This document shows, piece by piece, positions 1 to 64,000 of a stretch of 64,000 nt of DNA. Origin of the DNA: Pelomonas sp. Root1237 (GTDB taxonomy: Bacteria; Pseudomonadota; Gammaproteobacteria; Burkholderiales; Burkholderiaceae_C). The notes beneath the pieces are model-generated. The model was not told the origin of the DNA and ran no database searches. It worked only from the letters and a program-made list of their open reading frames with translations. The stretch is taken from the NCBI RefSeq assembly GCF_001425055.1, contig NZ_LMDK01000021.1, forward strand, positions 247,264-311,263, read 5' to 3'. Numbering within the stretch: position 1 is the first letter of the stretch; every line of letters starts with the position of its first letter. The position numbers were made by a program, and so were the translations under genes.

Positions 1-1
1 C

Positions 2-1480
2 GCGCGCGCCAAGCACACGGCCCGCGGCAAGCTGCTGCCGCGCGACCGCGTCGAGATGCTGCTCGACCCGGGCACGCCCTTCCTGGAACTGGCGCCGCTG
101 GCGGGCCTGAACCTGTATGACAACGCGGCGCCCGGCGGCGGCGTGGTGGCTGGCATCGGCCGCGTGTCGGGCGTGGAATGCGTTGTCGTCTGCAATGACG
201 CAACCGTGAAGGGCGGCACCTACTACCCCATCACCGTCAAGAAGCATCTGCGCGCGCAGGAGATCGCCCAGCAGAACCGCCTGCCCTGCATCTACCTGGT
301 GGACAGCGGCGGCGCCAACCTGCCGAATCAAGACGAAGTGTTCCCCGACCGCGACCATTTCGGCCGGATCTTCTTCAACCAGGCCAATCTGTCCGCCGAA
401 GGCATTCCGCAGATCGCCGTCGTCATGGGCTCCTGCACGGCCGGCGGCGCCTACGTGCCGGCGATGAGCGACGAGACCATCATCGTCAAGAACCAGGGCA
501 CCATCTTCCTGGGCGGCCCGCCGCTCGTGAAGGCGGCCACCGGCGAGGTGGTCACGGCTGAGGACCTGGGCGGTGGCGACGTGCACACACGCCTTTCGGG
601 CGTGGCCGACCACCTGGCCAACAACGACACGCATGCGCTGGCCATCGCACGGCAGTCCGTCGCACGGCTGAACTGGACCAAGGCGAGCCCACTGGCGATG
701 CAGGAACCGAAGGCGCCGGCGCACGACCCCGCCGAGCTGCACGGCGTGATTCCCACCGACACGCGCAAGCCCTTCGACATCCGCGAGATCATTGCCCGCA
801 TCGTCGACGGCTCGGAGTTCGATGAGTTCAAGGCCCGCTACGGCGCGACGCTCGTCTGCGGCTTCGCCCACATCGAGGGCATGCCGGTCGGCATCGTCGC
901 CAACAACGGCATCCTGTTCGCCGAGAGCGCCAACAAGGGCGCTCACTTCATCGAGCTGTGCTGCCAGCGCAAGATCCCGCTGATCTTCTTGCAGAACATC
1001 ACCGGCTTCATGGTCGGCCGCAAGTACGAGAACGACGGCATCGCCCGCGCCGGCGCCAAGATGGTGACGGCCGTGGCCTGCGCCCAGGTGCCCAAGTTCA
1101 CCGTCATCATCGGTGGCAGCTTTGGCGCCGGCAACTACGGCATGTGTGGCCGCGCCTACTCGCCGCGCTTCCTGTGGATGTGGCCGAACGCGCGCATCTC
1201 GGTGATGGGCGGCGAGCAGGCGGCCAGCGTGCTGTCCACCATCCGCCGCGACGCCGTCGAGGCCAAGGGCGGCACCTGGAGCGCCGACGAAGAGGAAGCC
1301 TTCAAGGCACCGCTACGCCAGCAGTACGAGGACCAGGGTCATCCTTACTACGCGTCGGCGCGGCTGTGGGACGACGGCGTCATCGACCCCGCCGACACGC
1401 GCCGCGTGCTGGCGCTGGGGCTGTCGGCGTCGCTGAATGCGCCCATCCCTGAGACGAAGTTCGGCGTGTTCCGGATGTGA
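2..1480 (+). CDS. liuB: Methylcrotonyl-CoA carboxylase beta (carboxyltransferase) subunit, 5' end outside window
   Basis: Carboxyltransferase half of the biotin-dependent enzyme that carboxylates 3-methylcrotonyl-CoA in leucine catabolism. The frame is open to base 2 with no stop, and the first visible residues already match the conserved N-terminal region, so roughly 40 residues lie outside the window; 492 are visible. Seen motifs are an oxyanion-type loop [17 protein letters not shown], the block [12 protein letters not shown], and the CoA/biotin-site stretch [16 protein letters not shown], all typical of MCC beta rather than propionyl-CoA carboxylase. The matching alpha subunit, the hydratase and HMG-CoA lyase follow on the same strand, which supports the substrate assignment. 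Its stop overlaps the next start (TGATG). Confidence 0.93.
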
Positions 1481-2274
1481 TGACCCCACGCCTGCGCTCC
1501 ACGCTGACCTCGCTGCTGGTCAGCCTTACCGTTGCTGCCAACGCCGCCACGCAGGAAGACCTGCGGCGCGTGGACGCCGCGCTGCGCCATGCCGCGTCGC
1601 CGTGGTGCGGCCGTCTGGCTGAAATCGACGCGCAGGGCCAGCGCCGCTGCACCGTGTCCTTCGAGAGCGTGGGGCCGATCGGCGCAGGCAACGCGTTCGC
1701 GGTGTTCGACATGACCCGCATCTCCGATGAGTTGCTGGCCGTGCTGTCTGAGGACGAACTCGCCGCAGCGATGGGCCATGAGCTGGCGCACGTGGTGTTG
1801 GGTCACGGCATCTTCAGGATGCGCCGGCAGATCGCCAAAGCCCCAGACGAGGGGCACGCGATGATGCTGTCGCTCAGTGAACAGTTTGGTATCGAGCCCC
1901 ACGCAGACACTCCTCAAGACCTGCGCGCCCAGGAGCTGGACGCCGACACGCTCGGCCTGGTCTTTGCCGGCCTGGCGGGGTACGACGTGCATCGCGGCGC
2001 GGCACTCTGGCGCACGGCCAGTCAACGCATTCCCGGCATGAAGTCGCATGGCGGGCCCACCCACCCCGACAACGCACGCCGACATGCCAACGCGGCCCAG
2101 GTGGCACACAACTTCTGCCGGGCGGCCGCCGCATCGCAGCCGCCCTGGCCCGCCACTGAACGGCTGCTGCCTCGCTACGAGCTGTCGCGCGATGAAGCCG
2201 CGCGTCAGCTCGATCCGGCCCTGCTCAGCCGCGCCTGCGGCAAGCCCAACCCAGCCCGAATGCTGAAGGGATGA
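1480..2274 (+). CDS. M48-family zinc metalloprotease, exported
   Basis: A 264-residue protein with an N-terminal signal peptide (hydrophobic residues about 8-23, ending NAA) and a gluzincin motif HELAH at residues 100-104; a downstream glutamate in AQELDADTLG is the likely third zinc ligand. This matches M48 peptidases (BepA/Oma1-like) that act in the periplasm on misfolded or envelope proteins. ATG 1480 is preferred; GTG 1477 is possible. The start overlaps the liuB stop, so the gene is translationally coupled to the carboxylase although no role in leucine breakdown is obvious. No TPR domain is visible, so it is a minimal catalytic version. Confidence 0.8.
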   Translation: MTPRLRSTLTSLLVSLTVAANAATQEDLRRVDAALRHAASPWCGRLAEIDAQGQRRCTVSFESVGPIGAGNAFAVFDMTRISDELLAVLSEDELAAAMGHELAHVVLGHGIFRMRRQIAKAPDEGHAMMLSLSEQFGIEPHADTPQDLRAQELDADTLGLVFAGLAGYDVHRGAALWRTASQRIPGMKSHGGPTHPDNARRHANAAQVAHNFCRAAAASQPPWPATERLLPRYELSRDEAARQLDPALLSRACGKPNPARMLKG

Positions 2275-2278
2275 CGAG

Positions 2279-2836
2279 ATGGTCACCATCCGCCCGCTGA
2301 GCAGCAATGACTGCATGCAAACGCTCACCACGCTGCTGCACCTGTCCTACGCCAGCCTCGCGGCCCAAGGCTGGAACTTCACCGCCGTTGACCAGAGCGT
2401 CGACGTGACGCGTGAACGCCTGGCCGGCGCCCATGGCTTCGTCGCCGAACGGGACGGCCGCTTCGTCGGCACGGTCGCCGTGCGCGGCCCCAAGCCTGCC
2501 GGCGAGGCCTACATCGCCGACCCGCCGCCGCCGCTGTACACGACGGCTGGCACGGCCATCCTGTCGCAGCTGGCCGTCCACCCGGACTGCCGTGGCCAAG
2601 GCATCGCCGAGCGATTGATGGATGCCGCCGAGGCCTGGGCCTGCGAACAAGGTTTCGCCCGGCTCGCGCTGGACACCGCCGAGCCCGCCGTCGCGCTACG
2701 CCGCCGCTACGAGCGCCGCGGCTATGCCACCGTCGGCGGCGTGCAGTGGCAGGGCAAGACGTATGGATCCGTGTTGATGTGCAAGCCGCTTGGCGAGGCC
2801 GGCCGGACAATCCCGCACGTAAGCACATTGCCATGA
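2279..2836 (+). CDS. GNAT-family N-acetyltransferase
   Basis: A 185-residue GNAT-fold protein. The acetyl-CoA pyrophosphate loop is seen as the segment QLAVHPDCRGQGIAERLMD (Q/R-x-x-G-x-G/A type), followed by a typical C-terminal ARLALDTAEPAVALRRRYER stretch and the beta strand with RRGYATVG. The substrate cannot be told from sequence. It starts four bases after the M48 gene and its stop overlaps the hydratase start (ATGA), so it belongs to the liu run. It could acylate a small molecule or a protein N-terminus. Confidence 0.8.
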   Translation: MVTIRPLSSNDCMQTLTTLLHLSYASLAAQGWNFTAVDQSVDVTRERLAGAHGFVAERDGRFVGTVAVRGPKPAGEAYIADPPPPLYTTAGTAILSQLAVHPDCRGQGIAERLMDAAEAWACEQGFARLALDTAEPAVALRRRYERRGYATVGGVQWQGKTYGSVLMCKPLGEAGRTIPHVSTLP

Positions 2837-3618
2837 ACACCTGCCTGACCGTCACGATCGAGGGCCATGTCGCCCGCGTCACGCTGAACCGCCCCGAGGT
2901 GCGCAACGCCTTCAACGAGGTGTTGATCGCCGAGTTGACCGCTGCGTTCACCGAGCTGGGCCAGCGTGCCGACCTGCGCGCCATCGTGCTGGCCGCCGAG
3001 GGCAAGGCCTTCTGCGCCGGCGCCGACCTGAACTGGATGAAGGCGATGGCTGGCTACTCCTGGGACGAGAACCACGCCGATGCCACCAAGCTGGCCGACA
3101 TGCTGTGGGCGATCTATTCCTGCCCCGTGCCGGTCATCGCGCGCGTGCAGGGCGATGTCTATGCCGGCGGCGTGGGCCTGGTCGCCTGCGCCGACATCGT
3201 CGTCGCTGTGGATGCGGCGGGCTTCTGCTTGTCGGAGGCCAAGCTGGGCCTGCTGCCGGCCACCATCGGCCCCTACGTCGTCAAGGCACTCGGCGAGCAG
3301 GCCTCGCGGCGCTATTTCGTGACGGCGGAGCGCTTTGCCGCTGACGAAGCGAGGCGTCTGGGCCTCGTGCACGAGGTTGTCGCCGCTGATGCGCTGGACA
3401 CGAAGATCGATGAACTCGTCGCCGCCGTCACCGCCAACGGCCCCGCCGCCGCGCGCGCCTGCAAGCAGCTCGTCAAAGACGTGGCCAGCCGCGAGATCAC
3501 GCCCGAGCTGCGCGAAAACACGGCGCGCCGCATCGCCGACATCCGCGCCAGCGCCGAGGGCCGCGAGGGCGTGCAGAGCTTCCTGACCAAGACCAAGCCG
3601 TCCTGGTTGGGCGCCTGA
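2833..3618 (+). CDS. liuC: Enoyl-CoA hydratase/isomerase family, probable methylglutaconyl-CoA hydratase
   Basis: Crotonase-fold enzyme of 261 residues that, in this context, hydrates 3-methylglutaconyl-CoA to HMG-CoA. Seen: the N-terminal RVTLNRPEVRNAFN block, the oxyanion-hole segment AEGKAFCAGADLNWMK, and the second oxyanion/catalytic region GDVYAGGVGLVACADIVVA with SEAKLGLLPATI. The ATG at 2833 is chosen because it gives the normal crotonase N-terminus and overlaps the previous stop by ATGA; an in-frame extension to 2746 would overlap the GNAT gene. Its position between the MCC subunits and HMG-CoA lyase makes LiuC the best assignment over a generic hydratase. Confidence 0.88.
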   Translation: MNTCLTVTIEGHVARVTLNRPEVRNAFNEVLIAELTAAFTELGQRADLRAIVLAAEGKAFCAGADLNWMKAMAGYSWDENHADATKLADMLWAIYSCPVPVIARVQGDVYAGGVGLVACADIVVAVDAAGFCLSEAKLGLLPATIGPYVVKALGEQASRRYFVTAERFAADEARRLGLVHEVVAADALDTKIDELVAAVTANGPAAARACKQLVKDVASREITPELRENTARRIADIRASAEGREGVQSFLTKTKPSWLGA

Positions 3619-3622
3619 GCCC

Positions 3623-4132
3623 ATGGCCATCCTCAAGTACTCCTTCTCTCTGACGCCGTCTGCGGCGCCGGTTCCGGCCGCGCCCGAGGCACGGCATGAG
3701 TACGCCTATTCGGAGTTCCTGCTGGAACTGGCGGCCCGCTGGCGCCAGTTGCCGGTGCAGGACGACGACACGCTGAACTTCTTCTCGGACGAGGATGGCG
3801 CCGCCATCATCATCTCCGCTGATTTCTATGAGATCCCGGACGACAAGGCCCAGGGCCTGGCGGAGACCGTGGTTGCCAGCCGCCTCGAGGCCATCCAGAA
3901 GGCCAGCGCCGGGCCAGTCCAGGTGCTGCATCGGGCCATCAAGCCACACTCGGGCGGCGTTGGCCTGGAGTTGTCTTTCGCCGCGGAGGCGGAGAGCGAA
4001 CACGTGCACCTCTACCTGGGCTACGTGACCTCCCGCAAGGTGCTGAACTTCTCCATGGTCTGCCAGCCCGGCCATGGAGCCGCTGCCTTGTTCAACGCGA
4101 CAGTGTCGGGCTTTCGGCCGCGCCTGCCCTGA
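3623..4132 (+). CDS. Conserved hypothetical protein in liu-bio run
   Basis: A 169-residue protein I do not recognise. It has no signal peptide, no membrane segment and no cysteine cluster. It looks like a single alpha/beta domain: an N-terminal beta-rich part, a helix around residues 70-95 (DDKAQGLAETVVASRLEAIQ), then alternating strands ending in a FNATVSGFRP strand. It begins four bases after liuC and ends five bases before the next gene, so it is surely co-transcribed. Codon use resembles its neighbours. The general look is of a DcrB/PsbP-like fold, but this is only an impression. Confidence 0.65.
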   Translation: MAILKYSFSLTPSAAPVPAAPEARHEYAYSEFLLELAARWRQLPVQDDDTLNFFSDEDGAAIIISADFYEIPDDKAQGLAETVVASRLEAIQKASAGPVQVLHRAIKPHSGGVGLELSFAAEAESEHVHLYLGYVTSRKVLNFSMVCQPGHGAAALFNATVSGFRPRLP

Positions 4133-4137
4133 CCCGC

Positions 4138-4752
4138 ATGCCCCAGCTCGACGCCATCCAGTTGCTCGCCCTCGCCGCCGCCCTCGGCTGGGCCAGCGGC
4201 CTGCGCCTTTACCTGACGGTGCTGCTCGTCGGCATTGCCGGGCACTGGGGCTGGATCGCGCTGCCACCCGGGCTGCAGGTGCTGGCGTCGCCACTGGTGA
4301 TGAGCTGCGCCGCGGCGCTGGCATTCGTCGAGTTCCTGGCCGACAAAATTCCCCTCGTCGACAGCGCCTGGGACGCGCTGCACACGCTGATCCGCATCCC
4401 CGCCGGCGCGGCGCTCGTGGCCGGACTCGTCAGTGGCTGGGCGGGCGACCATGGCCAGGCCTGGGCTGTCGTTGCAGCGCTGTTCGGCGGTGGCCTCGCG
4501 GCTGTGGCGCACACGGCCAAAGCCAGCACGCGCGCGGCCGCCAACACGTCGCCCGAGCCGTTCTCCAACATCGGCTTGTCGCTGATGGGCGATGTGGCCG
4601 TGCCGACCATGCTGTGGCTGGCCTGGGCGCACCCTTTCATCTTCTTCCCGCTGCTCGTCCTGGCCCTTGTCGTCATGGGCGCGCTGATCTGGCTGTGCTT
4701 CAAGTTCCTGCGCGCGCTGCTCAAGCGCGTGCGCCGCCCCTCTCCCGCATGA
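4138..4752 (+). CDS. DUF4126 integral membrane protein
   Basis: A 204-residue membrane protein matching DUF4126: the opening segment with LGWASGLRLYL, the central FVEFLADKIPLVDSAWD, and a later PEPFSNIGLSLMGD block are characteristic of that family. About five to six hydrophobic segments are visible with a basic C-terminus (LLKRVRRPSPA). The function of the family is not established. Its stop overlaps the bioA start (ATGA), so it is coupled to biotin synthesis genes; a link to biotin or precursor transport would be speculation. Confidence 0.8.
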   Translation: MPQLDAIQLLALAAALGWASGLRLYLTVLLVGIAGHWGWIALPPGLQVLASPLVMSCAAALAFVEFLADKIPLVDSAWDALHTLIRIPAGAALVAGLVSGWAGDHGQAWAVVAALFGGGLAAVAHTAKASTRAAANTSPEPFSNIGLSLMGDVAVPTMLWLAWAHPFIFFPLLVLALVVMGALIWLCFKFLRALLKRVRRPSPA

Positions 4753-6038
4753 CCTCTCCCTCCGATTTCGCCGCACGCAGCCGCGCCGCCGTCTGGCACC
4801 CCTGCACGCAGATGGCGCGCCTGGCCGACGTGCCGCCCCTGCCCATCGCCCGCGGCGATGGCCCCTGGCTGTTCGACACCGACGGCCGGCGCTATTTCGA
4901 CGCCAACTCGTCCTGGTGGGTCAACCTGTTCGGCCATAGCGACAAGCCGCTTCACGACGCCATCAAGGCCCAGCTCGACACGCTGCCCCATGTGATGCTG
5001 GCCGGCTGCACCCACGAGCCCGCCGTGCGGCTGGCCGAGCGGCTGTCGGCGCGCACCGGTGGCGCGCTCGGCCATGCTTTCTTCGGCAGCGATGGCGCCA
5101 GCGCCGTCGAGATCGCGCTGAAGCAGAGCTTCCACTCATTCAAGAACCGCGGCCGGCCCGAGAAGCGCGAGTTTGTCTGCCTGAAGAACAGCTATCACGG
5201 CGAGACGCTGGGCGCGCTCAGCGTCACCGACGTGCAGGTGTTCCGCGACGCCTATGACCCGCTGCTGATGCGCGCCCACATCATCGCGTCGCCGGATGGG
5301 CGCCTGGGCAACGAGGCCGAGGCTTTGGAAGCCATGCGCGCGTTGCTGGCCGAGCGCCATGACCAGATAGCTGCCGTCATCGTCGAGCCGCTGATCCAGG
5401 GGGCGGCGGGCATGGTCATGTACGCGCCGGCCTATCTGAAGGGCCTGCGCAAGCTGACGCACGAGTTCGGCGTCCACCTGATCGCCGACGAGATCGCCGT
5501 GGGCTGCGGCCGCACCGGCACCTTCTTCGCGTGGGAGCAGACGGGCGCGGAATGGCCGGATTTCATCCTGCTCAGCAAAGGCATCACGGGCGGCACGCTG
5601 CCGCTGTCGCTGGTGCTGACTACCGACGACGTGTTCGCCGCGTTCTGGAGCGAGGACGTCACGCGCGGCTTCCTGCATTCGCATTCCTACACCGGCAACC
5701 CGTTGGCCTGCGCGGCGGCCAATGCGGTGCTGGACCGCTTCGACGCCGGCCAGCTCGACGACAACCGCGCCCAGGCCGAACGGCTGACCCGCGCTTTCGC
5801 GCCACTGGCCCCGCGCGTGACCCATTTGCGCCAACGCGGCATGATCCTGGCCTTCGATGTGCCGCAAGCGCCACCACGCTTCGCGGAAGCCTTCCACCTG
5901 AAGGCGCGCGAGCACGAACTGCTGATCCGCCCGATCAGCAACACCGTCTACCTGATGCCCCCCTACCTGATCGACGACGCGACCGCGGCCTTTTTGGCCC
6001 AGGCCGTGACGGCGACCTTGAACGATGTCCTTGCTTGA
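4749..6038 (+). CDS. bioA: Adenosylmethionine-8-amino-7-oxononanoate aminotransferase
   Basis: PLP-dependent aminotransferase of 429 residues that converts KAPA to DAPA with S-adenosylmethionine as amino donor, the third-last step in biotin synthesis. Visible marks are WHPCTQM near the N-terminus (the BioA-specific substrate-side motif), NSSWWVNLFGH, the HAFFGSDGASAVE cofactor phosphate loop, IADEIAVGCGRTGTFFAWE, and the PLP lysine in LLSKGITGGTLPLS. The start is the ATG at 4749, overlapping the previous stop; the open frame extends much further upstream but only by reading across the DUF4126 gene. It overlaps bioF by 14 bases. Confidence 0.96.
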   Translation: MTSPSDFAARSRAAVWHPCTQMARLADVPPLPIARGDGPWLFDTDGRRYFDANSSWWVNLFGHSDKPLHDAIKAQLDTLPHVMLAGCTHEPAVRLAERLSARTGGALGHAFFGSDGASAVEIALKQSFHSFKNRGRPEKREFVCLKNSYHGETLGALSVTDVQVFRDAYDPLLMRAHIIASPDGRLGNEAEALEAMRALLAERHDQIAAVIVEPLIQGAAGMVMYAPAYLKGLRKLTHEFGVHLIADEIAVGCGRTGTFFAWEQTGAEWPDFILLSKGITGGTLPLSLVLTTDDVFAAFWSEDVTRGFLHSHSYTGNPLACAAANAVLDRFDAGQLDDNRAQAERLTRAFAPLAPRVTHLRQRGMILAFDVPQAPPRFAEAFHLKAREHELLIRPISNTVYLMPPYLIDDATAAFLAQAVTATLNDVLA

Positions 6039-7239
6039 TCACCTCCAGGCCAAGCTCCACGCGATTGCCGCGCAGAGCCTGACCCGCACGCTGCGCCGCG
6101 CCGACAACGGCACCGCGCCCCGCCAGACCATCAACGGCCGCGAGCTGCTGATGTTCTGCTCCAACGACTACCTCGGCCTGGCCGCCGAGCCAGCGATTGC
6201 CGAGGCGATTGCCGAAGGCGCTCGCCTGTGGGGCGGTGGCTCGGGCGCTTCGCCGCTGGTCAGCGGCCACAGCGCCGCGCACGAGGCCATGACCGACACG
6301 CTGGCACGCTGGTATGCACCGCACATCCCGCAGGCGCGAGCCATCGGCTTCTGCACGGGCTATATGGCCAACCTGGCCGTTGTGACAGCCCTGGGCGACG
6401 AGCACACCGAGATCTTCTCGGAGCAGCTGAATCACGCCTCGCTGATCGACGCCGCGCGCCTGGCCAAGGCCGCGGTCACGCGCTATGGCCACGCCGACGT
6501 GGCCGGCCTGCGCGCGCTGCTGGCGGCCAGCACCGCCAAGGTCAAGCTCATCGTCACCGACGCCGTGTTCAGCATGGACGGCGACCTGGCGCCGCTGCCG
6601 GCGCTGCTGGCCCTCGCCAACGAGTTCGACGCCTGGCTCATCGTCGATGACGCCCATGGTTTTGGCGTGCTCGGCCACAAGGGCCGCGGCTCGCTGGAGC
6701 ACTTCGGGTTGCACAGCGAACGCCTGATCCTCGTCGGCACACTGGGCAAGGCCGCCGGCCTCGCCGGCGCCTTCGTCGCGGCCCACGCCACCATCGTCGA
6801 CTACCTGCTGCAGGCCGCGCGCAACTTCATCTTCTCGACCGCCTCGCCGCCAGCCATCGAGCATGCGCTGCTGACCAGCTTCGAGCTCATCGAAGGTCCG
6901 CTCGGCGCCGCCCGCCGCGCCAACCTCGTCGCGCTGCAAGCCCAGCTGCGCGACGGCCTGCTGGCGCTGATCGACCAGCACCCGCGCCTGGGCTGGTCGC
7001 TGACCGATTCGGCCACGCCCATCCAGCCGCTGATCGTCGGCGGCAATGCCGAGGTCATGGCCCTGGCCGCCGCACTGGAGAGCGCCGGCCTGCGCGTGCC
7101 CGGCATCCGCCCACCCACCGTTGCCGCGGGCACGGCGCGGCTGCGCATCGCGCTGTGCGGCACGCACACCGCTGCCGACGTGGACGCCCTGCTGACTGCG
7201 CTGCAGCGCGCCGCGGCGGCTCAGGAGCAGGCCGCATGA
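6025..7239 (+). CDS. bioF: 8-amino-7-oxononanoate synthase
   Basis: PLP-dependent alpha-oxoamine synthase of 404 residues joining pimeloyl-thioester and alanine to give KAPA. Seen: NDYLGLA near residue 50, the glycine-rich GGGSGASPLVSGH, IVDDAHGFGVLGHKGRG with the PLP-stacking/aspartate residues, and the catalytic lysine in VGTLGKAAGLAGAF. The start lies inside the 3' end of bioA and its stop overlaps bioD by ATGA, so translation is coupled through the four bio genes. Length is normal for BioF; specificity is given by the operon. Confidence 0.96.
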   Translation: MSLLDHLQAKLHAIAAQSLTRTLRRADNGTAPRQTINGRELLMFCSNDYLGLAAEPAIAEAIAEGARLWGGGSGASPLVSGHSAAHEAMTDTLARWYAPHIPQARAIGFCTGYMANLAVVTALGDEHTEIFSEQLNHASLIDAARLAKAAVTRYGHADVAGLRALLAASTAKVKLIVTDAVFSMDGDLAPLPALLALANEFDAWLIVDDAHGFGVLGHKGRGSLEHFGLHSERLILVGTLGKAAGLAGAFVAAHATIVDYLLQAARNFIFSTASPPAIEHALLTSFELIEGPLGAARRANLVALQAQLRDGLLALIDQHPRLGWSLTDSATPIQPLIVGGNAEVMALAAALESAGLRVPGIRPPTVAAGTARLRIALCGTHTAADVDALLTALQRAAAAQEQAA

Positions 7240-7937
7240 CCGCCTTGAGAAGAGGTTTCTTCATCACCGGCACCGACACCGAGATCGGCAAGACCGCCGT
7301 CACGGCCGGCCTGGCCCACGCCTTCGCGCAGACCGGCCGGCGCGTCGCCGCGCTCAAGCCCATCTCGGCCGGGCAGGACTTCATCGGCGGCCACTGGCTC
7401 AACGACGACGTCGAGCGCCTGCGCGCCGCCGGCAACCTGGACCTCACATCGGCCGAAGTCGGCGCGCTGCAGCTGCGCACCGCCTGCGCACCCCATATCG
7501 CCGCCCGCATCGAGAACGAGGCCATCGCCCGCGAACCCGTGCTGCACGCGCTGCGCACGGTCGCCTTCCGCGCAGACGTCGCCCTCGTCGAAGGCGTGGG
7601 CGGTTTTCGCGTGCCGCTCAACGACGAGTGGGACACGGCCGACCTGGCCACTGACCTGGGCCTGCCGGTCATCCTCGTCGTCGGCCTGCGCCTGGGCTGC
7701 ATCAACCACGCGCTGCTGACAGCCGAGGCGGTGCGCGCACGCGGCCTGACGCTGGCCGCCTGGGTGGCCAACACGGTGGATGAGCGTCAGCCTCACGTCA
7801 CCGACAATCTGCAAGCTCTGCAGCGCGGCCTTGCCGCCCCCTGCCTCGGCCATGTGCCGCGCCTGGCCCACGCCGACCACGCCACGATGGCACGCCATCT
7901 GTCGCTCGAACCTCTGCTCGAACACCTCCCAGCATGA
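7236..7937 (+). CDS. bioD: Dethiobiotin synthetase
   Basis: ATP-dependent carboxylase of 233 residues that closes the ureido ring of DAPA. The N-terminal P-loop [17 protein letters not shown], the KPISAG segment and [14 protein letters not shown] are diagnostic. The start is taken at ATG 7236, which gives the standard BioD N-terminus and overlaps the bioF stop; a longer in-frame start upstream is only read-through of bioF. Its own stop overlaps bioB (ATGA). Confidence 0.95.
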
Positions 7938-8974
7938 ACCAGATCCATACCCTCACCCCCACTTCCGACGCCGACCGCCGCCAGGCCAAGCCCTGGACCG
8001 TGAGCGAGATCGCCGCGCTGTTCGAGCTGCCCTTCAACGACCTGCTGTTCCGCGCCCAGCAAGTCCACCGCGAGCATTTCGATGCCAACGCGGTGCAGCT
8101 GTCCACGCTGCTGTCGATCAAGACCGGCGGTTGCGAGGAGGACTGCGCCTACTGCCCGCAGTCGGCCCACTTCGACACCGGCCTGAAGGCCGAGAAGCTG
8201 ATCCCGCTGGAAGAGGTCATGGAAGCCGCCCGCGCGGCCAAGCAGAACGGCGCGACGCGCTTCTGCATGGGCGCCGCCTGGCGCAGCCCCAAGCCGCGCC
8301 ACCTGGACGCCATCGGCGAGATGATTGCCGAAGTCAAGGCCCTGGGCCTGGAGACCTGCCTGACTGCCGGCATGCTGGAAGACGGCCAGGCCGAGCAACT
8401 CAAGAGCGCCGGCCTCGACTACTACAACCACAACCTCGACACCGCGCCCGAGTTCTACGGCCAGATCATCACGACGCGCACCTACCAGGACCGCCTGGAC
8501 ACGCTGGAGCGCGTGCGCCAGCAGGGCCTGAAGGTCTGCTCCGGCGGCATCGTCGGCATGGGCGAGACGCGCCGCCAGCGCGCCGGCCTGATCGCCCAGC
8601 TCGCCAACCTCGACCCCTATCCCGAGAGCGTGCCCATCAACAACCTCGTGCAGGTCGAAGGCACGCCGCTGGCCGGCACCGCGCCGCTGGACCCGCTGGA
8701 GTTCATCCGCACGATTGCGGTGGCCCGCATCACGATGCCGCGCGCCATGGTTCGCCTGTCCGCTGGCCGCGAAGACATGCCGGAGACCATGCAGGCGCTG
8801 TGCTTCCTGGCCGGCGCCAACTCCATGTTCTACGGCGACAAGCTGCTGACGACCAGCAACCCGCAGGCCGAGAAGGACCGGGCGCTGCTGGAGCGGCTGG
8901 GCATGCGCTGCTCGACTGAGGCCGAGCTGACGCCGTCGGACGCCGCGGCCAAGGTACAGGTCTGCACGCACTGA
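7934..8974 (+). CDS. bioB: Biotin synthase (radical SAM)
   Basis: Radical SAM enzyme of 346 residues inserting sulphur into dethiobiotin. The 4Fe-4S radical cluster cysteines are C67, C71 and C74 in [13 protein letters not shown]; further BioB hallmarks are the YYNHNLDT motif and the segment [12 protein letters not shown], plus AGREDMPE and [11 protein letters not shown]. It is the last gene of bioAFDB. bioC and bioH are not in the window, so the pimeloyl arm must be encoded elsewhere. Product biotin is the prosthetic group of the MCC subunit encoded 300 bases downstream. Confidence 0.97.
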
Positions 8975-8975
8975 C

Positions 8976-9182
8976 ATGAAGCAAGCCCTCCTGCTGATTG
9001 CCGTCCTCGCGCTGTCCGGCTGCGCCTTTGTCTACGACCAGGTGCAGGACATCGCGCAGACCCAGTGCGCCGGCAATGGCAACGCGCAAGACCGTCGCGC
9101 CTGCGAGAAGCGCAACGCACCGGCCTATGACGATTACGAGGCCCGCCGCAAGCGGCTGCAGGAAGGTAACAAGCCGGGCTGA
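8976..9182 (+). CDS. Small putative lipoprotein
   Basis: A 68-residue protein with a short hydrophobic signal and a lipobox LSGC, predicting lipidation at C16. The mature part is highly charged with two more cysteines (CAGNGNAQDRRACEKR) and a long helical C-terminus. It starts one base after the bioB stop. I do not recognise a family; the two mature cysteines could form a disulphide. Confidence 0.7.
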   Translation: MKQALLLIAVLALSGCAFVYDQVQDIAQTQCAGNGNAQDRRACEKRNAPAYDDYEARRKRLQEGNKPG

Positions 9183-9276
9183 CCGCCCTCGCCTGTTTAC
9201 CTTGCCTCAGCGCCAGTGATCCTGGCCCCGCCTGAACAACCGTGTAGAAGGTTCACGAGACCGGAGACAAGAAGAG

Positions 9277-11259
<1,983 letters not shown>

Positions 11260-11262
11260 GCC

Positions 11263-12171
11263 ATGGCCCTGCCCACCCACGTCAAGATCCTCGACGTCGG
11301 CCCGCGCGACGGGCTGCAGAACGAGAAGGAGAACGTCGCCACCGAGCACAAGGCACAGCTCGTGGCGATGCTGCAGGACGCGGGGCTCAAGGAGATCGAG
11401 GTCACCAGCTTCGTCAGCCCGAAGTGGGTGCCGCAGATGGGCGACAACGCCGCCGTGATGGCGGCCATCGAGCGCCGCACCGGGGTGCGCTACTCGGTGC
11501 TCGTGCCCAACCTGAAGGGGCTGGAGCCGGCGCTGGCATCCAGGCCCGACGAGGTCCTCGTTTTCACGGCCGCGAGCGAAGCCTTCACGCAGAAGAACAT
11601 CAACTGCTCCATCGCCGAAAGCCTGGAGCGCTTTGCGCCGGTCATAGCAGGCGCACACGCCGCCGGCATCAAGGTGCGCGCCGCGCTGTCCTGCTCGCTC
11701 GGCTGCCCTTACGAAGGTGAAATCACCGCCGACCAGGTCGAGCGCGTCGTGAAGCCGCTGCGCGAGCTGGGCGTGGACGCGATCGACATCGCCGACACCA
11801 TCGGCGTCGGCACGCCGCGCAAGGTGCAGGCGGCCATGGAGCGGGCGCTGAAGCACTTCCCGCTCGCCGAAGTGTCGGGGCACTTCCACGACACCTATGG
11901 CCAGGCGCTGAGCAATGTCTACGCGAGCATGGAACTGGGGCTCCACAGCTTCCACGCCAGCGTGGCCGGCCTGGGCGGCTGCCCCTATGCCAAGGGCGCG
12001 ACCGGCAATGTCGCCACCGAGGACGTGGTGTTCCTGCTCAATGGTCTCGGCATTGAAACCGGCATCGACCTCGACAAGCTCGTGGACGCCGGCGCCTACA
12101 TCTCCAACGTGCTGGGCCGCCCGCCGGTGTCGCGCGTGGCGCGCGCCGTGCTCGCGAAACGAGCGAGTTAA
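11263..12171 (+). CDS. liuE: Hydroxymethylglutaryl-CoA lyase
   Basis: TIM-barrel lyase of 302 residues (also called mvaB) cleaving HMG-CoA into acetyl-CoA and acetoacetate, the last committed step of leucine degradation. The N-terminal VGPRDGLQNEK motif carries the catalytic arginine and aspartate; GHFHDTYGQAL holds the metal-binding histidines; GLGGCPYAKGATGN contains the active-site cysteine. It begins three bases after liuD and ends the long plus-strand run; the next gene is convergent 20 bases on. Confidence 0.95.
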   Translation: MALPTHVKILDVGPRDGLQNEKENVATEHKAQLVAMLQDAGLKEIEVTSFVSPKWVPQMGDNAAVMAAIERRTGVRYSVLVPNLKGLEPALASRPDEVLVFTAASEAFTQKNINCSIAESLERFAPVIAGAHAAGIKVRAALSCSLGCPYEGEITADQVERVVKPLRELGVDAIDIADTIGVGTPRKVQAAMERALKHFPLAEVSGHFHDTYGQALSNVYASMELGLHSFHASVAGLGGCPYAKGATGNVATEDVVFLLNGLGIETGIDLDKLVDAGAYISNVLGRPPVSRVARAVLAKRAS

Positions 12172-12191
12172 GCCCGCCGCGCCTTGCGGCG

Positions 12192-14459
12192 TCAGCCCAG
12201 CCGGTCCAGCGCGTTCTCGATCTGACCGCGCTCGTGGTCACCCAGGCCGCGCCCGGCGCGGCGCACGCGCTCAACGAGACCGGCATCGACCGGCTTGGCC
12301 TGGCCCAGCTTCTCGGCCACGCGCAGCAACACCTGCAGGCGCTCGAAGCCGCCTTCCATGCTCTCGGCGCTGGCCAGCACGCGCTCCAGGCCTGCGGCCG
12401 CCAGCTTGGGCCGGTCCAGCAGGCGGTTCAAGGCCTCGCGCCGTTCGAAGCCGCCCGAGATGCCGCCGGCTGCACGGGCATAGGCGTCGACCAGCTCGGC
12501 CTCGTCGCCCTGCATGCGTTGCGCGACGGCGCCGAGGGCCTCGCGCTTCTCGAAATCACTCTGGATGCGCGCCGCCGCCTGCACGGCGGCCGCGAGCACG
12601 GCGGGTTGGGGCGTCGCCGACACCTGGTTGTCGATGGCCGTGCGCAGCTCGAAGTCGCCGCCGATACGGCCCAGCGCCTCGGTCCAGGCCGCGAGCACGG
12701 CAGGGCTGTCGAGCAGCTTGGGCGCCAGCGCCCCCAGGGCCTCACGGCGCTCGAAGTCGCTGTCGATGCCGGCCACGGCGGCCAGCCAGGCCAGCTGCTG
12801 GGGTTCGTTCAGCGGCTGGCGGGCAATGGCGCTCAAGGCCTCGCGACGCTCGAAGGCACCTTGCAGGGTCGTGGAGGCGGTGATCAGGCGGTCCAACGCC
12901 ACCGCGGGCAGCGGCGCGTCGAGTTGCAGCGCGGCCTCGATGCGGCGGCGGCGCTGGAAGTCCTCCCGGGCACGCTCGATGTCGGTAAGCACCGCATCGA
13001 CACCGCCCTTGGCGAACAGCTTGCGGGCACGCACCTGCGGGTCGGTCAGGTCCTCGGCCATGCGCTGCACGGCCTTGGCCCACCACTGGCGACCGGCCTG
13101 ATCCAAAGGCAGGCTCTCGTTGCCGACCCGGTACTCACGCTCGATGCGACCCTCGCCCATGGACTTCAGCACCATCTCGCGCGTCAGCCCGCCCTCGCGC
13201 TCCTTCACGGTCAGGGTGCCCGTCAGCGTCTGCACTTCATCCTCGGCGTCGTTGAACACCGCCTTGCCGTCCAGCGTCACGGAGAAGCTGCCGCCGGGAT
13301 AGCGGCTGTAGATGCGCGTGCCGCGCACCGAGAAGGACATGCCGTCGCTCAGGCCACCAAGGTCGAAGCGATCCAGAAGACTGCGTCCATCGGTGTGGCT
13401 GACGACGACCGCCGGCAGCGCGACCAGGGCGATCACCATGGCGCCCACCAGTCCCAGGCGCAGGCCGCGGCGCTCGCGCGGAGCGTCCTCACCCTCGACC
13501 TCGGCCTTGAGCAGGCGGCGCACACGGGCGAACAAGGGCGAGCCCGCGCTGGCGGCACCGCAGGCCAGGGCGGGGCCGTGGCCGCCTCCCTGGGCCTTCA
13601 GTGCCTCAGCGCAGCGCAGCAGGCTTTGCGCCAGGGCCAGGCGCTGGCCGGTCGGTGCAGCGGCCGCAGCATCGCAGGCCAGCTCGGCCAGCAGGTCCAG
13701 GCGCTGCAGCGCGACGCGGTTCAGCACCTGCGGCCACAGCAGGGTCTTCATGACGGCGGCAAGCAGGCGCCAGGCGGGGTCGCGGCGGCGCAGATGAGCC
13801 AGTTCATGGCCGAGCACGGCACGAGCTTCGTCGTCCGGCAGGTCCAGGCACCAGGCCGGCAGGCAGAGCACCCGGCCCGGCGCCAGCAGCGGGCTGGCCC
13901 AGTTGGCGCGTGCATGGCGCAATGAGGGCAGGGGCAGGCGCATGTCGGCAGCGAGGCGCACGGCCAGGGTTCGCCAACGCGCGTCAGCCAACTCGGGCAG
14001 GCAGCGCACGGTGCGGCGCAGCCAGGCCCACTGCAGGGCCAGGCCCAGCAGCATCAACACGGCACCCGCCAGCCACAGCGCCATGAAGCCGATGGCGACG
14101 TCATGGGCCTGCGGCGCCAGCGGCGTCGTGATGGGCAAGGCGCCGAGCTGAGCGCTGGGCCGCGCGGCGGCGGGCGCCTCGACGACGATGAGCCGAACAT
14201 CGGCGGGCACCGGCGCGGCCTCCTGCACGACGACGGCGGGCCGCACGACATCGGCCGGCGCGGTCTGAGGCAACGTGGGCAGCAGCGGCAGGCTGGCGCT
14301 GACGAGGCCGCCCAGCAAGGCCAGGCGCCACAGCGTCTCCTGCGTCGACAGGGCCAGGCGGGCCAGCACGCCGGCGCGCTCGGCCGCCCACAGCGCGCCG
14401 ATCAACAGGCTGCTGTGCAGCAGGTAGCTGCACAGCCAGGTCAGCAGCACATCGGTCAT
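12192..14459 (-). CDS. M56-family BlaR1/MecR1-like membrane metallopeptidase with C-terminal repeats
   Basis: A 755-residue membrane protease of the BlaR1/MecR1 type, which on sensing a signal cleaves or inactivates its BlaI-type repressor. Four hydrophobic stretches are visible in the first 380 residues, with the gluzincin motif HELAH at 218-222 facing the cytoplasm and ELACD further on as the likely third ligand. It has no penicillin-binding sensor domain. Instead there is an extracytoplasmic part of about 370 residues with a beta-rich segment (about 400-470) and six helical repeats built on a [GS]-x-F-E-R-R-E-A-L motif. Its start overlaps the blaI-like stop (ATGA), so sensor and repressor are one operon. 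Confidence 0.87.
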   Translation of the reverse strand: MTDVLLTWLCSYLLHSSLLIGALWAAERAGVLARLALSTQETLWRLALLGGLVSASLPLLPTLPQTAPADVVRPAVVVQEAAPVPADVRLIVVEAPAAARPSAQLGALPITTPLAPQAHDVAIGFMALWLAGAVLMLLGLALQWAWLRRTVRCLPELADARWRTLAVRLAADMRLPLPSLRHARANWASPLLAPGRVLCLPAWCLDLPDDEARAVLGHELAHLRRRDPAWRLLAAVMKTLLWPQVLNRVALQRLDLLAELACDAAAAAPTGQRLALAQSLLRCAEALKAQGGGHGPALACGAASAGSPLFARVRRLLKAEVEGEDAPRERRGLRLGLVGAMVIALVALPAVVVSHTDGRSLLDRFDLGGLSDGMSFSVRGTRIYSRYPGGSFSVTLDGKAVFNDAEDEVQTLTGTLTVKEREGGLTREMVLKSMGEGRIEREYRVGNESLPLDQAGRQWWAKAVQRMAEDLTDPQVRARKLFAKGGVDAVLTDIERAREDFQRRRRIEAALQLDAPLPAVALDRLITASTTLQGAFERREALSAIARQPLNEPQQLAWLAAVAGIDSDFERREALGALAPKLLDSPAVLAAWTEALGRIGGDFELRTAIDNQVSATPQPAVLAAAVQAAARIQSDFEKREALGAVAQRMQGDEAELVDAYARAAGGISGGFERREALNRLLDRPKLAAAGLERVLASAESMEGGFERLQVLLRVAEKLGQAKPVDAGLVERVRRAGRGLGDHERGQIENALDRLG

Positions 14460-14854
14460 CGCGTCTCTCCCTTGCGTTGTTTCAGCAGCGCCTGCAGCTC
14501 GGCCAGTTCGCCGGCATCGACGCCGCGGGCGTCCAGCAGGTGGCTGACGAGGGCGCTGGCGCGGCCGGCGAACAGGCTGTCGACCAGGCTGCCCACCATG
14601 GAGCGCTGCACGTCGGCCTGCGTCACGAGGGGCTGATAGAGCAGCGCACGGCCTTCGCGGCGGCTGCTGAGCAGGCCGCGCTTTTCAAGGCGCGTCAGCA
14701 GCGTCGCCACCGTCGTGTGCGCGAGATCACGCTCGCCGCGCAGCGCTTCCGCCACATCGGCCGTACTGGCCTCGCCACGCGCCCAAAGCACGCGCATCAG
14801 GCTGAGCTGCAGCTCGCTCAGCGACACGTCCCCACTGCCGGTGTCCTCATCCAT
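14456..14854 (-). CDS. BlaI/MecI-family transcriptional repressor
   Basis: Winged-helix repressor of 132 residues. The segment SELQLSLMRVLWARGEAST followed by ADVAEALRGERDLAHTTVATLLTRLEKRGLL is the BlaI/MecI helix-turn-helix, and the C-terminal part is the dimerisation region with the usual cleavage area. ATG 14854 is preferred; a GTG three bases earlier is possible. It sits just behind two copies of the CTACAnnTGTAG operator, so autoregulation is very likely. No beta-lactamase gene is adjacent, so the regulated function is unknown beyond the operon itself. Confidence 0.9.
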   Translation of the reverse strand: MDEDTGSGDVSLSELQLSLMRVLWARGEASTADVAEALRGERDLAHTTVATLLTRLEKRGLLSSRREGRALLYQPLVTQADVQRSMVGSLVDSLFAGRASALVSHLLDARGVDAGELAELQALLKQRKGETR

Positions 14855-14863
14855 CACGATCTT

Positions 14864-14889
14864 CTACAGTTGTCGTACTACAAATGTAG
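14864..14889. promoter_or_regulatory. Double BlaI/MecI-type operator
   Basis: Two 12-bp boxes of the CTACAnnTGTAG type: CTACAGTTGTCG at 14864-14875 (one mismatch) and a perfect CTACAAATGTAG at 14878-14889, 14 bases apart start to start. The outer arms also make a TTCTACA...TGTAGAA inverted repeat. This is the known operator form for BlaI-family repressors and lies directly upstream of the repressor gene on the minus strand. Confidence 0.85.
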
Positions 14890-14929
14890 AAGACCGCCAT
14901 GAAGGCAGCAAGTGTCTTTCGGCAGGGGG

Positions 14930-15400
14930 TCAGACAGGCGGGTTGCGCAGCCGCTGGCTGAACCACCACAGATGGCCGTCCGGGTCGAGGCAGCCATAGC
15001 TGCGGTCGGTCCAGTACTCCGCACCGTAGTCGTTGTCGGTCAGCTCGTAGGTCACGTTGGCGCCGGCCGCGCGGGCCTGGGCGCAATGTGCATCGACGTC
15101 GTCGACATAGAGGAACAGCGTCTGCGTGTTGACGCCGTCGACGGCCTTGGGGGAGCGCCCCGCCACGCCAAAGCGCGCCTCGCGCTCGGCGCTGCCCTCG
15201 GCCACCATGACGATGGCTTCGCCATAGCGGATCTCGCTGTGCATGACGCTGCCGTCCGGCGCGTCGACGACGATCTCGACCTCGAAACCGAAGGCTTGGC
15301 AATACCAGGCGACGGCTTCGCGGGCGTTCTCGCAGTACAGGGCCGACGACAGGCGCGGCCAGCCGGGTGGGGTGGGTTTGGCGAAACCAAGGGTTTTCAT
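14930..15400 (-). CDS. VOC-family (glyoxalase/PhnB-like) protein
   Basis: A 156-residue protein with the two-module beta-alpha-beta-beta-beta fold: SSALYCENAREAVAWYCQAFGFE opens module one and TLFLYVDDVDAHCAQARAAGAN opens module two; it ends with LDPDGHLWWFSQR, the usual metal-ligand strand. The overall sequence style is that of PhnB/YdeQ-like VOC proteins, whose substrates are mostly unknown. It is divergent from the next gene, with a 65-base shared promoter region. Confidence 0.82.
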   Translation of the reverse strand: MKTLGFAKPTPPGWPRLSSALYCENAREAVAWYCQAFGFEVEIVVDAPDGSVMHSEIRYGEAIVMVAEGSAEREARFGVAGRSPKAVDGVNTQTLFLYVDDVDAHCAQARAAGANVTYELTDNDYGAEYWTDRSYGCLDPDGHLWWFSQRLRNPPV

Positions 15401-15465
15401 CGCGGTCTTGCTGAAGCTGGGGTGCGGTTCAATCCTCGCACCCCGACTGACGCGCCACCACCACC

Positions 15466-15927
15466 ATGAAACTGTTTGAACTGCTTGCCGCCTGCGCTCT
15501 CACCCTGCTCTGCGCCCTGCCCGTCCAGGCCCAGGAGGCGCCCATCTACGACGCCGCCAAGGCCCAGGCCTGGGGTGCCAACGACCAGGGCCTGCGTTCG
15601 TACACCTTCGTGCTGCTGAAGACCGGCCCCAAGCCCATGCCCGCCGGCCCGGCGCGCGACGAGATGTTCAAGGGCCACTTTGCCAACATGACCCGCCTGG
15701 CCAAGGAAGGCCTGCTCGTCTACGCAGGCCCCTTCGACGGCGTAGACGGCTGGCGCGGCCTCTTCATCTTCGCGACGTCGGACATGGACGTCGCCCGCAA
15801 GGCCGTGGAGACCGACCCCGTCATCGCCAGCGGCGAGATGGTGGCCGAGCTGCACAAGCACTTCGGCTCGGCAGCGCTGCTGGCCGTGAACGAGTGGCAT
15901 CCGAAGCTGATCAAGCCCAAGCCGTGA
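15466..15927 (+). CDS. Exported YciI-like protein
   Basis: A 153-residue protein with a clear signal peptide (hydrophobic residues 5-20, cleavage after VQA-Q). The mature part resembles the YCII fold: a YTFVLLKTGPKP strand, the HFANMTRLAKEGLLVYAGPFDG helix-turn and GLFIFATSDMDVARKAVETDPV helix. YciI proteins are normally cytoplasmic, so the export signal is the notable point. Function unknown. Confidence 0.72.
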   Translation: MKLFELLAACALTLLCALPVQAQEAPIYDAAKAQAWGANDQGLRSYTFVLLKTGPKPMPAGPARDEMFKGHFANMTRLAKEGLLVYAGPFDGVDGWRGLFIFATSDMDVARKAVETDPVIASGEMVAELHKHFGSAALLAVNEWHPKLIKPKP

Positions 15928-15933
15928 GGGCAT

Positions 15934-16728
15934 TCAGCGCGCCGCTTTGGCCGGCACGGCGCCGCAGGCCGCACTCGGCACCAGTTCGGGCGCGAGCAGC
16001 AGGGCCGCCGCTGGCGAAGTACACATCTCGGCCAGCATGTCCATGAAGGCATTTGCCTGCGCGGCGCTGACCCGCTTGCGCACGAGGCCGATGCGATAGG
16101 TGTCCGTATGGGCGACGCCCGCCTCCCGCAGCCCCGTCAGGTGCGAGCGGTCTGCCAGATGCCAGGCCACGTCGCGGTTGATCAGGGCGACGCCGTCTTC
16201 GCCGTAACGACCGGCCAGCAGCTTGCGCAGCACCGTCGTGTTGTCGGGCTCGACGACCATGGTGTTGGGGTTGGCGGCGACGATGTCCTGGAGCACGGTC
16301 GCCGTCCCGGACGGCCCGAACACACCGATGATCCTCTGGGTGCCCAGGCTGGCCGGATCACGGTAGAAGAAGTCCTGCTCGACGCGTGTGAAGAAGACCA
16401 TCTGGACCCCCACGACGGGCTGGCTCAGGTGGTAGATCTGGCGGCGCTGCGGGGTGTCCAGCAGGGGGAAGATGCCCTCGGCCTCGCCGCGCTCGACAGC
16501 GGCCTGGGCGCGACGCCAAGGCAGGACTTCGACCGAGCATTTCCAGCCCAGGCGCGCACAACCCTCCATCACCAGCCGAACGAACGGGCCACGGGCCTGC
16601 TGCCCCTCTCGCTCGACGTAGGGCGGAAAGTCCTGGCTCAAAAAGCGCAGCGTGACCTCCGCGGCGGCCGCCGGCCCGGCCATCGCCACCGCGATCGCCA
16701 GCAGCAGCCGCGGGGAGATCGGTCTCAC
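15934..16728 (-). CDS. Periplasmic substrate-binding protein, ABC amino-acid type
   Basis: A 264-residue protein with a signal peptide (ending AAAA) and a type II periplasmic-binding fold similar to SBP_bac_3: an LRFLSQDFPPYV start, a lobe with FVRLVMEGCARLGWKCSVEVLPWRRAQ and VERGEAEGIFPLLDT. No permease or ATPase gene lies nearby, so it is an orphan that may sense or bind a ligand. Its start overlaps the phosphofructokinase stop (ATGA), implying co-transcription. Confidence 0.78.
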   Translation of the reverse strand: MRPISPRLLLAIAVAMAGPAAAAEVTLRFLSQDFPPYVEREGQQARGPFVRLVMEGCARLGWKCSVEVLPWRRAQAAVERGEAEGIFPLLDTPQRRQIYHLSQPVVGVQMVFFTRVEQDFFYRDPASLGTQRIIGVFGPSGTATVLQDIVAANPNTMVVEPDNTTVLRKLLAGRYGEDGVALINRDVAWHLADRSHLTGLREAGVAHTDTYRIGLVRKRVSAAQANAFMDMLAEMCTSPAAALLLAPELVPSAACGAVPAKAAR

Positions 16729-17945
16729 GGCTCGCGCCGCAGCACCTTCTCCACCGGGTTCGGCCTCAGCCTGAACGCGTCCGGCATGCCAGAGCCCAGC
16801 AGCGGGCGCAGGTAGAGGCGGAAGGCATCGGTCACGTCGGTGCCACTTGCGCTGATGAACTCGTCTTCCATCGTGCGCGTCTTGCCGGCGACGGCGGTGA
16901 GGGGCAACAGTTCGTAGTCCACCGCGTAGTAGCCGACGCGCTTGATGGCGACCGAACCGTCGCGGTCGCCGTGGAAGGCGTACTGCACGGCCTTCTCGCC
17001 GACCTCGCGGGCCTCGCGTTGGTCCACGTCGGACACGCAGCCCAGGAAGCTGCGCTGCAGATAGCCGAAGGTGTCGCCGCGCACGCGCTTGATGCCGAGC
17101 TTGGTCTTGATCTCCTCGCAGAGCAGGTCGGCCAGCGCGCCGGTGCCGCTGAGCTGCACATTGCCGTGGGCGTCGCGCTCCAGGTCACCGGCCAGCTTGG
17201 ACAGCATCGGCGTGCCGCTGGCGTCGTGGATGCCCTCGCTGACGGCGATGACGCAGCGGCCGAAGCGCTCGTAGGTGGCCTTCACGTCGCGCAGGAACTG
17301 CTCGTTGTCGAAGTGGCGCTCGGGCAGGTAGATGAGGTGGGGGCCGTCGTCCTCGAACTTCTTGCCCAGGGCCGCGGCCGCCGTCAGGAAGCCGGCGTGA
17401 CGGCCCATGACGACGCCGACGTAGACGCCCGGCAGGGCCGCGTTGTCGAGGTTGGCGCCGGCAAAGGCCTGGGCGACGAAGCGCGCGGCGGACGCATAGC
17501 CCGGCGTGTGGTCGTTGCCCACCAGGTCGTTGTCGATGGTCTTGGGGATGTGGATGCAGCGCAGTGGGTAGCCGGCCGCCTGCGCCTCCTCCGAGACGAT
17601 GCGCACGGTGTCCGACGAGTCGTTGCCGCCGATGTAGAAGAAATGCGTGATGCCGTGCGCCTGCAGCACCGTGAAGATCTCGCGGCAATAGGCGGCATCG
17701 GGCTTGTCGCGCGTGGAGCCCAGCGCCGAGGCCGGCGTGTTGGCCACCAGCTCGAGGTTGTGGCTGGTCTCCTGGGTCAGGTCGACGAAGTCCTCGTTGA
17801 CGATGCCCCGCACGCCATGGCGGGCGCCGTAAACCTTGCCCACACCGGCCTGACGCCGCGCTTCGAGCACGACACCGACGAGGCTCTGGTTGATGACGGC
17901 GGTGGGACCGCCGCCCTGGGCGACGAGGATCTTGGCGAGACTCAT
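16725..17945 (-). CDS. pfp: 6-phosphofructokinase, pyrophosphate-dependent type
   Basis: A 406-residue phosphofructokinase. The substrate site reads PKTIDND at residues 134-140 and the phosphate-donor loop GGNDS at 106-110. In ATP-PFKs these are PGTIDND and GGDGS; lysine in the first and aspartate in the second are the established marks of PPi-dependent enzymes, so reversible PPi use is the likely chemistry. The N-terminus AQGGGPTAVINQSL is also typical of that group. It would interconvert fructose-6-phosphate and fructose-1,6-bisphosphate. Pyruvate kinase and phosphoglycerate kinase are elsewhere in the window but not in the same operon. Confidence 0.88.
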   Translation of the reverse strand: MSLAKILVAQGGGPTAVINQSLVGVVLEARRQAGVGKVYGARHGVRGIVNEDFVDLTQETSHNLELVANTPASALGSTRDKPDAAYCREIFTVLQAHGITHFFYIGGNDSSDTVRIVSEEAQAAGYPLRCIHIPKTIDNDLVGNDHTPGYASAARFVAQAFAGANLDNAALPGVYVGVVMGRHAGFLTAAAALGKKFEDDGPHLIYLPERHFDNEQFLRDVKATYERFGRCVIAVSEGIHDASGTPMLSKLAGDLERDAHGNVQLSGTGALADLLCEEIKTKLGIKRVRGDTFGYLQRSFLGCVSDVDQREAREVGEKAVQYAFHGDRDGSVAIKRVGYYAVDYELLPLTAVAGKTRTMEDEFISASGTDVTDAFRLYLRPLLGSGMPDAFRLRPNPVEKVLRREP

Positions 17946-17991
17946 GAACGCTCCTGGCTGTCGTCAATCGACGGCGCGGAGTTTAGGGGTC

Positions 17992-20205
17992 TCAGCGGTT
18001 CATCCAAACTTCAAGTTGGTCCGCGGGCATGGGCCGGGCGAACAGCCAGCCTTGACCCTCATGGCAGCCCAGGCCGATCAGGTACTGGCGCTGCTCCTCG
18101 GTCTCGATGCCTTCGGCGATGACGGTCAGGCCCAGGCCGCGGCCGAGGTTGATGACCATCTGGGCGATCGTCGAGCCGGCGGACGAGGCCTGCGCCTCCT
18201 GCACAAAGGCGCGGTCGATCTTGAGGCGGTCGACCTGCAGCTGGCGCAGCTGGCTTAAAGATGAGAAGCCGGTGCCGAAGTCGTCGATGGCGACGCTGAA
18301 GCCGAGCTGCTTGATGTCGGCCAGCACACGCAGCACGAGGTCGGCGTCTTCCATGGCCATGGACTCGGTGATTTCGAGCTCGATGTTCTGGCCGGCGACG
18401 CCGCAGTCCTGCAGCGCGCGGCCCAGCATGTCGATGAAGCCGGGGTGGCGGAACTGCGCCATGGACACGTTGACGGCCATGCGGAAGTCGGCATGGCCCA
18501 GGGCCTGCATCTTCTTCAGCTGGGCGCAGGAGGTGCGCATGACGAACTCGCCGATGGGAATGATGAGGCCGCTCTGCTCGGCCAGCGGAATGAACTGGTC
18601 GGGCGGGATGAAACGACCATCCAGCGTCTTCCAGCGCAGCAGGGCCTCGGCACCGACGATGCGGCTGCTGCTCAGCTCGACCTGGGGCTGGTAGACGACG
18701 AAGAGCTGGCTTTCCTCGAAGCCGGTCCGCAGGCCCTTGAGCAGCTTGAAGCGCTCGCGCGCGTCGCTGCCCATGGCGGCAGAGAAGTACTGAGATGAGC
18801 CGCGCTGCTGCTGCTTGGCGCGCTTGAGCGCGATCTGGGCATCGAGCAGCAGTTCGGAGCCGACGGCCTTGGATTCACCCAGGCGCACGAGGCCCGTGGT
18901 GGCGGACAGTTGCAGTCGCTCGCCGGCAACGATGAAGGGGTCGGCGAAGACGCTGTTCACGGTCTCGGGGCAGACCTTGGCATGCTCGCCCAGCACGCCA
19001 AAGGTGTCGGCGCCAACGCGGGCCATCGCGGTGTTCAGGCCCAGCGTCTCGCTCATGCGGTGCACGACGGCCTGCAGCACCTGGTCGCCGAAGTGGTGGC
19101 CAAAGGCGTCGTTGATGTCGGAGAAATCGTCGATGTCGATCAGCGCGAGCGTGACACCGGACGGATCCTTCAGGTTCTTGTCGAGCAGCTCGACGAAACG
19201 GTTGCGGTTGGGCAGGCGCAGCAGCGGGTCGTTGTAGGCCTGGTCCAGCAATTGGCTGTAGAGCACCACGTTCTCGAAGCCGACCGAGATGTTGGAGCAG
19301 AAGGCGCGCAGCAGCTGCTGGTCGAGCTCGTCGAGCTCGCGGCCGACATCCACGAGCGCTGCCATCGCGCGGCCCTTGCCCATGCCGAAATAGAGGACCG
19401 TGCCGTCGTCGTAGAGGTTGCGTTCCTGCTGCAGGCAGCGCTCCAGGCGGTCCCGCACGGTGGCGATCTTGACCTGGGCCAGCGGCCGGTCGATGAGGCC
19501 GCTGTACTGGCCGGCGGCCGCGACGATGCGGACTTCGTCGCCGGTTTCGCCGCTGACCTGAGCACAGACCAGGCCCTCGGGCAGGATGCCGAGCAGGGCG
19601 CAGAGCTGGGTGACGACGCCCTCGGCGAATCGGGAGAGCCCACGCATGCGCGACAGCGAGGTGCTGCTCTCGACGATCATCTCCAGGCCGCGGCGGTTGG
19701 CCTCCAGCGCGCAGATCTGGCGGTAGGAGCGCACCGCGGCCGTCAGCACCGTGTACAGCCGCGTGCGGGTCAGCTCCGACTTGGTCTTGTAGTCGTTGAT
19801 GTCATAGGCCTGCACCGTCTCGATTTCGGGCGCATAGCCGGGCTGGCCGGTGCGCAGCACGATGCGCAGGGCGTTCAGACACAGCTCATCGCGGATATGG
19901 CGCACCAGTTGCAGCCCGGCGTCTTCGCTCTCCATGACGACGTCGAGCAGCACGACGGCGAGGTCGTCCTCGCTGGCCAGCAACTGGCGGGCCTGGGCGG
20001 CGGAAGAGGCGTGCAGGAAGACGAGGGGCTGGCCTTCGACGGTCAGGCCCTGCATGGCCAGTTCGGTGGCCTTGTGGACGTCACCGTCGTCGTCAACGAT
20101 GAGGATGCGCCAGGGCCGGTCTTGCGGGCGATGCTCGCCTTCAGCGTGCTCGGGGTCGTCGAGCAGCTCGAGCAGGTCGTCGTCAACGGCGGGCGTTTCT
20201 TGCAT
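17992..20205 (-). CDS. Response regulator with REC, DUF3369, GGDEF and EAL domains
   Basis: A 737-residue cytoplasmic c-di-GMP protein. Domains in order: receiver (about 30-155, with the DDD acidic pocket and phosphoacceptor aspartate in VVLLDVVME), DUF3369 (about 160-310), GGDEF (about 320-470) and EAL (about 490-735). The GGDEF signature is degenerate (GADTF), so cyclase activity is unlikely. The EAL part keeps EALLRW, the asparagine in AVNVS, EITES, IDDFGTG, LKIDRAF and AEGIET, so phosphodiesterase activity is expected. No histidine kinase is adjacent. Confidence 0.9.
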   Translation of the reverse strand: MQETPAVDDDLLELLDDPEHAEGEHRPQDRPWRILIVDDDGDVHKATELAMQGLTVEGQPLVFLHASSAAQARQLLASEDDLAVVLLDVVMESEDAGLQLVRHIRDELCLNALRIVLRTGQPGYAPEIETVQAYDINDYKTKSELTRTRLYTVLTAAVRSYRQICALEANRRGLEMIVESSTSLSRMRGLSRFAEGVVTQLCALLGILPEGLVCAQVSGETGDEVRIVAAAGQYSGLIDRPLAQVKIATVRDRLERCLQQERNLYDDGTVLYFGMGKGRAMAALVDVGRELDELDQQLLRAFCSNISVGFENVVLYSQLLDQAYNDPLLRLPNRNRFVELLDKNLKDPSGVTLALIDIDDFSDINDAFGHHFGDQVLQAVVHRMSETLGLNTAMARVGADTFGVLGEHAKVCPETVNSVFADPFIVAGERLQLSATTGLVRLGESKAVGSELLLDAQIALKRAKQQQRGSSQYFSAAMGSDARERFKLLKGLRTGFEESQLFVVYQPQVELSSSRIVGAEALLRWKTLDGRFIPPDQFIPLAEQSGLIIPIGEFVMRTSCAQLKKMQALGHADFRMAVNVSMAQFRHPGFIDMLGRALQDCGVAGQNIELEITESMAMEDADLVLRVLADIKQLGFSVAIDDFGTGFSSLSQLRQLQVDRLKIDRAFVQEAQASSAGSTIAQMVINLGRGLGLTVIAEGIETEEQRQYLIGLGCHEGQGWLFARPMPADQLEVWMNR

Positions 20206-20334
20206 GGGGGCGAGGGCTCCGGGGCTGGGGCATCACGGCGCGGCCGCGGCTCCTACTCGTCAAGTAGCCGCAAGCGTACGGCATCCTCGGCCTTGTAGTC
20301 ACGAAAAGCAGGGGCAAAAGTCCTGCGAATCGCC

Positions 20335-22626
20335 TCAACGTTTTGCGGGTTTGCCCGGACGCGGCGCGCTGTTACGACTTGCGCCGGTCACGCGCGGCGG
20401 CAGGCCAGTGTGCTGGGTCAAGAGCTGGCCCTTGCGCGGGGTGGCCGGCTTCATCGGCGCCGCACTTGCTGGTTTGGCCGCCGGTGTGACGCCGGTCGAG
20501 TTCTTGCGCCGCGCGCTTTCGTAGCTGCCGTCGGTGATGGGCTGATAGGTCGGGATCAGGTGGTGCTTGCCGTTGCCGATCAGGTCGGCCCGGCCCATGG
20601 CCTTGAGCGCCTCGCGCAGCAGCGGCCAGTTGTTGGCGTCGTGATAGCGCAGGAAGGCCTTGTGCAGGCGGCGGCGGCGCTCGCCGCGCACGATGTCCAC
20701 GCTCTCGCCGCGCGTCTCGTCACGGCTGATGCCCTTGAGCGGGTTCTTGCCCGAGTGGTACATGGCCGTGGCCGTGGCCATCGGGCTGGGATAGAAGGTC
20801 TGCACCTGGTCGGCGCGAAAGCCGTTCTTCTTCAGCCAGACGGCGAGGTTCATCATGTCCTCGTCACTGGTACCGGGGTGGGCGGCGATGAAGTAAGGGA
20901 TCAGGTACTGCTTCTTGCCGGCTGCGGCACTCGCCGCTTCGAACATCTGCTTGAAACGGTCGTAGCTGCCGATGCCCGGCTTCATCATCTTGGACAGCGG
21001 CCCGTTCTCGGTGTGCTCGGGCGCGATCTTGAGATACCCGCCGACGTGATGCGTGACGAGCTCCTTCACGTACTCGGGCGACTGCACGGCCAGGTCGTAG
21101 CGCAGGCCCGAGCCGATCAGGATCTTCTTGACGCCCGGCAGCGCACGCGCGCGGCGGTACATCTTGATCAGCGGGTCGTGGCTGGTGTTCAGGTTCGGGC
21201 AGATGCCCGGGTAGACGCAGCTGGGCTTGCGGCAGGCGGCCTCGATCTCGGGGCTCTTGCAGCCGATGCGGTACATGTTGGCCGTCGGGCCGCCCAGGTC
21301 CGACACGATGCCGGTGAAGCCCTTGACCTTGTCGCGCATCTCCTCGATCTCGCGGATCACGGAGTCTTCCGAGCGGCTCTGGATGATGCGGCCCTCGTGC
21401 TCGGTGATGGAGCAGAAGGTGCAGCCGCCGAAGCAGCCGCGCATGATGTTGACGCTGAAGCGGATCATTTCCCAGGCCGGGATCTTGGTCGCGCCGTCGT
21501 GGCCGCCCTTCTCGTCCGCATAACTCGGGTGCGGGCTGCGCGCGTAAGGCAGGTCGAAGACGTGGTCCATCTCCGGCGTCGTCAGCGGGATGGGCGGCGG
21601 GTTGATCCACAGGTCGCGCTCGCCGTGGCGCTGCACCAACGCGCGGGCATTGCCGGGGTTGGTCTCCAGGTGCAGCACGCGGTTGGCGTGGGCGTAGAGC
21701 ACCGGGTCGCTCTTGACCTTCTCATAGGCCGGCAGGCGCACCACCGTGTGGTCGCGCGGCGGCATGGTGATGCGGCCGGTCTTGTGGATGGTGATGGGCT
21801 TCGCCCCATCGGGCGCGTCGTTGGACGCGCAGGCCTTGTTCTCTTCGACGATCTGGTAGGGGCTGATCAGCTCGTCAATGCGGCCGGGACGGTCCACCTC
21901 GGTCGAGTCGAGCTCGAACCAGCCTTCGGCCGTCGGGTCGTCATCGCGGCGCATGAAGGCGGTGCCGCGCACATCGGTCAGGCTCTCGATGGGCTCGCGG
22001 CGCGCCAGGCGGTGGGCGATCTCGATGATGGCGCGTTCGGCGTTGCCGTAGACCAGCAGGTCGGCCTTGCTGTCCACGAGGACGGAGCGGCGGACCTTGT
22101 CCTGCCAGTAGTCATAGTGGGCGATGCGACGCAGCGAGGCCTCGATGCCACCGATGACGATGGGCACGTCCTTGAAGGCTTCCTGGCAGCGTTGGGTGTA
22201 GACCAGGGTCGCGCGATCGGGGCGCTTGCCGCCCTCGCCACCGGGCGTGTAGGCGTCGTCGCTGCGGATTTTTCGATCAGCCGTGTAGCGGTTGATCATC
22301 GAATCCATGTTGCCGGCCGCGACGCCGAAGAACAGATTGGGTTTGCCCAGGGCCTTGAAGGCGTCGGCGCTGTTCCAGTCCGGCTGGGCAATGATGCCGA
22401 CGCGAAAGCCCTGCGCCTCTAGCGTGCGGCCGATGACGGCCATGCCGAAGCTGGCGTGGTCGACGTAGGCGTCGCCGGTGACGATGATGATGTCGCAGGA
22501 ATCCCAGCCGAGCTGCTCCATCTCCGCCCGGCTCATGGGCAGGAAGGGTGCGGGGCCGAAACGCTTGGCCCAGAACGGGCGGTAAGCGGTCAGGGCCTTC
22601 GGGGCAGTGACGGGCAAGGCGGACAT
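20335..22626 (-). CDS. ygiQ: YgiQ-family radical SAM protein
   Basis: A 763-residue radical SAM protein. The N-terminal part ([14 protein letters not shown]) is the YgiQ-specific domain; the 4Fe-4S site is CFGGCTFC, a C-x3-C-x2-C motif, inside [20 protein letters not shown] basic C-terminal tail rich in K, R, A and P follows. The family function is not established. ATG 22626 fits the family N-terminus; the frame opens 36 bases earlier at 22662 but that start falls in a terminator hairpin. Confidence 0.92.
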
Positions 22627-22663
22627 AAGAGGTGGATTGTCGACGGCGGACCCAGAAAGCACA

Positions 22664-22686
22664 AAGCCCGCGCAGGGCGCGGGCTT
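22664..22686 (-). terminator. Intrinsic terminator of the cold-shock gene
   Basis: Perfect 10-bp stem AAGCCCGCGC / GCGCGGGCTT with a 3-base loop, 26 bases beyond the csp stop on the minus strand, followed by a T-rich stretch (TTTGTGCTTT) in that direction. It separates the csp transcript from ygiQ. Confidence 0.85.
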
Positions 22687-22712
22687 GACTCAACGGCCAA
22701 AGCCGTGAGGGA

Positions 22713-22928
22713 TTACAGCGAACGGATGTTTGCTGCTTGCAGGCCCTTGGGGCCCTGCTTCACTTCGAATTCGACCTGGGCGCCTTCAGCCAACGTGCGG
22801 AAGCCGCCGTTGTTCTTGATTTCGCTGTGGTGGGCGAACAGGTCCTTGCTGCCGTCGGCCGGCGTGATGAAGCCGAAGCCCTTGCCGTCGTCAAACCATT
22901 TGACAGTGCCGGTTTGGAGGGTGCTCAT
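22713..22928 (-). CDS. Cold-shock protein (CspA family)
   Basis: A 71-residue single-stranded nucleic-acid-binding OB-fold protein. It has the RNP1 motif KGFGFI (about residues 16-21) and RNP2-like DLFAHH, and the usual [10 protein letters not shown] loop. Acts as an RNA chaperone. A long 5' region (more than 80 bases) lies upstream, as is common for csp genes with leader-based control, and a strong terminator follows. Confidence 0.95.
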
Positions 22929-23013
22929 GGAATTTCCTTACTGTTGTCGTGCTGCGTGGCCCGCCCCAGATCGGCTGCGGAATTCACAACGACGTTCAGG
23001 AAATCAGACCAAC

Positions 23014-23037
23014 AAAAAGGCGCCGGATGTCGGCGCC
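23014..23037 (-). terminator. Intrinsic terminator after bfd
   Basis: GGCGCCG / CGGCGCC 7-bp stem (23019-23025 with 23031-23037), 5-base loop, followed on the minus strand by TTTTTG. It lies 16 bases beyond the bfd stop. Confidence 0.85.
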
Positions 23038-23052
23038 GGGGAGCATTCTAGT

Positions 23053-23274
23053 TCATGCCGCCAGTCGGATCGGGACGACCACCATGCCGCGTCCCCGCGG
23101 AGCGGCGCCTTCGACACGACTTTCCTCGAAAACCGCACAGGCGCAGTCCCGGCAGGCGCCGCAGGCCGTGGCCACGCGCAGGTCATCCTGCAGGGCCTCG
23201 AAATCCGGGCAGCCGCTGGAGGCGGCAATCGCGATGTCGCGATCAGAGACTCGGTGGCAGACACAAACAATCAT
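23053..23274 (-). CDS. bfd: Bacterioferritin-associated ferredoxin
   Basis: A 73-residue [2Fe-2S] protein that reduces bacterioferritin to release stored iron. The cluster cysteines are C4 and C6 (VCVCH) and C38 and C41 (CGAC); two further cysteines at 44 and 46 follow. The N-terminus MIVCVCHRVSDRDI is characteristic. It is divergent from bfr with a 106-base shared region containing a Fur-like site. Confidence 0.92.
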   Translation of the reverse strand: MIVCVCHRVSDRDIAIAASSGCPDFEALQDDLRVATACGACRDCACAVFEESRVEGAAPRGRGMVVVPIRLAA

Positions 23275-23289
23275 GGGTGCGAAGTCTAA

Positions 23290-23304
23290 TGCGAATCGGT
23301 CTCA
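23290..23304. promoter_or_regulatory. Possible Fur box between bfd and bfr
   Basis: TGCGAAT-C-GGTCTCA resembles the 7-1-7 Fur arrangement (TGAGAAT-n-ATTCTCA) with 3 mismatches over 14 positions, and it lies in the short region between two iron-storage genes. Match is imperfect, so this is a candidate only. Confidence 0.4.
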
Positions 23305-23380
23305 TTTGCAGAAAGAGCGGTTTTGCCGTGGGGCTTTCACTGGGGATACTGCGGCTTAATTTCACGATCCGGAGCTCCCC

Positions 23381-23857
23381 ATGAAAGGCGACCCCCAAGT
23401 CATCGCCCACCTCAACGCCCAGCTGAAGCTGGAGCTGACGGCCATCAACCAGTACTTCCTGCACGCCCGCATGCTGAAGAATTGGGGCCTGCTGAAGATG
23501 GCCAAGCACGAGTACGAGGAGTCCATCGAGGAGATGAAGCACGCCGACAAGCTCATCGAGCGCGTGCTGACGCTGGACGGCCTGCCCAACCTGCAGGACC
23601 TCGGCAAGCTCTACATCGGCGAGAACGCCGTCGAGACCATGAGCTGCGACCTGATCATCGAAAAGGCCTCGCACGTCCACCTGAAGGAAGCCGTCGCCTA
23701 CTGCGAGCAGGTGCGCGACTACGTGTCCCGCGAGATCTTCGTGCAGATCCTCGACGACACCGAGGAGCACATCGACCATCTCGAAACCCAGCTGGAACTC
23801 GTCACCACCGTTGGCGAGCAGAACTATCTGCAGTCGCAGATGAGCGAGCCCAGCTGA
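23381..23857 (+). CDS. bfr: Bacterioferritin
   Basis: A 158-residue haem-containing ferritin that oxidises and stores iron in a 24-mer. Ferroxidase residues E18, E51, H54 and the later glutamates and histidine (E127, H130 region in DDTEEHIDH) are present, and M52, the haem ligand, is retained in EEMKHADK. Length is standard. It is divergent from its partner bfd and ends at a strong terminator. Confidence 0.96.
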
Positions 23858-23877
23858 GCACCCTCACCCTCGCGCCG

Positions 23878-23905
23878 AGCCGCCTCTCGCAGGCGGCTTT
23901 TTCTT
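23878..23905 (+). terminator. Intrinsic terminator of bfr
   Basis: Perfect 8-bp stem AGCCGCCT / AGGCGGCT with loop CTCGC, followed by TTTTTCTT, 21 bases after the bfr stop. It also closes the gap to the convergent DUF1854 gene. Confidence 0.9.
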
Positions 23906-23908
23906 GTC

Positions 23909-24382
23909 TCAGAGGAAGCGTTCCAGCAGCCGCTTGGAATGCTTGTCCAGCGCCCAGCGATCCGGCACCTGCAACTGCACGCCATGGGTGGACGTGATCA
24001 GCAGGCGGCCCTCTTCCAGGCGGCGGATGTCTTCCTCGCTCTTGAGCACGAAGTCGACCTCGCCGCGGTCGGTCTCGATGCGCCAGGTGCTGGGCGTGGC
24101 AAAGGTGTTGACCGAAATCAGGCGCTTGAGCGTCGGATGGAATTCGCGGGCGGCCAGTTCGGCCTCTAGCAACCGGCGCGGCCCCTCGGGCAGGGCCGAC
24201 AGGCGCTCCACCCAGGCCAGTTCATGGCCGTGCGAGCCGACCAGGGACAGGCCCTCGTCCGGTGCCGAGATCGGGTGGGCACGTACCGGCGTGACACCGA
24301 CATGGCTGTCGCCGTTCAGATCGGTCAGCAGCAACCGGCCAAGGGCGTCCAGATGCAGGTCGCGGAAGGGCAGTGTGGACAT
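23909..24382 (-). CDS. DUF1854 protein associated with cyanophycin metabolism
   Basis: A 157-residue soluble protein matching DUF1854, a family regularly found beside cyanophycin synthetase and its ABC transporter in betaproteobacteria. Recognisable parts are GVTPVRAHPISAPDEGLSLV and the segment with WRIETDRGEVDFVLKSEEDIRRL and LLITSTHGVQ. Its role is unknown. It starts directly after the RidA stop on the minus strand, making it the third gene of the ABC-ridA-DUF1854 operon. Confidence 0.88.
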   Translation of the reverse strand: MSTLPFRDLHLDALGRLLLTDLNGDSHVGVTPVRAHPISAPDEGLSLVGSHGHELAWVERLSALPEGPRRLLEAELAAREFHPTLKRLISVNTFATPSTWRIETDRGEVDFVLKSEEDIRRLEEGRLLITSTHGVQLQVPDRWALDKHSKRLLERFL

Positions 24383-24877
24383 TCAGGACTCCGCGGAGGT
24401 CGCGATCAGGTCGAGTTCGACCGCCGCGTTCTTGGGCAGCTGCAGCACGCCGACCGAGGTGCGCGTGTGGGCACCAGCCGTGCCCAGCACGCGCCAGACC
24501 AGGTCGGAGGCACCGTCGGCCACTTCGCTGTGCTGGGTGAAGCCGGCGTCGCAATGCACGAAGACGGTCATCCTGACCACGGCCTGCAGCCGATCCAGGC
24601 TGCCGAGCTCCTGGCGCAGCAAGGTCAGCGCTCGCAGCACGCAGATGGCCGCGGCACGCTTGGCGCGCTCCAGGCTGACCTCAGCGCCGACGACGCCGGC
24701 CACGGCAACATGGTCACCGATGCGCGGGATCTGGCCACTCAGGTAGAGGGTTCGGCCGTCACGCACCAGCGGGCTGTAGCGCCCGCCAATCTGCAGGGGA
24801 ACGGCGGGGTCGAAGCCGTGTTCCGCGCTGGCGGCATCCAGCTCGCGGTCACGGTCGTGCAGGGCGGTATCAAGCAT
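24383..24877 (-). CDS. RidA/YjgF-family protein
   Basis: A 164-residue protein of the RidA (YjgF/YER057c/UK114) superfamily, trimeric enzymes that hydrolyse reactive enamine/imine intermediates of amino-acid metabolism. Seen: LYLSGQIPRIGD near the N-terminus, the segment VVRMTVFVHCDAGFTQH, and the C-terminal TSVGVLQLPKNAAVELDLIATS. The canonical arginine of RidA (expected near position 105) is not present in the usual GxR context; here the block reads HTRTSVGV, so it may be placed there. It overlaps the ABC transporter stop by eight bases. Confidence 0.85.
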   Translation of the reverse strand: MLDTALHDRDRELDAASAEHGFDPAVPLQIGGRYSPLVRDGRTLYLSGQIPRIGDHVAVAGVVGAEVSLERAKRAAAICVLRALTLLRQELGSLDRLQAVVRMTVFVHCDAGFTQHSEVADGASDLVWRVLGTAGAHTRTSVGVLQLPKNAAVELDLIATSAES

Positions 24878-27116
24878 CGGTGGTGTGGGCGCTGGGGTTG
24901 GGGGTCACGGCATGTTCCTCCAGGTCTTCCTGGTCCACGCGGCGGACCTGAGCTTCCCAGAGGCGCCAATAGTGGCCCTGGCGGGCGATCAGTTCGTCGT
25001 GCGGGCCCAGCTCGACGATCTCGCCGCGGTCCATGACAACGAGGCGGTCGGCCTTGCGCAGCGTGGACAGACGGTGGGCGATGGCGATGGTGGTGCGGCC
25101 CTTGACGAGGTTGTCCAGCGCGCGCTGGATCTCCTTCTCGGTCTCGGTGTCCACGGCTGAGGTCGCTTCGTCGAGGATGAGGATGGCCGGATCGATCAGC
25201 AGCGCCCGGGCGATGGAGATGCGCTGGCGCTCGCCGCCTGACAGGCCCTGGCCGCGCTCGCCGACGAGGCTGTCATAGCCATGCGGCAACCGCAGGATGA
25301 ACTCGTGAGCATGCGCGGCGCGCGCGGCTGCGACGATCTCGTCGCGCGTGGCCTCCGGCTTGCCGTAGGCGATGTTCTCGGCGATGGTGCCGAAGAACAG
25401 GAAGGGCTCCTGCAGCACGAGGCCGATGTGGCGGCGGTAGTCGGTCACCCTGATGCGCCGCAGGTCCACGCCATCGACCTTGATGGCGCCCTCGGTCACG
25501 TCATAGAAGCGGCAGATCAGGTTGACGAGCGTGCTCTTGCCCGAGCCGCTGTGGCCCACGAGGCCGACCATCTCGCCGGGGCGGATGTCGAGGTTCAGGT
25601 TGCGGATGACCGAGCGCGAACCGTAGCGGAAGTCCAGGCCCTGCATCGAAATCGCGCCGGTCACGTTCTCGAAGGGCTGGGGGTTGACCGGGTCGGGCAC
25701 GTTGGAGACGTGGTCCAGGATGTCGAAGATGCGCTTGGAGCCCGCCGCGGCCTTCTGCGTGACCGAGACGATGCGGCTCATCGAATCCAGCCGGCCATAG
25801 AAGCGGCCGATGTAGGCCAGGAAGGCTGTCAGCGTGCCGACCGTGATGCTCTGGTGCGAGATCAGCCAGATGCCGACACCCCAGACGACGAGCAGGCCCA
25901 TCTCGGTCAGCAGCGAGACCGTGGGGCCGAACAGGCTCCAGGTCTTGTTGAGGCGGTCGTTCACGACCAGGTTCTTGGCGTTGGCCTCCCGAAAGCGTTG
26001 CGCCTCGCGCCTCTCCTGGGCAAAGGCCTTGACGACGCGGATGCCCGGGATGGTGTCGGCCAGGATGTTGGTGACCTCGCCCCAGACGCGGTCGATCTTC
26101 TCGAAGCCGGTGCGCAGCCGGTCTCGCACCAGATGAATCATCCAGGCGATGAAGGGCAAGGGCACCAGGGTGGCCAGCGCCAGGCCCGGGTGGATGTTGA
26201 ACAGGATCGCCGAGATCATCAGCAGCATCAGCACATCGGTGATGAAGTCCAGCGCGTGCAGGCTCAGGAACACGCTGATACGGTCGGTCTCGGAGCCGAT
26301 GCGCGCCATCAGGTCGCCGGTGCGCTTGTTGCCGAAGTACTCGAGCGACAGGCCGAGCAGATGGTCGAAGGTCGCCGTGCGCAGATCGGCGGCAATGCGC
26401 TCGGACACCAGCGCCAGCAGATAGGTCTTGGCCCAGCCCAGCAACCACGAGAACAACGCCGCACCCAGCAGGCCGCCCAGCAGCGACCCGACCAGCCTGG
26501 TGTCGATCGACTGGCCGTTCTGGAACGGGATCAGCACCCTGTCCATCAGCGGCATGCTCAGGTAAGGCGCCACCAGGGTTGCGCCAATCGAGCCGAGCAT
26601 GAGCGAGAAGCCCAGCAAGAGCTGGCCCCGGTAGGGCCGCGCAAAGCGCCACAGCCGCAGCAGCACCCAGGTGCTCGGCGGTTTGCTGGCCTCGCCGAAA
26701 TCGAAGGTCGAGTCCTCGCCGTCATCGGCCTCTTCGAGCACGACATGGCCCGAAAGGCGCTGCACCTCGCGGCCGAAGGCGTCGGCAAAGCGCACCGCCG
26801 CCGGATTGCAGGCCAGCGTGAAGCGCCAGCGCGCCAGGCGCCGGTCGGCGTCAAACAGCTCCATGAAGGCCAGGCCGCCATGGTCACTGAGCTTGAGGCT
26901 CAAGCCCGGCACCAGCGTGTGTTCGACCCAGCTGGCGCTGGTGGGATCGAGGGCCAGCAGGCGTGAATTCGTCAGCGCGATCAGCCCTTGCGCGAAGTGG
27001 CCCTGGGCATCCAGGTCAACCTCCAGCAGGGCCACCACGTTCTCGCCAGCCATGAGCCGCCCCTGAAGGACGGCTGTTTGGGGATGAAGCACTGCAGCGG
27101 GAGGAAGGTCTTGCAT
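24870..27116 (-). CDS. ABC transporter (fused membrane and ATPase), cyanophycin-associated
   Basis: A 748-residue half-transporter of the MsbA/exporter type. Residues 1-150 form an unusual soluble N-terminal domain, followed by a six-helix transmembrane domain (about 165-470) and an ATPase domain with Walker [11 protein letters not shown]-loop region [11 protein letters not shown], signature LSGGERQR and Walker [12 protein letters not shown]. It is divergent from cphA2 and heads the operon with RidA and DUF1854. The family is named for its constant link with cyanophycin genes; the substrate is not known. Confidence 0.9.
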
Positions 27117-27164
27117 GTTGTTGTTGGCTCTTACGGGCTGCGGCGATTCTCCGCCATGAGTTCA

Positions 27165-27197
27165 GCGCACAATTCCACGCGATTGCACCGCGCACAA
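27165..27197. promoter_or_regulatory. Direct repeat GCGCACAA in the cphA2/ABC divergent region
   Basis: GCGCACAA occurs twice, at 27165-27172 and 27190-27197, 25 bases apart, in the 101-base region between the divergent ABC and cphA2 genes. It could be a regulator site on one DNA face (about 2.4 turns) or chance. Confidence 0.25.
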
Positions 27198-27217
27198 CCC
27201 CTTACTCGATACGCTCC

Positions 27218-29392
27218 ATGAGCCAGAAGAACGACATCCGCCTGCTGCGCATCAATTACCTGCGCGGGCCCAATATGTGGACCTACCGGCCGGTGCTGGA
27301 GGTCTGGCTGGACCTCGGCGAGCTGGAAGACCACCCCAGCCATGTGTTGCCGGGCTTCAACGAGCGGTTGACGGCCGCCCTGCCCAACCTCGTCGAGCAC
27401 CACTGCGGCGTCGGTGAGCGCGGCGGTTTCCTGGAACGGCTGACCGAAGGCACCTGGTGCGGCCATGTGCTGGAGCACATCGTCATCGAGCTGCTCAACC
27501 TGGCCGGCATGCCGACCGGCTTCGGCCAGACCCGCTCCACCAGCCAGCGCGGCGTCTACCGCATGGTGTTCCGGGCGCGTGACGAGCAGGTCGCCCGCGC
27601 GGCCCTGGCCGAGGGTCATGCCTTGATCATGGCCGTCATCAACGACCAGCCCTTCGACGCGCCCGCCGCGGTGGCCCGCGTGCGCGACAAGCTGGACGAC
27701 TGCTACCTGGGCCCCTCCACGGCGGCCATCGTCGCCGCGGCCACGGACCGCCGCATCCCCCACATCCGCCTGAACGACGGCAACCTGGTGCAGCTCGGCC
27801 ACGGCGCGCGCCAGCGCCGCATCTGGACGGCCGAGACCGACATGACCAGCGCCATTGCCGAAGGCATCGCCAGCGACAAGGACCTGACCAAGACGCTGCT
27901 GAAGGCCGTGGGCGTGCCCGTGCCGGAAGGCCAGGAGGTCAAGACCGCCGCCGAGGCCTGGACGGTGGCACAGGACACCGGCCTGCCCGTTGTCGTCAAG
28001 CCCAGCGACGGCAACCATGGCCGCGGCGTCTCCCTGGACATCGCGACCGAGGCCGACTGCGAGGCCGCCTTCGCGCTGGCGGCCCGCCACGGCTCCTCGG
28101 TGCTCGTGGAGCGCTACATCCCCGGCAATGAGCACCGCGTGCTCGTCGTGGGCGGCCAGGTGGTGGCGGCCGCGCGCGGCGAAGCCGCCTGGGTGCACGG
28201 CGACGGCCGCCAGACCGTGGAGCAACTGGTCGAAAGCCAGATCAACACCGATCCGCGCCGCGGCCTGAGCGAGGACTTCCCGCTCAACCGCATCCGCGTG
28301 CACGAAGACACCGCCCTGCTGCTGGACCTGCAACGCCAGGGCATGTCGCCCGAGGCCGTGCCCGCGGCCGGCAAGGCCGTGCTGATCCAGCGCAATGGCA
28401 ACGTGTCCATCGACTGCACGCCCGAGGTCCACCCCGAGGTGGCGCATGCCGTGTCGCTCGCCGCCCGCACCGTGGGCCTGGACATCGCCGGCGTCGACCT
28501 CGTCACCGAGGACATCTCCAAGCCGCTGTCCGAGACCGGCGGCGCCATCGTCGAAGTGAACGCCGGCCCGGGTCTGCTGATGCACCTCAAGCCCGCCGGA
28601 GGCGCGCCGCAGCCCGTCGGCCAGGCCATCATCGACCACCTCTTCGCCGAGGACGAGACCGGCCGCATCCCCATCGTCGGCGTGGCTGGCTCGCGCGGCG
28701 GGCGCCAGATCACGCGCCTGGTCGCCTGGCTGCTGCACCTGAACGGCCGCCATGTCGGCCTGGCCTGCCGTGACGGCCTCTTCCTGGGCACGCGCCGCGT
28801 CGAGAAGCGCGACAGCGCCCGCTGGGACGCCGCTCACCGCCTCCTGATGAACCGCGGCGTCAACGCCGTCGTCATCGAGAACGATGCTGCCTCCATCCTG
28901 CGCGATGGCCTGGCCTATGACCGCGCCGCCGTCGGCGTCGTCACCGATCTGGACGGCATCGCCGCGCTGGCGGAGTTCGACGTGCAGGACATCGACCAGC
29001 TCTACAAGGTGCTGCGCACCCAGATCGACGTCGTGCTCAGCGACGGCGCCAGCGTGCTCAATGCCGCCCACCCGCGCCTGGTGGACATGGCCGAGCTGAG
29101 CGACGGCGAGGTCGTCTTCTACGCGGAGGACGGCAGCCTCGAGGCCCTGCAGCACCACCGCGACCGCGGTGGACGCGCCGTCTTCCTGCGCGGCGGCGCC
29201 GCCGTACTGGCCCATGGCCCGGCCGAGACGCCGGGCGCCAACATCGAGGCCCTGCTGCGCCGCTTTGGCGACCAGGCCATCGATGCCTCGACGCTACTTG
29301 CCGCCGTCGCCGCCGCCTGGGCCCTGGGCATCTCGCCCGAGCTGATCGCCGCCGGGCTCGACACCTTCGTGCCCAACCTGCACCTCGCCTGA
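27218..29392 (+). CDS. cphA2: Second cyanophycin synthetase homologue (CphA2-like), degenerate Mur-ligase domain
   Basis: A 724-residue homologue of cyanophycin synthetase. The N-terminal region (LRGPNMWTYRP) and ATP-grasp domain (about 170-470, with VVVKPSDGNHGRGV and EVNAGPGLLMHL) are intact. The third, Mur-ligase-like domain has lost its P-loop: where cphA has VTGTNGKTT, this protein has VAGSRGGRQ at 489-497, with no lysine. It also lacks the terminal Mur domain, being 133 residues shorter. This is the CphA2 pattern, in which only one ATP site works. It is followed after 14 bases by cphA. Confidence 0.9.
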   Translation: MSQKNDIRLLRINYLRGPNMWTYRPVLEVWLDLGELEDHPSHVLPGFNERLTAALPNLVEHHCGVGERGGFLERLTEGTWCGHVLEHIVIELLNLAGMPTGFGQTRSTSQRGVYRMVFRARDEQVARAALAEGHALIMAVINDQPFDAPAAVARVRDKLDDCYLGPSTAAIVAAATDRRIPHIRLNDGNLVQLGHGARQRRIWTAETDMTSAIAEGIASDKDLTKTLLKAVGVPVPEGQEVKTAAEAWTVAQDTGLPVVVKPSDGNHGRGVSLDIATEADCEAAFALAARHGSSVLVERYIPGNEHRVLVVGGQVVAAARGEAAWVHGDGRQTVEQLVESQINTDPRRGLSEDFPLNRIRVHEDTALLLDLQRQGMSPEAVPAAGKAVLIQRNGNVSIDCTPEVHPEVAHAVSLAARTVGLDIAGVDLVTEDISKPLSETGGAIVEVNAGPGLLMHLKPAGGAPQPVGQAIIDHLFAEDETGRIPIVGVAGSRGGRQITRLVAWLLHLNGRHVGLACRDGLFLGTRRVEKRDSARWDAAHRLLMNRGVNAVVIENDAASILRDGLAYDRAAVGVVTDLDGIAALAEFDVQDIDQLYKVLRTQIDVVLSDGASVLNAAHPRLVDMAELSDGEVVFYAEDGSLEALQHHRDRGGRAVFLRGGAAVLAHGPAETPGANIEALLRRFGDQAIDASTLLAAVAAAWALGISPELIAAGLDTFVPNLHLA

Positions 29393-29406
29393 AAAGAACA
29401 CGACTC

Positions 29407-31980
29407 ATGGACGTTTCCCGCACCCGCGCGCTGCGCGGCCCGAACATGTGGAGCCGCCACACGGCCATCGAAGCCGTCGTGCATTGCAACGAGTCCGAGC
29501 GCTCGCTCGAGCGCCTGCCCGGCTTCGAGCCGCGGTTGCGCCAGCTCTTTCCCTCAGTCGGCGAGCTGCGCAGAGACGCCTCGCTGGCCCAGGTGCTCGA
29601 GCAGGCCACGCTGGCCCTGCAGGCCCAGGCCGGCTGCCCGGTGACTTTCAGCCAGACCCATGTCACGCCCGAGGCCGGCACCTACCAGATCGTCATCGAG
29701 TACAGCGAGGAAGACGTCGGCCGGCTGGCCTTCGAGCAGGCGCTCAAGCTCGTGCTCGCTGCGCTGAACGGTGGCGAGTTCGATGCCGACGCGACGCTGG
29801 CCCGGTTGCGCGAGCTCGACGAGGACATCCGCCTCGGCCCCTCCACCGGCTCCATCGTCAATGCGGCCCTGGCGCGCGGCATTCCCTACCGCCGCCTCAC
29901 GCAAGGCAGCCTGGTGCAGTTCGGCTGGGGCGCCAAGCAGCGCCGCATCTGGGCCGCCGAGGTCGACGCCACCAGCGCGGTCAGCGAGTCCATCGCCCAG
30001 GACAAGGACCTGTGCAAGCGGTTGCTGCAGGCCGCCGGCGTGCCGGTGCCCATCGGCCGGCCGGTCGACTCGGTGGACGATGCCTGGGCCGTGGCCCAGG
30101 AGATCGGCCTGCCCGTCGTCGTCAAGCCGCAGGACGGCAACCAGGGCAAGGGCGTGACCGTCAACGTGACGACACGCCTGGGGCTTGAGGCTGCCTACAA
30201 GGCGGCCGACGAGATCGGCCCCGTCATGGTCGAGAAGTTCCTGCCTGGCTCCGACTACCGGCTGCTCGTCATCGGCGACAAGCTGATCGCCGCGGCGCGA
30301 CGCGATCCGCCGCACGTCATCGGCGACGGCGTGCACACGGTCAAGCAGTTGGTCGACAAGGTCAATTCCGACCCGCGCCGCGGTGACGGCCACGCGACGT
30401 CGCTGACCAAGATCCGCTTCGACGACATCGCCGTCGCGCGCCTGACCCAGCAGGGCCTGGCGCCGGAGTCGGTGCCCGACAAGGGTCAGCGCGTCATCCT
30501 GCGCAACAACGCCAACCTGTCCACCGGCGGCACCGCCACGGACGTGACGGACGACGTCCACCCGGAGGTGGCTGCACGCGCTATTGCCGCGGCCCAGGTC
30601 GTCGGCCTGCACGTCTGCGGCGTCGACGTCGTCGCCGAGAGCGTGCTGCGGCCGCTCGAAGAGATCAACGGCGGCATCGTCGAGGTCAACGCGGCACCGG
30701 GCCTGCGCATGCACCTGAGCCCCAGCTATGGCAAGGGCCGCAATGTCGGCGAGGGCATCGTCGGCCATCTGTTCGGCACCGGCAACAAATCGGGCGGCAT
30801 GGCCGAGGACGGGCGCATCCCCGTCGTCGCCGTCACCGGCACGAATGGCAAGACCACCGTCACGCGGCTGATCGCGCACTTGTTTGCCAGCTGCGGCCTC
30901 AAGGTCGGCATGACCAACACCGACGGCGTGTATGTCGATGGCCGCCAGATCGACAGCGGCGACTGCTCCGGCCCCAAAAGCGCCCGCAATGTGCTGATGC
31001 ACCCGGACGTGGAGGCCGCCGTGCTGGAGACCGCCCGCGGCGGCATCCTGCGTGAAGGCCTGGGCTTCGACCGCTGCCAGGTCGCCGTGGTCACCAACGT
31101 CGGCGCGGGCGACCACCTCGGCATGAACTTCCTGCACACGGCGGAAGACCTGGTGCTGGTCAAGCGCGTCATCGTGCAGAACGTCGCGCCCAACGGCTAC
31201 GCGGTGCTGAACGCCACCGACCCGCTGACGGCCAGCATGAGCTCGGTCTGCCCCGGCCAGGTCATCTATTTCGCCGCCGACCGCCACCACCCGCTGATGG
31301 CAACCCACCGCGCCCAGGGCAAGCGCTGCGTCTATGTGGACGGCGACCAGCTCATTGCGGCCCAGGGCGTCTGGCGCGAGAGCATCCCGCTGCGCGACAT
31401 CCCCATCACGCGTGGCGGCCTCATCGGCTTCCAGGTCGAGAACGCGATGGCTTCGGTGGCCGCGGCCTGGGCCGTGGGCCTGGACTGGGACACCATCCGC
31501 CGCGGCGTGGCCAGCTTCGCCAATGACGCCGACAACGCGCCGGGCCGCTTCAACGTCATGGACTACCGCGGCGCCACCGTCATCGCCGACTACGGCCACA
31601 ACGGCGACGCGATGAAGGCCCTGGTCGGTGCCGTCGCGGCATTGCCGGCCAAGACCCGCAGCGTCGTCATCAGCGGCGCTGGTGACCGCCGCGACGAGGA
31701 CATCCGCGTGCAGACCGAGATCCTCGGCGGCGCCTTCGACGAGGTCATCCTCTACGAAGACGCCTGCCAGCGCGGCCGCGCGGCCGGCGAGGTCGTGGCC
31801 CTGCTGCGTGCCGGGCTGGAAGGCGCGTCGCGCACCCGGCATGTCGAGGAGATCGTCGGTGAGTTCACGGCCATCGACCGTGCACTGGAACGCCTGCAGC
31901 CGGGCGACCTCTGCCTGGTGCTGGTGGATCAGGTGGAAGAGGCGCTGGCCCATCTGGCCCAGCGCATTGCCGCCGGCTGA
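29407..31980 (+). CDS. cphA: Cyanophycin synthetase
   Basis: An 857-residue non-ribosomal peptide-forming enzyme that adds aspartate and then arginine to make cyanophycin, a nitrogen and carbon store deposited as cytoplasmic granules. Domains: N domain (1-160), ATP-grasp (about 160-470, VVVKPQDGNQGKGVTVNV, EVNAAPGLRMHL) and Mur-ligase-like (about 475-857, P-loop VTGTNGKTT with K482, PGRFNVMDY, DYGHNGDA, SGAGDRRDED). All hallmarks are intact, unlike the preceding homologue. No cyanophycinase (cphB) or isoaspartyl dipeptidase gene is in the window. Confidence 0.96.
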   Translation: MDVSRTRALRGPNMWSRHTAIEAVVHCNESERSLERLPGFEPRLRQLFPSVGELRRDASLAQVLEQATLALQAQAGCPVTFSQTHVTPEAGTYQIVIEYSEEDVGRLAFEQALKLVLAALNGGEFDADATLARLRELDEDIRLGPSTGSIVNAALARGIPYRRLTQGSLVQFGWGAKQRRIWAAEVDATSAVSESIAQDKDLCKRLLQAAGVPVPIGRPVDSVDDAWAVAQEIGLPVVVKPQDGNQGKGVTVNVTTRLGLEAAYKAADEIGPVMVEKFLPGSDYRLLVIGDKLIAAARRDPPHVIGDGVHTVKQLVDKVNSDPRRGDGHATSLTKIRFDDIAVARLTQQGLAPESVPDKGQRVILRNNANLSTGGTATDVTDDVHPEVAARAIAAAQVVGLHVCGVDVVAESVLRPLEEINGGIVEVNAAPGLRMHLSPSYGKGRNVGEGIVGHLFGTGNKSGGMAEDGRIPVVAVTGTNGKTTVTRLIAHLFASCGLKVGMTNTDGVYVDGRQIDSGDCSGPKSARNVLMHPDVEAAVLETARGGILREGLGFDRCQVAVVTNVGAGDHLGMNFLHTAEDLVLVKRVIVQNVAPNGYAVLNATDPLTASMSSVCPGQVIYFAADRHHPLMATHRAQGKRCVYVDGDQLIAAQGVWRESIPLRDIPITRGGLIGFQVENAMASVAAAWAVGLDWDTIRRGVASFANDADNAPGRFNVMDYRGATVIADYGHNGDAMKALVGAVAALPAKTRSVVISGAGDRRDEDIRVQTEILGGAFDEVILYEDACQRGRAAGEVVALLRAGLEGASRTRHVEEIVGEFTAIDRALERLQPGDLCLVLVDQVEEALAHLAQRIAAG

Positions 31981-31983
31981 GGC

Positions 31984-32733
31984 TCAGCGGTACCTGGCCA
32001 GCAGGCGATTCAGTTCGCCTTCGCTGACCAGGCCCTGGATGGCGGTGTTCAACGCCGCCAGGCCCACCGGGCTGCTCGGCGACAACGCGCACTGGGCCAG
32101 CACTTCCGACACGACCAGCGGCGGATGCAGGGGCAGCTTGAAGTGGCCGATACGCTGCTGGTACTCCAGCACGCGCCGGCCGGTCAGCGCATGGCGGATG
32201 CGGCCGAGTTCGAGTTTCTGCAGATTGGCCACCGCATCGGGTGCGTCGTCGCGCAGGAAGCCTGATCGCAGTGCGTCGGCCATCTCCGGATAGACATAGC
32301 CGCGCACCGTGCCGATGGGCTGCCCTGTCAACGCTGTCAACGAGGCCGGCGCCGGCACCGAGGCGGCACTGATGAGCAGGGCCTGGTCGGGCAGGAAGGG
32401 CCGGCTCCACGCGAAGGCGCCGGGCAGCCAGTCGCTCTGGTAATCGCACAACAAGTCGCCCTCGCCGCGTTGCAGGGCTTCGGCCAGGCGCTTGCGCGGC
32501 GTCGGGCGGGCCACCAGATCGCGGCCCAGGCGCCGCGCCAGGGCCTGGCCGATGTCCAGGTTCAGGCCTTCGATGACGCGGTCGCCCTCGATGCGGGCAT
32601 GCGGCATCAGCGCGCTGGTCTCCACCAACATCACCAGCGGCCGGGCAGGTTCGGCACCGGCAAGCGGGCTCAGCAGCAGCGCGGCCATGCCGCCCACTCC
32701 CCTTCGCACCCAATATCGCCGCGTCCCGACCAT
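31984..32733 (-). CDS. Periplasmic substrate-binding protein, amino-acid type
   Basis: A 249-residue protein with an N-terminal signal (VGGMAALLLSPLAGA) and the type II periplasmic-binding fold: EGDRVIEGLNLDIGQALARRLG, LAEALQRGEGDLLCDYQSD, then LTGQPIGTVRGYVYPEMADAL starting lobe two. No transport partners are adjacent. It is convergent with cphA, three bases away, so it need not belong to the cyanophycin system. Confidence 0.75.
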   Translation of the reverse strand: MVGTRRYWVRRGVGGMAALLLSPLAGAEPARPLVMLVETSALMPHARIEGDRVIEGLNLDIGQALARRLGRDLVARPTPRKRLAEALQRGEGDLLCDYQSDWLPGAFAWSRPFLPDQALLISAASVPAPASLTALTGQPIGTVRGYVYPEMADALRSGFLRDDAPDAVANLQKLELGRIRHALTGRRVLEYQQRIGHFKLPLHPPLVVSEVLAQCALSPSSPVGLAALNTAIQGLVSEGELNRLLARYR

Positions 32734-32885
32734 GGGACTGCATCATGCCGTGCCCGCCAATCCAGGGCGAGCGCAGGGTGGCCAGCCGGCCAGCGGACCG
32801 TGACCGGCGCACGAAAACCTGCCGACCCGGCACGCCACGCCCAGGGTCGCATCGCTAGACTCGCCGGTCACCTGCCACACCCCCG

Positions 32886-33359
32886 ATGAAGTCCCGCCTG
32901 TCGTTCGCCGCCCTCACCCTGGCCTGGGCCCTGGCGGTGCCGTTGGCCCATGCCCAGACGCAGGCCAGCACGGTCCGCCCCGGCGTGGCCCCGATTCCCC
33001 ACGATGACCTGCTCTACCAGCAGCTCGGCGGCCAGGAAGCCATCCAGCGCTTCACCAACGATTTCTACGACACCCTGCTGCAGGACGCGCGCATCGCGCG
33101 CTTCTTCGACGGCATCAACATGAAGCACCTCAAGCGCGTGCTGGCAGACTACTTCTGCGTCGTTGCCGGCGGCCCCTGCGTCTACGACGGCGTGGGCATG
33201 AAGGACGCGCACGCCCATCTGGGCATTGGCAAAGGCGACTTCAACACCCTGGTCGAGCATCTGCAGCGCGCCATGGACAGGGCCAACGTGCCCTTCGGCG
33301 TGCAGAACCAGTTGCTGGCCCGCATGGCCCATTTCCACCGCGACATCATCACGAAATGA
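32886..33359 (+). CDS. Exported group I truncated haemoglobin
   Basis: A 157-residue protein with a classical Sec signal peptide (hydrophobic 8-22, ending AHA-Q) followed by a 2-on-2 globin: LYQQLGGQEAIQRFTNDFYD, the FF-D turn, and KDAHAHLGIGKGDFNTLVEHL, which has the likely proximal histidine. Truncated haemoglobins bind O2 or NO and are normally cytoplasmic, so the export signal stands out; haem would have to be loaded in the periplasm. Two cysteines (C-V-V-A-G-G-P-C) could form a disulphide there. Confidence 0.85.
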   Translation: MKSRLSFAALTLAWALAVPLAHAQTQASTVRPGVAPIPHDDLLYQQLGGQEAIQRFTNDFYDTLLQDARIARFFDGINMKHLKRVLADYFCVVAGGPCVYDGVGMKDAHAHLGIGKGDFNTLVEHLQRAMDRANVPFGVQNQLLARMAHFHRDIITK

Positions 33360-33435
33360 AGCTGCCAGGACCGGCATTCGCCCAGCCCGACTCACAAAGG
33401 GGTCAAGGAAACCGGGCCTGGCCTGGCGCTTCTGC

Positions 33436-34509
33436 ATGAGCCTGCCCCCACACCACCGCAACGGCGGCTTCCAGAACAACCACGGCGACTTCGAGCCCAA
33501 GTCGCTGGCGGACGTGATCCGCTGGCGCTGGAACGCCTCCCGTCGCGGCCTGCCGCCGCGCCCGGCTGAGCCCATCCCGACGCAGCCGGCCGATCTCGGC
33601 TTCATCCGCGCCAACCACGGCGCTGCGCAGCAGCCGGCGGTGACCTGGATCGGCCACGCCACCGTGCTGACCCAGCTCGGCGGCCTGAACCTGCTGACCG
33701 ACCCGATCTTCTCCGGGCGCGCCTCGCCGCTGCCCTTTGCCGGGCCGAAGCGCGAGCAGCCGCCAGGCGTGGCGCTGGCCGAGTTGCCCCACGTCGACGC
33801 CGTGCTCGTCTCGCACAACCACTATGACCACCTCGACCTGGCTTCGGTACGCAGCCTCGCGCGCCAGCCCGGCGGCAGCCCGCTCTTCGTCGTGCCACTG
33901 GGCCTCAGGGCCTGGTTCCAGGCACGCGGCATCGAGCACGTCGTGGAACTGGACTGGTGGCAGGCCGAGCGCCTCGCCGGCGTGGACATCGTGCTCGTCC
34001 CGGCCCAGCACTGGTCGGCGCGTGGCCTGAACGATCGCATGAAGACGCTGTGGGGCGGCTTCGCCGTGTTCGCACCGGACTGCCAGCTCTTCTTCGCCGG
34101 CGACACCGGCTATTCACGCGACTTCGCCGACATCCGCGAGCGCTTCGCCGAGCGCCAGCAGCCTCATCAAGGCGGCAGCTTCGACATCGCGCTGATCCCC
34201 ATCGGCGCCTACGAGCCGCGCTGGTTCATGCAGAGCCAGCATGTCAATGTCGAGGAAGCGCTGAAGATCCACGCCGACCTCGGCGCCAAGCGCTCGCTGG
34301 GCGTGCACTGGGGCACCTTCGAGCTGACCGACGAGGCGCTGGACGAGCCGCCCCGCCAGCTCGAACGGCAGCGCGCGGCGCTTGGGCTGGCTGAGCAGGC
34401 CTTCTTCACGCTGGCCATCGGTGAGACACGGCGTCTGCCGCTTCGCCAAATCCGACAGCCGCCCGAGGAACTTGCCGACAGGCTGCCCCCATCCTCGCGG
34501 CTAGGCTAG
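33436..34509 (+). CDS. MBL-fold hydrolase, NAPE-PLD-like
   Basis: A 357-residue metallo-beta-lactamase-fold protein. The metal site SHNHYDHLDL (HxHxDH) is present, as are TWIGHATVLTQLGGLNLLTDPIFSGRASPL, FFAGDTGYSRDF and GVHWGTFELTDE, which place it with N-acylphosphatidylethanolamine phospholipase D-like hydrolases (UlaG/RomA-type). ATG 33436 gives the family N-terminus; the open frame extends into the haemoglobin gene. The stop codon lies within a palindrome in front of the Nramp-like gene. Confidence 0.85.
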   Translation: MSLPPHHRNGGFQNNHGDFEPKSLADVIRWRWNASRRGLPPRPAEPIPTQPADLGFIRANHGAAQQPAVTWIGHATVLTQLGGLNLLTDPIFSGRASPLPFAGPKREQPPGVALAELPHVDAVLVSHNHYDHLDLASVRSLARQPGGSPLFVVPLGLRAWFQARGIEHVVELDWWQAERLAGVDIVLVPAQHWSARGLNDRMKTLWGGFAVFAPDCQLFFAGDTGYSRDFADIRERFAERQQPHQGGSFDIALIPIGAYEPRWFMQSQHVNVEEALKIHADLGAKRSLGVHWGTFELTDEALDEPPRQLERQRAALGLAEQAFFTLAIGETRRLPLRQIRQPPEELADRLPPSSRLG

Positions 34510-34514
34510 CCGCG
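34496..34514. promoter_or_regulatory. Perfect 19-bp palindrome overlapping an MBL stop and preceding the Nramp-like start
   Basis: CGCGGCTAG-G-CTAGCCGCG, perfect over both 9-base arms. It covers the stop codon of the MBL gene (34507-34509) and ends two bases before the next ATG. As DNA it looks like a regulator site; as RNA it is a hairpin that would sit on the ribosome-binding region. No Shine-Dalgarno sequence is left free. Confidence 0.6.
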
Positions 34515-34516
34515 CC

Positions 34517-35764
34517 ATGACTCTCCTTGCCCGTCTTCGTCGGCCTTTCCATGAGCTCGGCCCTGGGCTGATCACCGGCGCGGCGGACGACGACCCGAGC
34601 GGCATTGCCACCTACTCCCAGGCCGGCGCGCAGTTCGGCTACGGCATGTTGTGGAGCGTCGTCTTCACCCTGCCGCTGATGGCCGCGATCCAGATCGTCA
34701 GCGCCCGCATCGGCTATGTATCCGGCCGCGGCCTGGCGGCCAACATGAAGCGCACGTTCCCGCGCCCTGTGCTGCTGGCGCTGGTAGGCCTGCTGCTGGC
34801 AGCCAACACGCTGAACATCGCCGCCGACATCGCCGCCATGTCCAGCGCGCTGCACATGCTGGTGGGCGGCCCGGCGCTGATCTACGCGATCGCCTTCGGC
34901 GTGGTGAGCGTGCTGATGCAGGTCTTCCTCGCCTACCAGAGCTATGTGCGCTGGCTGAAGTGGCTGACGCTGGCACTGCTGGCCTATGTCGGCGTCGTCA
35001 TCGTGCTGGGCCTGGACTGGGGCGAGGTGTTGCTGCACACGATACGGCCGGAGCTGAAATGGAACCGTGACACGGTGCTGATGCTGGTGGCGCTGTTCGG
35101 CACGACGATCAGCCCCTATCTGTTTTTCTGGCAGGCGGGCCAGGAGGTCGAGGACTGCGCAGGCCGCCCCTGCAAGCCAGCCGACGTGAAGCGCCATCTG
35201 CGCCGCATCAAGCTGGACACGCATGTCGGCATGGGTTTTTCCAACCTCATCGCCTTTTGCATCATGCTGTCCACGGCCGTGACGCTGCATGCCGCCGGCG
35301 TGCACGACATCCAGACTTCGGCCCAGGCCATCGAGGCGCTGCGGCCGATCGCGGGCGAGCATGCGGCGCTGCTGTTCAGCCTGGGCATCATCGGCACGGG
35401 CATGCTGGCCGTGCCGGTGCTGGCTGGCTCGGCGGCCTACGCGGTGGCCGAGGTGGCCGGCTGGCGCGACAGCCTGAGCCTCAAGCTCGAACGCGGCGAG
35501 GGACGCGGCTTCTACAGCGTCATCGCCGTCGCGACCCTGGGCGGCGTGGCCCTGTGCTTCGCGCCGCTGGACCCGGTCAAGGCGCTGTTCTGGTCGGCGG
35601 TGTTCAATGGCATCAGCGCTGTGCCCATCATGGCCGCGATGATGGTGCTGGCCACGCGTGAATCCGTCATGGGTGAGCATGTCATCGGCCCCAGGCTGCG
35701 CCGCATGGGCTGGGCTGCCACCGGCGTGATGGCGCTTACCGCACTGGCATTGGCGCTGGTCTGA
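34517..35764 (+). CDS. Nramp-family divalent metal transporter, divergent subtype
   Basis: A 415-residue membrane protein with about eleven helices. The first helix carries DDDPSG (residues 24-29) where classical MntH has DPGN, and the sixth-helix motif reads TTISPYLFFWQ instead of the MPHNLFLHS-like block, so the metal site is not the canonical one. It still belongs to the SLC11 family by architecture. Substrate could be a divalent cation other than manganese. The 3' end overlaps the convergent CDF gene by 29 bases. Confidence 0.82.
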   Translation: MTLLARLRRPFHELGPGLITGAADDDPSGIATYSQAGAQFGYGMLWSVVFTLPLMAAIQIVSARIGYVSGRGLAANMKRTFPRPVLLALVGLLLAANTLNIAADIAAMSSALHMLVGGPALIYAIAFGVVSVLMQVFLAYQSYVRWLKWLTLALLAYVGVVIVLGLDWGEVLLHTIRPELKWNRDTVLMLVALFGTTISPYLFFWQAGQEVEDCAGRPCKPADVKRHLRRIKLDTHVGMGFSNLIAFCIMLSTAVTLHAAGVHDIQTSAQAIEALRPIAGEHAALLFSLGIIGTGMLAVPVLAGSAAYAVAEVAGWRDSLSLKLERGEGRGFYSVIAVATLGGVALCFAPLDPVKALFWSAVFNGISAVPIMAAMMVLATRESVMGEHVIGPRLRRMGWAATGVMALTALALALV

Positions 35765-36368
35765 GTTCTTCACGCGCGTGGCGCAGCACCACACGTGACG
35801 AGTGCAAGGCGAGGCCGGCCATGATGACGGCCACGAGCAAGTCAGGCCAGGCCTGGCCGGTCAGTGCCACGCCGCCGGCGGCGGCCACGACGGCCACATT
35901 GCCCAGCGCGTCGTTGCGGCTGCACAGCCAGACCGCGCGCATGTTGGCGTCGCCTTCGCGCCAGGCATAGAGCATCACGGCCACACCCACATTGGCCAGC
36001 AGGGCCAGCGTGCCGACGATACCCATGGTCGCGGCCTGCGGTGGCTCGCCCGCCCAGGCGGCCCAGGCCGCGCGGGCCAGCACACCAACGCCGAACACCG
36101 CCATCGCCCAACCCTTGACCCAGGCCAGCCGCGCCCGCCACAGCAGCCCGGCCGACAGCACGGCCAGCGACGCGCCATAGTTGGCTGCGTCGCCGATGAA
36201 ATCCAGCGCATCGGCCCACAGCGACAGCGACCCGGCGCGCCAGCCGGTCGTGATCTCGACGACGGCCATGGCCGCATTGATCAGCAGTGCCGCCCACAGC
36301 ACACGGCGGTAGGCCGGCGAATTGCCGGGGCTGGGTTCATCGTGATGGTGGTGGCAGGCGTGGCTCAT
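35736..36368 (-). CDS. CDF-type cation transporter, short form
   Basis: A 210-residue membrane protein with six helices and a histidine-rich N-terminus (HACHHHHD). The CDF helix-2 site is D56-x3-D60 (LDFIGD) where HxxxD is usual, and the helix-5 site is C149-x3-D153, again replacing the histidine. It lacks the cytoplasmic C-terminal domain of standard CDF proteins. Efflux of Cd, Zn, Co or similar is expected. A MerR-type regulator is divergent and a promoter with a 19-base spacer precedes it. Confidence 0.85.
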   Translation of the reverse strand: MSHACHHHHDEPSPGNSPAYRRVLWAALLINAAMAVVEITTGWRAGSLSLWADALDFIGDAANYGASLAVLSAGLLWRARLAWVKGWAMAVFGVGVLARAAWAAWAGEPPQAATMGIVGTLALLANVGVAVMLYAWREGDANMRAVWLCSRNDALGNVAVVAAAGGVALTGQAWPDLLVAVIMAGLALHSSRVVLRHAREELRPAPMPVR

Positions 36369-36400
36369 GGCGGGGAAGACCTTGGCTGAAAACTGCCGCT

Positions 36401-36431
36401 ATTGCAAACCCTGGAGCCACACCAGAGTCAA
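36401..36431 (-). promoter_or_regulatory. MerR-type promoter of the CDF transporter gene
   Basis: On the minus strand: -35 TTGACT (36431-36426), -10 TGCAAT (36406-36401), spacer 19 bases. Within the spacer and -35 is an imperfect inverted repeat, ACCCTGG (36408-36414) and CCAGAGT (36422-36428). An over-long 19-base spacer with a dyad is the known arrangement for MerR-family activation by DNA distortion. The predicted leader to the start at 36368 is about 26 bases. Confidence 0.75.
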
Positions 36432-36446
36432 GCCGAGAATCGTCAC

Positions 36447-36881
36447 ATGCGTATCGGAGAACTCAGCCGCCTGACCGGAACAAAGGTCGACACCATCCGC
36501 CACTATGAGCGCGAGGGCCTGCTGGCGCCGCCACCGCGCACGGATGCTGGATACCGCGTCTATGGCCCGCCTGATGTCGAGCGCCTGCACTTCATCCGCC
36601 GCTGCCGCTCGCTGGACATGAACCTGGCTGAGGTGCGGGCGCTGCTGGCGCTGCAGGGCGACGGGCACGGTGGCGCCAACGGAGCAGGTGTGCATGCGCT
36701 GCTGGACGCGCACATCGACCACGTCAGCGCGCGCATCACGGCGCTGCAGGAACTGGAGAAGGAATTGCGCGCGCTGCGGGCACGCTGCCAGGGCGACGAG
36801 CCGGCCTGCGCCATCCTCGAAGGGCTGGCCGAGCCGGGCGCCGAGCTACCGCCCAAGAGCCACGTCGGCCACAGCCACTAG
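36447..36881 (+). CDS. MerR-family metal-responsive regulator (CadR/PbrR-like)
   Basis: A 144-residue regulator. The helix-turn-helix reads MRIGELSRLTGTKVDTIRHYEREGLL and is followed by the long dimerisation helix. CadR/PbrR proteins bind metal with three cysteines, usually C77, C112 and C119; here the last two are present (C114 and C121 in CQGDEPAC) but the first is a glycine (GAGVHALLDAHI). It also has a histidine tail (HVGHSH). ATG 36447 gives the conserved N-terminus; an earlier in-frame start at 36402 lies inside the divergent promoter. Confidence 0.87.
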   Translation: MRIGELSRLTGTKVDTIRHYEREGLLAPPPRTDAGYRVYGPPDVERLHFIRRCRSLDMNLAEVRALLALQGDGHGGANGAGVHALLDAHIDHVSARITALQELEKELRALRARCQGDEPACAILEGLAEPGAELPPKSHVGHSH

Positions 36882-36885
36882 GGCA

Positions 36886-38316
36886 TCAGCCGACCCGGCA
36901 GACCTTCAGCATGTTGGTGCCGCCGGGGTAGCCCATCGGCTCCCCGCAGGTGATGGCATAGGTGTCGCCGGGCATCAGCACACCGCGCTCGACGAGGATC
37001 TTTTCCGCGGCGGCCAGGGCCACGTCGCGGTCCTCGAACTTGGGCATCAACAGCGGCAGCACATTGCGGTAGAGCGCCATCTTGCGCTGGCTGACCGGTT
37101 GGGTCGTCAGGCCGAAGATGGGCACCTGAATGCGGTGGCGGCTCATCCACAGTGCCGTCGAGCCGGATTCGGTCAGGGCCAGGATGGCCTTGCAGCCCAG
37201 GTGGTAGGCGGTGAACAGCGCGCCCATGGCGATGGACTGGTCGATGCGGCCGAACTGGCGGCCGGCAAAGTCGGTGTCGAGACTGACAAACTCGGCACGC
37301 TCGGCTTCCAGCGCGATGTTGGCCATCTGCTCGACGGTCTCGATGGGGTATTTGCCGGCAGCCGTCTCGGCGGACAGCATGACGGCATCGGTGCCGTCCA
37401 GCACGGCGTTGGCCACGTCGCTGACCTCGGCACGCGTGGGTACCGGGTTGACGATCATGGACTCCATCATCTGCGTGGCCGTGATGGACACCTTGTCCAG
37501 CTCGCGGGCCATCTTGATCATGCGCTTTTGCAGCGCCGGCACGGCTGCGTTGCCCACTTCCACGGCCAGGTCACCACGCGCCACCATGATGCCGTCGCTG
37601 GCCTTCAGGATGGCCTCGAGGTGGGGGATGGCCTCGTAGCGCTCGATCTTGGCGATCATGGCCGGCTTGTGGCGATAAGCCTCGCCGGCCACGTTGGCGA
37701 GCTGGCGCGCCATTTCCATGTCGGTGGCGTTCTTGGGGAAGCTGACGGCCAGGTATTCGCACTGGAAGGACATCGCGGTCTTGATGTCGTCCATGTCCTT
37801 GGCTGTCAGTGCCGGCGCCGTCAGGCCGCCGCCCTGCTTGTTGATGCCCTTGTTGTTGGACAGCTCGCCGCCGAGCTTGACGATGGTGTGGACCTGCGCG
37901 CCGCGCACGGACTCGACGGTCAGCACCAGCAGGCCGTCGTTGAGCAGCAACGTGTCGCCGGGCTTCACGTCACGCGGCAGTTCCTTGTAGTCGAGGCTGG
38001 CGATGTCCTGGTTGCCCAGCTCGGTGCGGTCGGCGTCCAGGATGAAGGGCGCGCCGGGGATCAGCTCGATCTTGCCGCCCTCGAACTTGCCGACGCGGAT
38101 CTTGGGGCCCTGCAGGTCGGCCATGATGGCCACCGACTTGCCGACACGTTGCGCGGCTTCCCGGACCATGGTCGCGCGGTCGATGTGGTCCTGCGCCTTG
38201 CCGTGGGAGAAGTTCAGCCGCACGACGTCGACGCCGGCGCGGATCATCTTCTCCAGGATCTCCGGCGTGTTGGAAGCAGGGCCGAGGGTGGCGACGATCT
38301 TGGTGGCGCGGGTCAT
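36886..38316 (-). CDS. pyk: Pyruvate kinase
   Basis: A 476-residue pyruvate kinase, the last glycolytic step from PEP to pyruvate with ATP formation. Seen: TKIVATLGPAS, VRLNFSHG, the signature MIAKIERYEAIPHLEAI with the catalytic lysine, GIMVARGDLAVE, and TATQMMESM. Length and layout match the standard A-B-A-C form. It is convergent with the MerR gene, four bases apart. Confidence 0.97.
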   Translation of the reverse strand: MTRATKIVATLGPASNTPEILEKMIRAGVDVVRLNFSHGKAQDHIDRATMVREAAQRVGKSVAIMADLQGPKIRVGKFEGGKIELIPGAPFILDADRTELGNQDIASLDYKELPRDVKPGDTLLLNDGLLVLTVESVRGAQVHTIVKLGGELSNNKGINKQGGGLTAPALTAKDMDDIKTAMSFQCEYLAVSFPKNATDMEMARQLANVAGEAYRHKPAMIAKIERYEAIPHLEAILKASDGIMVARGDLAVEVGNAAVPALQKRMIKMARELDKVSITATQMMESMIVNPVPTRAEVSDVANAVLDGTDAVMLSAETAAGKYPIETVEQMANIALEAERAEFVSLDTDFAGRQFGRIDQSIAMGALFTAYHLGCKAILALTESGSTALWMSRHRIQVPIFGLTTQPVSQRKMALYRNVLPLLMPKFEDRDVALAAAEKILVERGVLMPGDTYAITCGEPMGYPGGTNMLKVCRVG

Positions 38317-38383
38317 GGCTGTCTCGATTCTTGGAAGGCGCGGAATTATGGTCCGCCAAGCCTCGCGCGAGTTTCGTCGTGTT

Positions 38384-38857
38384 TCAACCCAACACCTTCT
38401 CGAAGAAGGAGCTCAATGGATCAGGCGTGTAGCCGCCGAAGGGCCCGCGCTCCGAGTAGCCCAGACGCCGGTACAACGCCAGGGCCTCGGGCTGGTGGAT
38501 ACCGGTCTCCAGCCGCGCGATCCGCAGGCCGCGTTCGGTCAGCTCGGCCTCTAACTGCGCCATCAGCTGCCGGGCGACGCCACGGCCACGCTCGCTATCC
38601 AGCACGAAAAGACGCTTGATCTCTCCATAGCCGTCCGCGTCGAAGTGCTTGACGCCGCCGCAGCCGACGAGCTGCTCGCCACGCCACAGCCCGTAGAAGC
38701 TGCCCTGCGGTGGGCGCAGGCCATCGGCGGGCTCGAAGTGGTTGCTCTCGCTGGGATAGAGCGCGCCCATATAGGCCTCGGACAGCGCGATCAGACGCCG
38801 CGCATCGGGATGACCGGGGTCCAGCGGCGCAAGGCGGGCGGGCAGTTCGGAACTCAT
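38384..38857 (-). CDS. GNAT-family N-acetyltransferase
   Basis: A 157-residue GNAT protein with the acetyl-CoA loop RLFVLDSERGRGVARQLMAQLE and the downstream ARLETGIHQPEALALYRRLGYSERG. It resembles the phosphinothricin/PhnO-like general GNATs; substrate unknown. It stands between the pyk gene and the XRE regulator, all on the minus strand, with 16 bases to the latter, so it may share its transcript. Confidence 0.82.
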   Translation of the reverse strand: MSSELPARLAPLDPGHPDARRLIALSEAYMGALYPSESNHFEPADGLRPPQGSFYGLWRGEQLVGCGGVKHFDADGYGEIKRLFVLDSERGRGVARQLMAQLEAELTERGLRIARLETGIHQPEALALYRRLGYSERGPFGGYTPDPLSSFFEKVLG

Positions 38858-38873
38858 GGTGGTTGGATACCAG

Positions 38874-39467
38874 TTACAGGGAAGGCACCGTCATCGCGAG
38901 CAGATAGCGCGCTGATTCGGCCCCGGGGTTGGTGAAAACGCTGCGCCCAAGGCAGCGAAAGCTGATCGAGTCGCCAGCGCCCAGCTCGAAGACCTGCCCC
39001 TGCAGAGTCAGCCGCAGCCGGCCTTCCAGCAGGCACAGGTGGTGTTCCAGGCGCGCGACGGTGGGCTCGTCGTAGGCCAGCTCGGCGCCGGGCGCGAGAC
39101 GGCCCTCGATGACCTCGGTCGCGAAGCCGGCCAGGGGCGGACAGCGCATCAGTCGCTCGAAGCCGCTCTGCACGTCGTGCCAGCGTGGCTGGTCGGCGGC
39201 GCGCAGCAGGCGCACGGGCAAGGCCTCGGCTTCGGCGAGCAGGCGGCTCAACGGCAGGCCGTAAGCGCGGGCCAGGCGCGACAGCAGCGTCGCCGTCGGG
39301 CTGGTCTCGGCGCGCTCCAGCCGGCTCAGCGTTGCGCGGCTGACGCCGCTTTTCAAAGCCAACTCGTCCAGCGACCAGCCGGCGGCCGTGCGCAGCGCAG
39401 CCAGCCGCTCGGCCAGTTGACGCTCGAACTGCCCCTCTTCGCTCAATTCAGAGAATTCTTCTCTCAT
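38874..39467 (-). CDS. XRE-type regulator with C-terminal cupin
   Basis: A 197-residue regulator: an N-terminal HTH (LAERLAALRTAAGWSLDELALKSGVSRATLSRLERAETSPT) and a C-terminal cupin-like sensor domain (about 110-195, with LEHHLCLLEGRLRLTLQG). This architecture is typical of regulators of polyamine or amino-acid genes. The start ATG at 39467 lies inside the palindrome TCTCATATGAGA, so it may be autoregulated; a longer start at 39512 would read back over the divergent exporter start. It is divergent from that exporter, its most likely target. Confidence 0.85.
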   Translation of the reverse strand: MREEFSELSEEGQFERQLAERLAALRTAAGWSLDELALKSGVSRATLSRLERAETSPTATLLSRLARAYGLPLSRLLAEAEALPVRLLRAADQPRWHDVQSGFERLMRCPPLAGFATEVIEGRLAPGAELAYDEPTVARLEHHLCLLEGRLRLTLQGQVFELGAGDSISFRCLGRSVFTNPGAESARYLLAMTVPSL

Positions 39468-39473
39468 ATGAGA
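39462..39473. promoter_or_regulatory. Operator-like palindrome TCTCATATGAGA
   Basis: A perfect 12-bp palindrome in the region between the divergent XRE and EamA genes, with an AGAATTCT palindrome three bases to the left (39452-39459). It overlaps the start codon of the regulator, a position suited to autorepression together with control of the exporter. Confidence 0.6.
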
Positions 39474-39487
39474 ATATGCTAGCCGAT

Positions 39488-40429
39488 ATGAAGGACCGCC
39501 AGCTCGCTCCATTGATCGCCGCTATGGCCGTCGTGCTGACCTGGGGCGTCAATTTCCCACTGTCCAAGGCCTTGTTCAACCAGGTCGGCCCGACGGGTTT
39601 CCTGGGGCTGCGCTATCTGCTGATGCCCTTCTGCGCCGTGGCCCTGCTGTGCTGGCGTTTCGGCATGCGCTGGCCGCGACTGGACCGCGGCGAAGTCTGG
39701 CCGCTGGTGCGATTGACGCTGATCGGCCAAGGCCTGCACCTGTTGCTGTCGGCCTACGGCATGCAGGGCTCCACTGCCTTCAGCGCCAGCGTGCTGCTGG
39801 CCTGCGGGCCGGTGTTCACACTGCTGATCCTGCGCGCAACCGGCGTGGAGAAGCTCTCCGCGGGCCAGGTCGTCGGCGTGGCGATGGCGGCCACGGGCGC
39901 ATTGGTTTTCACATCGGACAAGCTGCTCGCCGCCGACTGGCAGGCCGGCCTGGGCGACCTGACGCTGCTGGCCGCCGCCGCCCTCTTCAGCTACTACACG
40001 GTGGCGAGCAAGCCACTGATCCAGCACCACGGCGGTGTGACGGTGCTAGGTTATGGCAGCCTGGTGTGCACGCTGCCGATGCTGCTGTGGTGCTCGCCAG
40101 CACTGGTGTCCTTGGACTGGGCAACGCAGCCCACATGGGTATGGCCGGGCCTGGCCTGGCAGGTCATCGGCGGCGGCTTCCTGGGCTGGCTGGCCTGGGG
40201 CTGGGCCAACGAGAAGCGCGGCGTGGCCCGCACCGCGCCGTTGATCTACCTGATGCCGCTGGTGGCCGGCCTCATCGCGTGGCTGTGGGGCGGTGAGCAG
40301 TTCAGCGCGCCCAAGCTGCTCGGCGCCGGCGTCATCCTCGCCGGCGTGGCGCTGGCGCAGTTCAGCCCTGCGCTGAACGGGCCTCGCGGGCTTCCCGCAC
40401 GTCCGCAACCGCCAGAGCCGTCATGTTGA
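39488..40429 (+). CDS. EamA-family (DMT) transporter
   Basis: A 313-residue membrane protein with ten helices in two EamA repeats. The first repeat starts AAMAVVLTWGVNFPLSKALFNQ, the second with LGDLTLLAAAALFSYYTVASK. DMT transporters of this kind commonly export amino acids or related metabolites, which fits the cupin-type regulator next door. ATG 39488 or ATG 39476 could be the start; neither has a strong ribosome site. The 3' end overlaps the convergent malic enzyme gene by 68 bases. Confidence 0.85.
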   Translation: MKDRQLAPLIAAMAVVLTWGVNFPLSKALFNQVGPTGFLGLRYLLMPFCAVALLCWRFGMRWPRLDRGEVWPLVRLTLIGQGLHLLLSAYGMQGSTAFSASVLLACGPVFTLLILRATGVEKLSAGQVVGVAMAATGALVFTSDKLLAADWQAGLGDLTLLAAAALFSYYTVASKPLIQHHGGVTVLGYGSLVCTLPMLLWCSPALVSLDWATQPTWVWPGLAWQVIGGGFLGWLAWGWANEKRGVARTAPLIYLMPLVAGLIAWLWGGEQFSAPKLLGAGVILAGVALAQFSPALNGPRGLPARPQPPEPSC

Positions 40430-42698
40430 CGATGCGGCGCACCGTCGCGGAGGGCGTCAGGATGTGCACGGGGGCTGCCGCGCCCAGCAGGATGGGGCCG
40501 ACCGTGACGCCGTGACTGGCGCTGATCTTCAGCACGTTGAAGAGGATGTTGGCCGCATCCAGCGTCGGCAGCACCAGCAGGTTGGCAGCGCCCTTGAGCT
40601 TGCTGTCGGGCAGAAAGGCCTGGCGCACGCTCTCGGAAAGGGCCGCGTCGCCATGCATTTCACCGTCGCATTCGACTTCAGGGTGGGCGGCCGAGAACAG
40701 CTCGTGGGCGCGGCGCATCTTGACGGCCGACGGCCGCGTGCTGGAGCCAAACATCGAATGGCTGACGAAAGCCAGCTTGGGCGGCAGGCCAAAGCGGCTC
40801 ACCTCCTCGGCAGCCATCGCGGCGATGTCGGCCAGCTCCTCGGCGCTCGGGTCGTCGTTGACGAAGGTATCGGTGATGAAGAGCGTCATCTGCTCCAGGA
40901 TCAGCGCGTTCATCGCGGCGAACTGGCGCACGCCCTCGCGAAGGCCGACGAGGTCGCGCACCTGCTCCAGGTGGCGGTCGAAGCGGCCGACCATGCCGCA
41001 AATCATCGCGTCGGCGTCGCCCAGCTCGATGGCCAGCGCACCGATGGCTGTGTTGGAGCGCCGCACGGCGGACTTGGCCATCTCGGGCGTGAAGCCGTTG
41101 CGCTTCATGCGGGCGTAGTAGGCCTCCCAGTACTGCCGGAAGCGCGGGTCGTCCTCGGGGTCGATGACGGCAACGTCTTCACCCAGCTTCAGCCGCAAGC
41201 CGGCGCGCTCGATGCGCGCCTTGAGCACCGCCGGTCGGCCGATCAGCGTCGGCTTGCACAGGCCCTCGTCCAGCGCCACCTGCACCGCGCGCAGCACGCG
41301 CTCGTCCTCACCCTCGGCGTAGATGACACGTGCGCACTCGGCCTTCGCGGTGGCAAACACCGGGCGCATGAACATGCCGGTCTGGTAGACAAAGCGCTCC
41401 AGCGACTGGCGGTAGGCGACGAGGTCTGCCACCGGCCGCGTGGCCACGCCGTCGGCCGCCGCAGCCGCAGCGACCGCGGGCGCGATGCGCAGGATCAGCC
41501 GCGCGTCAAACGGCTTGGGGATCAGATATTCCGGGCCAAAAGCCAGTTCCTGGCCGGCATAGGCCGCGGCCACTTCGTCACTTGTCTCGGCCTTGGCCAG
41601 CGCCGCGATCTCGCGCACGCAGGCGAGCTTCATGCCTTCGGTGATCTTGGTCGCGCCGCAGTCCAGCGCGCCGCGGAAGATGTAGGGGAAGCACAGGACG
41701 TTGTTGACCTGGTTGGGGTAGTCGCTGCGGCCCGTGGCCATGATGCAGTCCGGCCGCACGGCCTTGGCCAACTCGGGGCGGATCTCGGGCTCGGGGTTGG
41801 CCAGCGCCAGGATGATGGGCTGACTGGCCATGGTCTTGACCATGTCGGCCGTCAGCACCCCGGCGGCCGAGCAGCCGAGGAAGACGTCGGCGCCATCGAC
41901 CACATCGGCCAGTGTGCGCGCCGCCGTGATCTGGCAATAGCGCTGCTTGGACTCGTCCAGCTTGCCGGCCTTCGCGTCTTCACGTTCGGACTGGATGACG
42001 CCGCGCGAGTCGCAGACGAAGACGTTGTCGCGCTTGACGCCCAGGCCCACCATGACGTCCAGGCAGGCGATGGCGGCGGCCCCCGCGCCCGACACGGCCA
42101 CCTTGACCCTGGCGATTTCCTTGCCCACCAGCTCCAGGCCGTTGAGCAGCGCCGCCGACGAGATGATGGCCGTGCCGTGCTGGTCGTCGTGGAAGACGGG
42201 GATGTTCATGCGCTTGGACAGCTCGCGCTCGATGTAGAAGCACTCGGGCGCCTTGATGTCCTCAAGGTTGATGCCGCCCAGCGTCGGCTCCATCGCCGCG
42301 ATGATGTCGATCAGCTTATCCGGGTCGCGCTCGGCGAGCTCGATGTCGAACACATCGATGCCGGCGAACTTCTTGAACAGGCAGCCCTTGCCTTCCATGA
42401 CGGGCTTGGCGGCGAGCGGACCTATGTCGCCCAGGCCCAGCACGGCGGTGCCGTTGGTGATGACGCCCACCAGGTTGCCGCGCGACGTGAAGTCGGCCGC
42501 CAGCGACGGGTCGCGTTCGATGTCGAGGCAGGGATAGGCCACGCCTGGCGAGTAGGCCAGCGACAGGTCGCGTTGGTTGGACAGCGCCTTGGTCGGCGTG
42601 ACCGAAATCTTGCCGCGCGTCGGGCTGCGGTGGTAGTCGAGGGCGGCGTCGCGCAGCGCGGCTTCGGCAGGCGACAAGGGTGCGTTGTTCTTTTCCAT
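40362..42698 (-). CDS. maeB: NADP-dependent malic enzyme with phosphotransacetylase-like domain
   Basis: A 778-residue MaeB-type enzyme that decarboxylates malate to pyruvate with NADPH formation. Residues 1-430 are the malic-enzyme part ([44 protein letters not shown] with metal ligands, [13 protein letters not shown] for the nucleotide). Residues about 440-778 resemble phosphotransacetylase and are thought to be a regulatory acetyl-CoA-sensing part. It is close to a single transcription unit and converges on the EamA gene. Confidence 0.95.
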
Positions 42699-42773
42699 GA
42701 GGGCGGTTCTCCAGGGATAACCCCGTAGGTTACGCCGCGTTTCAGCCCCCGCCGATGCAGGTTTTTTGGCGAT

Positions 42774-44030
42774 CTATGCCGAAGCCGATATCACCCGGTC
42801 GCGGCCTTCATGCTTGGCGCGGTACATGGCCTGGTCGGCCTCGCGCAACGCAGCCTCGACATCCGCCGCCGCCGCCGCCTGGGCGACGCCCCAACTCGCA
42901 GTGACCTTCAGCCCGGCCGACCATTCAACGCGCGCCAGCACCTGGCGCAGCCGCTCGGCCACGGCCACGGCCTCCTCGGCCGGCGTCTGCGGCATGACGA
43001 TGACGAACTCCTCGCCGCCCCAGCGCGCCAGCAGGTCGTCACGCGGCAGGTTGGCGCGCAGCGTGCGGGCCAGCAGCACCAGCACCTGGTCGCCGACCTC
43101 GTGGCCATGCTCGTCGTTGACACGCTTGAAATGGTCGACGTCGACGAAGACGACCGACAGCGGGAAGCTCATGTCGCCCTGCACTTGCAGCAGCAGGTCC
43201 AGTGCACGGTTGAGGCCATCGCGGTTGGCCACACGGGTCAGCGGGTCGCGCAAGGCCATCTTCTCGAGCGCTCGCGAGCGTTTCATCGACAAGCGCAGGC
43301 GCCCGTGCACCGTCCAGCTTTCCCAGACCAGATAGCCCAGCAGGCTGAACATCCACAGGCCAACCAGGCCGAGGCGGAAGGTCTCGGGAGCGACCCAGTC
43401 ACCGACGAGCTCGGCGCGGTCGACGCGGATCAGGTGCTGGCCCGGCGCCACCTGGCCGCTGGTGCTGAAACTGATGACGCGGATGCTGTCCATCTCCGGG
43501 CCCACCAGGGATACGGGCAGTTGATGTGTCTGGGCCCACCACGAGCTGACGGCGAACTGCGACAGCCGCACTTCCACCGGCTGGGGCTGGGCGCCGGGCG
43601 CGAAGGTGACCTCCTGGGGCTTGAGGCTTTCGGCGTCACCCGGCTTCGTATAGGCCGGGTTGGCATTGCGCAGGAAGACGCGCACCTGTGGCGCCTGATG
43701 GTCCAGCGATGGGCCCTCGGCATTCAGCCACAGGCGGATGTGGCTGAAGTTGCTCAGGTCCAGCGGCCGGCCCTTCATCTCGAACTGCAGCTCGCAGTAG
43801 GGCCACTCGTAGCCGGGGCGGATGTCGCAGCGCATGCCCACCGGGCCGCCGGCAGGCGCGTCCAGCCTGGCTTCACTCTTGCCGCCGCTGCTGCGGTCGT
43901 CGACGATTTCCAGATGCTGACCCGCGCCGCGCCCATCGAGCACGAGGTGGCGAGTCATCCAATACTCGTTGGCATAAAGGCCGAGCAGCGTCGTGACGAC
44001 GAGCAGGGCGAGGAGCCAGCGCAAAACCAT
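42774..44030 (-). CDS. Diguanylate cyclase with N-terminal periplasmic domain
   Basis: A 418-residue membrane protein. An N-terminal helix (residues 1-21), a periplasmic part of about 190 residues (with DIRPGYEWPYCELQFEMKGRPLD, beta-rich and not recognised), a second helix (about 222-240), and a C-terminal GGDEF domain with an intact GGEEF active site (RWGGEEFVIVM) preceded by DVDHFKRVNDEHGHEVGD. It should make c-di-GMP in response to a periplasmic cue. It sits between maeB and pgk on the same strand but with a gap on each side. Confidence 0.9.
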   Translation of the reverse strand: MVLRWLLALLVVTTLLGLYANEYWMTRHLVLDGRGAGQHLEIVDDRSSGGKSEARLDAPAGGPVGMRCDIRPGYEWPYCELQFEMKGRPLDLSNFSHIRLWLNAEGPSLDHQAPQVRVFLRNANPAYTKPGDAESLKPQEVTFAPGAQPQPVEVRLSQFAVSSWWAQTHQLPVSLVGPEMDSIRVISFSTSGQVAPGQHLIRVDRAELVGDWVAPETFRLGLVGLWMFSLLGYLVWESWTVHGRLRLSMKRSRALEKMALRDPLTRVANRDGLNRALDLLLQVQGDMSFPLSVVFVDVDHFKRVNDEHGHEVGDQVLVLLARTLRANLPRDDLLARWGGEEFVIVMPQTPAEEAVAVAERLRQVLARVEWSAGLKVTASWGVAQAAAAADVEAALREADQAMYRAKHEGRDRVISASA

Positions 44031-44119
44031 CCGGCAATTGTGTCGGCCGGTAACGCCGGGCGGTGGGGGCGGCCGACGCTGAACGTGAAATCATGACCGC
44101 CCCCAGCGGCGGACTTGTA

Positions 44120-45313
44120 TCAGCCCGCTGCGCGCTCGGCCAGGATCTTGAAGGCCGGCAGCGTCTTGCCTTCCAGCACCTCCAGGAAGGCACCGCCGCC
44201 CGTGGAGATGTAGCCCACGTCCTTCTCGATGCCGTACTTGGCAATCGCAGCCAGCGTGTCGCCGCCACCGGCAATGCTGAAGGCGACGCTCTCGGCGATG
44301 GCGCGGGCGATGGCCTCCGTGCCATGGGCGAAGGCCGGGAACTCGAACACGCCGACCGGGCCGTTCCAGACGATGGTGCCGGCGGCCTTGAGCTTCTCGG
44401 CCAGCTTGGCGGCCGTCTTGGGGCCGATGTCGAGGATGAGGTCGTCGTCCTCCACGTCGGTGGCCGCCTTGACCGCCGCCGTGGCACCCGCGGAGAAGGT
44501 CTTGGCCGTCACGACGTCTTCGGGGATGGGCACGTCGGCGCCGCGCGCAGCCATCGCATCGATGACGGACTTGGCCTGATCGATCAGATCCGGCTCGGCC
44601 AGCGACTTGCCGATCTTCAGGCCTGCGGCCAGCATGAAGGTGTTGGCGATGCCGCCGCCGACGATGAGGCCGTCGACCTTGCTCGCCAGGGCTTGCAGGA
44701 TGGTCAGCTTGGTCGACACCTTGGAGCCGGCAACGATAGCGACGAGCGGGCGGCGCGGGTTGGCCAGGGCCTTGGTGATGGCGTCGATCTCGGCTGCCAG
44801 CAGCGGGCCGGCGCAAGCGATCTTGGCGTACTTGGCGATGCCGTAGGTGGTGGCCTCGGCGCGGTGGGCCGTGCCGAAGGCGTCGTGCACGAAGATGTCG
44901 CACAAGGCGGCAAGCTTCCTGGACAGCTCCTCGCTGCACTTCTTCTCGCCCTTGTTGACGCGGCAGTTCTCCAGCAGCACCAGTTGGCCCGGCGCGACGG
45001 AGACGGCATCGACCCAGTCGCGCTGCAGCGGCACCGGGCGGCCCAGCAGCTCGGCCATGCGCTCGGCCACCGGCGCCAGCGAATCTTCAGGCTTGAACTC
45101 GCCTTCGGTCGGGCGGCCCAGGTGGGAGGTGACCATGACGGCGGCGCCAGCGTCCAGAGCCATCTTGATGGCCGGCAACGAGGCGCGGATGCGGGTGTCC
45201 TCGGTGATCTTGCCGGTGTCGTCCTGCGGCACGTTGAGGTCGGCGCGGATGAAGACGCGCTGGCCGGCCACCTTGCCGGCGGCGATCAGGTCGGAGAAGC
45301 GGATGACGTTCAT
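44120..45313 (-). CDS. pgk: Phosphoglycerate kinase
   Basis: A 397-residue glycolytic enzyme forming ATP from 1,3-bisphosphoglycerate. Seen: [14 protein letters not shown] near the N-terminus, SHLGRPTEG, and the C-terminal [22 protein letters not shown] and [12 protein letters not shown] glycine loop. Full length. It is the only gene of the lower glycolytic pathway on this side apart from pyk; the neighbouring pgk partner gap is not present. Confidence 0.96.
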
Positions 45314-45380
45314 GGTGGGCGGGGCAGTTGATGAGAAACCGAAACTGCCGCGATTCTCGCTGCCCGCCGTTCCGGCGCGG

Positions 45381-45710
45381 TTACCAGCCGAGGCCGAGCT
45401 TCAAAGGCAGCATGACCGCCATGCCGACGAGGATGGTGCCCAGGATGCCCTTGCGCCAAAAGTAGTAGGCCGTCGCGGCCACCGCCGCGGGCCAGCGCGC
45501 ATCCTGCCAGGTCGTGATGAGCTGGCCCTGCGTCATGAAGATCTCGGGCGCGACGACCGCGACCAGGGCCGCCAGCGGTGCAACCTTGAGCAGTTCGCGC
45601 AGCCAGTCCGGAATGGGCAGGGGCTTCTCGCCAATCATGAAGAAACTGCGGGTCAGGACGGAAATGCCGGCCAGGCCGAACAGCGCCACCCAGGTCATCG
45701 CATCGCTCAT
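45381..45710 (-). CDS. azlD: AzlD-family branched-chain amino acid exporter subunit
   Basis: A 109-residue membrane protein with three to four helices and the AzlD style ([41 protein letters not shown]). With AzlC it forms a two-part exporter of branched-chain amino acids. In most genomes azlC and azlD overlap; here an 85-base palindromic spacer separates them. Confidence 0.87.
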
Positions 45711-45715
45711 GTCCG

Positions 45716-45755
45716 CCCCTCGGTCGTCGAGTACGCCGACCGATCCCCCGAGGGG
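45716..45755. repeat. Palindromic spacer between azlC and azlD
   Basis: CCCCTCGG (45716-45723) pairs with CCGAGGGG (45748-45755), and nested inside CGGTCG (45721-45726) can pair with CGACCG (45737-45742). The 10-mer CCCCCGAGGG at 45745-45754 recurs at 51609-51618 in the hairpin array before dprA. It looks like a dispersed intergenic element rather than a terminator, since no T-run follows. Confidence 0.5.
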
Positions 45756-45795
45756 ATGCGCGCCGACTTGGGACGGCCCGGCGTTCGGCGCACGC

Positions 45796-46512
45796 TCATG
45801 CCCTGGCCTTTCGCGCGTCCAGCCACCAGCCTACGGCGCCCGCCGCAAAGATGGCGCACAGGATGTTGAGCTTGAGCGGCAACGCATAGGTGGCAATCGA
45901 CACAGCGCCAGCCGTCACAGCCACCCACCACAGCACCTTCTCGGTCAGCAGCGAATAGGACAGTCCCAGCAGCGCCAGCACGCCGGCGAAGCCAATGCCC
46001 CAATGCGGCGGAATGCGGTCGGCCAGCAGGATGCCGGCGAAGGAGCAGGCCTGCCAGGTCGGCCAGTTGACGGCCACGCCACCCCAGAAATAGCGTTGCT
46101 GGCCCGGCACCGGCACGGGGTCCGGATAGCGCTTGACGAAGTAGACGAAGTTCAGGTCGGCCGCGACATAGCCGCTCAGCAGCCGGCGCGCCCTGGGCAG
46201 ATGGCCCCAGTAGTTGCGCCATTGCGCGCTGAAGATGACAAAGCGCAGGTTGACGCAGAACGCCGTGGCCAGCAGCACCCACAGCGGCGCGCCGGAGGCG
46301 ATCAGCGGCAGGGCCGTCAGCTGCGCGCTGCCGGCAAACACCAGCAGCGACATGCCCATAGCGAGCGGGATGCTGAGCCCGCTCTTGACCATGGTCACAC
46401 CGGTCACCAGGCCCCAGGCCGCCAGGCCCAGGGAGGGCGAGGCCATGTCGCGCGCGCCGTGGCGGAAATCGGGGTCGGCCGCGAGCGCGCGCAACCTGGA
46501 AGTCAGACTCAT
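45796..46512 (-). CDS. azlC: AzlC-family branched-chain amino acid exporter subunit
   Basis: A 238-residue membrane protein of the AzlC family. The opening DPDFRHGARDMASPSLGLAAWG and the block FAGSAQLTALPLIASGAPLW are typical, and FCVNLRFVIFSAQ follows. Upstream of azlD on the minus strand and 25 bases after the DUF2807 gene stop, so possibly in a common transcript with that gene. Confidence 0.88.
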   Translation of the reverse strand: MSLTSRLRALAADPDFRHGARDMASPSLGLAAWGLVTGVTMVKSGLSIPLAMGMSLLVFAGSAQLTALPLIASGAPLWVLLATAFCVNLRFVIFSAQWRNYWGHLPRARRLLSGYVAADLNFVYFVKRYPDPVPVPGQQRYFWGGVAVNWPTWQACSFAGILLADRIPPHWGIGFAGVLALLGLSYSLLTEKVLWWVAVTAGAVSIATYALPLKLNILCAIFAAGAVGWWLDARKARA

Positions 46513-46537
46513 GCCGCCATTGTCGGCGGCACTTCAA

Positions 46538-47296
46538 TCACTGCCCGATGCGACGGACTTTGCCGCTGCCGGCGACGGAGGACGAAATCTCCGGCGAGCC
46601 CGCGTACTTCACGTCGCCGCTGCCAGCGATGGAGACATTCAGGCGCTTGGTCGCGTTGACCTGGGCGTCGCCGCTACCGGCGATGCTGACCTTGACGTCT
46701 TCCGCCACCAGGTCGGCCGCCTTCACGTCGCCGCTGCCGGCGATGGTCACCTGGGCGCTGGCACAGCGGCCGGCCGCGACGATGTCACCACTGCCGCTGA
46801 CCTTCATCCCCAGGCGTTCGGCGTCCAGGCCCGCGAAGCGGATGTCGCCGGAGCCGGCGATTGAGGCGTCGACGCCGGCCGTCTTCATGGCCTCGACCTT
46901 GACGGTGCCGGAGCCGGCCACAGCGATCGAGCGCAGGGCCGGCATCTCGATGGTCAGGCTGGGGTTGGTCGAGCTGTGCACATTGACGCCCTTTTTGGGC
47001 GAGATCTCCAGCGTGCGGCCCTTGCTGCCGTCGACGACGCGGGTTTCGATCAGGGGCAGCAGGTTGCGGTCGGCCTTGACCTCGACCTTGTTGCCCGAAC
47101 CCTGGCGAATGACGACGTTGAAGCCGCCGGTCAGCGCGACACCGTCGAAGGCGCCCGTGTCGCGGGCCTCGGTAGCGATGTCGCCATTGCCGTTGACGCG
47201 CTCGCTGTTGATGGTCCAGCTCCAGGCCTGGGCGGAGCCGCTGAACATGGCGGCGGCCACGAGACCGAGGGCAAAGAGACGGCGGGAGGTGTTCAT
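46538..47296 (-). CDS. Exported DUF2807 (GIN/auto-transporter-like) protein with short repeats
   Basis: A 252-residue protein with a signal peptide (ending AQA-W) and the DUF2807 fold: the FDGVALTGGFNVVIRQGSGNKVEVKADRNLLP N-terminal part and a series of short repeats such as VSIAGSGDV and MKVSGSGDIVAAG, giving a beta-helix-like stack. DUF2807 proteins are common in many bacteria but their function is unsettled; surface or envelope binding is likely. ATG 47296 is chosen for the signal peptide; the open frame extends far upstream without family support. Confidence 0.85.
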   Translation of the reverse strand: MNTSRRLFALGLVAAAMFSGSAQAWSWTINSERVNGNGDIATEARDTGAFDGVALTGGFNVVIRQGSGNKVEVKADRNLLPLIETRVVDGSKGRTLEISPKKGVNVHSSTNPSLTIEMPALRSIAVAGSGTVKVEAMKTAGVDASIAGSGDIRFAGLDAERLGMKVSGSGDIVAAGRCASAQVTIAGSGDVKAADLVAEDVKVSIAGSGDAQVNATKRLNVSIAGSGDVKYAGSPEISSSVAGSGKVRRIGQ

Positions 47297-47411
47297 GTCG
47301 GGCTCCATCGGGTTTTGATGGTTCCCATGGTGCCAAGCGGCGCCGGGACGGACCTGACCAACGCGACAGTGCGCAGGATGGAAGGGGCGAAATGCGTCTG
47401 GCGGTGCCGGA

Positions 47412-47786
47412 TCAGTGGCCCTTGGCCTTGTCGCCGCCCTTTTCAGACGCCTTTTCAGCGGCTTTCTCGACCGGCTTGGCCTCTGGCTCGTCGGCCGACG
47501 GCTTGACCGAGCCCGGGCGCGGCACGACGGGCGCGACGCCCTCGAGCTTGTTCTCACGCATGTACTCGTCCATCTCGCGCCAGCCGGTGTAGACGGCGGC
47601 CTTCTGGGCCTTGGGGTTGAGGACGTAGCAGTCCTCGATGGCACGCATCGCATGCCGGCAGGCGCTGCCGATGGCCTTGCCCTCGGCTTCCTTGGCAGCG
47701 GCCACTTTGGCGGGGTCGTCGATGCCAAGCTGCTCGCAGGCCGACAGGGCTGCGAGCAGGGGCAGGGCAAGAAGAAGGCGCTTCAT
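47412..47786 (-). CDS. Putative lipoprotein with charged tail
   Basis: A 124-residue protein with a lipobox LSAC (signal MKRLLLALPLLAALSAC), so probably lipidated at C17. The mature part has two more cysteines (SACRHAMRAIEDCYV) and a low-complexity Lys/Glu/Ala tail. ATG 47786 is chosen for this signal; the frame opens ten codons earlier. Function unknown; it lies between htpX and the DUF2807 gene. Confidence 0.75.
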   Translation of the reverse strand: MKRLLLALPLLAALSACEQLGIDDPAKVAAAKEAEGKAIGSACRHAMRAIEDCYVLNPKAQKAAVYTGWREMDEYMRENKLEGVAPVVPRPGSVKPSADEPEAKPVEKAAEKASEKGGDKAKGH

Positions 47787-47833
47787 GGGCTCAGCTATCG
47801 GCCGGCGCGGCTGCAACTTGAGGTCACGGCGAG

Positions 47834-48679
47834 TCAGCGCCTGGCCATCGCGAGCAGGCGCGTGACGCGTTCCTCGGTCGACGGGTGGGTGGAGAACAGC
47901 CCTCGCAGGCCACCACCGGACAGCGGGTTCATGATCATCATCTGCGCCGTCTCCGGGTGAGCCTCGGCGGGTGCCATCGGAATGCCCTGAGCGTAGCGGT
48001 GGATCTTGTCCAGGGCCGAGGCCAGCGCGGCCGGGTCGCCGGAGAGCTCGGCGCCGCCGCGGTCGGCCTCGAACTCGCGGGCGCGGCTGATGGCCATCTG
48101 GATCACCGTGGCGGCCAGCGGTGCAAGCAACGCGATCGCAATGCTGGCGATGACATTGGTCTGCCGGCCGTTCTCGTCGCGGCCGCCGAACAGCCCGGCG
48201 AAGTTGGCCAGCATCGAGATCGCACCGGCCATCGTCGCGCTGACGGTGCTGATGAGGATGTCCCGGTGCGCCACATGGGCCAGTTCATGGGCCATGACAC
48301 CACGCAACTCGCGCTCGGACAGCACGCGCAGGATGCCCGTCGTTGCCGCGACGGCGGCATGCTCCGGGTTGCGGCCGGTCGCGAAGGCGTTCGGTGCTTC
48401 CTCGTCGATCAAATAGACCTTGGGCATGGGCAGACCGGCCCGTTGCGCCAGTTCCTGAACCATCCGATAGAACTGCGGCGCGGTGCTCTCGTCCACCTGC
48501 CGGGCGTTGTACATGCGCAGGACCATGTCGGCCGAAAACCAGTAGGCGAAAAAATTCATGCCAACGGCCACCAGCAACGCGATCAGCATGCCGGCCTGGC
48601 CGCCGATCCAGGACCCGACGGCCATGAACAGCGCCGTGATGGCGGCCATCAGGACAGCGGTTTTCAGCAGATTGAACAT
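47834..48679 (-). CDS. htpX: Protease HtpX
   Basis: A 281-residue membrane-bound M48 zinc protease for quality control of membrane proteins. The gluzincin motif is [12 protein letters not shown], with H131, E132 and H135. Two N-terminal helices (about 5-50) and two later ones near residues 150-200 are visible; [10 protein letters not shown] carries a further metal ligand. ATG 48679 gives the normal MFNLLKT start; the frame opens 84 bases earlier. Transcribed toward the lipoprotein gene. Confidence 0.94.
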
Positions 48680-48734
48680 GTCACCGGCCCGGAAGTCAGG
48701 AATACGTGGGAGATGGTGCCACGCACCCGGGGTT

Positions 48735-49667
48735 TCAAGCGTCGAAGCGTTCGCCGACGGCAATCGGCCGGGCCTGGAGGAAGGTCGAAGCCGGCCCGCG
48801 CTTGCCCCCGGCGCGTTGCAGTTCGGTCAGTTTCAAAGCGCCTTCACCACAAGCAACCTCCGGCCCGGCGGCGATGACTTCACCCGGCTTACCCCGGCCT
48901 TCAACGACCTCGGCCCGCCAAACCTTGAGCGCCTCGCCGGCCAGTGTCGCCTGGCCGCCGGGGAAGGGATCGAAGGCGCGCAGCCGGCGCTCGATCACGA
49001 CAGCGGGCAGCGTCCAGTCGATGGCGCTCTCGGCCTTCTCGATCTTGTGCGCGTAGGTGACGCCCTCGCCGGGCTGGGGCGTCGGCGCCAGGCTGGGCGC
49101 CTGCAGAGCCTCGACAATCAGGCGACCGCCCAGTTCGGCCAACCGGTCATGCAGGGCCGCGGTCGTGTCGTCGGCGCGGATGGTCTCGCGGCCGATCAGC
49201 AGCATGTCGCCGGTATCCAGGCCCGCATCCATTTGCATGATGGTGATGCCGGTCTCGGCGTCGCCAGCCTCGATGGCACGGTGGATGGGCGCGGCACCGC
49301 GCCAGCGCGGCAACAGCGAGGCGTGGATGTTCAGGCAGCCGCGGCGCGGGGTGTCCAACACCCACTGCGGCAGGATGAGGCCATAGGCGGCGACGACCAT
49401 CACGTCGGCATCTGCCGCCCGCAACGCCTCGCGCGCCGCAGCCGCGTCAGCGGCATATTTGCCGTCCAGTTTCAGGCCCTGCGGCTGGGCGACCGGGATG
49501 CCGGCCGCAACGGCGCGTTGCTTGACCGCCGAAGCCTGCAGCTTCATGCCCCGCCCGGCCGGGCGATCGGGCTGGGTCAGCACCAGCGGCACGGCAAAAC
49601 CGGCAGCCAGCAACGCGTCCAGCGCAACGGCAGCGAATTCTGGCGTGCCAGCAAAGACGACGCGCAT
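48735..49667 (-). CDS. fmt: Methionyl-tRNA formyltransferase
   Basis: A 310-residue enzyme that formylates initiator Met-tRNA. N-terminal formyltransferase fold with [17 protein letters not shown], the catalytic [17 protein letters not shown] (N and H of the NxH motif) and LDTGDML aspartate, and a C-terminal domain binding tRNA. It follows def with a TGATG overlap. A longer in-frame start upstream would cross def, so 49667 is used. Confidence 0.96.
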
Positions 49668-50203
49668 CACAACCTTTGGTTGCGCTTTTTGGCCTCGAGC
49701 TCTTCCTCGCGCGTCTTCTTGACCATCTTGGTCTTGATGCGGTCGCGCTTGAGCGGGCTCAGGTATTCGACGAAGACCTTGCCCAGCAGGTGATCCATCT
49801 CGTGCTGAACGCACACGGCCAGCAGGCCATCGGCCTCGAACTCGTAGACCTCGCCGTCGCGATTGGTGGCGCGCACGGTGACCTCGGCATGGCGCGGCAC
49901 CTTGTCGTAGATCTGCGGCACCGACAGGCAACCTTCCTCGCCCTCGACCATGCGCTCGCTGAGACGAACCAGCTCGGGATTGATCAGCACACGCGGGGTG
50001 TCGCGATCCTGCGACGTGTCGATGACGATGACACGCTCATGCACATCGACTTGCGTCGCGGCCAGGCCGACACCGTCGGCGGCGTACATGGTTTCCAGCA
50101 TGTCATCGACGAGCTGGCGGATGCGCTCGTCCACGGCGGCCACCGGTTTGGCAACGGTGTGCAGACGCGGGTCGGGGTAGCGAAGGATGTGCAGTTGGGC
50201 CAT
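49667..50203 (-). CDS. def: Peptide deformylase
   Basis: A 178-residue metal hydrolase that removes the formyl group from nascent proteins. The three signature motifs are all present: GVGLAATQ (44-51), EGCLSVP with C92, and HEMDH with H134, E135, H138. Start at 50203 with a short 116-base divergent gap to the LysM gene. Paired with fmt, as in most bacteria. Confidence 0.97.
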
Positions 50204-50319
50204 GGCGCCTTGTAAGCACTCGCAAACGAGCGCTAGCGGTTGTTGGTTGCCCCCGGTGATTGCGGGCAGAATCGCCTGGATTTTCGCCGATCCGGCAATC
50301 CCCTCGGAGACCGCGCCAG

Positions 50320-51489
50320 ATGCCCGTTGCCCGCCCAGCCCACTTCGCAGTCCTTGCGACCTGCCTCGCCCTCGCGACGGCGACCTCAGCCTGGGCGCAA
50401 ACCAGCAAGCTGCCCGTCACCGCCGAACAGCGACGCGTCGCCGATCAGGTCGCGTCCGCGGGCGTGCCCCTGGCCGAACTGGCGCCCAATGCGCCGGACA
50501 GCCACACGGTGCAGCCAGGCGACACGCTTTGGGACATCTCCAAGCTGTTCCTGAAAAGCCCCTGGCGCTGGCCCGAGCTCTGGGGCATGAACCGCGACCA
50601 GATTCGCAACCCCCACCTGATCTACCCGGGCCAGGTGCTGCTGCTGGTCAAGGTCGATGGCCGGGCCCGGCTGCAACTGGCACAGGGCGTCGGCGGCAAT
50701 ACGGCCGGCAATGGCGTGGTCAAGCTGCGGCCGCAGATGCGCATTTCGGCGCTGGATTCCAGCCCCATCCCAAGCATCCCGCTGCACCTGATCCAACCCT
50801 TCCTGACCGACGCTGTCGTCTTCGACACCGATGCGCTGGCCACGGCACCGCGCATCGTCGCCGCCCAGGAAGGGCATGTGCTGCTCGGCCCGGGCGAACT
50901 GGCCTATGCGCGTGGCGATTTCGGCAGCGGCACCGACTTCCGCGTCTTCCGCAACGCCCGCCCGCTGCGCGACCCAGCCACCAACGAGATCCTGGGCTAC
51001 GAGGCCCCGTATGTCGGCACGGCTGAACTGACCCGTCTGGGCGAGGAGCGCACCGGCGCCGATGGCAAGGCCGAGATCGTGCCGGCCACGATGACCGTCC
51101 GGCAGATCAAGCAGGAGGTCGGCATCGGCGACCGTCTGGCGCCGGCACCGGCACGCAATCTCGAGCTGTATGTGCCGCACGCGCCCAGCCAGCCCATGGC
51201 GGGTCAAATCGCGGCCATCTACGGCGAGGCACTCAACGCAGGCCAGAACCAGATCGTCGCGCTCAACCGCGGCAAGCGTGATGGCATCGAGCGCGGCCAT
51301 GTGTTCGCGCTGTGGCGCGACGGCGCCAGGGTCATGGACAAGACCCAGGAGAGGGCCGAGGCCATCAAGCTGCCCGACGAGCGCCACGGCATCCTGTTCG
51401 TCTTCGAGGTCTATGAGCGCGTGTCCTATGCGCTGATCATCTCGGTGAAAGAGCCGGTTCGACCGGGCGACCGCTTTACCCAGCCTTAG
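50320..51489 (+). CDS. Exported LysM-domain protein
   Basis: A 389-residue protein with a signal peptide (hydrophobic 8-24, ending AWA-Q) and one LysM domain (about 65-115, [30 protein letters not shown] ... [11 protein letters not shown]) that binds peptidoglycan. The remaining part is beta-rich without a known catalytic domain. In Burkholderiales such a gene is regularly found before dprA. ATG 50320 is chosen for the signal peptide. Confidence 0.85.
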
Positions 51490-51506
51490 AGAATGGAGCC
51501 CCTAGC

Positions 51507-51714
51507 CCAAGGAGTACCTTGGTCGGTCTTGCAGACCGCGCTGCGGCGGGTGCCGCAGCCCTTCGGTAGGCACATCGCGCCCACTGGGCGCAATGTGTCC
51601 GGCCTCAGCCCCCGAGGGAACGGCGATGCTTGCCGGATTGACCGGCAAGCACATCGCCAAGGCGGGCCGGCTCGGGAGCGGCCCAGCGCTCGGCCCGGCG
51701 GTTCTTCGAACCGC
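51507..51714. repeat. Array of seven consecutive hairpins upstream of dprA
   Basis: Seven back-to-back inverted repeats fill the gap between the LysM gene and dprA: CCAAGG/CCTTGG (51507-51522), CGGTCT/AGACCG (51524-51538), GCTGCGGC/GCCGCAGC (51540-51559), CACAT+GCGCCC/GGGCGC+ATGTG with one mismatch (51571-51597), a 15-bp stem with a two-base bulge (51622-51658), GGGCCG/CGGCCC (51664-51684), and GCGGTTC/GAACCGC (51698-51714). The last ends two bases before the dprA ATG. GCACATCGC occurs twice in it. It carries no T-run typical of a terminator. Either a dispersed mosaic repeat or a structured leader. Confidence 0.7.
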
Positions 51715-51716
51715 TG

Positions 51717-52808
51717 ATGCTGACACCCATCGAGCTTGTCGCCTGGCTGCGGCTCACCGAGAGCGTGGGCCCGGCAGCGGCGCGGCGGCTGCTGGCCATG
51801 GCCGGCAGCCCGCAGGCTGTCTTCGAACTCCCCGCCGTCGCCCTGGACCAGGCGCTGCCGGGCAAACAGCGCGAGGGCTTCAACAAGCCCCCTGACCATC
51901 TCGACGAATTGATCGACAAGGCCCAGGCATGGTTGGCCGAACCCGGCCATGACCTGCTCGTTCTCGGCGATGCCGACTACCCACCCCGCCTGCTGGCCAC
52001 GGCCGACCCACCGCTGCTGCTGTGGCTGCAGGGCCGGCGCGAACTGCTGGGCGCGCCGTCCATCGCCATCGTCGGCAGCCGCAACCCGACCGCCCAGGGG
52101 GGCGACAACGCGCGCGCCTTCGCCCGGGCGCTGGCACGCGGTGGCTACACCATCGTCTCGGGCCTGGCCCTGGGCGTGGACGCCGCCGCGCATGAGGGCG
52201 CCCTGGACGCCGACGGCGCCACCATCGCCGTCGTCGGCACCGGGCTGGACCAGGTCTACCCGCGCCGCAACGAGAAGCTGGCGGCGCGGCTACTGGCCGG
52301 CGGCGGCCTCATCGTCAGCGAGTACTCACTGGGCACCCCGGTGCTGCCGGCCAACTTTCCGCGCCGCAACCGCATCATTGCCGGCCTGGCCCAGGGCTGC
52401 CTGGTCGTCGAGGCCGCCGTGCAGTCGGGCTCGCTGATCACGGCCCGGCAGGCCGTCGAGGCGGGCCGCGAGGTGTTCGCCATCCCCGGCTCCATCCATT
52501 CACCCCAGGCCCGCGGCTGCCATGCGCTGATCCGCCAGGGCGCCAAGCTGGTCGAGTCGGCCCAGGACGTGCTGGAGGAGCTGCCGCCGCTGGGCAAGCT
52601 GTGCGTGACGCCCGAGCCTGCCGAGACGCCTCACGAGCAGCAGGCGCTGCTGGACGCCATGGGCTTCGATCCGGTCAGCCTGGATGCCCTGATGGCCCGC
52701 TGCGGCTGGCCGGCGGCCGAGCTCAGCGCCGCCCTGCTGGAGTTGGAGCTCGACGGCCACATTGCCCGCCTGGCGGGCCAGCTCTTCCAGCGTCGACGGC
52801 AGGGATGA
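51717..52808 (+). CDS. dprA: DNA-processing protein DprA
   Basis: A 363-residue protein that loads RecA on incoming single-stranded DNA during transformation. N-terminal SAM-like helices, then the Rossmann-like core with IAIVGSRNPTAQGG, TIVSGLALGVDAAAHEGAL and VVGTGLDQVYPRRN, and a C-terminal winged helix (about 300-363). The start codon follows two bases after a hairpin, and no Shine-Dalgarno sequence is visible in front of it, which suggests translational control or a different start. Confidence 0.94.
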   Translation: MLTPIELVAWLRLTESVGPAAARRLLAMAGSPQAVFELPAVALDQALPGKQREGFNKPPDHLDELIDKAQAWLAEPGHDLLVLGDADYPPRLLATADPPLLLWLQGRRELLGAPSIAIVGSRNPTAQGGDNARAFARALARGGYTIVSGLALGVDAAAHEGALDADGATIAVVGTGLDQVYPRRNEKLAARLLAGGGLIVSEYSLGTPVLPANFPRRNRIIAGLAQGCLVVEAAVQSGSLITARQAVEAGREVFAIPGSIHSPQARGCHALIRQGAKLVESAQDVLEELPPLGKLCVTPEPAETPHEQQALLDAMGFDPVSLDALMARCGWPAAELSAALLELELDGHIARLAGQLFQRRRQG

Positions 52809-52918
52809 GGACAGGCTGGGCAGCAGAGACAGCGAGCTTAACCGCGGATATCAGAGCCTGATCCGAGGGGTTATTCGCGTCCGGAGTGCGCCAGACCCTG
52901 GGCTATCATCCCCTCACG

Positions 52919-53371
52919 ATGTTCGATGTCCTGGTTTATCTCTACGAGACCTATTGGCGCCCGGACGCCTGCCCCGATCACGCGCAACTCGCGCGAAAAC
53001 TGACGGCGGTGGGCTTCGAGAACGACGAAATCCAGGAGGCCCTCTCCTGGCTGGACGGTCTGGCCGCGTCCGGGGAGTCCTACCAGGGCGAGCAGAGCGA
53101 ACACGCGATGCGCGTCTATTCGCCCGCGGAGATGGAGCACCTGGGCGAGGAGTCGATCAGCTTCGTCAGCTTCCTCGAGTCGGCCGGCGTGCTGCCCGGC
53201 CCGATGCGCGAGATGGTCATCGACCGCGCCATGGCCATCTCCGGGAACCCGATGGACCTGGAAGACCTGAAGATCATCGTGCTGATGGTGTTCTGGAGCC
53301 TGGGCGAAGAGCCCGATGCGCTGATCCTGGACGAGCTGTTCGTTGCCCCCGAGGATCGGTTGATCCACTGA
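52919..53371 (+). CDS. smg: Smg/DUF494 family protein
   Basis: A 150-residue acidic protein of the DUF494 (Smg) family, normally the gene after dprA in proteobacteria. It starts MFDVLVYLYETYW, has LARKLTAVGFENDEIQEALSWLDGL and ends with VMVFWSLGEEPDALILDEL, the usual blocks. Function is unknown. ATG 52919 gives the family N-terminus; the frame opens at 52886. Confidence 0.92.
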   Translation: MFDVLVYLYETYWRPDACPDHAQLARKLTAVGFENDEIQEALSWLDGLAASGESYQGEQSEHAMRVYSPAEMEHLGEESISFVSFLESAGVLPGPMREMVIDRAMAISGNPMDLEDLKIIVLMVFWSLGEEPDALILDELFVAPEDRLIH

Positions 53372-53392
53372 ACCCGCTGATGCACCAAGAAC

Positions 53393-53416
53393 AAAGGACG
53401 CCGCGGCGTCCTTTTT
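53393..53416 (+). terminator. Intrinsic terminator of the dprA-smg operon
   Basis: Perfect 10-bp stem AAAGGACGCC / GGCGTCCTTT with a two-base loop, followed by TT, 21 bases after the smg stop. The stem reads A-rich on the left, so it may also work in the other direction. Confidence 0.85.
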
Positions 53417-53434
53417 CAATTCCTGAATCAGTTG

Positions 53435-53471
53435 GGGTCAGAGCAGCGCGCTACGCGCGCAGGTCTGACCC
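53435..53471. repeat. Hairpin element with GGGTCAGA/TCTGACCC ends
   Basis: GGGTCAGA (53435-53442) and TCTGACCC (53464-53471) form a perfect 8-bp stem, with a GCGCGC-TAC-GCGCGC inner stem. It lies between the smg terminator and the convergent DUF1631 gene. A REP-like dispersed element is likely, but the copy number cannot be judged here. Confidence 0.55.
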
Positions 53472-53476
53472 GCAAA

Positions 53477-55948
53477 TCATTTGAGCAATTGCCCGGGATC
53501 GGCATCCAGCTTGGCCAGCGCCTTGCGCGTGGCCTGCACGGTCAGCGCTTCGTCCTGGGCAGGCAGCAGCAGGCCTGCCTGCAGGAAGGCGGCCATGCGG
53601 TTCAGCGAGAACAGCACGCCGCGGCCCTTGGGCGTGACGAACAGCGCCAGCTGCTTGCGCAGGCCGCGCCAGGCCAGCTGCACCTGCTCGTTGCGGCCGC
53701 GGTAGTCGAGCATGAACCAGCCGCCGACCTGCAGCTCGCGCGCCCAGGCCACCATGGCCGGCGTCGGCGCGGAGCCACCCTCGGCGACGACCTCCATGCC
53801 CTCGGATTCGTGGCCGGACAGGTCGCGCACCAGCATCTCGTCGACATGGCTGTCGCCGCCTTCGATGTCCTCGGGCAGCATGGCTTCCAGTGTCTCGAGC
53901 TGGTCCATCAGCTCGTCCAGGCGCTCGCGCGGGATGGCGGCCGTCTTGGCCGTGAAAGCGGCGGCCAATGCGTTGTTGAGCTGGCGCACATGCTCGTCCT
54001 GCTTGTCCGTCGGCAGGCCGGCGTGGCTCATGCCATCGCGCAGCGTCTTGAGCAGGGGCGGCAGGCGGCGGATGACCTCGGCACGCTCCTCGCGCGAGGC
54101 CTTGGAGCTGGCGCTCCAGATCAGGTCGGCGGCGGCCCGCTTCATGGACTTGGTCACGTCGGACTGGGCGCCCGCGCGCACCGCCGTGACGGCCAGCACG
54201 TCGGCCCAGACGTGAAAGAGGAAGTCGCGCACGCCGTCCTGTACCGGCACCTCGGACAGCATCTTGCGCAGCTCGATGGTGTACTGGATGGCCAGGGTTT
54301 CGCGTTGCTCGACCTGCTGGGCCAGCGACACGCCGCGCTTGGAGGCCTGGTTCTCGTTCTCGAAATAGTGGTCGAGGAACTTCTCGAACTCGGTCAGCAC
54401 GGTGGCAAAGACCCGCCGGCCGGTGTCCGGATAGGCCTCGACGACCTGCACGACGCGCTTGATCTCCCGCTCCAGCGCATCGTTGCTGGCGCGCTCCGAA
54501 CCCGGGCCACTGACCTGGGCCGTGTTGAAACCCATCACGCACGCGCCCATGCGGTCAATGAGACGACGCGCCGGATGGTCGGCGGCGGCAAAGAAGTCGG
54601 GTTCGCTGACGGCCACCCGCAGCACCGGCATCTGCAGCCGCGCGAACCAGACCCGCACCGTGGCCGGGATGCGCTCCTCGGTCAGGATGCTCTGGAACAT
54701 CATGGCGACGATCTCGATGGTCGCGCGTTCGGCCGGGTTGCTCGCGGCCTGCTTCAGGACCTGCTTGAAGGCCTGGTTGCGCGCGCCAATCTCCTCCAGC
54801 GCACGCGGGGCGCTGGCGCTGCCACCGGTATCCACACCGCCAGCTGCGCCGGGGCGGCGCTGCAAGGACTCCTGGGCATGCTTGATGGCACCCATCAACC
54901 GCGGCGAGGCGGCGGAAACGGAGACGGGCGGCGCATCGGCCAGCGACGGCCTGGCCACGGAGGCGGGTGCATCGCCGCTCGATGAACTGCCACCACCGAG
55001 GGTGCCGGCATGGCTGGGTGTCACATCGGCCAGGCTCGGCTTGCCGCCACCCGGGCGGGCCGGCACCTGGCTTTTGACGACCGGAAAGCCCGGCACATGG
55101 CGGGCCAGCACACGCTGCAGTTGGGCCATGACTTCGTCGGCCTGGCTGCTCGCCTTGCTGCGCGCCGATGCCCCACCCGCGACCATCGGCACCGGGCCTG
55201 ACGTGGGGGCGAGACCCGGGCCGGGAGACACCGGCGGTGGCGGCGGTACCGGCGCGCCAGTGGCCGTTGCCGTCGCCGCCGTAGCGGCCTGGGCCGTGCG
55301 GCGGATGAAGGGCCGCAGATCGACCTCGGGCAGCACCTTCTGGGCGATCAGCCAGCGGTTGGTCTCGTGGTAGGCCTCGCTGATGAGCTGGGCGAATTCC
55401 TCGTGAAGCTCATGGTGCAGCAGCTGCCAGATGTTCGCGTCCAGGCCGACGCGGGTCCAGGCGTCCAGCGCCACGCGGGCCACGACATGGGCCCGCAGCA
55501 GGTCCAGCGGTTCCAGGTCGTCATGAGCCTCCAGGGCCTGCATGCGGGTGCGCAGGTCGGTGAATTCCCAGGTCGCCCGGTCCATCATGACCAGGGCCAG
55601 GCGGGAGCTGGTGATCTCGCGCTCGATGGTCGAGTCGTCGACCAGGCTCATCTTCACCGACTGGGCCGGCACGGTCGTGTCGTGCTCGCGGGCGTTGTCG
55701 GAGACGCCGTGCACTGCCGCGTGGCGCAGCGCCGCGACGACGGCCATCTGCCAGTTGGGGCCCAGCTTCTGCCAGGCCTGCACCGCGTCGCGCCTGGCCA
55801 TCATGATGGCGTGGGGGACGCCGTGGGCCAGTTGCTGGCCAGCGCCCTGGCCGACCGCAGCGACCAGGGGCGTCATGCCGCGCACCAGAGCTTCCAGATA
55901 GACGCGCCGCGCCTGGGTCGCCAGGGCCTGGTTACGAGCGGCGGTCAT
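53477..55948 (-). CDS. DUF1631 family protein
   Basis: An 823-residue cytoplasmic protein matching DUF1631, often misnamed thymidine phosphorylase in older annotation. Family-like segments include MTAARNQALATQARRVYLEA at the start, then SRLALVMMDRATWEFTDLRTRM and HELHEEFAQLISEAYHETNRWL. A proline/alanine-rich linker of about 140 residues (230-370) splits it into two helical halves; the C-terminal part ends with LQVGGWFMLDYRGRNEQVQLAW, which looks like a small beta domain of the PilZ type (c-di-GMP binding), an inference. Function unknown. Confidence 0.85.
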   Translation of the reverse strand: MTAARNQALATQARRVYLEALVRGMTPLVAAVGQGAGQQLAHGVPHAIMMARRDAVQAWQKLGPNWQMAVVAALRHAAVHGVSDNAREHDTTVPAQSVKMSLVDDSTIEREITSSRLALVMMDRATWEFTDLRTRMQALEAHDDLEPLDLLRAHVVARVALDAWTRVGLDANIWQLLHHELHEEFAQLISEAYHETNRWLIAQKVLPEVDLRPFIRRTAQAATAATATATGAPVPPPPPVSPGPGLAPTSGPVPMVAGGASARSKASSQADEVMAQLQRVLARHVPGFPVVKSQVPARPGGGKPSLADVTPSHAGTLGGGSSSSGDAPASVARPSLADAPPVSVSAASPRLMGAIKHAQESLQRRPGAAGGVDTGGSASAPRALEEIGARNQAFKQVLKQAASNPAERATIEIVAMMFQSILTEERIPATVRVWFARLQMPVLRVAVSEPDFFAAADHPARRLIDRMGACVMGFNTAQVSGPGSERASNDALEREIKRVVQVVEAYPDTGRRVFATVLTEFEKFLDHYFENENQASKRGVSLAQQVEQRETLAIQYTIELRKMLSEVPVQDGVRDFLFHVWADVLAVTAVRAGAQSDVTKSMKRAAADLIWSASSKASREERAEVIRRLPPLLKTLRDGMSHAGLPTDKQDEHVRQLNNALAAAFTAKTAAIPRERLDELMDQLETLEAMLPEDIEGGDSHVDEMLVRDLSGHESEGMEVVAEGGSAPTPAMVAWARELQVGGWFMLDYRGRNEQVQLAWRGLRKQLALFVTPKGRGVLFSLNRMAAFLQAGLLLPAQDEALTVQATRKALAKLDADPGQLLK

Positions 55949-55993
55949 GGACTGGTGAGGGCTGCGCGGCTGGAATGTTGGGTTGCGATCACT

Positions 55994-57028
55994 CTACACG
56001 ACGGCCCCGGAGTTCGGGTCATTGGGGTCGTCACGATTCACGCCCGCCTTGACCAGGTCCTCCCGCTTGACGCCCAGCCACATGGCGATGGCCGCCGCCA
56101 CGAACACCGAGGAGTAGATGCCAAACAGGATGCCGATGGTCAGCGCGACGGCGAAGTAATGCAGCGTCGGCCCGCCGAACAGCAGCATGGACACCACCAT
56201 CAGCTGCGTGCAACCGTGGGTGATGATGGTGCGGCTCATCGTCGAGGTGATGGCGTGGTCGATGACCTCGTGGGTGTTCATCTTGCGGAACCTGCGGAAG
56301 GCCTCGCGCACCCGGTCGAAGATGACGACAGATTCGTTCACCGAGTAGCCCAGCACCGCCAGGATGGCCGCCAGCACCGCCAGCGAGAACTCCCACTGGA
56401 AGAAGGCGAAGAAGCCCAGGATGATGACCACATCGTGCAGGTTGGCGATGATGCCGGCGACCGCGAACTTCCATTCGAAGCGGATGGCCAGGTAGATCAT
56501 GATGCCGATGACCGTCGCGGCCAGTGCCTTGGCGGCGTCCTGGGCCAGCTCGGCCCCGACGGCCGGGCCGACGACCTCGGAGCGCGACAGCTTGATCGGC
56601 TCGGCGCCATCGGCTCGTCTGCAGATCTGCTTGCTGACCTGCTCGCCCTGGGGCGTCACTTCCTGATGCTCGCTGATCGTGCCGGCCTCGGCCGTGCACA
56701 GCTCGGTGAAGACCTTGCCGACCAGCTCGGTCTGCTTGATATCGCCGCGCACGGGCAGGCGGATCATCACGTCGCGCGAAGAGCCGAAGTTCTGCACCTG
56801 CACTTCGCCGAAGCCCATCTTCTCGACGACCAGGCGAGTCTTCTCGATCTCGGCCGCCTGCGGGTAGGCCACCTCGATGACCGTGCCGCCGGTGAACTCG
56901 ATGGAGAAATGCAGGCCCCGCGTGACCAGGAAGAACACGGCGGCTGCGAAGGTGATGAAGGAGATAGCGTTGAAGACCAACGCATGCTTCATCAACGGCA
57001 GGTCGCGCTTGATGCGAAAGAGTTCCAT
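55994..57028 (-). CDS. secF: Protein translocase subunit SecF
   Basis: A 344-residue inner-membrane protein with six helices and a large periplasmic loop. The N-terminal part IEFTGGTVIEVAYPQAAEIE and the block VVIFDRVREAFRR are seen. With SecD it uses the proton gradient to pull exported proteins across the Sec channel. It is preceded by secD with 12 bases between. Confidence 0.95.
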   Translation of the reverse strand: MELFRIKRDLPLMKHALVFNAISFITFAAAVFFLVTRGLHFSIEFTGGTVIEVAYPQAAEIEKTRLVVEKMGFGEVQVQNFGSSRDVMIRLPVRGDIKQTELVGKVFTELCTAEAGTISEHQEVTPQGEQVSKQICRRADGAEPIKLSRSEVVGPAVGAELAQDAAKALAATVIGIMIYLAIRFEWKFAVAGIIANLHDVVIILGFFAFFQWEFSLAVLAAILAVLGYSVNESVVIFDRVREAFRRFRKMNTHEVIDHAITSTMSRTIITHGCTQLMVVSMLLFGGPTLHYFAVALTIGILFGIYSSVFVAAAIAMWLGVKREDLVKAGVNRDDPNDPNSGAVV

Positions 57029-57040
57029 GTTCTAGCTTTC

Positions 57041-58939
57041 TCAGGCCTTGGCGGCGACGTCGGTCGTCTCGGCGGCGGGCTTGTCGGCGTCGGGCCTCCA
57101 GATCTGCCCGATGGACACGCTCTTGAGCTTCTTCTGGCGGCCGTACCAGAGGTTCACCAGGCCGCGCGAGAACACGACGGACGAGAACATCGAGGTCAGG
57201 ATGCCCAGGCAATGCACGACGGCAAAGCCCTTGATCGGGCCGGAGCCGAACACCAGCAGCGAGACACCGGCGATCAGCGTCGTCACGTTGGAGTCCAGGA
57301 TGGTGGCCCAGGCGCGTTCGTAGCCCAGCCGGATGGCCTGCTGGGGCGATTCGCCGCCACGCAGTTCCTCGCGCACGCGCTCGTTGATCAGCACGTTGGA
57401 GTCGATGGCCATGCCCAGCACCAGCGCAATGGCGGCGATGCCCGGCAGGCTCAGCGTGGCCTGCATCATCGACAGCGCCGCGATCAGCAGCAGCAGGTTG
57501 AAGCCCAGCGCCAGCGACGAGAACACGCCGAACAGCAGGTAGTAGACGCACATGAAGGCGGCCACCGCGGCAAAGCCCCAGGTGACGCTGGCGATCCCCT
57601 TCTCGATGTTCTCCTTGCCCAGGCTCGGGCCGATGGTGCGCTCTTCGATGATCTCCATCGGCGCGGCCAGCGACCCGGCGCGCAACAGCAGGGCTGTGTC
57701 GCTGGCTTCCTGGGTCGTCATCGCGCCGCTGATCTTGATGCGCCCGCCGCTCAATTCGCTGCGGATGACCGGCGCCGTCACGACCTCGCCCTTGCCCTTC
57801 TCGAACAGGATGATGGCCATGCGCTTGCCGACGTTCTCGCGCGACAGGTCCTTCATGATGCGGGCGCCCTTGGCGTCCAGCGTCAGGTCGACCGACGGCG
57901 AGTGGTTCTCGTCGAAGCCGGGCTGAGCATCGACGAGGGCGTCACCGGTCAGCACCACCTGGCGCTTGACGATGATGGGGCCGAAGCCGCGGTCGATGAA
58001 GCGCTCGGTGCCGAAGGGCACGGGACCGTTGCCCTTGAGCGCCTCCAGCGACTCGCTGCCGTCGTCCACCATGCGCAGCTCCAGCGTGGCGGTGCGGCCG
58101 ATGATGTCCTTGGCCTTGGCCGTGTCCTGCACGCCGGGCAGCTGCACGACGACGCGGTCGGCGCCCTGCTGCTGGATGACGGGCTCGGCCACGCCGAGCT
58201 CGTTGACGCGGTTGTGCAGGGTGGTGATGTTCTGCTTGATGGCGGCGTCCTGCACCGCGACCTGGGCCTTGGGCGCCAGGCTGCCGGACAGCTGCAGCTC
58301 GCTGCCCTCGCCCTGCGGCGTCCAGACGACATCAGGCAGCTGCGTCTGCAGCAACTCGGTGGCGGCGGCGCGCTGTTCGGCGTCGCGAAAGGCGATGACC
58401 ACCGTGTTGCCGTCGCGGCTGATGCCGGCGTGGCGGATGTTCTTGTCACGCAGCATGCTGCGTGCATCGCCGGTCAGCGACTCGGCCTTCTTGGTCAGTG
58501 CCGCCTTCATGTCGACCTGCATCAGGAAGTGCACGCCGCCCCGCAGGTCCAGGCCCAGGTACATCGGGTTGGCATGCAGGCTGGCCAGCCATTGCGGCGA
58601 ACGCGACAGCAGGTTCAGCGCGACGATGTAGGTCGGCTCGGCAGCATTGGGGTTGAGCTCCTTGCTGATGACGTCCTTGGCCTTGAGCTGGGTGTCGGTG
58701 TCGCCAAAGCGCGCCTTGACCGAGTTGCCGTCGAACTGGACGAAGTCCGCCTTGATGCCGGCTTGCTCCAGTGCGGCCTCGATGCGGGTGGTCATCGAGT
58801 TGTCGACCTTGACGGTCACCTTGGCACTGGACACCTGCACCGCCGGCGCTTCGCCGAACAGATTGGGCAGGGTGTACAGAGTGCCGATCAGCAGCGCGAC
58901 GAGCAGGATCGCGTACTTCCAGAGCGGATAGCGGTTCAT
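57041..58939 (-). CDS. secD: Protein translocase subunit SecD
   Basis: A 632-residue protein, first N-terminal helix (MNRYPLWKYAILLVALLIGT), a large periplasmic P1 domain (about 40-440) including the block YLGLDLRGGVHFLMQVD, and the C-terminal five-helix domain with GMAIDSNVLINERVREEL, the SecD proton-path motif. Typical size for the betaproteobacterial form. The gene order yajC-secD-secF on the minus strand is standard. Confidence 0.96.
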   Translation of the reverse strand: MNRYPLWKYAILLVALLIGTLYTLPNLFGEAPAVQVSSAKVTVKVDNSMTTRIEAALEQAGIKADFVQFDGNSVKARFGDTDTQLKAKDVISKELNPNAAEPTYIVALNLLSRSPQWLASLHANPMYLGLDLRGGVHFLMQVDMKAALTKKAESLTGDARSMLRDKNIRHAGISRDGNTVVIAFRDAEQRAAATELLQTQLPDVVWTPQGEGSELQLSGSLAPKAQVAVQDAAIKQNITTLHNRVNELGVAEPVIQQQGADRVVVQLPGVQDTAKAKDIIGRTATLELRMVDDGSESLEALKGNGPVPFGTERFIDRGFGPIIVKRQVVLTGDALVDAQPGFDENHSPSVDLTLDAKGARIMKDLSRENVGKRMAIILFEKGKGEVVTAPVIRSELSGGRIKISGAMTTQEASDTALLLRAGSLAAPMEIIEERTIGPSLGKENIEKGIASVTWGFAAVAAFMCVYYLLFGVFSSLALGFNLLLLIAALSMMQATLSLPGIAAIALVLGMAIDSNVLINERVREELRGGESPQQAIRLGYERAWATILDSNVTTLIAGVSLLVFGSGPIKGFAVVHCLGILTSMFSSVVFSRGLVNLWYGRQKKLKSVSIGQIWRPDADKPAAETTDVAAKA

Positions 58940-59020
58940 GGGGACTTCCTTGTATGCGCCTGCACGGCGTAATCAGCAGCGCCCGGGCGGCCGTGGCCCG
59001 GGAGATGGGCGCAGGGCCGA

Positions 59021-59344
59021 TTACTTCAAGCTGCCCTTAGGGAGAACCTGGGTGACGGCGCTGCGCTGGATCTGCAGCTCGACGCCGTTGGCGACTTCCA
59101 GGTGGATGAAGTTGTCACCCAGCTTGGCGACCTTACCGATGATGCCGCCGGCCGTGACAACCTCGTCGCCCTTTTGCACTGCCTCGATCATGGCCTTGTG
59201 CTCCTTCTGGCGCTTCATCTGCGGCCGGATCATGACGAAATAGAGCACGACGAACATCAGCACCAGGGGCAGCATGCCGAGCAGGCCGTTGTCGGAACTG
59301 GCGGCAGCCGGGGCGGCCTGGGCGTAGGCGTTGGAGATGAACAC
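59021..59344 (-). CDS. yajC: Sec translocon accessory subunit YajC
   Basis: A 107-residue protein with one membrane helix (LLGMLPLVLMFVVLYFVMI) and the conserved RPQMKRQKEHKAMI and GDEVVTAGGIIGKV parts. It assists SecDF. A GTG at 59344 is preferred as start, because it gives the standard (M)FISNAYAQA N-terminus and has AAGGA eight bases ahead. The frame also opens at ATG 59386, but the extra residues contain two cysteines unlike the family. Confidence 0.9.
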   Translation of the reverse strand: MFISNAYAQAAPAAASSDNGLLGMLPLVLMFVVLYFVMIRPQMKRQKEHKAMIEAVQKGDEVVTAGGIIGKVAKLGDNFIHLEVANGVELQIQRSAVTQVLPKGSLK

Positions 59345-59505
59345 GTTGAATTCCTTGGGTGGGCGGCCGCAAAAACCGCAGGGCAACCTTGAATTCTAGT
59401 GCGCCGCGCCAAACGCCCCGATGACGGGGCTCCGAGGGGCTACGCCGCTGCGCCCACCCCTGCTAACCTGCCGCCGCCACATTCAACCTGTCTGGAGTTC
59501 CTCCC

Positions 59506-61248
59506 TTGCCGATCAGGGCGCTGACCGACCGACTGAGCCTGCGCAGCCTGCTGACGCTGCCCTATGTCGTCTTGGTGCTGGGCCTGGTGCTGCTGGTGGG
59601 CACGCTGTCCTGGCGCGCCGGGCGCGACACGGTGAACACCTTGTCGGGCCAGCTCCTGGTCGAGGCCGTGAACCGCATCTCCGTGTCGCTGGAGCGCCAT
59701 GTCGGCGGGGCCGATGCCGTGCTGGAGGCGGCCTTCCCCACCGGCCTGCCGGCGCCGGAGAACCTGCCCCGCGAGCTGGACGCGCTGCGCAACCGCTTCT
59801 GGCTGGCGACCTCGGTGCACCGGGATCCCAACAACTACGTCTACTACGGCGACCGCCAGGGGCATTTCCTTGGCCTGTGGCGCTTCTCCGAACTGGAGGC
59901 CGAGCTGCGCGTGCGCACCGCGGGCACCGGCCCGCGCACCATCTACCGCCTCAGCGGCATCACCGGCGACATGCGCTCGCCGGTCACCGAGGACAAGGTG
60001 TTCGAGCCGCGCGAGCGCCCCTGGTACCAGGCCGCACTGGCCAACCCGGCGCCGCTGAGCTGGACGCCGGTCTACATCGACTTCAAGACCCTGGATCTGG
60101 TCACGACGCGCACCAAGCGCGTGGGCAACGACGTCGGCGAACCCGAGGGCGTGGCCGCCACCGACCTGTCGCTCAAGCAGGTCAATGCGCTGCTGCAGCG
60201 GCTGTCATTGAGCGAGAACGCCGTCGCCATGGTCGTGGAAGGCGATGGGCAACTCGTCGGCGTGTCACGCGGCGCACACATGAAGACGCTGGCCGTCGGC
60301 CAGCACGAAAGGCTGAACGCCGCGCAGAGCCCCGACGCCCTCGTTGTTGCCGCCTTCGAGGCAGTGCGCCAACGCACGGCGGCCGGCGCCGAGGCCCTGG
60401 GCACCGCGCCGCGCACGGCGAGCTTTGCCGATGCCGATGGCCGCGTCGTGCAGCTCGGCTATGCCCGCGTCGACCCGGCCCTGGGCTTGAACTGGCTCAT
60501 CATCGTCGCCGTGCCGCGCGCCGACTTCCTGGTTGGTGTGCAGCGCAACTTCGTGCAGGCCGGCATGCTCGCGGGCCTGGGCGTCGTCATCGCCCTGGGC
60601 CTGGGCTGGGCGGTGCTGGGCATCGTCACCCGTGAGCTGCGCGAGCTGGCCGACGCCGCCCGGCGCGTGGGCGAGGGCGTGCTCGACGAGCCGCCCGAGG
60701 TGCACCGCACCGACGAACTCGGCGAGCTCGCGCGCAGCTTTGCCGACATGCAAAGGCGCTTGCTGACCGACCAGTTGACGGGCCTGTCCAACCGCAGCGC
60801 CATCCTGCGCCGCATCGAGGACCGCATCCTGCAGCAGCGCCGCCGCGGCGACCGCTGGCCCTTCGCCGTCATGTTCGTCGACCTCGATCGCGTCAAGGAC
60901 GTCAACAAGCGCTTTGGCCATGGCGTGGGCGACGCGGTGCTGAAGGAGGTCGGCCAGCGGCTGCGGGCCGGCGTGCGCATCGGCGACATCGTGTCCCGCT
61001 ATGCCGGCGACGAATTCGTCATGCTGCTGGACTCGGTCGAGAACCGCGCCGACGCCGAAGCCGCGCGCGACCACCTCGAGGCCAGCATGCGCATGCCGCT
61101 GGAAAGCCTGGCGGGCCTGGCACCGGCCGACTTCCAGGTGGCGGCAAGCTTCGGCATCGCCCTCTACCCCGACGACGGCCAGGACACCGAGAGCCTGCTC
61201 CGGCATGCCGATGCCGACATGTTCGCCCGCAAGCAGCCCCCCGCCTAG
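59506..61248 (+). CDS. Sensor diguanylate cyclase (Cache, HAMP, GGDEF)
   Basis: A 580-residue membrane protein starting with TTG (GGAG eight bases ahead). First helix (about 13-36), a periplasmic Cache-like sensor (about 40-340, with NNYVYYGDRQGHFLGLWRFS and RERPWYQAALANP), a second helix (about 345-370), HAMP (about 370-420), and a C-terminal GGDEF domain. The active-site motif reads AGDEF (YAGDEFVMLL), a variant that often remains active, with FVDLDRVKDVNKRFGHGVGD before it. It stands alone after a 161-base divergent region with yajC. Confidence 0.88.
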   Translation: MPIRALTDRLSLRSLLTLPYVVLVLGLVLLVGTLSWRAGRDTVNTLSGQLLVEAVNRISVSLERHVGGADAVLEAAFPTGLPAPENLPRELDALRNRFWLATSVHRDPNNYVYYGDRQGHFLGLWRFSELEAELRVRTAGTGPRTIYRLSGITGDMRSPVTEDKVFEPRERPWYQAALANPAPLSWTPVYIDFKTLDLVTTRTKRVGNDVGEPEGVAATDLSLKQVNALLQRLSLSENAVAMVVEGDGQLVGVSRGAHMKTLAVGQHERLNAAQSPDALVVAAFEAVRQRTAAGAEALGTAPRTASFADADGRVVQLGYARVDPALGLNWLIIVAVPRADFLVGVQRNFVQAGMLAGLGVVIALGLGWAVLGIVTRELRELADAARRVGEGVLDEPPEVHRTDELGELARSFADMQRRLLTDQLTGLSNRSAILRRIEDRILQQRRRGDRWPFAVMFVDLDRVKDVNKRFGHGVGDAVLKEVGQRLRAGVRIGDIVSRYAGDEFVMLLDSVENRADAEAARDHLEASMRMPLESLAGLAPADFQVAASFGIALYPDDGQDTESLLRHADADMFARKQPPA

Positions 61249-61250
61249 CG

Positions 61251-62345
61251 ATGCCCGCCAGCCTTGATCTCAGCACCCTGCGCCGCCTTGCCGTCGCGCG
61301 CAGCCTGTTCACGCCCACCACCCTGGTCAAGGCCGTCGAGAAGCTCGGCGGCTTTGTGCAGGCCGACCCGCTGCGCGCCCCCGCCAGGGCGCAGGACCTG
61401 ACGCTGCGCCACCGCGTCAAGGACTACCGCGCCGGCGACCTGGAGCGCCGCTACCCGCGCCTGCCGCTGCAGGAAGACTTCTTCATCAACTACGGCTTCG
61501 TCACGCCCGAGCTGCGCGCGCTGATGCACCCGCGCACGACGCGTCGTGTGTGGGACAAGCCGCACTGGAAGCTCGCCAACGCCGTGCTGGCCGAGGTCGA
61601 GCGCCTGGGCGAGGCCCATCCCGCCGAGGTCGACGCGGCGCTGGGCCACGGACAGGTGAAGAACTGGTTTGGCGGTAACAGCCGGCTGTCCACCGAGCTG
61701 CTGGACGGCCTGCACTACCGCGGCCATCTCGACGTCGTGCGGCGCGACAGCGGCACGCGCGTCTACCGACTCGGTCCGACCTGGGAAGCCCACCCCGACC
61801 CGCAGACGGCCATGGACGCGCTGGCCGATGTGCTGGTGCAGAAATACGCCCCCCTGCCGGCCGGCAGCCTGTCCCAGCTCATCCGCATGCTGTTCCACGG
61901 CGCCCACCAGTGGCGCGAGCTGGCGCCGGCGACGATCACCCGCGCGAAGGAACGCCTGGCGCACACGCACATCGACGGCGTGGATTGGTACTGGCCGGCG
62001 AATGAAGACCCGACACGCGGCTGGCGCATCCCCTCGCAGGTGCGACTGCTCGCGCCCTTCGATCCTGTCGTCTGGGACCGCCGCCGCTTCGAGCTGCTGT
62101 GGGGCTGGGCCTACCGCTTCGAGGCCTACACGCCAGCGGCCAAGAGGGTGCGTGGCCATTACGCGCTGCCGCTGCTGTGGCGCGACCAGGTCGTCGGCTG
62201 GGCCAATGCCAGCGTGAAGGGCGGGCGACTGAAAGTGGACTGCGGCTATGTGGCCGGCCGCGCACCCCGCGACGCGGCCTTCAAACCAGCGCTGGAGGTG
62301 GAGCGGACGCGGCTGGCGGAGTTCTTGGGGGTCGAGGCCGGCTGA
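61251..62345 (+). CDS. Winged-helix DNA glycosylase, YcaQ/AlkX-like
   Basis: A 364-residue protein of the HTH_42 family. It starts LDLSTLRRLAVARSLF, has the VQAD motif (the QxD catalytic signature of this glycosylase family), EDFFINYGFVTPELR, and ends with FRW-type block RFEAYTPAAKRVRGHYALPLLW typical of YcaQ-related enzymes, which unhook interstrand crosslinks and remove alkylated bases. It starts two bases after the cyclase stop, so they may be co-transcribed. Confidence 0.85.
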   Translation: MPASLDLSTLRRLAVARSLFTPTTLVKAVEKLGGFVQADPLRAPARAQDLTLRHRVKDYRAGDLERRYPRLPLQEDFFINYGFVTPELRALMHPRTTRRVWDKPHWKLANAVLAEVERLGEAHPAEVDAALGHGQVKNWFGGNSRLSTELLDGLHYRGHLDVVRRDSGTRVYRLGPTWEAHPDPQTAMDALADVLVQKYAPLPAGSLSQLIRMLFHGAHQWRELAPATITRAKERLAHTHIDGVDWYWPANEDPTRGWRIPSQVRLLAPFDPVVWDRRRFELLWGWAYRFEAYTPAAKRVRGHYALPLLWRDQVVGWANASVKGGRLKVDCGYVAGRAPRDAAFKPALEVERTRLAEFLGVEAG

Positions 62346-62661
62346 TGCGAAGGACGAGTGCTTGACGGGGCGGCTAGCGGCCAGCAACTGACGGCCCCAC
62401 GTCACGGAAAGCCTCTTCACCAGCAAGTCAGCCCGCAAATGGCGAGGATCGGGCTCTGACCACATAGGTCAACGGCCTTCGTTGACGACCATCAGCCACG
62501 AAGACGTCAGGTCCGACAGTGACCACGGTCGGCCGCAAGCTGGCGAAGGTGAGCACAGAGCTGCCTTGGCAGCATTGATTCGACTGAAGGACTCCAGCAG
62601 TTCCAGCGGCTCCAGCCAGACGCGATGCTAGAGTGCCTCGCCCCGTCTCCAGCCCCCGGAA
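62346..62661. other. Intergenic region without a recognisable gene (316 bases)
   Basis: No open frame here has family support. One imperfect inverted repeat is present around 62429-62461 (GTCAGCCCG ... CGGGCTCTGAC). The right part holds CCAGC repeats and a GATGCTAGAGTG stretch near 62622-62633 that could be a -10 region for the LacI gene. Base composition is like the neighbours; nothing else is seen. Confidence 0.5.
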
Positions 62662-63768
62662 GTGTCCGCTCCGATACCCCAGCCGTCCAAGCCGCCGAAG
62701 AGCCGTCGTCACAAGTTGCCCACGCTTGCTGACGTCGCGCGAGAAGCGGGGGTTTCTAGTGCGGCGGCGTCCTCCGCGCTCAGCGGTGCGAAGGGTTCGA
62801 CGCGCGTGTCGGTCGAGACGCGTGAACGGGTCCTCGCGGCGGCGGCGCGCTTGAGCTACCGGCCCAACGCGACCGCGCGTGCGCTGACGTTTCAACGCAC
62901 CAATGCCATCGGCTTCGTCGCCAACATTGCCAATGAGGAGCCCAACCTCTATTTCCTGGAAATTTTCAGCGGCGTCGTGCGGGGCGCGACGCAAGCCCAA
63001 CAGAGCACATCCATTTTTCCGCTCGGCGGCTGGGAAGAAGCGCCCAAGCGCATCCCTGCGTTGTGCGACGGACGCGTCGACGGGCTCGTCGTGCTGGCGC
63101 GTCAGCTGGAAGATGACAGCACGACTTGGCTGCCACCGCATACGCCCATGGTCACGATCCACGCTGGCCCGCTATTGCAGGCCCAGGTGAACGTCGAGGC
63201 CGACGATGAAGCAGGCGGCTATACCATTGCACGCCACATGCTCGAGCTTGGCTATCGCCGGATCCTCTGCATGGGTGGTCCGGTGAACGTCAAGGGCGCG
63301 GACGTCCGTGTCGATGGCTTCCTGCGCGCCCATGCCGAAGCCGCAGTGGAAGTTGCATCCGACCATCTGATCCGCACGTGGTTCACCGCCGAAGGGGGTA
63401 GGCAGGCCATGCGGGAATGGCTGCAACGGCACCGCGGTCAGCCGTTGCCCGAGGCCGTCTGTTGTGGCAGCGACGACATCGCCTTCGGCTGCATCGAGGC
63501 GCTGCAGAGCTGCGGGTTGAGCGTTCCTCGGGACATCTCCATTGCAGGCTTCGATGACACCTTGATGGCCCGCGCACTGGGCATGACGACCGTGCGCCAG
63601 CCCCTGCTTGAGATAGGTCGTCGTGCGGTCGAGGCCCTGATGCAGCTGATCGAGGCGCAGCGCCGTGGCGAGGCCTACGAGGGCCCTCGCGACATCGTCC
63701 TGCCCGTCGAGATCGTCCACAGGCGGACCTTGCCAGGACCGCGGAGCGAGCCGCTGACCATCCCTTGA
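62662..63768 (+). CDS. LacI-family transcriptional regulator
   Basis: A 368-residue regulator starting with GTG. A 20-residue basic lead precedes the HTH (LADVAREAGVSSAAASSALSG), followed by a periplasmic-binding-like effector domain (about 85-350, FVANIANEEPNLYFLEIFSGVVRG, SIAGFDDTLMARAL). The effector is probably a sugar, but the target genes are not in the window. It is followed by palindromes, a terminator and an insertion sequence. Confidence 0.9.
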   Translation: MSAPIPQPSKPPKSRRHKLPTLADVAREAGVSSAAASSALSGAKGSTRVSVETRERVLAAAARLSYRPNATARALTFQRTNAIGFVANIANEEPNLYFLEIFSGVVRGATQAQQSTSIFPLGGWEEAPKRIPALCDGRVDGLVVLARQLEDDSTTWLPPHTPMVTIHAGPLLQAQVNVEADDEAGGYTIARHMLELGYRRILCMGGPVNVKGADVRVDGFLRAHAEAAVEVASDHLIRTWFTAEGGRQAMREWLQRHRGQPLPEAVCCGSDDIAFGCIEALQSCGLSVPRDISIAGFDDTLMARALGMTTVRQPLLEIGRRAVEALMQLIEAQRRGEAYEGPRDIVLPVEIVHRRTLPGPRSEPLTIP

Positions 63769-63809
63769 CACGTGCGGAGGTGGCTAGGTTTTCCCCTAGT
63801 CAGCTTAAC

Positions 63810-63819
63810 TGGTCGACCA
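63810..63819. promoter_or_regulatory. Operator-like palindrome TGGTCGACCA
   Basis: A perfect 10-bp palindrome in the flanks TTAAC...ATTTAA, 42 bases after the lacI stop and ahead of its terminator. This style (TGGTCnACCA) resembles GntR/FadR-type operators, not the LacI centre, and it may be a separate regulator's site. Confidence 0.4.
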
Positions 63820-63832
63820 ATTTAAGATGCGC

Positions 63833-63856
63833 GTGCGGCGTGGCCGCACCTTTTTT
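63833..63856 (+). terminator. Intrinsic terminator of lacI
   Basis: Perfect 7-bp stem GTGCGGC / GCCGCAC with a GTG loop, followed by CTTTTTT. Confidence 0.9.
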
Positions 63857-63867
63857 GATCGGCTGAT

Positions 63868-63900
63868 TAATCGGTTAATTAAAAATTGATCAACCGATTA
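63868..63900. promoter_or_regulatory. Inverted repeat TAATCGGTT/AACCGATTA next to the insertion sequence
   Basis: Perfect 9-base arms at 63868-63876 and 63892-63900; each arm contains an AATCGGTT/AACCGATT block with the central CG of LacI-type sites. It ends exactly where the insertion sequence begins, so it may belong to the promoter of a gene interrupted or displaced by the insertion. Confidence 0.45.
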
Positions 63901-64000
63901 GGGCCTGTTAACACTACCGCAGGCCATCTGCGATGAGTGCGAAGCAGATGAAGGCGATGAACATGACGTCGAGCTTCTCGAATCTGGAGAAGATGCGGCG
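63901..64000 (-). mobile_element. IS5-family insertion sequence, one end, continuing outside the window
   Basis: The element starts GGGCCTGTTAACAC, a terminal inverted repeat style of IS5-type elements, and inside it, on the minus strand, the end of a transposase frame is present. Only about 100 bases are visible. Confidence 0.75.
63914..64000 (-). CDS. IS5-family transposase, C-terminal fragment
   Basis: The last 28 codons plus a TAG stop (63914-63916) of a DDE transposase; the rest lies outside the window. The readable end (RRIFSRFEKLDVMFIAFICF ...) matches the C-terminal helix of IS5-like DDE transposases. The frame is intact as far as seen, so the element could be complete. Confidence 0.75.
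   Translation of the reverse strand, partial: RRIFSRFEKLDVMFIAFICFALIADGLR

Follow-up and report, generated by a model that had tools for sequence, protein, structure and literature searches.

Why should nearly every base between two tandem genes belong to a hairpin, and how is the second gene translated from behind them? The question is raised by the dprA gene of Pelomonas sp. Root1237, for which an earlier note on this DNA, made from the sequence alone, saw no free Shine-Dalgarno site. The locus lies in the window, by which we mean the whole stretch of 64,000 nucleotides that was analysed. The genome (G000; Pelomonas/Roseateles) is 6.43 Mb in size, and its closest named relatives, judged by dprA, are Pelomonas sp. 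Root1217 (92%) and Root1444 (89%), followed by Roseateles puraquae and Pelomonas sp. UHG3. The features of the locus are as follows.

50260..51489, + strand: LysM-domain gene, the upstream neighbour (Pfam LysM, 3.6e-11), with its TAG stop at 51487-51489
51493..51717, + strand: mini-cistron of 74 codons, read as an open frame, with no Pfam match
51498..51697, + strand: repeat core, long form, 200 nt (GCCCCTAG ... GCTCGGCCCG), its borders taken from 105 own copies
51507..51522, + strand: hairpin 1 (from sequence and fold), bigger in the mid forms of the repeat
51524..51538, + strand: hairpin 2 (from the fold)
51528..51608, + strand: optional 81-nt block (27 codons), placed by eye against the short form and from three same-site pairs of copies in G000 and its relative G002
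51540..51559, + strand: hairpin 3 (from the fold)
51570..51598, + strand: hairpin 4, with compensatory changes among 18 long copies
51603-51617, + strand: weak 4-bp hairpin, the alternative to which is a long stem pairing 51499-51503 with 51614-51618
51622..51658, + strand: hairpin 6, with compensatory changes
51664..51696, + strand: 3'-terminal hairpin, the best-conserved part of the repeat (GGGCCGGCTNGGGAGCGGCC)
51698..51714, + strand: last hairpin (from the fold), in the tail of the dprA copy and beyond the repeat core
51717..52808, + strand: dprA (Pfam DNA_processg_A, 2.1e-75; DprA_WH, 1.1e-21)

The earlier note's description of this region is borne out. Positions 51498-51714 are nearly all stem, seven hairpins are found (eight if the weak 4-bp stem is counted), and the last ends two bases ahead of the dprA ATG at 51717. 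The folding is far beyond chance: the RNA folds at -139.2 kcal/mol compared with -115.4 (sd 4.8) for dinucleotide shuffles (z -4.97), none of 200 of which reaches so low a value, and the opposite strand folds equally well (z -5.09). A terminator, which the note had also discounted, is rejected for want of a T run behind the terminal hairpin in the copies inspected. Through every one of the stems before dprA runs an open frame, 51493-51717, which the note does not mention and which we call the mini-cistron, or mini-frame. Its ATG lies 3 nt past the LysM stop, and its TGA shares one base with the ATG of dprA (TGATG, 51715-51719).

The hairpins are not peculiar to dprA. When 51490-51716 was used as a query against the same genome, at least 47 matches were returned (40 of 251 first-look candidates were scored), and the 3' motif GGGCCGGCTNGGGAGCGGCC, with up to one mismatch, matches 124 times (64 forward, 60 reverse; control, 0). 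The search for copies elsewhere in the genome that the earlier note had proposed thus finds them, and finds them scattered. The motif is present in all 20 genus genomes, with 6-124 matches each (controls, 0 or 1), and in 38 of 120 family genomes. Eight genera besides our own have 11 to 35 matches; family genomes with one or two one-mismatch matches may reflect chance. In an even sample across the order, the two of 150 genomes that match are G000 itself and another with a single one-mismatch match. Among 15 named genomes five match: Root1217 (98 matches), Root1444 (45), Pelomonas sp. UHG3 (29), Roseateles puraquae (19) and Caldimonas caldifontis (two, both one-mismatch). The phages, plasmids and viral contigs searched for the repeat yielded no match. 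For closer study we read 105 copies from G000 (3' motif, up to two mismatches) and 32 from G002, a close relative with 98 motif matches.

The repeat comes in several sizes. Among the 105 own copies, 22 are 118-121 nt (the short form), 53 are 133-138 nt (mid) and 27, including the dprA copy, are 194-219 nt (long); one is 160 nt, and two are 50 and 79 nt. The first hairpin is larger in the mid forms, an extra three-stem block is present in most long forms, and the optional 81-nt block is missing from short and mid forms alike. Where G000 and G002 each have a copy at a shared site, the two can be compared: in three pairs the size difference is exactly 81 nt (200/119, 138/219 and 79/160), five pairs are equal in size and one differs otherwise. 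The stems are preserved by compensatory change. In 34 mid copies, 15 of 46 pairs have changed on both sides, a number attained in none of 500 shuffles, and 95.6% of cells are paired, versus 33-44% when the partners are slid. In 18 long copies the figures are 12 of 60 pairs and 97.5%, versus 29-45%; a second measure, further pair types, does not set the long copies apart from shuffles (224 of 500). Because the copies are paralogues, the counts do not represent independent events. The earlier note had expected the copies of a mobile repeat to be scattered and to lack covariation; scattered they are, but their stems covary. Nor do the stems favour the sense strand. Wobble cells number 14 on the sense strand and 36 on the other in mid copies, and 32 and 21, respectively, in long copies, where 18 of them are one constant G-U pair. 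A role for the sense-strand RNA, argued from wobble bias, finds no support in these counts.

Comparison of G000 with G002 reveals turnover. We sorted by eye 21 own copies for which there is a matching place in G002: four are matched there by a copy in both place and orientation; five have one in the same gap, situated instead beside the stop of the other, facing gene; eight correspond to short gaps without the repeat, and four to other sequence. In the reverse direction, seven G002 copies could be placed, and of these two are the same, two opposite, two empty and one other. By both flanks, seven of the 32 G002 copies read share a site with one of the 105 own copies; the two sets are partly at common sites and hence not all independent. 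No exact or clean target duplication was visible by eye in the filled/empty pairs. The 'mosaic transposable repeat' suggested in the earlier note is supported by the number of copies (more than 100), by the occurrence of both filled and empty sites, and by the internal block, whose presence or absence makes a difference of exactly 81 nt. At two places in G002 (L306), the gap in which own loci L008 and L178 have the repeat is occupied by a different inverted repeat (CCACAGAGGCACAGAG ... CTCTGTGCCTCTGTG).

Copies are found predominantly behind stop codons. We could analyse 136 copies from G000 and G002, 117 with a sense upstream gene and 19 without. The in-frame stop of that gene ends at a position from -11 to +1 relative to the first base of the repeat in 110 of the 117. 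If every stop triplet is counted, 119 of the 136 have one in the 16 nt before the repeat, whereas two windows farther upstream contain one in 28 and 21 of the 136. ATGAA or ATGGA is favoured as the five bases preceding the repeat.

What lies between the borders depends upon the arrangement of the genes. For this comparison, codon-position GC, rather than annotation, was used to assign the frames of the genes, and in each of the three phases the start nearest the frame's end was treated as the downstream start. In G000 and G002 together there are 64 tandem copies with a stop at the junction; 50 of these have a start codon there as well, and 14 do not. The frame is open throughout in 41 of the 50 (shifted phases, 9 and 15) and in 30 it is 'coupled', that is, its stop lies no more than 5 nt from the start of the following gene (shifted phases, 2 and 3); the other 20 do not stop near the next start. 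Coupled frames end at preferred offsets, 28 of the 30 at -4, -1 or +1, with 13 at -4 and 13 at +1. Convergent copies, which are not followed by a sense gene, have a start codon in 28 of 46 cases, and the frame is open in only 8 of the 28 (shifted, 5 and 10). For own copies alone, open frames number 33 of 38 in tandem versus 7 of 22 in convergent settings (p 3e-5), and coupled frames 24 of 38 versus 4 of 76 shifted trials (p 4e-11). Antisense tandem copies of G000 and G002 behave likewise on the opposite strand (start in 9 of 15; open in 8 of 9, shifted 1 and 2; coupled in 6 of 9, shifted 0 and 1). Openness alone is common, being seen in 63% of shuffled repeats, so the argument is carried by the end point of the frame and by the convergent control. 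In other genera, numbers are small and the shifted controls less clean. In G145 and G048, sense copies are coupled in 7 of 9 cases (shifted, 0 and 4) and antisense in 3 of 3 (shifted, 0 and 0). In G090, a one-contig genome from another genus, the short form is 78-80 nt, often with ATGA near both borders, and 14 of 17 analysed copies are antisense in tandem gene pairs, none being sense; antisense copies are coupled in 5 of 11 (shifted, 0 and 2) and open in 11 of 11, yet nine are also open in one shifted phase.

We think it probable, on the evidence of sequence, that this folded repeat, mostly situated behind stops and often carrying a stop-to-start frame between tandem genes, is a mobile mini-cistron predicted to preserve translational coupling. 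The principal alternative draws upon the REP, BIME and REPIN elements, palindromic intergenic repeats that occur in high number and are associated with RAYT (Y1) transposases. It would have the repeat moved by such an enzyme, with the position behind stops arising from purifying selection only and the frames as by-products. The Pelomonas repeat is likewise palindromic, intergenic and abundant. There are three Y1_Tnp matches in its genome, one to four in each of 13 of 13 genus genomes searched, and matches in 88 of 120 family genomes; the two-sided changes in the stems fit single-stranded DNA as the substrate, and wobble cells are not more frequent on the sense strand. The proposal is nonetheless unlikely. 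Y1 does not track the repeat: despite its 35 motif matches, G090 lacks any Y1_Tnp match, and the 1.5-kb flanks of two of the three own Y1 genes have no repeat copy, which leaves RAYT unsupported as the mobiliser. Selection on position alone, moreover, gives no bias in frame, and the bias observed is absent from convergent copies. The repeat also differs from REP-type elements in being longer, multi-stemmed and frame-bearing. One Y1 (RAYT-like) gene lies at L238 (G000:C19:328174), behind a gene that by eye resembles a dGTPase.

We regard as more improbable still the idea that these are cis-acting RNA elements that stand behind genes, where they protect 3' ends or terminate transcription, and that have spread by being useful. 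Most own and G002 copies are indeed in sense beside the upstream stop, and the 3' hairpin is stable, but in the copies inspected it is not followed by a run of T, most of the analysed copies in G090 are antisense, and the repeat is missing from G002 at many own sites. When 18 loci and the hairpin region of the window were scanned against Rfam, nothing reached the gathering score of a family. The sub-threshold matches were six in the first scan, the best being SrbA at 27.6 versus 69 bits on the minus strand; SrbA recurred, and then two matches were seen, in later scans.

A mobile mini-cistron would also account for dprA itself, the junction of which with the LysM gene we read in 18 genus genomes (G000 and 17 others). 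Six of these (G002, G009, G003, G015, G004 and G014) have a direct TGATG overlap between the two genes, and eight others a gap without the repeat. The long repeat is present at dprA in G000 and G016, and in G001 as a diverged long copy that the motif search missed; G007 (L110) has in its place a mini-frame of 30 nt (ATGAGGCCCGGCGCCCGGCCCGAGCACTGA) with +1 spacing on both sides, which looks like a last remnant of the repeat. Of the genus genomes other than G000, 14 of 17 thus have no repeat copy before dprA, the exceptions being G016, the diverged G001 and the remnant-like frame of G007. A riboswitch-like leader dedicated to translational control of dprA, the earlier note's other suggestion, has adjacency and a strong fold in its favour, but with more than 100 copies at other genes, none at dprA in those 14 relatives, and a sequence that reads as a frame re-making TGATG, it is scarcely credible, and copies elsewhere and the junctions of relatives together rule out an RNA specific to dprA. 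The note's missing Shine-Dalgarno site we accept, with a different reason: it likely reflects the TGATG stop-start overlap seen in six genomes, re-made by the repeat's own frame. The four mini-frames at this junction, which are four cases and not a statistic, comprise 74, 71, 76 and 9 codons. All are open and coupled at both ends, with upstream spacings of +3, 0, +2 and +1, and downstream spacings of -1, +1, +1 and +1, respectively. The three long ones have fold z values of -5.3, -2.7 and -1.4, little fold being left in the 76-codon version. Since the fold declines while the mini-frames stay open and coupled, the frame outlasts the fold at this junction.

How might such an element work? Ribosomes would read the mini-frame, and by so doing would spare the downstream gene, such that insertions within operons become tolerable. 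At dprA, an ancestral LysM-dprA TGATG would have been split by the insert and then remade by the insert's own frame. The fold would serve movement, probably as single-stranded DNA or as transcript, rather than control of dprA; we infer this because the fold is weak in a diverged copy that has kept its frame, because wobble cells show no sense-strand preference, and because both orientations occur. Movement itself would depend upon a transposase-like activity supplied in trans. A bolder version, which we offer tentatively and rather doubt, is that the insertion machinery aims at stop-start junctions, by way of translation termination or the TGA/ATG overlap. Mini-cistrons with their own start and stop, a covarying fold for movement and a swappable, in-frame 81-nt block might then form a class of bacterial transposable element able to enter operons while leaving translation unbroken.

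The closest parallel is with the mycobacterial interspersed repetitive units (MIRUs), reportedly described by Supply et al. in 1997. MIRUs are described as possessing an internal frame coupled to the downstream gene with -4 spacing (PMC12548453, PMC3914561), and as forming head-to-tail tandem arrays of 46-101 bp (PMC3914561). The Pelomonas repeat, too, has many interspersed copies (124 motif matches; control, 0), and of the 50 tandem copies that have a start, 30 have a frame coupled downstream (13 at -4, 13 at +1). It differs in belonging to another phylum, in its size (mostly 79-219 nt), many covarying stems and optional 81-nt block, in using both -4 and +1 spacing, and in lying behind stops in operon and convergent settings alike. 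The best reading is that it would work like a MIRU, and on the strength of these features we call it 'MIRU-like'. Miniature inverted-repeat elements, or MITEs, are short, occur in many copies and have no movement gene of their own. The Pelomonas repeat resembles them in all three respects, but no terminal inverted repeats are visible in its 105 copies (5' GCCCCTCG, 3' CTCGGCCCG), nor by eye any clean target duplication. HEARO/IscB omega RNA elements insert behind ATGA or GTGA. The Pelomonas repeat is folded and often preceded by the same bases, but the Rfam scans, which covered 18 loci and the hairpin region of the window, gave no HEARO match, and the repeat contains no long gene. In a literature search of titles and abstract openings, no description of this repeat was found among the matches listed, where the mycobacterial MIRUs were the only repeats of the kind. 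The Pelomonas repeat would thus represent a second, highly folded family, with evidence in its sequences of selection on the frame (tandem versus convergent, same repeat, same genome). If so, translational coupling would be a general means for operons to tolerate mobile DNA within them, with more than 100 insertions serving as a natural experiment on the value of coupling.

Some smaller features of the repeat deserve mention. A homologous 3' tail beyond the core is suggestive only: 14 of 150 copies score above the 99% null, versus 4 of 137 in a downstream control. Among the motif matches listed for a few relatives (G015, G040, G090, G112 and G134) are pairs about 80-140 nt apart. Some copies (L016, L019 and L312) have an extra block of ~75 nt (GTGAACTGGAGTCGG...GGCCCATGGCAG) within the terminal hairpin. 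Finally, the pyrimidines at 51506 and 51523, at the base of hairpin 1, form a non-standard pair (G.A or A.G on the opposite strand) that changes almost only jointly: among 137 copies, C-T occurs 60 times, T-C 60, T-T three, A-T three and C-C twice, with nine unplaced.
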